Both the position numbers and the translations under genes were made by a program. From NCBI GenBank assembly GCA_937883775.1, contig CAKZXZ010000090.1, positions 1 to 39,976 of the forward strand: DNA of 39,976 nt, given 5' to 3'. Every line of letters begins with the position of its first letter. The stretch's first letter is position 1. Positions 1 to 39,976 of the stretch are shown here, piece after piece. The DNA comes from an uncultured Paracoccaceae bacterium (GTDB lineage Bacteria > Pseudomonadota > Alphaproteobacteria > Rhodobacterales > Rhodobacteraceae). The notes under the pieces were generated by a model, which was given only the letters and a program-made list of their open reading frames with translations, was not told where the DNA came from and did no database searches.

Positions 1-2636
1 GAGGTGATGCTTTCCACCTCTTCAATCGGGATCGCTTTGCCAATCGGCTTGATGTCCAGCAGGTCGCGCAGATGGATCGGCGGATTGCTCCGCATCTTCG
101 CGGAATACTGCTTCCACATCTCGTAGGACGCCTTGTTACAAGCGGTCTGCAGCATGTGCATCGACTGCGCTTCCCACGCGTGCTTCTCGCCCGACCGGCG
201 CGCTTTATAGAAACCACCGATGGGCAGCACATCATTGCCACCCCGCCATCCGGCGCGGTGCACGTCTTCGATTTTGCGCTGAATACCGGTCGTCCCGATG
301 CCCGAAATGCGGCTGGTCATGCCCGGGAAATACTCCGCCACCATAGCACGGCTCAGGCCCACAGCTTCAAAGTTGAGACCCCCGCGATAGCTGGAAATCA
401 CACTGATCCCCATCTTCGCCATGATCTTCAGCAGACCTTGGTCAATCGCATTGCGATAGCGCTGCACGGCTTCCGTCAGCGAGCAATCAATCAGACCACG
501 CTCAATGCGATCTGCCAGCGAATCCTCCGCCAGATAGGCATTAACCACAGTCGCACCGCACCCAATCAGCACCGCGAAATAATGCGGATCAATACACTCA
601 GCCGAGCGCACATTGATCGAACAAAAGGTCCGCAGACCCTTGCGCGTCAGCCAGCTATGCACCGCAGACGTGGCAAGGATCATCGGCATCGCCACGCGGT
701 CCTCGTTCTGCCCTTGATCGGTCAGCACGATATGCCCCGCACCGGAAGCCACAGCATCCTCCGCCTCGTCCCGAATGCGCTGCAGCTCCAACCGCAAGGC
801 GCTGGGGTCCGAATTGGCCGGGAATGTGCAGTCGATATCGACGCAAGGCGCGTTGAAATTCTTCCGAAGCTCAGCGAATTGGGCATTCCCCACAAACGGC
901 GAATCCAGCACCAGAATTTCGGTCTGGCTGCTATCCTCATCCAACACGTTCTTCAAATTGCCGAACCGCGTTTTCAGGCTCATCACCCGGTACTCACGCA
1001 ACGAGTCAATCGGCGGGTTCGTCACCTGAGAGAAGTTCTGACGGAAGAAATGGCTCAGCGGGCGGTACTTTTCCGACAGCACGGCCGAAGGCGTATCATC
1101 GCCCATCGACGCCAACGCCTCTTTCCCGTCCTCGGCCATTGGAGCCAGAATTTGCTCAAGCTCTTCAATGGTATAACCCGCCGCGATCTGCCGCTTGCGC
1201 AGCTCCGCACCGGTATATTCGGCCTTTTCAGTGACACCGCCCAAAGGTCCGTCCAGCTCGTTGATCTTGCCAACCCAATCGCCAAAAGGCTGTGCCGCGG
1301 CCAGCTTGTCCTTGATCTCGGTGTCGTGGAACAGAACGCCTTCCTTCATGTCCACAGCCAGCAATTGGCCCGGACCCAAAGCGCCTTTTTCCTTCACCGA
1401 CGCCTCGTCGACCGGCACCATGCCAGCCTCCGATCCTGCGATCAGCAGACCGTCGCCCGTCACGACATAACGCATCGGGCGCAAACCATTCCGGTCAAGC
1501 CCCGCGCAAACCCAGCGCCCATCGGTCATCGCCAGCGCCGCAGGGCCGTCCCACGGCTCCATCACCGAGTTGCAGTAGGAATACATGTCGCGCCACGCCT
1601 GCGGCAGCTCTACCGCCTGCTTGGACCAGCTTTCCGGAACCAACATGGTTTTCGCCATCGGAGCAGACCGCCCCGCGCGCACCAAAACCTCAAACACAGC
1701 GTCCAACGCCGCCGAGTCCGACGACCCTGCCGCCACAATCGGCTTGATGTCTTCCGCCATCTCGCCAAATGCACCAGACGCCATGCGGATCTCATGGCTT
1801 TTCATCCAGTTCAGGTTGCCCTTCAGCGTGTTGATCTCACCGTTATGGGCCAACATGCGGAACGGCTGCGCCAACCACCATTGCGGGAAGGTGTTGGTCG
1901 AATACCGCTGGTGATACAGCGCAAACGCGCTTTCGAACCGCTCGTCCTCAAGGTCGGGATAAAACTCCGCCACCTGCTCGGCCAGCATCATCCCTTTGTA
2001 AATGATCGACCGGCAAGACAGCGAGCAGATGTAAAGCGCAGGCACCTGAGCAGCCAGCGCTGCCTTCTCGATCCGGCGACGGATCACGTAAAGCTCACGC
2101 TCGAACGTCTCTTCGTCCACACCCTTGGTGTTCGAGATCAGGATTTGCTCAATCTCGGGCCGCGTCGCATTGGCCTTCTCGCCCAGACACTCGACCGACA
2201 CGGGCACATGGCGCCAGCCATAAATATAATAACCCATCCGCAGCACTTCAGATTCGACAATCGTCCGGCAGGTTTCCTGCGCCCCGAAATCCGACCGCGG
2301 CAGGAAGACCTGACCGACGGCGATCATCTGATCCATGTTCGGCTCATGCCCTGTGCGGCGGATCTGGTCGTAGAAAAACTCGACCGGGATCTGCACGTGG
2401 ATACCCGCACCGTCACCGGTCTTGCCGTCGGCATCCACAGCACCCCGGTGCCAGATCGCTTTCAGCGCCGTGATGCCAGCCGCCACAACCTTGCGCGACG
2501 GTTTGCCGTCAATCGACACAACCAAACCCACGCCGCAAGACGAATGCTCTTCCTGCTCGGAATACATCCCGTTCTCGGCCATCCACTTGCGCTTGGCTTC
2601 CTCGGCCGCAACCCAATCTGCGTCAAACTTGGTCAT
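1..2636 (-). CDS. gltB: Glutamate synthase (NADPH) large subunit, 3' end beyond window
   Basis: Catalytic large subunit of NADPH-GOGAT, which makes two glutamates from glutamine and 2-oxoglutarate in the cytoplasm together with GltD. The ATG at 2636 begins MTKFDADWVAAEEAKRKWM, and about 33 residues later comes HSSCGVG. Cys34 is the expected nucleophile of the class II glutamine amidotransferase domain, exposed after a short propeptide is removed, as is known for this family. Further in are HRGAVDADGKTGDGAG and YHQRYSTNTFPQW, typical of that domain (about residues 34-430), then the central domain, and near the edge the start of the FMN-binding synthase region (RGGLNFEAVGLS). About 878 codons are visible; full-length members have about 1,500, so the FMN/3Fe-4S part lies outside. 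It sits 134 nt downstream of gltD on the same strand and is probably co-transcribed with it. Confidence 0.96.
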   Translation of the reverse strand, partial: MTKFDADWVAAEEAKRKWMAENGMYSEQEEHSSCGVGLVVSIDGKPSRKVVAAGITALKAIWHRGAVDADGKTGDGAGIHVQIPVEFFYDQIRRTGHEPNMDQMIAVGQVFLPRSDFGAQETCRTIVESEVLRMGYYIYGWRHVPVSVECLGEKANATRPEIEQILISNTKGVDEETFERELYVIRRRIEKAALAAQVPALYICSLSCRSIIYKGMMLAEQVAEFYPDLEDERFESAFALYHQRYSTNTFPQWWLAQPFRMLAHNGEINTLKGNLNWMKSHEIRMASGAFGEMAEDIKPIVAAGSSDSAALDAVFEVLVRAGRSAPMAKTMLVPESWSKQAVELPQAWRDMYSYCNSVMEPWDGPAALAMTDGRWVCAGLDRNGLRPMRYVVTGDGLLIAGSEAGMVPVDEASVKEKGALGPGQLLAVDMKEGVLFHDTEIKDKLAAAQPFGDWVGKINELDGPLGGVTEKAEYTGAELRKRQIAAGYTIEELEQILAPMAEDGKEALASMGDDTPSAVLSEKYRPLSHFFRQNFSQVTNPPIDSLREYRVMSLKTRFGNLKNVLDEDSSQTEILVLDSPFVGNAQFAELRKNFNAPCVDIDCTFPANSDPSALRLELQRIRDEAEDAVASGAGHIVLTDQGQNEDRVAMPMILATSAVHSWLTRKGLRTFCSINVRSAECIDPHYFAVLIGCGATVVNAYLAEDSLADRIERGLIDCSLTEAVQRYRNAIDQGLLKIMAKMGISVISSYRGGLNFEAVGLSRAMVAEYFPGMTSRISGIGTTGIQRKIEDVHRAGWRGGNDVLPIGGFYKARRSGEKHAWEAQSMHMLQTACNKASYEMWKQYSAKMRSNPPIHLRDLLDIKPIGKAIPIEEVESIT

Positions 2637-2705
2637 GTTATTTACCTTCCATTTACCCGGTGGGTCAGGGTTGTTGCCCTGTTTTAAACTCTATAGGCGT
2701 CGCAC

Positions 2706-2760
2706 ATGCATATCGGATGCATATCGAAGCCATATCTGGTCTGTATCGAAACCATATGCG
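2706..2760. repeat. Five-unit degenerate tandem repeat, 11-bp period, between gltD and gltB
   Basis: Read on the plus strand, five consecutive 11-mers fill this stretch: ATGCATATCGG, ATGCATATCGA, AGCCATATCTG, GTCTGTATCGA, AACCATATGCG. Columns 6-8 (TAT) are identical in all five, and columns 4 (C), 5 (A) and 9 (C) agree in four of five. The first two units differ only at the last base. The array lies 70-124 nt upstream of the gltB start and just past the gltD stop. A period close to one helical turn would place repeated protein contacts on one face of the DNA, or the array could be a decayed microsatellite-like expansion. Its function is unknown. Confidence 0.7.
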
Positions 2761-2770
2761 GTTTCAGGCG

Positions 2771-4204
2771 CTATTCGGCGGCGACGGCTGCGGCCCCGTT
2801 CAGGTAGGCCAGCATCGCTTGAGCCGCATCGCGACCGTCCTTGATGGCCCAAACCACAAGGCTCGCGCCGCGCACGATATCGCCCACGGCATAGACGCCC
2901 GGCAGGCCGGTCGCGCCCGTGTTAAAGTCCGCCTTCACGGTGCCCCAACGGGTCACTTCCAGCTCGGGCACACCCCAAAGCGTCGGCAAATCCTCAGGCT
3001 CAAAACCCAGCGCCTTGATGACCAGATCAGCCTCTTCGATATAGTCCGATCCTTCGATCACTTCCGGCATCCGGCGGCCTGTCGCATCGGGCGCACCCAG
3101 ACGCATCTGTTGCACCATCACACCGTCGACAGTGTCGCCCGTGAACCCCTTCGGAGCGCTGAGCCACACGAACTCCACGCCCTCTTCCTCGGCATTCTGC
3201 ACCTCACGCTGAGAGCCGGGCATATTGTCCCGATCCCGGCGATACAGGCATTTGACCGACGTCGCGCCTTGCCGCACAGCCGTGCGCACACAGTCCATCG
3301 CGGTATCCCCGCCACCGATCACAACAACGCGCTTGCCCTCGGCATTCAGATCCCCATTGTCGAACTCAGGCACCGCGTCACCAAAGCTTTTGCGGTTACT
3401 CGCGGTTAGAAAATCAATCGCACGAACAATACCCTCGGCCCCCGATCCCGGAGCCTGCAAATCCCGTGTTTTATAGACGCCCGTGGCAATCATCACAGCA
3501 TCATGCTTCTCGCGGATCTCCTCGAACGAGATGTCTTCGCCGACGTTGCAGTTCAGAACGAACGCGACCCCGCCCTTCTCAAGCTGCTCGTTACGACGCA
3601 TCACAACGTCCTTCTCAAGCTTGAAGCCGGGGATGCCATAGGTCAGCAAGCCGCCTGCGCGGTCATAGCGATCATAGATCGTCACCTGCACACCCTGACG
3701 GCGCAGCACGTCCGCCGCCGCCAAACCGCCGGGGCCCGCGCCAATAATGCCAACACTTTCGGTGCGCTCTTGATATGGCTGGATCGGCTTGACCCAACCG
3801 TTTTCCCACGCCGTATCCGTGATGTATTTTTCAACCGATCCAATGGTGACAGTCCCGTGGCCCGACTGTTCGATCACGCAATTGCCTTCACACAGGCGGT
3901 CTTGCGGGCAGATACGGCCACAGATTTCAGGGAAGGTATTTGTCGCCTGAGAAACCTCATAGGCTTCCTGCAAGCGCCCCTCTGCGGTCAGACGCAGCCA
4001 GTCGGGGATATTGTTGTGCAGCGGGCAATGGGTCTGGCAATAGGGCACACCACATTGCGAACACCGGCTCGCCTGCTCTTCGGCTTTGACGGCCGCGTAC
4101 TCTGCATAAATCTCATCGAAGTCCTGATTGCGTAGGTTCGGCGCACGCTTTTCGGGCATGTCCCGCTCCACCTGCGTGAACTTGAGCATCTTTTGACCGG
4201 CCAT
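2771..4204 (-). CDS. gltD: Glutamate synthase (NADPH) small subunit
   Basis: Electron-transfer subunit of NADPH-GOGAT: it oxidises NADPH at an FAD and passes electrons through 4Fe-4S clusters to GltB. Visible are two N-terminal cysteine clusters (CSQCGVPYCQTHCP at about residues 48-61 and CGRICPQDRLCEGNC near 95-109), an FAD-binding GAGPGGLAAAD near 150, an NADPH-binding VVVIGGGDTAMDC in the second half, and a C-terminal VYAVGDIVRGASLVVWAI that closes the FAD site. The start at 4204 (MAGQKMLKFTQ) is chosen because GGGAGGA stands 6 nt upstream. It gives 477 residues, the family's usual size. An open frame extends to 4273 but lacks a ribosome-binding site. gltB follows after 134 nt. Confidence 0.96.
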   Translation of the reverse strand: MAGQKMLKFTQVERDMPEKRAPNLRNQDFDEIYAEYAAVKAEEQASRCSQCGVPYCQTHCPLHNNIPDWLRLTAEGRLQEAYEVSQATNTFPEICGRICPQDRLCEGNCVIEQSGHGTVTIGSVEKYITDTAWENGWVKPIQPYQERTESVGIIGAGPGGLAAADVLRRQGVQVTIYDRYDRAGGLLTYGIPGFKLEKDVVMRRNEQLEKGGVAFVLNCNVGEDISFEEIREKHDAVMIATGVYKTRDLQAPGSGAEGIVRAIDFLTASNRKSFGDAVPEFDNGDLNAEGKRVVVIGGGDTAMDCVRTAVRQGATSVKCLYRRDRDNMPGSQREVQNAEEEGVEFVWLSAPKGFTGDTVDGVMVQQMRLGAPDATGRRMPEVIEGSDYIEEADLVIKALGFEPEDLPTLWGVPELEVTRWGTVKADFNTGATGLPGVYAVGDIVRGASLVVWAIKDGRDAAQAMLAYLNGAAAVAAE

Positions 4205-4210
4205 AGTCAT

Positions 4211-4217
4211 TCCTCCC
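4211..4217 (-). promoter_or_regulatory. Shine-Dalgarno GGGAGGA deciding the gltD start
   Basis: On the minus strand GGGAGGA is followed by ATGACT and then ATG at 4204. The spacing (7 nt from GGAGG) fits the second ATG and is too short for the ATG at 4210, so translation most likely begins with MAGQ. Confidence 0.7.
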
Positions 4218-4326
4218 GTGACGAGATTTGCGAGCCCTCCTCCTAATAGGTCCGCTTCGGAAAGAAAAGTCATAATGTTTGACCTATTTCAAAAAATAAT
4301 CGCGCAATCATAATAAAATTACATAG

Positions 4327-4355
4327 TTGTACGAAAATTTAGGTAAGTTTAGTTT
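4327..4355 (+). promoter_or_regulatory. Possible sigma-70-type promoter for uppP
   Basis: TTGTAC (4327-4332), a 17-nt spacer, then TAGTTT (4350-4355), in an AT-rich divergent region between gltD and uppP. Matches to the consensus are only partial, so this is a weak call. The start of uppP is about 70 nt further on. No convincing promoter for gltD could be fixed in the same region. Confidence 0.3.
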
Positions 4356-4425
4356 CCCTATTAAGGTGCTAGCCCCTGAGTCTCAAAGGGTTACGGTGCC
4401 AATCAACGAATCACAGGCCGCCTCA

Positions 4426-5229
4426 ATGACGCTGTTTCACCTCTTTCTTGTTGCCGTCATTCAAGGGATTACCGAGTTTCTGCCGGTGTCTTCTTCAGGC
4501 CACCTGATCCTTCTGCCAAAACTCACCGGAATTACAGATCAAGGCCAAACCATTGATGTTGCAGTGCATATTGGCACGCTCTTTGCCGTCGTGATCTACT
4601 TTTGGGCAGACGTGAAAACCGCGTTTGCCGGCATTCTTCGACTGATCCAAGGCAAGATCGACACCCAAGGCGCGTTTCTGGCTTTATGCCTGTTGATCTC
4701 GACAGTCCCCGTGGTGCTGCTTGGCTTCGTTCTGCACATGTTCGATATGGCGGAAATGCTCCGATCGACGGCTGTCATCGGCTGGATGATGCTTGTTTTC
4801 GGGATCGTTCTTTATTGGACCGATCAGAAGGGCGAAACGACAAAAATCTCGGAAAGCTGGTCGCTCAAGGATGCAGCCATCATGGGGCTTTGGCAGGCGC
4901 TGGCGCTGATCCCGGGCACATCCAGATCCGGCATCACCATCTCGGGCGCTCGCCTTCTAGGATACGCGCGCGAGGATGCGGCCAAGCTGGCAATGCTGAT
5001 GTCGATCCCCACAATCCTTGCCTCCGGCGCCCTGCTTGGGGCGGATATCGCCGTAAGTGGCAACACACTGATCTGGCAGGACGCAGGCATCGCCGCCGTC
5101 TTTGCCTTCATCGCTGCGTTGTTCGCCTTGGCCCTGATGATGCGCCTTTTGAAATCCGTCAGCTTTACGCCCTACGTGATTTATCGCGTGATCTTCGGGG
5201 TTATCCTGTTGGGCATCGCCTATCTCTAA
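4426..5229 (+). CDS. uppP: Undecaprenyl-diphosphate phosphatase (UppP/BacA family)
   Basis: Integral inner-membrane enzyme that dephosphorylates undecaprenyl diphosphate to recycle the lipid carrier used for peptidoglycan and surface polysaccharides; high levels give bacitracin resistance in other bacteria. Family signatures are present: the first motif QGITEFLPVSSSGHL at residues 13-27 and the second, PGTSRSG, near residue 160, both lining the active site. The rest is mostly hydrophobic segments, and the protein ends in a membrane segment (VIFGVILLGIAYL). The ATG at 4426 gives 267 residues, the usual size. The frame is open upstream to a TTG at 4327, but those 33 residues are not family-like. 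It converges with the next gene and overlaps it by 4 nt. Confidence 0.95.
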   Translation: MTLFHLFLVAVIQGITEFLPVSSSGHLILLPKLTGITDQGQTIDVAVHIGTLFAVVIYFWADVKTAFAGILRLIQGKIDTQGAFLALCLLISTVPVVLLGFVLHMFDMAEMLRSTAVIGWMMLVFGIVLYWTDQKGETTKISESWSLKDAAIMGLWQALALIPGTSRSGITISGARLLGYAREDAAKLAMLMSIPTILASGALLGADIAVSGNTLIWQDAGIAAVFAFIAALFALALMMRLLKSVSFTPYVIYRVIFGVILLGIAYL

Positions 5230-6212
5230 TCCGTGCGCAGGTTCTTCGCGGAATCCTTGATCGCGTCATACTGCCCAGACGGGCGAAACCGCCACAGGTA
5301 TTCAGGCAGCACAGCCTCCAACGCCGTGGGTTTGATCCCAAGATCGGTAAAACGCATCGCGTCTGACGACACGACATTATCCCGCCGCAAATTCTTGACC
5401 TGATCGCGGGTAATCATGCCGTTGGTAAAAAGCCCGAACGAGAGTTTCTGAAGCATATCAAAGCTCCACCCCATCAGCCGCGCCATGAACCACGGCGTAT
5501 TCAGAATCAATTTGCGGCGGTGGATGACCTGCAACATCTGCTGCATCAGCTCTTTGAACGTATTCACGTCCGGGCCGCCCAGCTCATAAATGCCCGGCTT
5601 GGCCTGACCCAGAACACCCATCTCGGCGGCCTTTGCGACATCCCCGACATAGACGGGCTGAAACTTCGTCCCGGCCCCGACAACAGGCAGCACCGGGCCC
5701 ATCCGCGACATGCTCGCGAACCGGTTGAAGAATTGATCTTCAGGGCCAAACACGATGGACGGCCGCAAGATCACGGCATTCGGCTGATGCTGCAAAACAC
5801 CTTGCTCACCAAGCGCCTTGGTTCGCGCATATGCGCTGTCGCTCTTCGCATCTGCCCCAATGGCCGAGATTTGGACCATCGTCATAATACCCTCTGCCGC
5901 CGCGATGCGGGCAATCCGTTCGGCCCCTTCGTGTTGGACGGTATCGAACTTGTTTTTGCCGACAGCGTTCAAAATGCCCACACAATTCACAACGGCATCC
6001 GCGCCCTGCATCACCGAACGCACAGAGACATCGTCACGAATATTACAGAAAACCGGCTCAACCTGACCAACAGCGCCATAGGGTTTGACGAACATCGCTT
6101 CATTCGGGCGACGCACAGCAACCCGCACGCGCCAGCCTGCTTTCGCCATACGCTGGGTGATGTAGCGGCCGACAAAGCCAGAGCCGCCATAGATTGTCAC
6201 CAGTTTCGACAT
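5226..6212 (-). CDS. NDUFA9-like NAD(P)-binding SDR protein
   Basis: Atypical short-chain dehydrogenase/reductase related to the NDUFA9 accessory subunit of respiratory complex I; 328 residues. The N-terminus carries the nucleotide-binding YGGSGFVGR (residues 8-16) and further on VVNCVGIL, as expected for a Rossmann fold. An AYARTKALGE stretch keeps the Tyr-x-x-x-Lys spacing of active SDRs. RPSIVFGPEDQFFNR is typical of the NDUFA9 group. Members of this group in alphaproteobacteria are annotated as complex I NDUFA9-family proteins, though whether they bind complex I or only a nucleotide is not settled. It is convergent with uppP and the next gene in either direction is unrelated, so context gives little help. 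Confidence 0.85.
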   Translation of the reverse strand: MSKLVTIYGGSGFVGRYITQRMAKAGWRVRVAVRRPNEAMFVKPYGAVGQVEPVFCNIRDDVSVRSVMQGADAVVNCVGILNAVGKNKFDTVQHEGAERIARIAAAEGIMTMVQISAIGADAKSDSAYARTKALGEQGVLQHQPNAVILRPSIVFGPEDQFFNRFASMSRMGPVLPVVGAGTKFQPVYVGDVAKAAEMGVLGQAKPGIYELGGPDVNTFKELMQQMLQVIHRRKLILNTPWFMARLMGWSFDMLQKLSFGLFTNGMITRDQVKNLRRDNVVSSDAMRFTDLGIKPTALEAVLPEYLWRFRPSGQYDAIKDSAKNLRTD

Positions 6213-6297
6213 CCGTCTCTCCGATCTAGTTCATTGCCCGTTCCTAGTAAGATAGCGCGCCTGCGACAACCGACTAACGCAAAGCCAGCGAATCCCG

Positions 6298-6326
6298 TTG
6301 ACACCCCAATTTCAGAGGGCTAAACG
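6298..6326 (+). promoter_or_regulatory. Sigma-70-type promoter for tRNA-Leu
   Basis: A perfect -35 hexamer TTGACA (6298-6303), a 17-nt spacer and TAAACG as -10 (6321-6326). The mature tRNA begins 18 nt past the -10, so transcription would start only about 10 nt before it, a normal arrangement for a tRNA gene. Confidence 0.7.
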
Positions 6327-6343
6327 CCCGTCTCACGACACCT

Positions 6344-6430
6344 GCCCAGGTGGCGGAATTGGTAGACGCGCTAGCTTCAGGTGCTAGTGTCCGTATGGAC
6401 GTGGAGGTTCGAGTCCTCTCCTGGGCACCA
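6344..6430 (+). tRNA. tRNA-Leu (anticodon CAG)
   Basis: An 87-nt class II tRNA that decodes CUG. The acceptor arms GCCCAGG (6344-6350) and CCTGGGC (6420-6426) pair perfectly, followed by discriminator A and an encoded CCA (6428-6430). The anticodon stem CTAGC/GCTAG (6371-6375 and 6383-6387) encloses the loop TTCAGGT with anticodon CAG at 6378-6380. A long variable arm follows (TGTCCGTATGGACG), then the T arm with GGTTCGAGTCC. No duplicated 3' end or integrase lies nearby, so there is no sign that it served as an integration site. Confidence 0.97.
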
Positions 6431-6525
6431 TTCTCCGAAATCAACGGGATCACGCCAACCGGGCTGTCTGCTTGCGTTGATCGCACCCAAAGTTATACCA
6501 GAGCGTAACTTTTTCGGAGCCTGCG

Positions 6526-7137
6526 ATGACCAACCACCTTTACCAGAACGACCTGCCCGATGGCCTTGATCTTGGCCCGGTTGTCGCAATCGACTGCGAG
6601 ACGATGGGGTTGAACCCGCATCGCGACAGGCTGTGTGTGATCCAGATGTCCGGCGGCGACGGCGATGCACATCTGGTTCAGGTCGCCAAAGGCCAGACAA
6701 AGGCGCCCAACCTGTGCAAGATGCTGGCCGATCCGAACGTGCTCAAGCTTTTTCATTTTGGCCGGTTCGATATTGCTGCGATGCTGAATGCATTCGGCAC
6801 GGTCACCGCACCCGTTTACTGCACAAAGATCGCGTCAAAGCTGGTGCGCACATATACTGATCGCCACGGGCTCAAGAACCTGCTTCAGGAACTGCTAAAT
6901 GTGGATATCTCCAAGCAGCAGCAATCCAGCGACTGGGGTGCCGAAGCGCTTAGCGACGCACAGATCGCCTATGCCGCCTCCGACGTGCTTTACCTTCACC
7001 AACTGCGCGAGACGCTGGACCAGATGATCGCCCGCGAAGGCCGCACCGAGATGGCGCAGGCGTGTTTCGACTTTTTGCCAATGCGAGCGCAACTTGATCT
7101 TCAAGGCTGGCCAGACATCGATATTTTCTCCCACTAG
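6526..7137 (+). CDS. Short ribonuclease D-like 3'-5' exonuclease
   Basis: DEDD-superfamily 3'-5' exonuclease of 203 residues. The three exonuclease motifs are visible: IDCETMG (Asp and Glu, near residue 23), FHFGRFDIA (Asp, near 82), and YAASDVLYL (Tyr and Asp, near 150), which puts it in the DEDDy group with RNase D. It stops right after the catalytic domain, so it lacks the HRDC domains of Escherichia coli RNase D (about 375 residues). Such short forms are common in alphaproteobacteria. A likely role is RNA 3'-end trimming, possibly tRNA, which fits the tRNA gene just upstream only by coincidence. GGAGCC upstream supports the ATG at 6526. kdsD follows after 10 nt. Confidence 0.9.
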   Translation: MTNHLYQNDLPDGLDLGPVVAIDCETMGLNPHRDRLCVIQMSGGDGDAHLVQVAKGQTKAPNLCKMLADPNVLKLFHFGRFDIAAMLNAFGTVTAPVYCTKIASKLVRTYTDRHGLKNLLQELLNVDISKQQQSSDWGAEALSDAQIAYAASDVLYLHQLRETLDQMIAREGRTEMAQACFDFLPMRAQLDLQGWPDIDIFSH

Positions 7138-7147
7138 TGTGGACCCC

Positions 7148-8116
7148 ATGACAGAGCACGAAACCTTCCTGAACACTGCACGGCGGGTCATCCGCACCGA
7201 GGCAGACGCGCTTGCGATGCTCGAGCAAAGCCTGAATGGCGGTTTTGGCGAGGCAGTCGAGCTGATCCTAAAGGCACCCGGGCGGATTATCGTTTCGGGT
7301 ATGGGTAAATCAGGCCATATCGCGCGCAAGATCGCGGCGACCCTGGCATCGACGGGAACGCCGGCGCATTTCGTCCATCCTGCCGAAGCCAGCCATGGTG
7401 ATCTGGGAATGATGACCCAGGGAGATGTTGTCCTGCTGCTGTCAAACTCTGGCGAGACACCGGAACTTGCCGATGTCATCGCACATACCAGACGGTTTTC
7501 AATTCCGATGATCGGTGTTGCAAGCCGGGCGGACAGCACGCTGCTCAAGCAATGTGATGTCGCCCTTGTTTTGCCAAAAGCGGATGAGGCCTGTGGCACG
7601 GGTGTTGTTCCGACCACATCGACGACCATGACGCTTGCCCTTGGCGACGCGCTTGCCGTGGTCTTGATGGAGCATCGCCAGTTCACGCCCGCGAACTTTC
7701 GCGACTTCCACCCGGGCGGCAAACTGGGGGCGCAACTGACAACAGTCCGCGACCTGATGCATGTGGGTGACGCAATTCCAAAGATCCATCACACAGCCCC
7801 GATGAGCGATACGCTCCTCATGATCTCGCAAAAGGGCTTCGGCGTGGTTGGTGTGACGGATCAGAATGACTATCTGATCGGCATCGTGACCGACGGTGAT
7901 TTGCGCCGTCACATGGACGGGCTCCTGAACCTGACCGCTGCCGAGGTGATGACCAAATCGCCCCGCACAATCAGTCCTGGGGCTCTTGCCGAGGAAGCCG
8001 TTGCTATTATGAATGACAGCAAAATCACCTGCCTGTTTGTCGTCGATCCGGATGGAACAGACGCGCCGCTGGGTATCTTGCATATTCATGATTGCCTGCG
8101 TGCTGGCGTGGCATGA
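7148..8116 (+). CDS. kdsD: Arabinose-5-phosphate isomerase (KpsF/GutQ family)
   Basis: Converts ribulose 5-phosphate to arabinose 5-phosphate, the first step towards Kdo for lipopolysaccharide inner core (and for Kdo-linked capsules). The N-terminal half is a sugar-isomerase (SIS) domain with VSGMGKSGHIARKIAATLAS, LLSNSGETPEL and TSTTMTLALGDALAV. The C-terminal half has two CBS modules, beginning near VRDLMHVGDAIP and VMTKSPRTISPG. The ATG at 7148 (MTEHETFLNTARRV) gives 322 residues, matching the family. The frame is open upstream to 7094, but that would overlap the RNase D gene. The stop TGA overlaps the lptC start as ATGA, showing tight coupling with the LPS-transport genes. Confidence 0.95.
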   Translation: MTEHETFLNTARRVIRTEADALAMLEQSLNGGFGEAVELILKAPGRIIVSGMGKSGHIARKIAATLASTGTPAHFVHPAEASHGDLGMMTQGDVVLLLSNSGETPELADVIAHTRRFSIPMIGVASRADSTLLKQCDVALVLPKADEACGTGVVPTTSTTMTLALGDALAVVLMEHRQFTPANFRDFHPGGKLGAQLTTVRDLMHVGDAIPKIHHTAPMSDTLLMISQKGFGVVGVTDQNDYLIGIVTDGDLRRHMDGLLNLTAAEVMTKSPRTISPGALAEEAVAIMNDSKITCLFVVDPDGTDAPLGILHIHDCLRAGVA

Positions 8117-8715
8117 TGGCCGCGCACAGTCAGGGGTATTCACGCGCGGTTGCAGGTCTGAAGATCATCCTGCCGCTGGTCGCATTGGGCCTGCTATCGA
8201 CACTTTTTCTGCTATCCCGCCCTGTGGATCCCGAAGCAAACCTACCTTTCTCGGAAGCTGAAGTGGAAGAACTCAAGCGCGAGCAACGTGTCGGGCGGCC
8301 CACCTATACCGGCATGACAGGCGATGGATCTGCCATCACCGTCATCGCCGACAGCGCGCGCCCCGACCTGAGCAATCCCGCGCGCTTTGCGGCAGACAAC
8401 CTGTCTGCCCAGATCGAGACCGAACGCGGCGTTTTGATCGACATCGATGCACCCACTGGCGTGATCGACAATGACACTGAGCTTCTGACACTTTCGGGGG
8501 GTGTCGAAGTCCAGACGTCGGACGGCTACACGGTCTTGACCGACGAAGTTGAGACGACGCTCGACAGCACCCGGCTGCAGACGACAGGCCGCGTCGAAGG
8601 CAGCGGCCCTGCCGGTGATTTATCAGCCGACCGGATGGAGATGACACAGCAGGAAAACGGCTCCACGCTGATGGTTTTCAAAGGCGACGTTAAGGTGATA
8701 TACCAAGACCAATAG
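8113..8715 (+). CDS. lptC: LPS export protein LptC
   Basis: Bitopic inner-membrane protein that joins the LptB2FG transporter to the periplasmic LptA bridge. A single N-terminal membrane segment (IILPLVALGLLSTLFLL, about residues 18-34) is followed by a periplasmic beta-rich domain with a PTYTGMTGDGSAITVIAD start and a repetitive LSGGVEVQTSDGYTVLTDE region, typical of the LptC/LptA jellyroll. 200 residues from the ATG at 8113, whose ATGA overlaps the kdsD stop. A second ATG at 8116 is equally possible. lptA follows 18 nt later. Sequence conservation in LptC is low, so the call leans on position and topology as well as on fold-like repeats. Confidence 0.88.
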   Translation: MMAAHSQGYSRAVAGLKIILPLVALGLLSTLFLLSRPVDPEANLPFSEAEVEELKREQRVGRPTYTGMTGDGSAITVIADSARPDLSNPARFAADNLSAQIETERGVLIDIDAPTGVIDNDTELLTLSGGVEVQTSDGYTVLTDEVETTLDSTRLQTTGRVEGSGPAGDLSADRMEMTQQENGSTLMVFKGDVKVIYQDQ

Positions 8716-8733
8716 AGCGGGGTGATCGACGAT

Positions 8734-9240
8734 ATGCGTTTGGGCTATTTTGCAGGTGTGCTTGCCATCGTGGCAACCGGAGCCTTTGCGCAGGGCGCTC
8801 AGGTGAATTTCGGCGGTTTGGAAAATGATCCCGATGCGCCGATCGAGGTCACATCGAACGAGCTTCAGGTCAATCAGGATGAAGGTTGGGCGATCTTCAC
8901 CGGCGAAGTGATCGTCGGCCAGGGCGCGATGCGCCTGTACGCCCCCTGGGTAAAGGTTTTCTATACCGAAGGCGGCGGAGATATTGAGCGGGTTGAAGCC
9001 AAAGACGGTGTCACGCTTATAAACGGACCCGAAGCCGCAGAAGGCGAAACAGCGGTTTATACGCTGGCCGACAGCATGGTTGTCATGGATGGCAATGTTC
9101 TGGTCACACAAGGCGGCAGCGCCGTATCGGGTGACCGCCTGCGCGCCAATATGGACACTGGCGAAGCGCGGGTCGAAGGACGTGTGAAATCGCTGCTCAC
9201 CGGCAATGACGACGAAGAGGAAACACCCTCTGATGGCTGA
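8734..9240 (+). CDS. lptA: LPS transport periplasmic protein LptA
   Basis: Periplasmic beta-jellyroll protein that polymerises into the bridge carrying LPS from inner to outer membrane. A signal peptide is visible (MRLGYFAGVLAIVATGAFA then QGAQ). The mature part has the OstA/LptA pattern of repeating strands: APIEVTSNELQVNQDEGWAI, FTGEVIVGQGAMRLYAPWVK, VVMDGNVLVTQGGSAVSGDR. The ATG at 8734 yields 168 residues with a well-formed signal peptide. A GTG at 8722 would add four residues and cannot be excluded. Its 3' end overlaps the start of lptB by 8 nt, indicating translational coupling. Confidence 0.92.
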   Translation: MRLGYFAGVLAIVATGAFAQGAQVNFGGLENDPDAPIEVTSNELQVNQDEGWAIFTGEVIVGQGAMRLYAPWVKVFYTEGGGDIERVEAKDGVTLINGPEAAEGETAVYTLADSMVVMDGNVLVTQGGSAVSGDRLRANMDTGEARVEGRVKSLLTGNDDEEETPSDG

Positions 9241-9997
9241 CAGCCGCAAGCTAAGTATTGCCAGCGAGCAACCGCAGGACCTTGTGATTGAGAACCTGCA
9301 AAAAAGCTACCGCAAACGCCCTGTCATCCGCGATGTCAGCATGACACTGGGCCGAGGCGAAGTTGTAGCACTGCTGGGCCCCAATGGATCCGGCAAAACC
9401 ACCTGCTTTTACGCGATTGCCGGTTTGATTACGCCCGAAGGCGGATCTGTTACGATTGATGGGCGTGATGTCACAACGCTGCCGATGTATCGGCGCGCGC
9501 AGTTGGGCATTGGATACCTGCCACAGGAAATGTCGATCTTTCGCGGCATGACCGTTGAAGACAACATCATGTCGATCCTCGAAATTGCCGAGAAAAGCCG
9601 CTCTGCTCGCCAAACCCGGCTTGAGGATTTGCTTTCTGAATTTGGCATCGAACACCTGCGCCGTGCGCCTGCGCTTGTTCTATCCGGCGGTCAACGACGC
9701 AGGGTCGAGATTGCGCGCTGTCTGGCGGCACGTCCGAACTACCTTCTGCTGGACGAACCTTTCGCGGGTGTTGACCCGATTGCCGTCGGGGACATCCGGT
9801 CACTGGTGGCCGATCTGACCAAGCGCGGGATTGGCGTTTTGATTACGGACCACAATGTCCGCGAAACGCTCGAAATTGTGGACCGTGCCTATATCCTGCA
9901 TGACGGTAAGGTCTTGATGAGTGGCACCGCCAAAGAGGTGGTCGAAGACGCAAATGTTCGCCGAGTCTACCTGGGCGAAAGCTTTAGAATTTCTTGA
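9233..9997 (+). CDS. lptB: LPS export ABC transporter ATPase LptB
   Basis: Cytoplasmic ATPase that powers extraction of LPS by LptFG. All ABC motifs are present: Walker A GPNGSGKTT (near residue 51), the Q-loop GYLPQEMSIF, signature LSGGQRRRVEIA, Walker B YLLLDEPFAGVDP and H-loop TDHNVRET. The LPQE-SIF-R-MTVEDNI segment is characteristic of LptB. The signature has Gln where LptB usually has Glu (LSGGERRR), a small deviation. The ATG at 9233 lies inside the last codons of lptA and gives 254 residues. lptF and lptG are not in this window, as is usual since they are encoded elsewhere. Confidence 0.96.
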   Translation: MADSRKLSIASEQPQDLVIENLQKSYRKRPVIRDVSMTLGRGEVVALLGPNGSGKTTCFYAIAGLITPEGGSVTIDGRDVTTLPMYRRAQLGIGYLPQEMSIFRGMTVEDNIMSILEIAEKSRSARQTRLEDLLSEFGIEHLRRAPALVLSGGQRRRVEIARCLAARPNYLLLDEPFAGVDPIAVGDIRSLVADLTKRGIGVLITDHNVRETLEIVDRAYILHDGKVLMSGTAKEVVEDANVRRVYLGESFRIS

Positions 9998-10331
9998 TCC
10001 GATCTGTCGCAGGTCTGAATCGACCCCGAAGACCGCATCAAATTCGCCTGTTGAATCAATCAGATAAAAGAAATTAGTTTGAAACGACGTTACCGGTAAG
10101 CACTCATTTTCCAATTACAATGATTGACAGAACACCCCCCAATAGCGCCAACTGCCAAAGATGAGAGTCGCTGCACGCAAGACGCCGCCTCACGGCATAT
10201 CGGACGCTAATGCGCCCTGTTCGACCTTAGCCAGCAATCGCTTTCATCGTCTCCATTAACGACGCTGTAACTTTTTTCCCGGCCCAATCAGTGCAGGGAC
10301 ACAGCCGTCTCAAACGACCAAGGGAGTATGC
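9998..10331. other. 334-nt non-coding stretch between lptB and hpf
   Basis: No credible reading frame and no clear rho-independent terminator. In many proteobacteria rpoN occupies this place between lptB and hpf; no trace of it is seen here. A 10-bp palindrome TTACCGGTAA lies at 10090-10099 and a TTGACA-like hexamer follows near 10125, but I cannot pair that with a good -10. The strong Shine-Dalgarno AGGGAG of hpf closes the stretch at 10321-10326. A separate hpf promoter is likely here but is not resolved. Confidence 0.5.
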
Positions 10332-10910
10332 ATGCAATACCAGATCAGCGGTAAACAGATTGATATCGGATCAGCGCTTCAGACACATGTGAAAGAAGAA
10401 ATGGGCGACGTGGTTGCGAAATACGCAGAGCGCCCAACCGATGCGAACGTCATCTTTTCGAAAAGTGCGCACGAGTTTGTCTGCGAAGCCACGGTGCATC
10501 TTTCGACAGGTCTCACGGCCCAAGCCAAGGCCCACGCCACTGAAATCTATGCTGCATTCGACAGTTGTAATGCCAAGATGGAAAAGCAGCTGCGCCGCTA
10601 CAAACGCCGGTTGAAAGACCATCACCGCGAACGCGCACAGCCTGTTGAACTTATGGAGGCTTCCTCGTATATCCTCGCGTCAAATGACGACACCGATGGG
10701 TCTGAACCTGAATCACTCCAGCCGATGATTATTGCCGAGATGGAAACGAAAATCCCTTCGATTTCTGTCGGTGAGGCCGTGATGCAAATGGAACTTCAGG
10801 AAGCGCCCGTCTTGGTGTTTCGGAACGAGGGAAACAACGCGGTAAATGTGGTTTACCGCAGGGACGACGGGAACATCGGCTGGATTGACCCGAGCAGTCT
10901 GAAGGCGTAA
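10332..10910 (+). CDS. hpf: Long-form ribosome hibernation promoting factor
   Basis: Binds the 30S subunit in the decoding channel and promotes 100S ribosome dimers in stationary phase or starvation. 192 residues in two parts: an N-terminal HPF/RaiA ribosome-binding domain (MQYQISGKQIDIGSALQTHV to LRRYKRRLKDHH, about 1-100), a variable acidic linker (ASNDDTDGSEPE), and the C-terminal dimerisation domain of the long form (about 130-190, with APVLVFRNEGNNAVNVVYRR and GNIGWIDPS). The length and the C-terminal domain distinguish it from the short HPF of gamma-proteobacteria. AGGGAG six nucleotides or so upstream supports the start. ptsN follows after 33 nt. Confidence 0.94.
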   Translation: MQYQISGKQIDIGSALQTHVKEEMGDVVAKYAERPTDANVIFSKSAHEFVCEATVHLSTGLTAQAKAHATEIYAAFDSCNAKMEKQLRRYKRRLKDHHRERAQPVELMEASSYILASNDDTDGSEPESLQPMIIAEMETKIPSISVGEAVMQMELQEAPVLVFRNEGNNAVNVVYRRDDGNIGWIDPSSLKA

Positions 10911-10943
10911 AGCCGCGAAACCCGGCAAAGGGGGCTGGGCAAC

Positions 10944-11411
10944 ATGGAACTAGATACGATTCTCAAAGCTGAGGCCGTTAAGGTTGTCAGCAGCGCCACC
11001 AGTAAGAAACGCCTGTTCCGCGTTCTCAGCGAAACAGCCGAAACAGCTTATGGGCTGGATTGCGGCATTGTGCTTGATCGTTTGCTTGAGCGTGAAAACC
11101 TTGGCCCGACCGGCGTCGGCCACGGTGTTGCTTTGCCCCATGCGCGGCTGTCCGGGTTGGACAACGTGTTGGGTCTGTTCATTCTGCTTGAAAAGCCTCT
11201 GGACTACGAATCCGTTGATCGCCAGCCGGTCGATTTGGTCTTCGCCCTCTTCGCGCCCGAGGATTCGGGCGTGGAGCATCTTAAAGCGCTTGCTTTGGTG
11301 TCGCGGACCCTGCGCGATACGGATTTTTGCACCAAGCTGCGCGCCAACCCAAGCGCAGACACGCTATACACAATCCTGACCGAGACTCAGACGGCCATTC
11401 GTGCCGCCTGA
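10944..11411 (+). CDS. ptsN: Nitrogen-regulatory PTS EIIA protein
   Basis: EIIA-Ntr, the phospho-acceptor of the nitrogen PTS branch, which controls potassium transport, carbon-nitrogen balance and, in several bacteria, envelope functions rather than sugar uptake. 155 residues, the normal length. The motif GVGHGVALPHARL contains the phosphorylated histidine (His66) preceded by a second conserved His60. The C-terminal DSGVEHLKALALVSRTLRD is typical of the fold. GGGGGC precedes the ATG at a good distance. No hprK or npr is present here, so its donor must be encoded elsewhere. It converges with the sulfotransferase gene, 3 nt apart, with no obvious terminator between. Confidence 0.95.
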   Translation: MELDTILKAEAVKVVSSATSKKRLFRVLSETAETAYGLDCGIVLDRLLERENLGPTGVGHGVALPHARLSGLDNVLGLFILLEKPLDYESVDRQPVDLVFALFAPEDSGVEHLKALALVSRTLRDTDFCTKLRANPSADTLYTILTETQTAIRAA

Positions 11412-11414
11412 GGA

Positions 11415-12839
11415 TCAGACCCAGTCGCCAAATCCAAACGTCATGTAGTCGCGCTGGTACACCTCGCGCACAGCCTGTTCGACTGTGTCGTCATAAATAT
11501 CGACCAGCTGCACGGGATAGCTGTTGTCCTGCTCAACCAAGGGCGGGCACGCATACCCCACCTCGCGGGCAACAAAGCCCAGACCCTCTTCCATGCGATC
11601 CGCGCGGACGATGACATCGGGTAATGCAAATTGGCCAAACCCCTGCAGGCATTGCACCTGACTGGCCCAAAAGCCATCTACGCGAATACCCGTCTGATTG
11701 TTCAGATTTCCCTTCAGAAACGCCACAAATGCCAAAAAGGCCTCACGGTGCTGGCGGCGATCCCAGGTTTCGTCAACCTCACCTGCCGGGATCGGTAACT
11801 TGTAGACGCGCCGCAATGTGCTGCGAATCTCCTTGAAAGAGCCCTGACCTGCGTTCAGGATTTTTTCACAAAAGGCGACATGGGCACGTTCGACCGGGTG
11901 CTGAACCACAGTAAAGCTGCGATGCCCCTCGTTCTGACGTTTCCACTGACGCAAAGACTTTTGATTGTAATTGCCCTTCAGCGCTCCCGGCTTGACCCCA
12001 TCAAGCGCAGCGAGCCACGCCTTGATCTTGCGGTCCGGCCCACCTCGCACCGGCAAATACATCAGCGGCGCCTTGGCGGCCGTCAGAAAGCTGGGCACCT
12101 GCGGTCCACGCCGCGCTTCGAAATTGGGTGTGCGTGACAGATCAAAGTGATCGGTCTTGCCCAGCGCCACCTGCATATCGTCGAAATTCTTTACCTTTTC
12201 AGACAAGGGCGCCGGATTCTGCTTTTTGAGCTTTTTCGACAAGCTATCAAGCGCTGTCGTTTCGCCCAGAAAGCTTGCCAGACCGTTCATGACGTTCACG
12301 TCCTGAACGTCCTCATAAGCCAGATAGAACGCTGTCTGCCCGGTGACCTGCAGGGTGTTCAGAATGCGCACCTGGAAGGCCTGCAAGGCTGTCAAATGTC
12401 GGTCAAATTCATCAGCATCGAACGTGATCTTCGCTGATTTACGCTGCTTCATATCGGCCAGCTTCCACTGCCCGGTCTGCTGCGCGATTTTCCATGAGAC
12501 GTAACTCTCAACCGGGTTGCGGGTCAGAATAATCTTGGCGCAGCGTGGGTCGGGCAAAAGATGCTCAAGCACACGCGGGTCGTGATCGTGAAAGAAGCGA
12601 AACCCTGGAAGGCCATCGGTATTCTGCCGCATCGCATCGATCAAAGAGGCCGGGTCCCCTTCGCGCATGGCTTGGGTCACCCCGAAAAGGTCGGTCTTGT
12701 TGGGGTAGCAGATGAAATGCGGATTGAAGGCTTCGCCATAGCACGACAGGCCGGGAAACTCGTTTATATTGGTTTCCAGGAAGTTCGATCCTGTCCGCAT
12801 CTCTGCAAAAACGACGAATAAATCAAAGTCTTGGGACAT
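11415..12839 (-). CDS. Tandem two-domain sulfotransferase (NodH-like plus Sulfotransferase_2-like)
   Basis: Probably transfers sulfate from PAPS to a glycan. 474 residues with two halves that each look like a sulfotransferase. In the first half, the 5'-phosphosulfate loop MRTGSNFLETNI (14-25) and the 3'-phosphate motif LTRNPVESYVSW (105-116) are clear and resemble NodH-type enzymes. In the second half (about 255-474), VRGGPDRKIKAWL (264-276), QHPVERAHVAF (313-323) and WASQVQCLQGFGQ with a following VIVRADRMEEGLGF (391-423) line up with the Sulfotransferase_2 (HNK-1-type) pattern. There the usual Arg before (H/D)P is Gln and the usual Ser is Val, so the second PAPS site may be degenerate. No signal peptide is seen, so it is probably cytoplasmic. 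It is last in a glycosyltransferase run, 6 nt after the GT14-like gene. Confidence 0.8.
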   Translation of the reverse strand: MSQDFDLFVVFAEMRTGSNFLETNINEFPGLSCYGEAFNPHFICYPNKTDLFGVTQAMREGDPASLIDAMRQNTDGLPGFRFFHDHDPRVLEHLLPDPRCAKIILTRNPVESYVSWKIAQQTGQWKLADMKQRKSAKITFDADEFDRHLTALQAFQVRILNTLQVTGQTAFYLAYEDVQDVNVMNGLASFLGETTALDSLSKKLKKQNPAPLSEKVKNFDDMQVALGKTDHFDLSRTPNFEARRGPQVPSFLTAAKAPLMYLPVRGGPDRKIKAWLAALDGVKPGALKGNYNQKSLRQWKRQNEGHRSFTVVQHPVERAHVAFCEKILNAGQGSFKEIRSTLRRVYKLPIPAGEVDETWDRRQHREAFLAFVAFLKGNLNNQTGIRVDGFWASQVQCLQGFGQFALPDVIVRADRMEEGLGFVAREVGYACPPLVEQDNSYPVQLVDIYDDTVEQAVREVYQRDYMTFGFGDWV

Positions 12840-12845
12840 GTTCCG

Positions 12846-14546
12846 TTATCGCACCAGGTAAGGCTTGCGCGGCTTGTCTTTAGACGGGATCGGATCTTCG
12901 CCAACGGGAAAGTCACCCATCAGATGTGGGTGCATGCCCTGGTTCTTTAGGTTTTGCAGAAACTGACCAAAGCCGGTCAGATCCACCATACGCGGGACTT
13001 CTGTCAGGCGACGCAGGTTCTTTGGGCCGATCTCGTCAATGATGGTTTGCAACGGCTCCATCGGGCTTTCGACAAAATCCGCCATTGTCCAGATACGCAC
13101 ACGCGCCTTGCTGTAATAGGACCGCAGCACATCAAGGTGCTGGCTTTCGATCTTTTGCAGACGCGCCGCCTCTGCCCGCAAATCGGCGAAATTGCGGTTC
13201 GTTTTGAACAGCGGAACCGCCCATGCCCCGGTAATGACCGATATTTGCGCATTGGGATCTTTCGCGATCAGCCATTCGATCTTCTGATTGTCGTTGGGAC
13301 CAAACTGAAAACACTGCCGCTCCCCACGGGTGTTCCAGATCAGGTTGGTCAAAAACGCCTGCGGCCGGTAATCCCGCGCCTTGGGAGAACTGTAAAGCGC
13401 GCCCGCATAGTTTGGCTCACCACCCGCAAAGGCGACTTTATTCTTGTCGAAAAGGTGGCCGTGCACCTTGGCACCGGACGCGCGCGTGAGCCATGGCTCA
13501 AAATCTTCGAAAAGCTCTGTGAACCCTTCAAAAACGGAATAGGGCGCGCTTGTAACGCCGTTTTCCCAGCCGTCATTCGGCAAGCGGCTTTGCATATACA
13601 GGCCGGCACGCCCCCGTGTTCGACGTTCGACCGCTTTGGCAAAGATGCGGTCGATCTTACCGGGGTTGGGTTCGGTTCGCTTCATCGCACCATCGGCATC
13701 CGTCAGGAACGCCGCATAAAGGCGGTCGGCCTTTGACCAGATTTTGCGCGCTACGAAACAGTCAGAGCGGCGCAAAAGCTGTAGATGGTCGTCGTAAAAG
13801 ATGTGTGGTTTGCCTTGAAAATCGAACTTCGACAAAGTCAAAGAGCGGCTTTCCACGTTGGACGAATAGATGCGGCAAAGTGTTTGGAAATAGCTTTCAT
13901 CCGGGATCCAGACCCGTTTGAAGTAGTTATCGTAAACATGTCGATCCGGATCTTCGAGGATGGCCGAGAGCGTTTGTCGCGTCAGGCACCACCATTGCGA
14001 TCCCATATGCGGCACGATCCCAGCCGGGATCCGACGCTTGAATCCAATCTTGCGCTGCAGCTCGACGAACCGATCAAAGAAATAGCGGCGCTTTTTCCAC
14101 GAGAAAGGAAAGCTGAGCGTAAAGCGCTCTGCATCCAGGCCACCGACCGTCCAGGGCACATCCTCGGTCGTGGCTGATTCAATGAAGTCGGTGCGAGGGC
14201 GATCTGCCAGGTAATCAACAAGCTCTTGCACAGGGCGCAGCGGCAAACAGGAACCGGACGCCAGATAGACATGCGTGATCTCATTATTGGTGCGCAAAAG
14301 CTGCGCCGATGCAGCCTGAGACGCAGCAACGATGCCCCAAGTGCCCCATTCACAGCGATACCTGGTCTTGCAGAATGAAACCTCTTCGACATCTGACAGG
14401 TTGCGCACGAAGGTCTGATAGGTCTGGCGATCCACAAACTTGTCGCAATGGATCACAACCGGACACCCGCTGGCCGCCCAGTGGCGTGCGACTTGTTCCG
14501 CCCGGTGCAAGGACGTGTGCACCAGCATGACGATCCCGACAGTCAA
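12846..14546 (-). CDS. Core-2/I-branching (GT14-like) glycosyltransferase with extra C-terminal domain
   Basis: Residues 1-245 match the 'Branch' family of beta-1,6-N-acetylglucosaminyl- and O-xylosyltransferases: IVMLVHTSLHRAEQVARHW at the start, THVYLASGSCLPLRP (91-105), HMGSQWWCLTRQTL (180-193) and PDESYFQTL (215-223), whose Glu is the likely catalytic base. Residues 310-540 form a second region I cannot assign to a known fold (GLYMQSRLPNDGWENGVTSA onward). Comparable alphaproteobacterial proteins carry a domain of unknown function there. The TTG start at 14546 is chosen because AGGAGGG stands 5 nt upstream. The next in-frame ATG is six codons later. The gene lies 10 nt after the upstream transferase gene, whose stop codon shares a base with this ribosome-binding site. 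Probably a branching enzyme of a surface glycan. Confidence 0.82.
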   Translation of the reverse strand: MTVGIVMLVHTSLHRAEQVARHWAASGCPVVIHCDKFVDRQTYQTFVRNLSDVEEVSFCKTRYRCEWGTWGIVAASQAASAQLLRTNNEITHVYLASGSCLPLRPVQELVDYLADRPRTDFIESATTEDVPWTVGGLDAERFTLSFPFSWKKRRYFFDRFVELQRKIGFKRRIPAGIVPHMGSQWWCLTRQTLSAILEDPDRHVYDNYFKRVWIPDESYFQTLCRIYSSNVESRSLTLSKFDFQGKPHIFYDDHLQLLRRSDCFVARKIWSKADRLYAAFLTDADGAMKRTEPNPGKIDRIFAKAVERRTRGRAGLYMQSRLPNDGWENGVTSAPYSVFEGFTELFEDFEPWLTRASGAKVHGHLFDKNKVAFAGGEPNYAGALYSSPKARDYRPQAFLTNLIWNTRGERQCFQFGPNDNQKIEWLIAKDPNAQISVITGAWAVPLFKTNRNFADLRAEAARLQKIESQHLDVLRSYYSKARVRIWTMADFVESPMEPLQTIIDEIGPKNLRRLTEVPRMVDLTGFGQFLQNLKNQGMHPHLMGDFPVGEDPIPSKDKPRKPYLVR

Positions 14547-14550
14547 CGTG

Positions 14551-14557
14551 CCCTCCT
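14551..14557 (-). promoter_or_regulatory. Shine-Dalgarno AGGAGGG selecting a TTG start
   Basis: On the minus strand AGGAGGG is followed by CACG and then TTG at 14546. The first base of the site is the last base of the preceding gene's TGA stop, so ribosomes ending there sit directly on it. This favours TTG over the later ATG at 14528. Confidence 0.65.
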
Positions 14558-15567
14558 CATGCCCAGTTGCCTTTGGACATCAAACCAAGGATCTCAAGTT
14601 GTCTCCAATTTATGTATTTTTCCGACCATTTGCACCAAAGGTCCGGATTTTCCTGCAAACCTGCGGCATAAGCGCGATATTCGTGGCTGTTTGCGTAATG
14701 CTGTTTGCGGTTCAATTCCTCACGGGCCTTTTCGGGAAAGGTGTTGAGGAACTTGGTATGAAGCAAGCAGCCAGAAGCTTTTTCGCCGCCCCATTCATCA
14801 TATACCTGGTTCAGGCCGCGCGGCAGCAACATGTGCGAAGAACTGGCATAGGCGTAATTGCGGTGCCATTTGACCAATGGAATTTTATTCAGCGCGGGCG
14901 CACGTTCAGGCTTGTCTGCAAAAAAGACGCGGGCGCGCGGACCGCCTTGGATCCAAAGATTGCCGAACCTTCTATTACGCTCGATCGTGTAGTTGCCTGC
15001 ATCAAACCACGATGCGATCTCAATCGGGTCCTGGCCTTCATGATAGGCGACATCGTTCAGCGGCCCTTTGGGATACATATCCAGCAGCATCGCGCTGAAA
15101 GACTTGATCGACGAGGCGTCAAGCCAATCGGTCAGCGCCTGAATGGGCCGCGTATCGCAGAACGGATATACCAAAAATTCATCCGGATCGACGACCAGCG
15201 CCCAGTGGCCATGGGCATATTTCAGCTGCAGATAGTTTAGCCAATCAACACCAAAGCGCGACCGCTTGTAACTGCCTTGCGTGCTCCAGACAGAAACGTC
15301 CGGTTGATCCTGAAGAAACTCAAGCGACCCATCATCGCTGTCATTATCGACAAAGAAGAAATGGTTCACGCCCATATCGCGGTAATACCGCAGGAAATAT
15401 GGTAGGCGGATACGCTCGTTCCGTTGGGTGGTGAAGGACAGCACATCGCCCGGTTTGATCTGGCTGGTCCGATTGACCGTCGATACCAGCTCACGGCTTT
15501 TGCGGTACGCACGAAGCCGGAACCGTTTGCGACGCAACCGCAGGCGATATGTTTGTACCAGTCCCAA
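14557..15567 (-). CDS. Glycosyltransferase, GT2_4/GT92-like
   Basis: 336 residues. The core is a glycosyltransferase fold of the Glyco_tranf_2_4 type: FTTQRNERIRLPYFLRYYRD (45-64), NHFFFVDNDSDDGSLEFL (68-85) and the metal-binding-like VVDPDEFLVYP (125-135). A basic N-terminus (RLRLRRKRFRLRAYRKSR) could contact membrane phospholipids or nucleic acid; I see no membrane segment. The donor and acceptor cannot be read from sequence. The start is a TTG at 15567 after GAGGG with a short spacer. It lies 39 nt after the GT4 gene and feeds directly into the branching transferase, so the three transferases are probably one transcript. Function is assigned only to family level. Confidence 0.82.
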   Translation of the reverse strand: MGLVQTYRLRLRRKRFRLRAYRKSRELVSTVNRTSQIKPGDVLSFTTQRNERIRLPYFLRYYRDMGVNHFFFVDNDSDDGSLEFLQDQPDVSVWSTQGSYKRSRFGVDWLNYLQLKYAHGHWALVVDPDEFLVYPFCDTRPIQALTDWLDASSIKSFSAMLLDMYPKGPLNDVAYHEGQDPIEIASWFDAGNYTIERNRRFGNLWIQGGPRARVFFADKPERAPALNKIPLVKWHRNYAYASSSHMLLPRGLNQVYDEWGGEKASGCLLHTKFLNTFPEKAREELNRKQHYANSHEYRAYAAGLQENPDLWCKWSEKYINWRQLEILGLMSKGNWA

Positions 15568-15606
15568 AATGCCCTCTAATTACCCTTACCTGCGCCCAGA
15601 CCCGTA

Positions 15607-16854
15607 TCACGCAACCCTTAAGACGATATTGAAGTGGTCTGTCCATGTCGGAAGCGCGGCCTGATCTTGCGCTACCTGCTTACTCGACCGTTGATTTTCC
15701 CCAAGTAGCAGTGTCTCAACACCTTTTTTCCAACGATACCTGTCATTTACATTCAGGTAAACGGGGATGTCTCGCAGAAATTCGCGGTAAACCGGCAGGT
15801 CTGCGCATAAGACCGGCGTTCCAAGCCACGCGGCCTCGGCCGGAGGCAGACCAAAGCCTTCGGCGATGCTTGGAAAAAGCAGGGCATCCGCGCCTTTCAA
15901 AAGGGTGAAAAGATCAGCGTCAGACAGGCTGTTTAGCTCAAGTATCGCTGCATTTGCCTGGTCGAGACGCTTAAAGACAGCTTCGTTTTTCCACCCGCGC
16001 GCGCCTGCAATCACCAATTGTGGCATCTCGGTCGGGGCCCGCTCGGCAGCCAGACGATCCCAGACATCAAGCAGCAACGCGTGGTTCTTGCGCGGCTCAA
16101 TCGTGCCGACACAAACAAAGATCGGACGTTCGGGATCAACCTTTTTTGGCCAGTGGCCGCCGGTCAAATCAGGCTCTGTTACGCCCAAAAGGGCCACGAT
16201 GCTTTTGGGCGACAGGCCCCAGCTTTCGAAATGACGCTGCGCGTCACGCTGACTTTGCGCAGAGTTGTAAACGATCATATCAGCGTGCGCGCCAACGCGG
16301 CGCAATTTGGCGGCAAAGGCCTCGGGAACGCCGTCAGCCTGATATTCAGGATGATCGAGCGGGATGGTATCGTGGATCATCACGATCCGCCGGGTATGGG
16401 CGAACGCGTCAAGCATGCGGCGGCTCAGGTTGCTGTGACCAACATTGAAATAGCGCGCATCGCCGGGGATATGCTTTGCGATCATGCGCGCAAGCCCGCG
16501 CGGGTGGCATCGCGCCATTGCATGCTGGCGCAGCGCGGTTTCGGCGCGCTGGCGATCAGGCGTGGCGCGGTTTCGAAGAAGGCTAAGCATATCGCGGCGG
16601 GGCCACTCATTGGCAATCAGTCGTTCCGCAATGGCTGTCGTGCCCAAGCGATCAAGCAGCACATACCCCAAAGACGTTCGGACAATCGCAAAAAGGGGAT
16701 CGCCAAGCTCAACAAACTTTGTGAGATACGCCATTTCAACCCGGTCAACGCCTGTCATCCGGCGACCTGCCCGCGAAATGAGGCGCGTCAGGTCCAGACA
16801 ACGCACCTGCCCGTTATTGATTGTAGTGCCCGGTTTGGTGCCAGCGCCATGCAT
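15607..16854 (-). CDS. Glycosyltransferase family 4 (GT-B)
   Basis: 415 residues with the GT4 C-terminal nucleotide-sugar domain: VCVGTIEPRKNHALLLDVW (247-265), VIAGARGWKNE (281-291), and SIAEGFGLPPAEAAWLGTPV (329-348), which contains the E-x7-E pair (EGFGLPPAE). The N-terminal part has MTGVDRVEMAYL, MIHDTIPLDHP and a VYNSAQSQRDAQRH motif, as in mannosyl- or rhamnosyltransferases of surface polysaccharides. The donor is not predictable. The ATG at 16854 overlaps the galE end by 41 nt and has no good ribosome-binding site. A GTG at 16806, just after the galE stop and just before RCLDLTRL, is a reasonable alternative start that would shorten the protein by 16 residues. Confidence 0.88.
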   Translation of the reverse strand: MHGAGTKPGTTINNGQVRCLDLTRLISRAGRRMTGVDRVEMAYLTKFVELGDPLFAIVRTSLGYVLLDRLGTTAIAERLIANEWPRRDMLSLLRNRATPDRQRAETALRQHAMARCHPRGLARMIAKHIPGDARYFNVGHSNLSRRMLDAFAHTRRIVMIHDTIPLDHPEYQADGVPEAFAAKLRRVGAHADMIVYNSAQSQRDAQRHFESWGLSPKSIVALLGVTEPDLTGGHWPKKVDPERPIFVCVGTIEPRKNHALLLDVWDRLAAERAPTEMPQLVIAGARGWKNEAVFKRLDQANAAILELNSLSDADLFTLLKGADALLFPSIAEGFGLPPAEAAWLGTPVLCADLPVYREFLRDIPVYLNVNDRYRWKKGVETLLLGENQRSSKQVAQDQAALPTWTDHFNIVLRVA

Positions 16855-17797
16855 CGGTAATCATCTGCTTCATATCCGACCGCTTGGGCCGCCATCCAAG
16901 CTCAGTTTCGGCTCTAACACTGCCGGATACAAGCATTGTGCAATCGCCCGCACGCCGCTCACCTTCGACTATGGGCACGGTTTTGTTCGTCACGTTATGG
17001 CTTTCATCAACCACTTCACGCACCGAAAACCCGTTGCCAGTCCCCAAATTGAAGACTTGGCTGTCCTTGCCGCTTTGTAGCCATTTCAGGCCCAGAACAT
17101 GCGCATCGACCAAATCCATCACGTGCACATAATCACGAATGCAGGTGCCGTCGGGGGTATCGTAGTCAGTGCCAAAGATCGTCAGAGCGTCGCGCTTGCC
17201 GTCAATCGCATCCAGCATAAGCGGCACCAGGTGGGTCTCGGGCTGGTGAAACTCTCCGACATCACCGTCAGGGTCTGCACCAGCCACGTTGAAGTATCGG
17301 AAAATCACAGATCGCAGGCCATCACTGGCAGCAAAGCCTGCCAGCATGTCCTCGATTGCGCGTTTCGAGGCACCGTAAGGATTGATCGGCTCTTGCGGGC
17401 AGGCTTCATCCAGCACGACATTGTCGTGATCGCCATATGTCGCACAGGTCGATGAAAAGACAATCTGTTTGCAGTCTGCTTTCAGCATCGCCTCAAACAA
17501 AGTCAGCGATCCGACGACATTGTTGCGCCAATACAGAGCCGGTTTTTGCATGCTTTCGCCAACCTGGCTCAACGCTGCGAAATGCATCACCGCGACAGGC
17601 GCATATTGGGCAAAAACCTGATCCAGCCGATCTGCGTCTGTCAGTTCACCCTGCTCAAACGGACCGAACTTTACGGCGTCGCGCCACCCGGTCGAAAGAT
17701 TGTCGTAGGTCACCGGCACAAAACCCGCTGCTTTCAGCGCTTTGCACGCGTGCGAGCCGATATACCCGGCCCCGCCCGTCACCAACACATATGTCAT
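16814..17797 (-). CDS. galE: UDP-glucose 4-epimerase
   Basis: Interconverts UDP-glucose and UDP-galactose for surface glycans, with a tightly bound NAD. The Rossmann motif GGAGYIGSHACKAL (residues 8-21) is followed by SSTCATYGDHD and the catalytic INPYGASKRAIED (Tyr141, Lys145), then RYFNVAGADPDG and DGTCIRDYVHVMDL, all diagnostic of extended-SDR GalE. 327 residues, normal length. It starts 9 nt after the galU stop, so it is co-transcribed with galU, which makes its substrate. Two or three downstream glycosyltransferases are the probable consumers of its product. Confidence 0.96.
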   Translation of the reverse strand: MTYVLVTGGAGYIGSHACKALKAAGFVPVTYDNLSTGWRDAVKFGPFEQGELTDADRLDQVFAQYAPVAVMHFAALSQVGESMQKPALYWRNNVVGSLTLFEAMLKADCKQIVFSSTCATYGDHDNVVLDEACPQEPINPYGASKRAIEDMLAGFAASDGLRSVIFRYFNVAGADPDGDVGEFHQPETHLVPLMLDAIDGKRDALTIFGTDYDTPDGTCIRDYVHVMDLVDAHVLGLKWLQSGKDSQVFNLGTGNGFSVREVVDESHNVTNKTVPIVEGERRAGDCTMLVSGSVRAETELGWRPKRSDMKQMITDAWRWHQTGHYNQ

Positions 17798-17806
17798 GCG
17801 CCGGAC

Positions 17807-18700
17807 TTACTGCGCGGCGTTTTGTTGGGATACCATATGGCTCAGATACTCGGAAAACTCACCCTTCAGATCGTCGCGACCCAAGGCAAAGGCAACAGTT
17901 GCCTGCAAGAACCCGGCCTTTGATCCGCAATCGAAACGCTGACCACGGAAGCGATATCCAAACACATCCCGTTTTTCGCTGATCTCATCCGCGATCGCAT
18001 CTGTGAGCTGAATCTCTCCACCCGAGCCGGATTTCAAACGGTTGAGGTTTCGCAAGACATCCGGGGTCAGGATATAGCGCCCGATCACAGCAAGGTTTGA
18101 AGGCGATTCGTTGGGGTCTGGCTTTTCAACCATTCCGTTAACCGCCACCATGCTGCCCATATCTTCGCGCACATCCAGCATACCATATGATGACGCTTTT
18201 TCGGGCGGCACTTCCATCGCAGCAACCATGCATCCACCCGTTTCCTCATAAGCCTCGACCATCTGCTGCAAGCACGGCTTTTCAGCGGCGATCACATCAT
18301 CGGGCAGGATCACTGCAAAAGGTTCGTTGGCGATAAGGCGACGGGCACACCATACGGCGTGGCCAAGACCCAATGCTTTGTGCTGGCGAATATACGCAAT
18401 CGCGCCACTGTCCATGTTGGTGCTTTTCAGCGTGTCCAACAGTTCGGTCTTACCCTTCTTGCGCAAGGACGATTCAAGATCCGGGGCGTGGTCAAAGTAA
18501 TCTTCAAGCGCGTTTTTCCCGCGTGACGTGACAAAGATAAACTCTTTGATCCCGGCGGCGCGCGCCTCGTCGATGGCGTATTGGATGAGCGGTCGGTCGA
18601 CCAGCGTCATGATCTCTTTGGGGACAGCTTTGGTTGCAGGCAAAAACCGGGTTCCCAAACCCGCAACCGGAAAAACGGCCTTTGTGACTTTGCGCTTCAT
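17807..18700 (-). CDS. galU: UTP-glucose-1-phosphate uridylyltransferase
   Basis: Makes UDP-glucose from UTP and glucose 1-phosphate. The N-terminal nucleotidyl-transfer signature FPVAGLGTRFLPATKAVPKE (residues 10-29) and LVDRPLIQYAIDEA are followed by FAVILPDDVI, VVEKP-like NGMVEKPDP and the RFDCGSKAGFLQA region near the C-terminus, all typical of bacterial GalU. 297 residues, normal length. TAGGGACAG precedes the ATG at 18700. A 146-nt spacer separates it from the upstream GT2 gene, room for its own promoter. The UDP-glucose made here feeds galE immediately downstream. Confidence 0.96.
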   Translation of the reverse strand: MKRKVTKAVFPVAGLGTRFLPATKAVPKEIMTLVDRPLIQYAIDEARAAGIKEFIFVTSRGKNALEDYFDHAPDLESSLRKKGKTELLDTLKSTNMDSGAIAYIRQHKALGLGHAVWCARRLIANEPFAVILPDDVIAAEKPCLQQMVEAYEETGGCMVAAMEVPPEKASSYGMLDVREDMGSMVAVNGMVEKPDPNESPSNLAVIGRYILTPDVLRNLNRLKSGSGGEIQLTDAIADEISEKRDVFGYRFRGQRFDCGSKAGFLQATVAFALGRDDLKGEFSEYLSHMVSQQNAAQ

Positions 18701-18729
18701 TCTGTCCCTACCTTTTAAGTCGTTGTGAA

Positions 18730-18741
18730 CGCCACGTGGCG
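18730..18741. promoter_or_regulatory. 12-bp perfect palindrome in the galU leader
   Basis: CGCCACGTGGCG, a perfect inverted repeat with a CACGTG core, lies 30 nt before the galU start. On the minus strand a possible promoter stands further upstream in the same spacer (TTCAAA and TAAACT, 18 nt apart). The palindrome would then lie downstream of the start site, where a repressor could act. This is a candidate operator only. Confidence 0.35.
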
Positions 18742-18846
18742 CCGCATGATTTCGGATATGCCGTGACTGTTCGAATTAAGAACGGCACCTTGTAAAAAGT
18801 TTAGCAGATTTATCGCACTGATTTGAATCGTTTTTCTGGGGAGGTG

Positions 18847-20079
18847 TCACAGGTCGGCGTCAACAAGCGCACGCATGGGCGCACAACGGCTCACCTCTTG
18901 AGAAACACGACCTTTGAACCCTTTCGTCAAAACGGGGCCCGCCCTGCGATCGGACCGACCCCAAAGCCCCCCAGATTGAATCCAGATACCAGGCGTCTCG
19001 TACCGAACATGATGTCGCCGGAAGGAGGGACCGAACAGAAATATCGTCACGATCTGACCTTTTTCACGCAACTTATACGCCTGCTGCCTCAATTTTGCGC
19101 GCTGCCACGTGCGTCCTGCCAGCAAAACCGACCCAGCCGTTGCAGTGGATTGAAACGGTAGAAACGAGGAGTTTTGCCTGACGATTCCATGTGGCGCCAG
19201 CGGACGATTGAGGCCTTCTGCAAACCCATCGCGCAGCGTTTTCAGCAATCGTGCGACATCCCGAGGCTCGATCAATCCATACACGAGATAGTTCAGGATC
19301 CGACGCCTTTGCTGCTGCTCGTATGAAGCGAAATACGGCTCTAATTTGGCTGAATTCGCATGTTTCCGCAGAAACACAGCCTTACTTGCTCCAAGTTGAA
19401 ACAAGCTCTTGGGCGCGCGGGCAGCGCTTCTTGTGGCATTTTCGGCAAAGCCATGGTGAACCTCCGCGCCGGGCACAAAGGCGATCCGATGACCTGCTTT
19501 GGCAAGCCGCAGGCAAAGATCGGTTTCGTCCAGATAGTAGTGAAAGCCCGGATCGAACCCACCAATCGAAGCCAGCGCCTTCCGGCGTATCGCCATGTTG
19601 GTTCCTTCAAGCTTTGCAACATGACCGTGCGGGACGTCAGCAACGAAAGGCACGTCACCGCTTTGCAGATCAACGCGCTGTCCTGTTTTGTCGACAGCGC
19701 CGGCTTTCCATTGGAACGATATCCCGTTTCGACCGCGGACAAAGCCACCAACAGCGGCAACGCCGTCCAGCTCGAACCCTTTAATCAGCTCGGCAAGCCA
19801 GGTTGGCTCGGGCACAGCATCGTCATCGATAAAGGCGATGATGTCCCCGTCAGCCTGCGCAATCCCAAGGTTTCGCGCGACCGAGATGTTGGGCTCATCA
19901 AAGACAGTCATCTTGATCTTATCGGTGTAGTCAGACAGCGCTTTGCACCCGGCAGGGTCAGAGACCACGACAATTTCGTAGTTCGAGTAAAGCAGTTGCG
20001 ACAGGCCCACGACGCATCGTTTCAGCAAGTCTGCGCGATGACGACTTACAACAACGACGCTCACCGGTGGTTGGGTCAT
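18847..20079 (-). CDS. Glycosyltransferase family 2
   Basis: 410 residues. The N-terminal 220 residues are a GT-A domain: SVVVVSRHRADLLKRCV (7-23), NISVARNLGIAQADGDIIAF (64-83), the metal-binding IDDDAVPEPTW (84-94), GTNMAIRRKALASIGGFDPG (159-178) and the acceptor-site YYLDETDLCLRLAKAGH (181-197). These indicate an inverting GT2 enzyme. The C-terminal 190 residues, rich in Arg and Lys, carry no motif I recognise and no clear membrane segments. The ATG at 20079 overlaps the kdsB stop as ATGA, so it is translated with kdsB. That coupling hints at a Kdo-containing acceptor, but this is inference. Confidence 0.87.
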   Translation of the reverse strand: MTQPPVSVVVVSRHRADLLKRCVVGLSQLLYSNYEIVVVSDPAGCKALSDYTDKIKMTVFDEPNISVARNLGIAQADGDIIAFIDDDAVPEPTWLAELIKGFELDGVAAVGGFVRGRNGISFQWKAGAVDKTGQRVDLQSGDVPFVADVPHGHVAKLEGTNMAIRRKALASIGGFDPGFHYYLDETDLCLRLAKAGHRIAFVPGAEVHHGFAENATRSAARAPKSLFQLGASKAVFLRKHANSAKLEPYFASYEQQQRRRILNYLVYGLIEPRDVARLLKTLRDGFAEGLNRPLAPHGIVRQNSSFLPFQSTATAGSVLLAGRTWQRAKLRQQAYKLREKGQIVTIFLFGPSFRRHHVRYETPGIWIQSGGLWGRSDRRAGPVLTKGFKGRVSQEVSRCAPMRALVDADL

Positions 20080-20876
20080 TTAAGACCCATTTGGGCCATC
20101 ATAGACTCTATTTTGGGCACGTCTTCTGGATTGTTAAGCTCCCAGAACTGCTTGCCCTTTGCATCAACGGGCACGCATAAAATACGGCGCCCGTTTTCGA
20201 GAAAGCGCAGCTGTTCCAGCCCTTCAAGCTGTTCAAGCGGTCCACATGCCCAGCTGGGATAAAGCGCCAGGGCATCAGGACGATAGGCATAGACCCCCAC
20301 ATGGTGAAAGACGGGTGTCGGACCCGTCTTTGCATACTGTTTGGTGGTGAACGGGATCACTTCCTTACTGAAATAAAGCCCATGGTGGGAGGCATCAAAA
20401 ACCGCTGTCGTCCCGCCGACCCTGCCCTCGGCGCGGTCCTGCTTGAGGCTGGCAAGCATTTCGCCGTCGCACCGCAAAACCGGTGTCGCGATATCTGCAT
20501 CCGGAGCAGCACGCAGGCCGTCAATCAGGTCTTCAACGAACCACGCAGGCGTCAACGGCGCGTCGCCTTGTAGGTTTACAACGATCTCGAAGCGCGCGCC
20601 AAGTGTGTCATGGGCTTCGGCGCAACGCTCGGTTCCGTTTTCACATGTTGAAGCGGTCATGATGACATCAGCACCAAAAGCTTCGGCCGCCTGTTTGATC
20701 CGGTCATCATCCGTTGCCACGACAATGCGATCAACGCCGCGCACAGCACAAGCGGCCTCCCACGAGCGCTGAATCAGGCTCTTTTCCTGCCCATTTGCAC
20801 CCTTCAGCGCGACCAAAGGCTTGCCCGGATACCGGGTCGAGGCGTAGCGCGCCGGGATCACCAGCAAGACTGACAT
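20076..20876 (-). CDS. kdsB: CMP-Kdo synthetase (3-deoxy-manno-octulosonate cytidylyltransferase)
   Basis: Activates Kdo with CTP to CMP-Kdo, the donor for lipid A core and for Kdo linkers of group-2-type capsules. VIPARYASTRYPGKPLV near the N-terminus is the family signature, followed by VVATDDDRI, NLQGDAPLTP and HHVGVYAYRPDAL. 266 residues, close to the family's 250. The start overlaps the cysQ stop (TGATG), and the stop overlaps the GT2 start. The window also encodes kdsD, the first step of Kdo synthesis, 13 kb away; kdsA and kdsC are not seen here. Confidence 0.94.
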   Translation of the reverse strand: MSVLLVIPARYASTRYPGKPLVALKGANGQEKSLIQRSWEAACAVRGVDRIVVATDDDRIKQAAEAFGADVIMTASTCENGTERCAEAHDTLGARFEIVVNLQGDAPLTPAWFVEDLIDGLRAAPDADIATPVLRCDGEMLASLKQDRAEGRVGGTTAVFDASHHGLYFSKEVIPFTTKQYAKTGPTPVFHHVGVYAYRPDALALYPSWACGPLEQLEGLEQLRFLENGRRILCVPVDAKGKQFWELNNPEDVPKIESMMAQMGLK

Positions 20877-21673
20877 CAGGGTTTTTCCAGATCAACACCG
20901 GGTGCGTAAGCAATGAAAAAAGGGTTCGCAAACTCTGCCTTGCCATATGCCAGCTCGGAATGGTCATCAAACCGAACGACGCGTCCGCCAGCACCCGTTA
21001 GAACAGCATGGCCTGCCGCCGTGTCCCACTCCATCGTGCGACCAAGACGCGGGTAGATATCGGCTTCGCCGGTCGCAACCAGACAGAACTTCAAGGACGA
21101 GCCTGCGCTTTTGCTGTCAGCCACCTGATATTTGTTGATGTAGGCATCGGTATCGGCATCCCGGTGAGATTTGGAGGCCACCACCATAAGAGCCGAATTG
21201 TCCGGTTTAGAGACTGATATCGCGGTCACATCACCAATGTCATCCTTAGCGAAAGGCCCTTTTTCTTCGACCGTCGCACCATGCGCCTGGGTGTAGAAAA
21301 GCCGTTCGCGGGCTGGAGCATAGACAACACCGCGGGTCGGCACGCCATCTTCGACAAGTGCGATATTCACAGTAAAATCGCCACGTCGGTTGATGAACTC
21401 CTTGGTACCATCAAGCGGGTCGACGATCAGGAAAGTCTGTGCGTTTTGGCTATGGGACGCAGACTGCTCTTCGGTGACCAGAACGACATCTGGAAAAGCG
21501 GCGCGCAAACCCTTTGAAATATGCGCATCTGCTGCCTCGTCAGCCGCCGTAACAGGGCTATCGTCAGATTTCACCTTCACGTCGAAATCGTCAGAATTGT
21601 AGATATCCATAATAAGATCGCCCGCCTCCAATGCGAGGCGACGGATCGTCTGTGTCAGGGCCTGATAGTCCAA
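20876..21673 (-). CDS. cysQ: 3'(2'),5'-bisphosphate nucleotidase CysQ
   Basis: Removes the 3'-phosphate from PAP (and PAPS), the by-product of sulfate transfer and assimilation. It has the inositol-monophosphatase-fold metal sites: VTEEQSA, DPLDGTKEF (the D-P-L-D-G-T metal motif) and near the C-terminus TMEWDTAAGHAVLTGAGG (W-D-x-A-A-G-H). The start chosen is TTG at 21673 (DYQALTQTIRR) because AAGGAG stands 7 nt upstream. The ATG at 21697 would add eight residues with no ribosome-binding site. This gives 265 residues, the normal length. Being first in a block that ends with a sulfotransferase suggests it clears the PAP that enzyme makes, though CysQ also has a general housekeeping role. Confidence 0.93.
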   Translation of the reverse strand: MDYQALTQTIRRLALEAGDLIMDIYNSDDFDVKVKSDDSPVTAADEAADAHISKGLRAAFPDVVLVTEEQSASHSQNAQTFLIVDPLDGTKEFINRRGDFTVNIALVEDGVPTRGVVYAPARERLFYTQAHGATVEEKGPFAKDDIGDVTAISVSKPDNSALMVVASKSHRDADTDAYINKYQVADSKSAGSSLKFCLVATGEADIYPRLGRTMEWDTAAGHAVLTGAGGRVVRFDDHSELAYGKAEFANPFFIAYAPGVDLEKP

Positions 21674-21680
21674 GAGCGCT

Positions 21681-21686
21681 CTCCTT
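21681..21686 (-). promoter_or_regulatory. Shine-Dalgarno AAGGAG selecting a TTG start for cysQ
   Basis: On the minus strand AAGGAG is followed by AGCGCTC (7 nt) and then TTG at 21673. It lies inside the frame opened by the ATG at 21697, which has no such site before it. Confidence 0.6.
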
Positions 21687-21707
21687 ACGTCGCACATTGC
21701 TGCGATA

Positions 21708-21735
21708 TTGAATTAATTGCCAATTTCCTTATGAT
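21708..21735 (+). promoter_or_regulatory. Possible promoter for the ABC permease
   Basis: TTGAAT (21708-21713), 16-nt spacer, TATGAT (21730-21735), in the 131-nt divergent region between cysQ and the permease. The -10 matches five of six consensus bases and the -35 four of six. The permease start is 70 nt downstream. In the opposite direction TTGCTG and CATAAG, 17 nt apart, could serve cysQ, but less convincingly. Confidence 0.4.
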
Positions 21736-21804
21736 CCGTGGAAAAGGTAACAGCAAGAATTCCCTGTTAACAGAATGCGACATCCGATGATGCGCGAGGC
21801 ATAG

Positions 21805-22626
21805 ATGTTCCAGTTCGAGACCCGCCAGAAGACGCGAAGTAGCGCGATCAGCATGCTTGAGCTGATCTATCACAGTGTGGTCCGCTCGATTCGGAAAACC
21901 CACAACAATGCGGTCATGAGCCTGGTCATCAATATGCTGCAGACGATTACGTTCGTCGCAGCATTCTATGTCATGTTCACAGTTCTGGGATTACGTGGCG
22001 CGGCCCTGCGTGGGGATTTCGTGCTCTATATCATGTCCGGTATTTTCATCTTCATGATCCACACCAAAACGGTGAGCGCGGTCACGCGGGCCGAAGGGCC
22101 GTCATCTCCGATGATGAAGCACGCGCCGATGAATACGATCATCGCCCTGGCTGCGTCCGCATTCGGTGCGCTTTATATTCAGGTCTTGTCGCTGGTCGGA
22201 GTTCTTTTCATCTATCACATCGCTTTTACGCCAGTCGTCATTGAAGATTATTCAGGCGCAATGGGGATGGTGGGTCTGGCATGGCTCACCGGTGTGGGTG
22301 TGGGTATGATCTTCCTCGCACTGCGCCCGTGGTTTCCGTCTTTTGTCAGTATTGGTTCTCAGATCTATAATCGTGCGAACATGATTGCCTCTGGCAAGAT
22401 GTTCGTCGCCAACTCACTGCCCAGCTTTATGCTTGCGTTCTTTGACTGGAACCCGCTGTTTCACATCATCGATCAGGCAAGGGGATTTGTCTTTATCAAC
22501 TACAACCCACACTACACCAATTATGAATACCCAATCATTGTAGCTGTTGTGTTGATCTTGCTTGGGCTGATGGGCGAATTCTACGCGCGCAAGAACGCGT
22601 CTTTGTCGCGAGAGGCATCGCGCTAA
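21805..22626 (+). CDS. ABC-2 type permease, polysaccharide-export (KpsM-like)
   Basis: 273-residue inner-membrane protein with about six hydrophobic segments (for example TITFVAAFYVMFTVLGL, GVLFIYHIAFTPVV, VAVVLILLGLMGEFY). The order of the helices, the MLELIYHSVVRSIRKTHNNA start and the NPLFHIIDQARGFVF segment near the C-terminus match ABC-2 permeases that export capsule or O-antigen glycans (KpsM/RfbD type). GAGG five nucleotides before the ATG supports the start. No ATPase (KpsT-like) gene lies next to it, which is unusual because the two normally form a pair. It must use a partner encoded elsewhere. It is divergent from the glycan block beginning with cysQ. Which glycan it carries cannot be read. 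Confidence 0.8.
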   Translation: MFQFETRQKTRSSAISMLELIYHSVVRSIRKTHNNAVMSLVINMLQTITFVAAFYVMFTVLGLRGAALRGDFVLYIMSGIFIFMIHTKTVSAVTRAEGPSSPMMKHAPMNTIIALAASAFGALYIQVLSLVGVLFIYHIAFTPVVIEDYSGAMGMVGLAWLTGVGVGMIFLALRPWFPSFVSIGSQIYNRANMIASGKMFVANSLPSFMLAFFDWNPLFHIIDQARGFVFINYNPHYTNYEYPIIVAVVLILLGLMGEFYARKNASLSREASR

Positions 22627-23246
22627 TCGACGACGCGGAGTGTCAGGTTAAGACGCCCGGGTTTGGCCAGTAACGTGCTGGTTCCCGGCTTGATCCGGTC
22701 AATGCCGTGATATGTCAGGCGGGCATCACCCCCCATCACAGTGACATCCCCGGACTGCAGCCAAATCGATTCGGTTTTTCCGCCACGTGTGGTGTTGCCA
22801 ATACGGAATAGCCCTTCATCACCCAGCGAGACTGAGACGACCGGATAGCTGAAATCAGCTTCGTCCTTATCTTGATGCAGGCCCATCCGCGCCTCAGGCC
22901 CATAGAAGTTGATTAAACAGCAGTCGGGCATTCGATCACAGCCCGAGACCGCCTTCCAAACCTTGATGACAGACGCAGGGATGGGTGGCCACTTCACACC
23001 AGACGGATGCTGAGGCGCATAGCGATAACCCGACGTATCAGAATACCAACCAAATCGCCCGGCCGATGTCATTCGCACGGTCATCGGTTTTCCATAAGGC
23101 GTTTGCGGCGAAAAGAGCGGCGCCACCTTTATGACGTCGCGCAGATCCTCGACAAGCGCAGCTTGTGCGGATGCGTCAAGGAATGCCTTGAACACGGTCA
23201 AACCACGTATCTTAAGGGTCGGTTGCGGTGTTTGTTTGGGCTGCAT
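22623..23246 (-). CDS. alkB: AlkB-family 2-oxoglutarate/Fe(II) dioxygenase
   Basis: Repairs alkylated bases by oxidative demethylation. The iron ligands are visible as HQDKDE (His and Asp) within NFYGPEARMGLHQDKDEADF and a distal LTYHGIDR histidine. LNLTLRVV supplies the Arg that binds 2-oxoglutarate. The ATG at 23246 (MQPKQTPQPTL) gives 207 residues, similar to Escherichia coli AlkB (216). A TTG start at 23294 would extend it by 16 residues but puts its ribosome-binding site too close. It overlaps the permease by 4 nt tail to tail and is divergent from dnaK. No ada gene is seen here. Confidence 0.93.
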   Translation of the reverse strand: MQPKQTPQPTLKIRGLTVFKAFLDASAQAALVEDLRDVIKVAPLFSPQTPYGKPMTVRMTSAGRFGWYSDTSGYRYAPQHPSGVKWPPIPASVIKVWKAVSGCDRMPDCCLINFYGPEARMGLHQDKDEADFSYPVVSVSLGDEGLFRIGNTTRGGKTESIWLQSGDVTVMGGDARLTYHGIDRIKPGTSTLLAKPGRLNLTLRVVD

Positions 23247-23302
23247 CGCGACTTTCTTTCCAAAACCTTGCGTTTTTTCCCTCAAACCGTTCAATTCCTA
23301 TG

Positions 23303-23331
23303 CTTGCAGGGGCAAGAACCCCTCCTTATAT
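23303..23331 (+). promoter_or_regulatory. Heat-shock (sigma-32 type) promoter of dnaK
   Basis: CTTG (23303-23306), 18 nt, CTTATAT (23325-23331). This fits the alphaproteobacterial RpoH consensus CTTG-N17/18-CYTATNT exactly. The spacer contains two overlapping inverted repeats: CTTGC with GCAAG, and AGGGG with CCCCT. The 5' leader before dnaK would be about 105 nt. No CIRCE element is present, so control is probably by RpoH alone. Confidence 0.75.
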
Positions 23332-23442
23332 ACCCATCGAAGCGGAGCAGTCAGAGGGCTGCTCTTAACCTGTTATAGACGGCGAGGACGCCGAACGTCG
23401 GGTCCGCGCACTCCACATCGCCAAAGAGAGGGATGTTAACCT

Positions 23443-25362
23443 ATGGCTAAAGTAATTGGCATTGACCTTGGAACCACCAACAGCTGTATCGCCATCATGG
23501 ATGGCTCGCAGCCTCGCGTCATCGAAAACGCCGAAGGCGCGCGTACGACACCGTCGATTGTCGCGTTCACGGACGATGAGCGCCTTGTCGGCCAGCCTGC
23601 GAAACGTCAGGCTGTCACCAATCCTGAAAATACGGTTTTTGGCGTCAAGCGTCTGATCGGACGTCGGTTTGACGATGCTGATCTGGCAAAAGACAAAAAG
23701 AACATGCCGTTTGAGGTTATCAACGGCGGCAACGGCGATGCATGGGTGCAAGCCAAGGGTGAGAAATACTCCCCTTCGCAAATCTCGGCCTTCATCCTGC
23801 AAAAGATGAAAGAGACCGCCGAAAGCTATCTGGGTGAAGACGTTACACAGGCTGTCATTACCGTGCCCGCCTATTTCAACGATGCCCAGCGCCAGGCGAC
23901 AAAAGACGCCGGCAAGATTGCGGGCCTGGAAGTGCTGCGCATCATCAACGAGCCGACAGCGGCTGCGCTGGCATACGGCCTTGATAAGAAAGAGACGCAA
24001 ACGATTGCCGTCTATGACCTTGGTGGTGGTACGTTTGACGTCACCATCCTTGAGATCGACGACGGCCTGTTCGAAGTGAAATCGACCAACGGTGACACGT
24101 TCCTTGGCGGTGAAGATTTCGACATGCGCATCGTGAACTATCTTGCGGATCAGTTCAAAAAGGAAAACGGCGTCGATCTGACGAAAGACAAGATGGCCCT
24201 CCAGCGTCTGAAAGAAGCCGCTGAGAAAGCCAAGATCGAGCTGTCCTCTTCCAGCCAGACCGAGATCAACCAGCCGTTCATCTCGATGGATCCGAATGGC
24301 GGTCAGCCGCTGCACATGGTCGTCAAACTGACCCGTGCCAAGCTGGAAAGCCTTGTGAACGACCTGATTAAGCAATCGATCACGCCGTGTAAGGCCGCGC
24401 TGAAAGACGCTGGCCTGTCGGTTGGCGACATTGATGAGATCGTTTTGGTCGGCGGGATGACCCGCATGCCCAAGGTGATCGACGAGGTCACCAAATTCTT
24501 CGGCAAAGAGCCGAATAAAGGTGTGAACCCCGACGAAGTGGTCGCCATGGGCGCTGCCATTCAGGCCGGTGTTCTGCAAGGCGACGTCAAAGACGTGGTT
24601 CTGCTGGACGTGACCCCGCTTTCGCTGGGCATCGAGACGCTGGGTGGTGTCTTCACCCGCCTGATCGACCGTAACACGACGATCCCGACGAAGAAGTCGC
24701 AAGTCTTCTCGACCGCTGAGGATAACCAGAACGCGGTGACGATCCGCGTCTTCCAAGGTGAGCGTGAGATGGCAGCCGACAACAAGATGCTAGGCCAGTT
24801 CAATCTTGAGGATATCCCGCCCGCACCGCGCGGCATGCCCCAGATCGAAGTGACCTTTGACATCGACGCCAACGGCATTGTGTCCGTGGGGGCTGCCGAC
24901 AAAGGCACCGGCAAAGAGCAAAAGATCACGATCCAGGCCTCTGGCGGTCTGTCGGATGCGGATATCGACCAGATGGTCCGTGATGCGGAAGAAAACGCCG
25001 AAGCAGACAAAGAGCGCAAAGAGCTTGTCGAAGCGAAAAACCAGGCGGAGAGCCTCATCCACTCGACCGAAAAGTCGATGGAAGAGCATGCCGACAAGGT
25101 GGACCCGACGACAATCGAAGCGATCGAACTGGCCATCGCCGCGCTCAAGGATGATCTTGAGACCGAAGATGCTGGCAAGATCAAAGGCGGTATTCAGAAC
25201 GTCACCGAAGCTGCGATGAAGCTGGGTGAGGCGATTTATAAGGCCAGCCAGGAAGAAGCTGCAGGGGAAGCCCCCGAAGCCGATTCCGAGCCGTCTGGCG
25301 TCGATGACGACATCGTGGATGCCGACTTCGAAGATCTGGATGACGACAAGCGCGCCTCTTAA
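23443..25362 (+). CDS. dnaK: Molecular chaperone DnaK (Hsp70)
   Basis: ATP-driven chaperone that binds exposed hydrophobic peptides, with DnaJ and GrpE. The N-terminus [13 protein letters not shown] is the Hsp70 phosphate-binding signature, followed by [19 protein letters not shown] and [14 protein letters not shown]. The substrate-binding domain includes [16 protein letters not shown]. 639 residues, the usual length, with the acidic C-terminal tail ([15 protein letters not shown]) typical of DnaK. AGAGGGATG-type spacing is ordinary. It is preceded by an RpoH promoter and followed after 72 nt by dnaJ, with a hairpin between. Confidence 0.99.
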
Positions 25363-25382
25363 GGCTCGCATGGACTTCGCAG

Positions 25383-25408
25383 GACCGGCCCCGACACGCG
25401 GGCCGGTC
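25383..25408 (+). terminator. Intercistronic hairpin between dnaK and dnaJ
   Basis: GACCGGCCC (25383-25391) pairs perfectly with GGGCCGGTC (25400-25408) around an 8-nt loop, followed by TTTGCGTTCT. The short, impure T tract suggests a partial terminator or a processing/stability element that would lower dnaJ relative to dnaK rather than end transcription fully. Confidence 0.6.
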
Positions 25409-25434
25409 TTTGCGTTCTCTCAAGGGGGAGATCC

Positions 25435-26592
25435 ATGAGCAAACGTGACTATTACGACGTGCTTGGCATCCAGAAGGGCGCATCTGCAGACGAGATCAAG
25501 AAGGCCTATCGCGGCAAAGCGAAAGAGCTTCACCCCGATCGCAACGCCGATAACCCCGACGCCGAAGCACAATTCAAAGAAGCCAATGAGGCCTATGAGG
25601 TCTTGAAGGACGGCGACAAGAAAGCCGCCTATGACCGCTATGGCCATGCCGCGTTTGAAGGTGGCATGGGCGGTGGCGGCGGGCGGCCCGGCCAAGGCTA
25701 TGGCGGGCAGCAAGGCGACTTTGCCTCAGCGTTTTCGGACGTGTTCGACGATCTGTTTGGCGACTTCATGGGCGGCCAACGCGGCGCAGGCGGGCGCCAG
25801 CGCGCCTCACGCGGGTCTGATCTGCGCTATAACCTGCGGGTGTCGCTAGAAGATGCTTATGCCGGCATGCAAAAGACGATCACCGTTCCGGCATCCGTAA
25901 CGTGCGGGGCATGCAATGGCACCGGCTCTGAAGGTGGCTCTGAGCCTGTGACCTGCCCGACCTGTTCGGGCATGGGCAAAGTCCGCGCGCAGCAGGGCTT
26001 TTTCACGGTCGAACGCACCTGCCCGACCTGTTCAGGCCTTGGCCAGATCATCAAGAACCCGTGCAAGGTTTGCGGCGGCTCAGGCCGTCAGGAAAAGGAA
26101 AAAGCGCTGAGCGTGAACATTCCTGCAGGCGTTGAAACTGGCACGCGCATTCGTCTTGCTGGCGAAGGTGAAGCCGGTATGCGTGGCGGACCGACGGGCG
26201 ATCTTTATATCTTCATCGAGGTCGAGAAACACGACCTGTTCGAACGGGATGGCCAGCACCTGTTCTGCCGCGTGCCCGTGTCGATGGCGACGGCCGCCCT
26301 TGGCGGCGATATCGAAGTGCCAACGATTGACGGTGGTCGCAGCCGGGTGAAAATTCCGGCAGGCAGCCAATCGGGGCGTCAGATGCGCTTGCGTTCTAAA
26401 GGCATGCCTGCGCTGCGCGGTGGACCGCAAGGCGATATGTATATCGAGATGGCGGTGGAAACGCCCGTCAACCTGACCTCGAAGCAGAGAGAAATGCTGC
26501 GCGAGTTTGAGAAGATGTCAGAGGATAACAACCCTGAATCCTCGACGTTTTTCTCATCCGTGAAGAACTTTTGGGACAGTATGAAAAGCTAG
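25435..26592 (+). CDS. dnaJ: Chaperone DnaJ (Hsp40)
   Basis: Co-chaperone that stimulates DnaK's ATPase and delivers substrates. The J domain (about residues 1-70) has HPD at 33-35. A Gly/Phe-rich stretch follows ([16 protein letters not shown]), then four zinc-finger repeats [24 protein letters not shown] and CKVCGGSG, and the C-terminal peptide-binding domain with [16 protein letters not shown]. 385 residues, typical of full-length DnaJ. AGGGGGAG six nucleotides upstream of ATG supports the start. grpE is not in this window. radC follows after 39 nt. Confidence 0.98.
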
Positions 26593-26631
26593 ATTAACCG
26601 CTTTTTCATTCTTTCGGCGAAGGATTAGGGG

Positions 26632-27378
26632 ATGACCCAAGATGCCTTCGCCGAAGCCCCGCTCCCCCTTTTTGAAGGTGAACCGATTGCGACAGGCGCG
26701 CGCCTGCCCAGCTATTTGCGCGACCATCGCAAACGCCTGCGTGCCCGTTTTATGGACGGCGGGGCAGAGGCCATGCCCGATTATGAACTGCTCGAACTGG
26801 TTCTGTTTCGCGCAATCCCGCGACAGGATGTGAAACCGATTGCCCGCGCACTTTTGGACCGGTTTGGGGATTTCAATCGCGTGATCTCTGCACCAATAGA
26901 TCGGCTGGCCGAGGTGAAGGGCATCGGCGATGCTGTAATCTGCGAGCTTAAGATTATCGAGGCGAGCGCCCATCGTCTGGCCCGCGCACGGGTGTTGCAG
27001 CGGCCCGTCGTGTCCAGTTGGGATGCCCTACTGGACTATTGCAAAACCGCCATGTCCCATCTGGAAACAGAGCAGTTTCGCGTGCTGTATCTAGACCGCA
27101 AAAACGTCCTTGTCGCTGATGAGGCGCAAGGGAAAGGTACTGTCGATCACGTCCCGGTTTACCCGCGCGAGGTCGTCAAACGCGCGTTGGAATTGAACGC
27201 CTCGGCGCTGATTCTTGTGCACAATCACCCTTCGGGTGATCCGACACCGTCAGAGGCGGATATCGCCGTGACAAAACAGATTGAGGCTGCAGCAAACGCC
27301 CTTGATCTGACGTTGCACGATCATCTTATCATCGGAAAATCTGATACACTCAGCTTTCGCGCGCACCAGCTTATCTGA
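26632..27378 (+). CDS. radC: RadC-like JAB-domain protein
   Basis: 248 residues with an N-terminal helix-hairpin-helix region (about 50-110; [16 protein letters not shown]) and a C-terminal JAB/MPN+ metalloprotease-like fold with [20 protein letters not shown], the HxHPSG-x-D zinc-binding pattern of the family. The old name 'DNA repair protein' derives from E. coli genetics that were later questioned, so the function is really unknown. TTAGGGG upstream supports the ATG. It shares strand with dnaJ and may be read through from it. Its end overlaps the next, convergent gene by 8 nt. Confidence 0.93.
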
Positions 27379-28873
27379 TCCAGACTTCAACTCTTTGATT
27401 CTGAGAGCGGCCAAGCACTGTATCCTCACAACTGCGCGGAAGCGCCTCTCCGACCCCCATCAGCGCGATTTCGCGGTCTACGCCTAGCGCTTCTTTCACT
27501 TGCTCTGCTAACGCGATGGATTTGGCCCGGTTGTCTTGAAAGCGACCCTCGCTTGCAGTGTGGCCCGTCAGTAAAATCATGCGGTCAGCAAAAGCTCCTT
27601 GGTTAATCTGCTTGCTCAGACGCTTGAGTGCCTCATGCGATTGTGTCGTGAAAGCATCGCCATCCTCGTCAAAGAGGAAGGTGACGGAAAGACGTTGATA
27701 CCCGGCCAAATCACGAATGATCGTTTGTAAATCGGGCAATGGGACCTCAGGCCCAGCTTGCGTGATCGCAACTGCCAGCCGAGCGCCCTGTTGCGCAAGT
27801 GGGATCAAGTCAGGCTGCTGATCGACGAACCTTGCCCTTTGCACCACAACCTGTGCGGCGGGGCTGTCCAAATAGGCGAGAAAGTCTTGCAAAATTGGCG
27901 GAAGACGCCTTGCCGGGCTGTAAAGGTGAACGGGTGCGACAAGCGGATAGTCGCCGGACTTCAAGGAGGTTGGTGAGGTGTCATAGGTCATCAGACAGCT
28001 GCTGACCAACGGAACTGGACGCAGCCCTGACACCTCGGACAGGGCGGTCAGGCCGATCGCATCCGGATCATCGGTTAGCGCCGCACGCAGATCAGCGACG
28101 CTTTGATGAAACACGATGCTGTCTGTTGGATCCAAACCCTCCGGGGAAAGTGCGCGGTCGACAAACAGCTCAAACGCACCAGAACCGCGCGCAAGGCTAT
28201 GAACCGCGCGTGTTGCTTTGGGGTCAGAGTATGCATCGATCAATTCGCGGAATGTGATCGCTGGCAGGCTACTTTCGGGGCTAACCACAGGAACGACAGC
28301 ATCCAATGCAAGGATCCGGGCACGGCCGGGTTGTGTCAGATCACCCCGACCGGCCTCCTCTTCCAACTGTGCCTCGCCGGGGCGGATCGGACGTAGACTG
28401 GCCACAAGATCAGCTTCGTCGACAAGCAGATCAACAAAGCCTTCCCCTGAACTGCTCACGCGAAACCCGATTTCGATCAGAGAGGCCCCTGTTTCGCCAT
28501 CGACAAGAGCATAGCTGAAATGTGTGGCGTCCTGTGTCACGCGGGCAAATGCATAACCATTGCGCAGGGCAAAGCTTTCGACCAATGCGGGCAGCAGAAC
28601 CGATGTCGCGGATTGTGTGCCCGAGATCCGCACACGGATCATATTCTCACTGGATGTCGGGCAGCCATTGCCAACGCAGGTGACCTCGTCACCGTCGATG
28701 GTCACTTCGCCGTAGACGGTCTCGAGGCGGAAGTAACGCCCGTCATAGCCCAGCACGCGTCCTTCAAAGATCAAATCACCCTCTTTTGCAGAGAGCGTGA
28801 CCATCTGCGCAGAAGCAACAGAACAGCAAAAAAGAAAAAGTGCGGCGACACGCGCCGCACGCAAGATACGCAT
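27371..28873 (-). CDS. Phosphate-binding-like/OmpA-domain fusion protein
   Basis: 500 residues with a signal peptide ([22 protein letters not shown] then QMVTL). Three regions are visible: a short beta-rich domain (to about residue 75, [16 protein letters not shown]), a periplasmic binding-protein-like section of the PstS kind (about 80-350; TLSxxxSGS-like features are weak, but [16 protein letters not shown] and the [16 protein letters not shown] pattern fit), and a C-terminal OmpA-like domain (about 385-500; [18 protein letters not shown]). In standard OmpA domains the GHTD Asp and a later Arg (RA-x-x-V) hold peptidoglycan. Here the Asp is Ala (GHTAS) and the Arg position reads Leu, so this domain may not bind the wall. 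The ATG at 28873 is used. A TTG three bases upstream is possible. Confidence 0.72.
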
Positions 28874-28897
28874 CAAGGTTAGAGCCTTTGACCAGCT

Positions 28898-29917
28898 TTA
28901 ATTGGCAGCCAGTGTCAGGTCTTGCACCATATTTTTCAACACAAGAAAGTCGCCCACCGCATCACAGTCCGGGATCGAGAGGACAAGGTCGACGACCGTT
29001 GTCTCGGCATCAGGGCCAATCTGGATAGACTGCGCTTCGATATCGCGGGCACAGTTTTGCGCTGTCACCTCGGCTTCGACTGAAAGGCTGACTTCGCCAT
29101 CGTTCGTCATGAAACCTGTCGGAAAGCTATAGACTTCGGCCAAAAGCGCGGTGTCATCCGAACCAGACCCAAGCGCGGTGATAAAGCCGCCCTGACCGCT
29201 TGCAGCGATGCTTGCATCACGCGCAGTTGCAGACCAGACATGGCCTTCATCGCCATAATCAGCACCAAATTCGCGCGCATGCAGTTGCAGCGCATTTTGG
29301 CCCCGCCATTGCAGAACAACCCGGTCGTAAAACGCAAGCGATGGAACCTCGATCTGGCTCATCGCGCCCTTGTTGTTTGCGAACGCCGCGATAAAGATCG
29401 CGTTTTCGTTTAATGCGGGGACGTCTACGGAAACCGCGCCGGTGGCGTCCGTATCAGCGGTAAACATCATGCCTTCATGGTGGATCGTGACGCGGTCATT
29501 CGGGTGGCATGCTGACATCAGATCAAGGCGCACCATCGCGGCGGCCACGGCTTCGGCCTGCATTGTCGTCTCACAGACGCGCTCAGCTTGCACTTCAGGC
29601 TCTGGTGTTAGTGTGATTTCGGGTTCCGGGCCCACTTCAACAGCTAGGTTGGTATCCAGCGCCGCGACTTCAACGTCAGGAGCTACAATTTCAGTTGGCT
29701 GCACCATCTCAACTGGCTCTGTTTCGGCAACAGGAGCCTCCGGCAAACTGGGCAGCACGCTGGATTGTTCAACAACAGATGTTTCCACGGGCTGTTGGGG
29801 TTGGGGTGTATCACCAAGACGCGAGGCGACCGCATCGCCGTTTTGCATCACGAACCCGGTGGCCAGCGCAATGCCCAATGTGGCACCCGCGGTCACAATT
29901 TGCTTTTTGTTCAACAT
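28898..29917 (-). CDS. Membrane-anchored hypothetical protein downstream of secA
   Basis: 339 residues of unknown function. The N-terminus looks like an uncleaved anchor (KKQIVTAGATLGIALATGFV). Residues 35-115 are rich in Pro, Glu and Val (PQPQQPVETSVVEQSS, EPEITLTPEPEVQAE), an extended spacer. The C-terminal 220 residues form a folded-looking part with conserved-type cysteines (RVCETTMQ, MSACHPNDR, AQNCARDI, SIPDCDAVG) that could form disulfides in the periplasm. Such proteins are sometimes named 'translocase' in Rhodobacteraceae only because secA is next door. GGAG six nucleotides before ATG at 29917 supports the start over upstream in-frame codons. It follows secA by 116 nt on the same strand. 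Confidence 0.75.
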   Translation of the reverse strand: MLNKKQIVTAGATLGIALATGFVMQNGDAVASRLGDTPQPQQPVETSVVEQSSVLPSLPEAPVAETEPVEMVQPTEIVAPDVEVAALDTNLAVEVGPEPEITLTPEPEVQAERVCETTMQAEAVAAAMVRLDLMSACHPNDRVTIHHEGMMFTADTDATGAVSVDVPALNENAIFIAAFANNKGAMSQIEVPSLAFYDRVVLQWRGQNALQLHAREFGADYGDEGHVWSATARDASIAASGQGGFITALGSGSDDTALLAEVYSFPTGFMTNDGEVSLSVEAEVTAQNCARDIEAQSIQIGPDAETTVVDLVLSIPDCDAVGDFLVLKNMVQDLTLAAN

Positions 29918-30033
29918 ACCCAACTCCAGTGCGATCAAACACAGCTTTGAGCGAGATATTGCCGATCAATAGTGACCGCTTTAGGGCAGGGGCAGTGTTT
30001 CAATGGGGCAGTCTCGTGACAACCCCAAGGCGA

Positions 30034-32727
30034 TCATACCCTGCCGTGGCAATGCTTGAACTTCTTGCCAGAACCGCAAGGACACGGATCATTGCGCCCG
30101 GGGTTGCCCCAGGTTTCGCGATTGTTTTCATCAAACCCTTCGATGGCGCCTTCTGAAACGGTCGGTGCTGGCGCGGGGTCTGCCGCAGCCGCCAACTGCT
30201 CTTGCTGTGCGCGCATTTGCGCCATCATTGCTTCCTGCTCTTCAGGTGTCATAGGGCGGATCTGTGACAGCTTTTGCGTCACGTCTTCGCGCAACGAGTT
30301 CAACATTGACTCGAACAGCTGGAACGATTCCGTCTTATATTCATTGAGCGGGTCACGTTGGGCATAGCCGCGGAACCCAACCACCGACCGCAGATGCTCA
30401 AGCGTCACAAGATGCTCGCGCCATTTGGTGTCGATGGTCTGCAGCAGAACCTGCTTTTCGATGTTGCGCATGGTGTCGAGACCGAAGGCTTCGGACTTTT
30501 CCAACATGTAGTCGTCGGTTGCCTTTTCCAGACGCTCGCGCACGTCTTCGTCATCAACGCCCTCTTCATCAGCCCAGTCTTTGACCGGCACATCGACGCC
30601 CAGCTTCTCGCGCGCCTCGGTATGAAGCCCGTCCGTATCCCACTGATCGGCATAGCTTTTCGGCGGCATGTAATGCGTGACAAGATCGTCGATCACCTGA
30701 TGACGCATGTCTTGCGCGATCTCGTGCAGGTCTTCGGCTTCCATGATCTCCCGCCGTTGCGAGAAGATCACCTTGCGCTGCTCGTTCATCACATCGTCGA
30801 ACTTTAGAAGCTGCTTACGAATGTCGAAGTTGCGCCCCTCGACCTTCGCCTGCGCCTTTTCAAGCGACTTGTTTACCCACGGGTGAATGATCGCCTCGCC
30901 TTCTTTCATACCAAGCGAGGACAGGACCTTATCGAGCCGATCCGAGCCGAAGATGCGCATCAGATCGTCTTCGAGCGACAGATAGAACGAGGATTTTCCA
31001 GGGTCGCCCTGACGGCCGGAACGACCGCGTAGCTGGTTGTCGATGCGGCGGCTTTCGTGACGTTCCGTGGCCAGAACGAAAAGGCCGCCGGCCTCTTTGA
31101 CCTTTTCCTTTTCCTCGGCGACCTCCGCTTCGATCCGCTGACGCGTCTCTTCGGGGTCGGCTTCGGGGTTTTCGGTCAGGGCTTGCAGCACGCGCATCTC
31201 GACATTGCCGCCAAGCTGAATATCGGTGCCGCGACCGGCCATGTTAGTGGCAATCGTCACAGCGCCCAGCTTGCCTGCATCTGCCACGATCTGGGCTTCC
31301 TGCTCGTGCTGACGTGCGTTCAGGACGTTATGTGGGATGCCTGCTTCTTTCAGCAGATCGCTCAGGAATTCAGACTTCTCGATGGAGGTCGTGCCCACCA
31401 GAACCGGCTGTTTCTTCTCATGCGCTTTGGCGATGGATTTCACGATGGCGCCGAATTTCTCCTGCGCGGTGCGGTAGACCGCATCATGGTTGTCCTTACG
31501 CGCAACGGGCTGGTTCGTGGGCACTTCGACCACGCCAAGGCCGTAAATCTCGGCAAATTCTTCGGCCTCGGTCAGCGCGGTGCCAGTCATGCCGGCCAGC
31601 TTATCGTAAAGGCGGAAGTAATTCTGAAAGGTCACGGACGCGAGGGTCACGTTCTCAGGCAAGATATCCACGCCCTCTTTCGCCTCAAGCGCTTGGTGCA
31701 AGCCCTCGGACAGACGGCGCCCGGCCATCATACGGCCTGTAAACTCGTCGATCAGCATCACCTTGCCATCGCGCACGATATAGTCCTTGTCCTTTTGGAA
31801 CATCGTATGCGCGCGCAGACCCTGGTTGATATGGTGTACGATGGTGGTGCTTTCGGGATCATAAAGTGACTGATCTTCGGGAAGGATGCCCGCTTCGTGC
31901 AGACGTTCTTCCAGAAACTCGTTACCGGCATCGGTGAAGGTCACATTGCGCGCCTTCTCGTCCATTGTGTAATGTTCGTCAGTCAGACCCGGGATCACCT
32001 TATTGATGGTCAGATACATCTCCGAGCGGTCCTCGGCAGGGCCAGAGATCACAAGCGGCGTGCGTGCCTCATCCACAAGGATCGAGTCGACCTCGTCCAC
32101 AATCGCGAAATTATGGCCGCGCTGGGCGATCTGGCTTAGCTCTGCCTTCATGTTATCGCGCAGATAATCGAAGCCCAATTCGTTATTGGTCGCGTAGGTG
32201 ATATCGGCGGCATAGGCGGAGGCTTTTTCGTCATCGGGCATATCCGGGTAGATCACACCGGTGGTCAGACCAAGTGCTGCATAGACTTTACCCATCCACT
32301 CAGCATCGCGCTTGGCGAGGTAATCGTTCACGGTAACGATATGCACACCCTTGCCGGTGAGCGCGTTCAGATAAGCGGGGAAGGTGGCGACAAGGGTTTT
32401 GCCCTCGCCCGTCTTCATTTCAGCAATATTGCCCTGATGCAGGAAAATCCCGCCCATCAACTGCGTATCAAACGCGCGCAGACCCAATGCGCGCTTGGCG
32501 GCTTCGCGGCAGTTGGCGAAAGCTTCAGGGATCAGCGCATCAAGGCTTTCGCCTTCCATCGCGCGCTTGGCAAGCTCTTCGGTCTTGTCCTTGAGACCGT
32601 CATCACTAAGCGCTTCGAACTCAGATTCCAATGCGTTGATCTTTGCAACAAGCGGACGCGTTGCCTTGACCTTGCGATCATTTGGCGTGCCAAAAACCTT
32701 TTTGGCGATTGTTCCGATACCCAGCAT
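30034..32727 (-). CDS. secA: Preprotein translocase ATPase SecA
   Basis: Motor of the Sec general secretion pathway, at the inner membrane with SecYEG. 897 residues, full length. The N-terminal nucleotide-binding fold has [17 protein letters not shown] (Walker A) and [17 protein letters not shown] (DEVD box). The second fold contains [14 protein letters not shown] and the scaffold/wing domains follow. The C-terminus ends in [14 protein letters not shown], the zinc-binding SecB/ribosome-contact motif. A sigma-70-type promoter lies about 100 nt upstream. The parvulin gene ppiC-like is divergent. Confidence 0.99.
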
Positions 32728-32835
32728 AGTCTCTCCGCACGGTGGCTTAACAGGATCGTGTCACAAGGTTGCTTGCTCGCCCTCTCTGGTGCCCATAGAA
32801 CACGGGGAAGGCTGACCCTCGCACGACATCTAGGC

Positions 32836-32864
32836 GATGTAAGGGGCAGTAAACACAGTGTCAA
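32836..32864 (-). promoter_or_regulatory. Sigma-70-type promoter for secA
   Basis: On the minus strand TTGACA (32864-32859), 17-nt spacer, TACATC (32841-32836). The perfect -35, ideal spacing and 5'-leader of about 100 nt to secA at 32727 make this a good candidate. Confidence 0.65.
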
Positions 32865-32901
32865 CGTCGCCGGAGCCTGCGGCCGATCAAAGGAACGATA
32901 G

Positions 32902-33747
32902 ATGTCAAAACACCATAACTTTCTTCTGGCTGTTGCAACAACGATCTGCGGCGCCCTGCCTGCGATCGCTCAGGATCTAACCGCAGATACAGTCGTGGCG
33001 ACCGTCAATGGCACCGATATTACGGTCGGTCACATGATGACTGCGCGCGCGCAGCTGCCGCAGCAGTATCAGCAACTGCCCGATGATGTGTTGTTTGACG
33101 GCATTCTCGAGCAATTGGTGCAGCAGACTGTTCTGTCACAACAAACCGAGACGGCCCCCAAAAGCGTTGAACTGAGCCTTGAGAACGAGCGCCGTGCAGC
33201 AATGGCTGGTGTGGCAATCAATGAATTTCTGGCAGAGCCTGTTGATGATGCTGCCTTGCAAGCAGCTTATGAAGAGAAATACGCGACGGTCGAGCCCGAG
33301 AAGGAATTTAACGCGTCGCATATCCTTGTAGAGACCGAGGATGAAGCGAAGGCGCTTGTGACCGAACTTGAAGGCGGCGCGGATTTTGCCGAATTGGCGA
33401 AAGAAAAATCCACTGGCCCCTCTGGCCCTGGTGGCGGCAGCTTGGGCTGGTTCGGCCCCGGTATGATGGTCAAGCCGTTTGAAGATGCGGTTGTCGATCT
33501 TGAAGACGGTGCTGTTTCCGCTCCGGTCGAAACGCAGTTTGGCTGGCATGTCATCAAGCTGAACGAAAGCCGGATGAAAGGCGCGCCGACCCTGGATGAG
33601 GTTCGCGACGAACTGACCGGCGAACTGCAGCAAAGCTCTTTGGAGGCGCATATCACCGAGCTGACAGACACCGCAGATGTCACACGCCCTGATCTGGGAG
33701 AGATCGACGCAAGCATCCTGCGCAACATGGACATCCTGTCGGAGTAA
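32902..33747 (+). CDS. Periplasmic parvulin-type peptidyl-prolyl isomerase
   Basis: Folding helper of the PpiC/SurA type for envelope proteins. The signal peptide (MSKHHNFLLAVATTICGALPAIA then QDL) is followed by an N-terminal helical chaperone-like part (about 30-120) and a rotamase domain: NASHILVETEDEAKALVTEL, GGGSLGWFGPGMMVKPFEDA, QFGWHVIKLNES. 281 residues. AAAGGA seven nucleotides before ATG supports the start. Divergent from secA and 6 nt before argJ. The exported client proteins of SecA make the neighbourhood sensible, though argJ is unrelated. Confidence 0.9.
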   Translation: MSKHHNFLLAVATTICGALPAIAQDLTADTVVATVNGTDITVGHMMTARAQLPQQYQQLPDDVLFDGILEQLVQQTVLSQQTETAPKSVELSLENERRAAMAGVAINEFLAEPVDDAALQAAYEEKYATVEPEKEFNASHILVETEDEAKALVTELEGGADFAELAKEKSTGPSGPGGGSLGWFGPGMMVKPFEDAVVDLEDGAVSAPVETQFGWHVIKLNESRMKGAPTLDEVRDELTGELQQSSLEAHITELTDTADVTRPDLGEIDASILRNMDILSE

Positions 33748-33753
33748 GTCACC

Positions 33754-34971
33754 ATGACCGTTTCGCCCCTTGCCCCAAAGCGCTTTCCGTCTTTGCCGGA
33801 CGTGGAAGGCGTACGCTTTGCGACCTGTGCTGCAGGTGTGCGCTATGAAGGGCGCAACGACGTGATGCTTGTCGAGTTGGCTCCTGGCACAACAGTTGCT
33901 GGCGTTTTCACAAAGTCGGCGACGCGGGCGGCACCTGTCCTAGATTGTCAGGCCAAACTGAAATCGCTGCCTGATGAGGGCGCTGCATTTCTGGTTAACT
34001 CTGGCAATGCCAACGCGTTTACAGGCAGCAACGGCAAAAAATCGGTTGAAGCGATCACGCAAGCCGTGGCGGATATCCTCGATATACCGCAGCGGCGGGT
34101 CTATACCGCTTCGACTGGCGTGATTGGCGAAGCGCTGCCTCATGATAAAATCATCGACAACCTGAAGTCTTTGAAAGACAGCCTCAGCCCAGATGGTATC
34201 GAGGCCGCCGCGGACGCAATTCGTACGACAGACACCTTCGCAAAAGGCTCTGTGGAAGAGCTTGTGATCGATCACGAGATCATCAAAATCGTTGGGATCG
34301 CCAAAGGGTCTGGCATGATCGCACCCGACATGGCGACGATGCTGGTCTATATCTTCACCGACGCGAAGATCCCCCAGGCTGATCTACAACGCATGGTGCG
34401 TGATGTTTCGGACACCACATTCAACTGCATCACAGTCGATAGCGATACGTCGACGTCAGATTCGGTGATGATGGCCGCAACTGGCGCATCAGGCGTCGAG
34501 GTGAACTGTTCAAGCGAAGCATTCCGCGCAGCACTCTACGACGTCATGCTCGATTTGGCGCATCAGGTTGTCAAAGATGGCGAAGGCGCCACCAAATTTG
34601 TCGAAATCCGTGTGAAAGGCGCTGAAAGTGAAGAAGACGCTCGCAAAGTCGCGTTTTCGATTGCGAACTCACCCCTGGTGAAAACGGCTATGGCCGGTGA
34701 AGATCCAAACTGGGGGCGTATTGTCATGGCGGTGGGCAAATCCGGAGCGGCCGCAGATCGTGACCGGCTCAGCATCGCGTTTGGGAACCTGCAAGTTGCC
34801 GAAAACGGGTGGGTCTCGCCCAACTACAGCGAAGAAGATGGTGCGGCGTACATGAAAAACGATCACCTTGTGCTGTGTGCAGATTTGGGAATGGGGCAAT
34901 CCTCGGCCACTGTGTGGACCTGCGATTTGACCCATGGCTATGTCACAATCAATGCGGATTACCGATCGTGA
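33754..34971 (+). CDS. argJ: Glutamate N-acetyltransferase / amino-acid acetyltransferase
   Basis: Transfers the acetyl group from N-acetylornithine to glutamate in the arginine cycle (and, in bifunctional forms, from acetyl-CoA). The enzyme is made as a proprotein and cuts itself at the Ala-Thr bond of KGSGMIAPDMATMLVYI. Thr195 is the new N-terminus and nucleophile. The TASTGVIG motif (about 118-125) forms the oxyanion hole. 405 residues, the family's usual length. Whether it is mono- or bifunctional cannot be told from sequence alone. It overlaps the mutT start by GTGA. Confidence 0.97.
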   Translation: MTVSPLAPKRFPSLPDVEGVRFATCAAGVRYEGRNDVMLVELAPGTTVAGVFTKSATRAAPVLDCQAKLKSLPDEGAAFLVNSGNANAFTGSNGKKSVEAITQAVADILDIPQRRVYTASTGVIGEALPHDKIIDNLKSLKDSLSPDGIEAAADAIRTTDTFAKGSVEELVIDHEIIKIVGIAKGSGMIAPDMATMLVYIFTDAKIPQADLQRMVRDVSDTTFNCITVDSDTSTSDSVMMAATGASGVEVNCSSEAFRAALYDVMLDLAHQVVKDGEGATKFVEIRVKGAESEEDARKVAFSIANSPLVKTAMAGEDPNWGRIVMAVGKSGAAADRDRLSIAFGNLQVAENGWVSPNYSEEDGAAYMKNDHLVLCADLGMGQSSATVWTCDLTHGYVTINADYRS

Positions 34972-35366
34972 AAACAGTTCTCGTATCGGCCGTCGCGCTT
35001 ATCGATACTGACGGCCGCGTGCTTTTGGCTCAGCGCCCCGAAGGCAAATCGATGGCCGGCTTATGGGAGTTTCCCGGCGGCAAAGTCGAGGCGGGCGAAA
35101 CACCGGAGCATGCCCTGATCCGAGAACTTGAGGAAGAGCTGGGGATCAACACGTGGGAAAGCTGTTTGGCGCCGCTGACATTTGCCAGCCATTCTTATGA
35201 CAATTTTCATCTTTTGATGCCGCTGTTTGCCTGCCGGAAATGGGAAGGCACACCGCAGCCCAAAGAGAATCAGTCCTTGAAATGGGTAAAACCACAGGAT
35301 TTGCGGACCTATCCTATGCCCGAGGCTGACATTCCACTGATCCCAATCCTACGAGATTGGCTGTAA
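34968..35366 (+). CDS. mutT: 8-oxo-dGTP pyrophosphatase (Nudix hydrolase)
   Basis: Removes oxidised dGTP from the nucleotide pool. The Nudix box G-x5-E-x7-R-E-x2-E-E-x-G is seen as GGKVEAGET... ending in RELEEELG, near residues 37-59. Upstream, LLAQRPEGKSMAGLWEFPGG is the substrate-side pattern of MutT. 132 residues, normal length. The GTG start at 34968 overlaps the argJ stop by 4 nt (GTGA). The pairing of argJ and mutT is a known alphaproteobacterial arrangement with no obvious functional link. Confidence 0.93.
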   Translation: MKTVLVSAVALIDTDGRVLLAQRPEGKSMAGLWEFPGGKVEAGETPEHALIRELEEELGINTWESCLAPLTFASHSYDNFHLLMPLFACRKWEGTPQPKENQSLKWVKPQDLRTYPMPEADIPLIPILRDWL

Positions 35367-35486
35367 CGGCCTTTGACTGTGCCGTAATTTCGAGCGTTTG
35401 CTGACACAATTTGCACACTTTTTGAGTGATTTATGAAATTTGTTTCGCTACGGTTAACACGCACCAAACTCTGGGGAGGATTTGAG

Positions 35487-35609
35487 ATGCTTAAGACCAT
35501 TACTTTGGGAAGCTGCGTATCGGTGCAGGGCACCTTTGTGCGGGCGCTGTCCTGCGGAAAGATCCTTGTGCGTGTAGGCAACCGCACATTCACCGGGACA
35601 CCCGTATAA
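35487..35609 (+). CDS. 40-residue small protein of unknown function
   Basis: Begins MLKTITLGSCVSVQGTF and ends NRTFTGTPV. GGGGAGGA ends 6 nt before the ATG, an excellent ribosome-binding site, and a strong terminator begins 45 nt after the stop, so it looks like a complete small gene standing alone in a 340-nt gap. The composition (Gly, Val, Thr, Ser and two cysteines; KILVRVGNRTFTG) suggests a small beta structure. It has no signal peptide or membrane segment. I recall very similar short proteins in Rhodobacteraceae but cannot confirm this without a search. The preceding leader (from about 35395) is AT-rich and probably holds its promoter. Confidence 0.7.
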   Translation: MLKTITLGSCVSVQGTFVRALSCGKILVRVGNRTFTGTPV

Positions 35610-35654
35610 CCCAAAAGGCCTCGTAACCAGTATTCAAGACCCTCGTATCAAAGG

Positions 35655-35690
35655 AAAAGGGACGACCGGTTGGTCGTCCCTTTTTCTTTT
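35655..35690. terminator. Bidirectional rho-independent terminator
   Basis: GGGACGACC (35659-35667) pairs with GGTCGTCCC (35672-35680) around GGTT; A4 on the left pairs with T on the right, followed by TTTTTCTTTT. It ends the small-protein transcript on the plus strand. On the minus strand, with its A/T flanks, it ends the infB operon, which stops at 35708. Confidence 0.92.
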
Positions 35691-35707
35691 CATACCACAG
35701 CGAAAGA

Positions 35708-38173
35708 CTAGTCGAGCGTGCGCTCAACTTCTTCGCGCTCAAAGATCTCAATCACATCCTGCGGGCGGATATCGTCGTAACTCTCAAAGGCCATCCCGCA
35801 TTCTTGACCGGACTGCACCTCGGCAACCTCGTCCTTGAAACGCTTTAGCGTCTTCAGCGTGCCTTCGTGGATCACGACGTTGTCGCGCAGCAGACGCACC
35901 CCGGCGGAGCGACGCGCGACACCTTCGGTCACCAGACAACCAGCAACCTTGCCGACGCCCGTGACTTTGAAGACTTCCTTAATCTCGGCATAGCCGATGA
36001 AGTTCTCGCGGATTTCGGCGCTCAGCAGACCGCTGGCGGCGGCTTTCACGTCATCCACAAGGTCGTAAATCACCGAGTAATAGCGAATCTCAACACCCTT
36101 TTGGTTCGCGGTGTTCCGGGCAGATGCATTCGCACGCACGTTGAACCCGAAGACCGGCGCGCCAGAGGCTTCTGCCAGACCGATATCCGTTTCAGTGATC
36201 GCGCCCACACCGGAATGCAGCACGCGCACGCGCACCTCGTCGTTGCCGATCTTTTCCATCGCTTGCACGATCGCCTCAGACGAGCCCTGCACGTCAGCCT
36301 TCACAAGGATCGGCATCTCGGTGACGTTCTCGTCTTCCTTGGCTTTCGCCATCAGCTGCTCAAGAGAGGTTGCGGCACCAGCGGCGGCGCGCTTCTCTTT
36401 CGCGGCTTTCTCGCGATATTCGGCGATCTCACGGGCCTGCGCTTCGGTGTCGACGACGTTCAGAACATCGCCCGCTTCTGGTGTACCGTTCAGGCCAAGC
36501 ACCTCAACCGGAACCGATGGGCCCGCCTCTTTCACACGGTCACCTTGGTCGTTAATCAGCGCGCGGACTTTGCCCCACTGCTCACCTACAACAAAGATAT
36601 CGCCCTGTTTCAGCGTACCATTTTGAACCAGCACGGTGGCAACGGGGCCGCGGCCCACATCAAGCTGCGCTTCGATCACAGCCCCCATCGCAGAGCGATC
36701 CGGGTTGGCTTTCAGTTCAAGCAATTCAGACTGAAGCGAGATCGCTTCGAGCAATTGCTCAAGACCGGTGCCATTGATGGCCGAGACCTCAACATCCTGT
36801 ACTTCACCTGACATCTGCTCAACGATCACTTCGTGCTGCAGCAGGTCTGTGCGGACCTTGTTAGGGTCAGCGGCAGGGCGGTCAATCTTGTTGATCGCCA
36901 CGATCATCGGCACTTGCGCTGCTTTCGCGTGGTTAATCGCTTCAATCGTCTGCGGCATGACAGCGTCATCTGCGGCCACCACAAGCACAACAATATCAGT
37001 AACTTGCGCACCGCGCGCCCGCATCGACGTAAATGCAGCGTGGCCAGGCGTATCAAGGAATGTCAGCTTTGTGCCATCCTGCTCGACCTGATAAGCGCCG
37101 ATATGCTGGGTGATCCCGCCGGCCTCGCCAGCAACCACTTTCGCATTTCGGATCGCATCCAAAAGCGAGGTTTTGCCATGGTCCACGTGGCCCATAACGG
37201 TGATAACCGGCGGACGTCCTGCCAGATCACCCTCGTCATCGACTTCTTGGGTAATGACATCCTCAACATCCGAATCCGAAACGCGAACGACCTTGTGTCC
37301 GAATTCTTCGATAATCAATTCGGCCGTGTCGGCATCAATCGCCTGGTTCTGCGTTGCCATGATGCCGTTGGTCATCAGTGATTTCACAACATCGGCGACA
37401 CGCTCGGCCATACGGTTGGCAAGTTCCTGAACCACGATGGATTCGGGCAATTGCACGTCGCGCACCACTTTTTCCCGCTCGACGGTGCCGCCCATCGCTT
37501 TGGCGCGGGCGCGGTCCTGCTTGCGCTTCATCGCAGCCATCGAACGCTGACGCCCACCTTCGCCACCACGCAGCGCCTGGTTCAGCGTCAGCTTGCCTGA
37601 GCGGCGGTTGTCTTCGCGGCCTTTGTTGCGGTTGGCTTTCTGAGGTTCTTCGCGCACGGGCGCCTTGCGGGCTGGTGCCGCTGCAGATTTGCCACGCGGC
37701 GCATCCTCGGACGGGGGCGGCGCAGCAGCGGCCAGCTTTGCGGCCTCTTCCACTTCGCGCTTCTTACGCTCATCTTCTTCGGCACGGGCTTTGGCACGCT
37801 CGGCGCGCTCTTGCTCTTCGCGCTCTTTGGCTTCGGCTTCCTCACGGCGGCGGGCACGCTCCTGGGCGCGCTCCTGCTCGGCGGCCTCACGCTTGGCCGC
37901 ATCTTCGGCCTCACGGGCTTTCGCCGCTTGCAACGCCTTCAGGCGCCGATCCATTTCCGTATCGGAAATACCGGCAGGGCGGCGGGACGGATCCCCACCG
38001 ACAGAGCCACCGCCCGATGCGTTGCCCGCACCCGGCTTGGGCACCACAACGCGCTTGCGTTTGGTTTCCACCACGACATTCTTCGTGCGTCCGTGGCTAA
38101 AGCTTTGCTTTACGTTGCCCGGACGGGCCCCGCCACGCAGACCAAGTGTCTTTTTGCCGTCGTCTTCGCTCAT
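35708..38173 (-). CDS. infB: Translation initiation factor IF-2
   Basis: GTPase that places fMet-tRNA on the 30S subunit and helps subunit joining. 821 residues. A short N-terminal domain is followed by a long Ala/Glu/Arg/Lys-rich stretch (about 80-180) and then the G domain with [36 protein letters not shown] and [13 protein letters not shown], then the EF-Tu-like domains and a C-terminal tRNA-binding part. Its start overlaps the stop of the ylxR-like gene as ATGA, typical of the nusA-ylxR-infB operon. The terminator at 35655-35690 lies just past its end. Confidence 0.98.
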
Positions 38174-38820
38174 CTAGCAGTCTTACCTTTCCGGCGCAGT
38201 TCGCCGTCTTTCTCGCCGTCATAAATGGCGGCTGTCTCTCGGACGCCTTTCAGCTTTGAGGCTTCCTCTACAACACGTGTCGCGAGTCCACCAGCCGAGA
38301 GCGCGCTATGTATCACACTTTGCCGCCCAAATGCCAAACCCAATTCTGACGCAGTCAAAACGCCAAAATAGCGTCCGCCTTCGGGCGTCCACAGTTTCGT
38401 CTTGCCCCGCTCCGAGCCATCGCTGGCCTGAAGCAGAACCTTGGCACGCCCATCGGCGAGCATGCCTTTGACCTTTTCGAACCCGCACACGGCAGATCCA
38501 GATTTCCGCGCCAGAGCGATCAGGTTTACAACCCGGCTCGCCAGCTGCTGCTCGACCTGCGACAGCAGATCGTCCGGCACCTGCACCGCTTGCTTCGCAC
38601 CACGGGCAAACAGGCTCTTCTTGATCGCAATCTCTAACGCACCACGATTGGCCGACACCCAAATGCCGCGACCGGGCAGCTTCTCAAGAACGTCTGCCAC
38701 GATCTGCGCATCAGGGCCGACCACAAAGCGGATCAGCCCTTCCTTTGGCTGGACCTCTCCCGTGGCGATGCATTTGCGCTCCGCCTCGCTTCGATCCTTA
38801 TCGCGACCACCGCGACCCAT
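38170..38820 (-). CDS. YlxR/L7Ae-like RNA-binding protein
   Basis: 216 residues made of two parts. The first (about 1-90) is a YlxR (DUF448) domain with [20 protein letters not shown] and [14 protein letters not shown]. The second (about 95-180) resembles ribosomal L7Ae-type RNA-binding folds ([39 protein letters not shown]). Such fused proteins sit between nusA and infB in alphaproteobacteria. Their role in transcription or ribosome function is not well defined. The start follows the nusA stop by 22 nt, and its end overlaps infB by 4 nt. Confidence 0.92.
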
Positions 38821-38842
38821 CGACAGACCCCGCGGCCTGCGA

Positions 38843-39976
38843 TCAGGCCTCGGCCTCCTCGGTTGCTGTATCTTCGGCTTCTGCTGCCGCTTGATCGGCC
38901 ACCAGATCTTCGGGATCGACCCAACCCAGCATGACCCGTGCGGTCATCACCATATTCTGAGCTTCTTCCAAAGAGACATCGAACTTTTCAAGCACGCCAT
39001 CATCCTTGACGCGCTGACCATCGACGGTCGTCCAGCCACCGGCCAGCTCCCAGTCGGCACAGGTCGCGAAGTCTTCCAGCGTTTTCACGCCATCTTCGGC
39101 CAATGCCTCTACCATTTGGGGAGAGAGACCCTCGAATGCAATAAGGCTGTCCTCGACGCCCAGCGCTTTTGCGTTCTCAAGCGCCTTGGCATTCTGGGCT
39201 TCCAGATGGTCGCGGGCACGGGCCTGCAATTCGCCAGCGGTGCCTTCATCAACACCGTCGATGACCAGCAATTCATCCACTTCAACGTACGCAACTTCCT
39301 CAAGCGAGGTGAAACCTTCGGAGACAAGAAGCTGCGCAAAGAACTCGTCCAGATCGAGCGTGTCCATGAAAAGTTTCGTGCGCAATTCGAACTCGGCCTG
39401 ACGACGCGCGCTTTCCTCTTCTTCGGTCATAATGTCGATATCAAGCCCCGTCAGCTGCGACGCCAGACGTACGTTCTGACCCCGGCGACCAATCGCAAGG
39501 CTGAGTTGTTCATCGGGCACAACAACTTCGATCCGCTCGGCTTCCTCGTCCAGAACAACCTTCGTGACCTCGGCAGGCTGAAGCGCGTTCACAAGGAACG
39601 TCGGCTGATCTTCGTTCCACGGAATGATGTCGATCTTTTCGCCCTGAAGCTCGTTTACGACGGCCTGGACACGGCTGCCGCGCATACCAACGCAGGCGCC
39701 GACAGGGTCGATTGAGTTGTCGTAGCTGATCACAGCAATCTTCGCGCGGGAGCCGGGATCGCGGGCGACCGCTTTGATCTCAATAATGCCGTCATAGATT
39801 TCCGGCACCTCCATCTTGAACAGCTCGGCCATGAATTCCGGCGCGGTACGGCTCAGGAAAATCTGCGGGCCACGCACCTCGCGGCGCACATCCTTGATGT
39901 AGCAACGGATGCGGTCGTTGGGGCGATAGCTTTCGCGGCCGATCTTTTCGTTGCGGCGCAGCACGGCTTCACCGCT
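38843..39976 (-). CDS. nusA: Transcription termination/antitermination factor NusA, 5' end beyond window
   Basis: RNA polymerase-associated factor that influences pausing, termination and antitermination. 377 residues are visible and the frame runs open to the right edge, so the N-terminal domain and first part of the S1 domain are missing. Seen in order: end of the N-terminal/S1 region (ESYRPNDRIRCYIKDVRREV, FLSRTAPEFMAELF), the KH1 and KH2 domains (VGACVGMRGSRVQAVVNEL and LAIGRRGQNVRLASQLTGLD), then helix-hairpin-helix repeats and an acidic tail ending in EAEDTATEEAEA. It is the first visible gene of the operon that continues with ylxR and infB. Confidence 0.97.
   Translation of the reverse strand, partial: SGEAVLRRNEKIGRESYRPNDRIRCYIKDVRREVRGPQIFLSRTAPEFMAELFKMEVPEIYDGIIEIKAVARDPGSRAKIAVISYDNSIDPVGACVGMRGSRVQAVVNELQGEKIDIIPWNEDQPTFLVNALQPAEVTKVVLDEEAERIEVVVPDEQLSLAIGRRGQNVRLASQLTGLDIDIMTEEEESARRQAEFELRTKLFMDTLDLDEFFAQLLVSEGFTSLEEVAYVEVDELLVIDGVDEGTAGELQARARDHLEAQNAKALENAKALGVEDSLIAFEGLSPQMVEALAEDGVKTLEDFATCADWELAGGWTTVDGQRVKDDGVLEKFDVSLEEAQNMVMTARVMLGWVDPEDLVADQAAAEAEDTATEEAEA

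Follow-up and report, generated by a model that had tools for sequence, protein, structure and literature searches.

In the DNA stretch analysed here (the window, 39,976 nucleotides from an uncultured Paracoccaceae bacterium), one gene encodes a protein of 474 amino acids in which a NodH-like sulfotransferase with an unvarying donor site is joined to a second sulfotransferase-like domain whose donor site is non-canonical. The reading that we prefer, at a probability of about 0.6, takes the N-terminal half for a glycan sulfotransferase of the NodH/Stf0 type that depends on PAPS, and the C-terminal half fused to it for a non-catalytic module for the acceptor glycan. Single-domain relatives of both halves are already known, and the two-domain fusion is the new element; no paper describing a protein built from two such domains was found in the literature searched, a search whose scope took in few subscription papers. 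The features discussed below are collected in Table 1.

Table 1. Features of the two-domain sulfotransferase gene and its neighbors, in window coordinates
Feature	Position	Strand	Basis
Two-domain sulfotransferase, 474 aa	11415..12839	minus	ORF translation, Pfam, relatives
N domain, NodH-like sulfotransferase, residues 1-240	12120..12839	minus	Profile match to 9vki; plasmid single-domain sulfotransferases
5'-phosphosulfate-binding motif, N domain, residues 14-25, MRTGSN...	12765..12800	minus	127-row conservation
E36, candidate catalytic base	12732..12734	minus	Same residue in 127/127
3'-phosphate-binding motif, N domain, residues 105-116, LTRNP...S	12492..12527	minus	R107 and S115 in 127/127
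C domain, residues 250-474, Sulfotransfer_2-like fold, degenerate donor site	11418..12092	minus	Pfam, hhalign, AlphaFold2 model
Altered 5'-phosphosulfate loop, C domain, residues 263-275	12015..12053	minus	Canonical pattern 0/127
Altered 3'-phosphate motif, C domain, residues 313-321, QHPVERAHV	11877..11903	minus	127-row counts
Branch (Core-2/I-branching) glycosyltransferase + DUF5927	12846..14546	minus	Pfam; 6 bases from the sulfotransferase gene
Glyco_tranf_2_4 glycosyltransferase	14557..15567	minus	Pfam, locus comparison
GT4-type glycosyltransferase	15607..16854	minus	Pfam, locus comparison
galE, UDP-glucose 4-epimerase	16814..17797	minus	Pfam, NCBIfam
galU, UTP-glucose-1-phosphate uridylyltransferase	17807..18700	minus	Pfam, NCBIfam
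GT2 glycosyltransferase	18847..20079	minus	Pfam, NCBIfam
kdsB, CMP-KDO synthetase	20076..20876	minus	Pfam, NCBIfam
cysQ, 3'(2'),5'-bisphosphate nucleotidase, removes PAP (PAPS by-product)	20876..21697	minus	NCBIfam
KpsM/VexB-like ABC-2 permease	21805..22626	plus	Weak, under family cut-offs

A Fused Gene Widespread in the Rhodobacteraceae

The reading frame runs without interruption from an ATG start through 474 codons to a stop. A first-pass annotation had placed two sets of sulfotransferase motifs in this one chain; its coordinates are correct, the strand being minus, and the motifs lie in the translated protein at the residues it gave. Among Pfam families, Sulfotransfer_2 (PF03567) matches residues 295-470 with 22.3 bits against a cut-off of 22, a marginal pass, and Sulfotransfer_1 matches residues 25-206 under its cut-off (E 0.058); across 67 members of the family, at E ≤1, Sulfotransfer_2 is matched in 51, Sulfotransfer_1 in 38, and Sulfotransfer_3 in 37. 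An NCBIfam search of the 474-residue protein gave no match. Because the Pfam matches occur both in the protein and in its family, and because the fused layout is kept in near-full-length relatives across the Rhodobacteraceae, the two motif sets go beyond chance; the intact frame and the same layout in relatives likewise rule out a frame or assembly artefact.

The fusion gene is matched in 253 of 296 sampled Rhodobacteraceae genomes, a near-core distribution, with a few of these matches weak or partial. Near-full-length matches were found only in this family in the samples drawn from the class (387) and the phylum (397), where matches outside the family cover about one half of the protein or less. 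The closest named relatives are from Cognatishimia sp. MH4019 and an uncultured Rhodobacteraceae isolate (88%), followed by those of Octadecabacter and Roseovarius (58-60%). Viral contigs gave 46 pattern matches, none of them a relative. Two apparent three-domain fusions (loci L063 and L076, with ORFs of 1007 and 1122 residues) were rejected: judged by eye, their upstream parts read as out-of-frame translation, and an ATG precedes the sulfotransferase.

The residue counts given below refer to 127 aligned rows, a non-random sample composed of the window protein, 66 distinct sequences from best-scoring or hand-chosen loci, and 60 more chosen by hand from match lists, with the truncated genes L139, L140, and L142 as well as L141 left out.

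A Conserved Donor Site in the N-terminal Domain

The N-terminal half contains the motifs MRTGSNFLETNI (residues 14-25) and LTRNPVESYVSW (residues 105-116), in which the earlier annotation had seen intact NodH-like PAPS motifs. That description is borne out across the family: Arg-15, Gly-17, Ser-18, Glu-36, Arg-107, and Ser-115 are unvarying in 127/127 aligned relatives, so that the donor-site residues, both the RxG(S) 5'-phosphosulfate loop and the 3'-phosphate Arg and Ser of NodH-like sulfotransferases, are present in every row. Residue 16 is Thr in 125 rows and Ser in the other two (L191 and L192, which read RSGS). In a review (PMC11625862), an RXG loop is named for NodH and the donor site is defined by a Lys or Arg in the loop, a Ser on a helix, and a sheet.

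A profile of 67 relatives yielded one convincing solved structure, 9vki, titled "LPS sulfotransferase NodH" (E 4.3e-15, positions 7-154). NodH, which falls in the Pfam Sulfotransfer_1/3 range, resembles the N-terminal half in its RxGS loop, in the later R...S motif, and in the residue corresponding to Glu-36, a candidate catalytic base by analogy with Stf0. Single-domain sulfotransferases encoded on plasmids, mostly annotated as such in rhizobia and similar plant symbionts, align to residues 8-245 with 24-30% identity. Outside the Rhodobacteraceae, this half is matched in reading frames about 240-340 residues long, hence of single-domain size. NodH and its plasmid relatives are single-domain proteins, whereas the window protein carries a second, fused sulfotransferase domain and is encoded in a probable surface-glycan operon.

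Fold and Relatives of the C-terminal Domain

A full-length model of the protein is poor (pLDDT 47.1); residues 246-474, modelled with AlphaFold2 from seven sequences, gave a mean pLDDT of 83.7 and a pTM of 0.83. The annotation had allowed that this half might prove not to be a sulfotransferase fold, and the model predicts that it is one. All 50 structure matches listed for the model are sulfotransferases or the related retinol dehydratase (Z 6.6-8.9), the best being 1nst (Z 8.9, 183 residues, rmsd 4.0). Foldseek alone returned no match to the model at E ≤0.001, with heparan sulfate 6-O-sulfotransferase best at 0.017. Human heparan sulfate sulfotransferases, represented by NDST1 (1nst), HS6ST (5t03, a zebrafish/human construct according to its PDB title), and 3-OST, resemble the C-terminal half in fold (Z 7.7-8.9) but share only 8-17% identity with it and have different donor-site residues.

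By itself a Z of about 8-9 is middling. The comparison by hhalign with free-standing Sulfotransfer_2 proteins adds independent evidence, and a strong match (98.8%, E 9.5e-16, 220 columns); its alignment takes in the two donor motifs and reaches the C-terminal end. To these free-standing proteins of the Rhodobacteraceae (270-306 residues, e.g. L078-L093) the C-terminal half aligns along all of its length. They are themselves well conserved within the Rhodobacteraceae, their PKCACS[TS]IG motif is intact, and they are encoded apart from the operon; L085 is such a locus in the genome from which the window comes.

An hhalign comparison of the two halves of the fusion protein found no relation between them, and the protein therefore appears to have arisen by fusion of two subfamilies rather than by tandem duplication. 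A Sulfotransfer_2-derived domain would then have been fused onto a NodH/Stf0-type sulfotransferase within the Rhodobacteraceae.

Divergence of the Second Donor Site

The first motif of the C-terminal half is PVRGGPDRKIKAWL (residues 263-276). At the two donor motifs this half reads PVRGGPDRKIKAW and QHPVERAHVA, whereas the free-standing proteins read PKCACSTIG and RNPYTRILSS; of the general patterns PKCACS[TS]IG and RNP.....S carried by the latter, it has neither intact. The canonical 5'-phosphosulfate loop with Lys and Ser/Thr is found in 0/127 rows, the window protein included, and Pro-263, Pro-268, and Trp-275 are conserved in the loop instead. As a control, the loop pattern was recovered in 18/19 free-standing proteins, a partly circular figure since the 19 had been kept for having the motifs; among unselected free-standing loci (23 inspected, of which 22 gave an ORF), the loop motif and the R[ND]P motif were each present in 20/22 as counted by eye.

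As the annotation had pointed out, in the window protein Gln replaces the canonical 3'-phosphate Arg at residue 313 and Val replaces the Ser on the 3'-phosphate helix at residue 321. Its argument from the loss of these two residues holds only in part when extended to the family. Loss of the Arg throughout is rejected, as 109/127 rows retain it and Gln occurs in just four (the window protein, its two genus mates, and L158); the argument from the Ser fares better, with Ser in 14 rows and Thr in 5, so that Ser/Thr is present in 19/127 and absent from 108. Arg at 313 and Ser/Thr at 321 occur together in 16/127 rows, in view of which some nucleotide binding by the C-terminal half may persist. On a rough FastTree tree, residues 313 and 321 each show a minimum of 14 changes of state. 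Judged from the aligned sequences, the Gln of the window protein arose locally, at a labile position, and the loop is non-canonical throughout, and it is the absence of the canonical loop, more than the state of the Arg and Ser, that is the firmer evidence for a putative pseudo-domain.

Such patterns bear on whether the C-terminal domain could itself be an enzyme. Both domains would be catalytic if this one used PAPS through a rebuilt site made of Arg/Lys-265, Arg-313, and Arg-318 and sulfated a second position. The presence of Arg or Lys at residue 265 in 90/127 rows, the frequency of Arg-313, and the near invariance of His-314 (126/127), Pro-315 (127/127), and Arg-318 (126/127) are consistent with this idea, as is strong purifying selection on the domain. 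Yet the canonical loop is found in no row, Ser/Thr at 321 is infrequent, and Arg has given way to Gln in the window's own genus; moreover, hhalign sets residue 266, mostly Gly or Ser, and not residue 265, opposite the catalytic Lys, in a loop alignment whose register may be off by a residue or two. A second catalytic site therefore seems improbable to us. More doubtful by far is a role as a PAP or PAPS sensor regulating the N-terminal domain: retention of the 3'-phosphate Arg in most rows alongside a non-canonical 5' loop would suit a sensor, but an Arg whose state shifts so often on the tree, and which the window protein itself lacks, argues against one.

Selection on the two halves was compared in four close pairs, in which dN/dS is 0.054-0.074 for the C-terminal half and 0.024-0.030 for the N-terminal half; in pairs that include the window protein, synonymous sites are near saturation. 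The C-terminal value, about twice the N-terminal one, still denotes purifying selection, and a decaying C-terminal domain is rejected on these values (0.05-0.07). The same half also drifts more, with a mean majority fraction of 0.60 versus 0.70 in the N domain. The division proposed in the first-pass annotation, one active domain and one pseudo-enzyme or substrate-recognition domain, thus fits the conservation insofar as it suggests an active N-terminal and a non-canonical C-terminal half; that the latter recognizes substrate is a role that we infer.

A Probable Surface-Glycan Operon

The gene lies at the end of an operon with the order cysQ-kdsB-GT2-galU-galE-GT4-GT2_4-(Branch-DUF5927)-sulfotransferase, which adjoins ptsN-hpf-lptB-lptA-lptC-kdsD. 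Given this terminal position among genes for sugar assembly, the enzyme most likely sulfates a cell-surface glycan. The presence of kdsB, the KpsM-like gene, and KpsC/KpsS-type genes (PF05159, located elsewhere in the genome in 16/16 Rhodobacteraceae genomes inspected) suggests a KDO-linked surface polysaccharide as the candidate product; no glycan structure for this operon was found in the literature searched. CysQ serves general sulfate assimilation as well, and because of this general role and because cysQ stays where the sulfotransferase is absent, the gene gives weak support for sulfation.

Among 26 loci with wider flanks, Branch-DUF5927 is immediately upstream of the sulfotransferase gene, preceded by Glyco_tranf_2_4, in all 26, and ptsN is on the other side in 22. 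DUF5927, on which no paper was found in the literature searched, is present in 250/296 Rhodobacteraceae genomes and is nearly as widespread as the sulfotransferase: by hand comparison of these 296, both occur in 248 genomes, the sulfotransferase alone in 5, DUF5927 alone in 2, and neither in 41. The five genomes with the sulfotransferase alone comprise one weak match (G118), one remnant (G186), two genes cut by contig ends (G150 and G302), and one truncated gene (G162).

This close association could also mean that the C-terminal domain is mainly structural or partner-binding, for example docking on the Branch-DUF5927 glycosyltransferase and binding no glycan. The adjacency at every locus, the co-occurrence across genomes, and the greater drift of the domain are all compatible with docking, whereas the near invariance of His-314, Pro-315, Arg-318, Gln-394 (126/127), and Trp-275 suggests a retained pocket, unless these are residues of the fold. 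Docking as the main role is in our estimate unlikely.

If the C-terminal half is instead the acceptor-glycan module that we favor, the system would work as follows. The N-terminal domain would bind PAPS through the Arg-15-Thr-16-Gly-17-Ser-18 loop together with Arg-107 and Ser-115, as its motifs predict, and would transfer sulfate to a sugar hydroxyl in the glycan made by the glycosyltransferases of the operon, probably with Glu-36 as the base if the analogy with Stf0 holds. The acceptor hydroxyl would most likely be close to the residue that the neighboring Branch-DUF5927 enzyme adds. The C-terminal domain, a sulfotransferase fold without the canonical donor site, would bind or position that acceptor glycan, CysQ would recycle the PAP, and the product would presumably exit as a KDO-linked surface polysaccharide.

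A more specific proposal, that a pseudo-sulfotransferase conserved throughout the lineage serves as a glycan reader for the live enzyme fused to it and so sets the position of sulfate on a near-core surface polysaccharide, is tentative, and we would not wager on it. Were it true, the Rhodobacteraceae in general would be marked by a sulfated surface glycan. Under the broader reading that we prefer, most bacteria of this abundant family would make such a glycan, with possible consequences for phage attachment, algal contact, and metal binding, and the protein would provide a natural case of a sulfotransferase fold turned to non-catalytic use.

Loci with a Reduced or Missing Sulfotransferase

Nine loci, chosen for weak, partial, or missing sulfotransferase matches, were inspected. 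In five (L134, L135, L136, L137, and L138), no sulfotransferase was detectable beside a retained glycosyltransferase operon that includes Branch-DUF5927, and the enzyme therefore looks like a decorating one, dispensable for the glycan itself. The other four comprise one with the N-terminal half only, two with the C-terminal half (one accompanied by a truncated N-terminal half and one cut by a contig end), and one with an 80-residue remnant.

L141 (G082, 7497-8774) has a 426-codon frame in which the N-terminal half is followed by about 170 residues unmatched by the C-half profile. L140 (G162, 7602-8777) retains the C-terminal half and only the end of the N-terminal half, without recognizable glycosyltransferase neighbors, and is a truncated, probably decaying gene. 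L142 (G186, 8696-8971) keeps an 80-residue remnant of the C-terminal half, flanked by ptsN and cysQ; the remaining operon is gone, and the remnant is a fossil of that loss.
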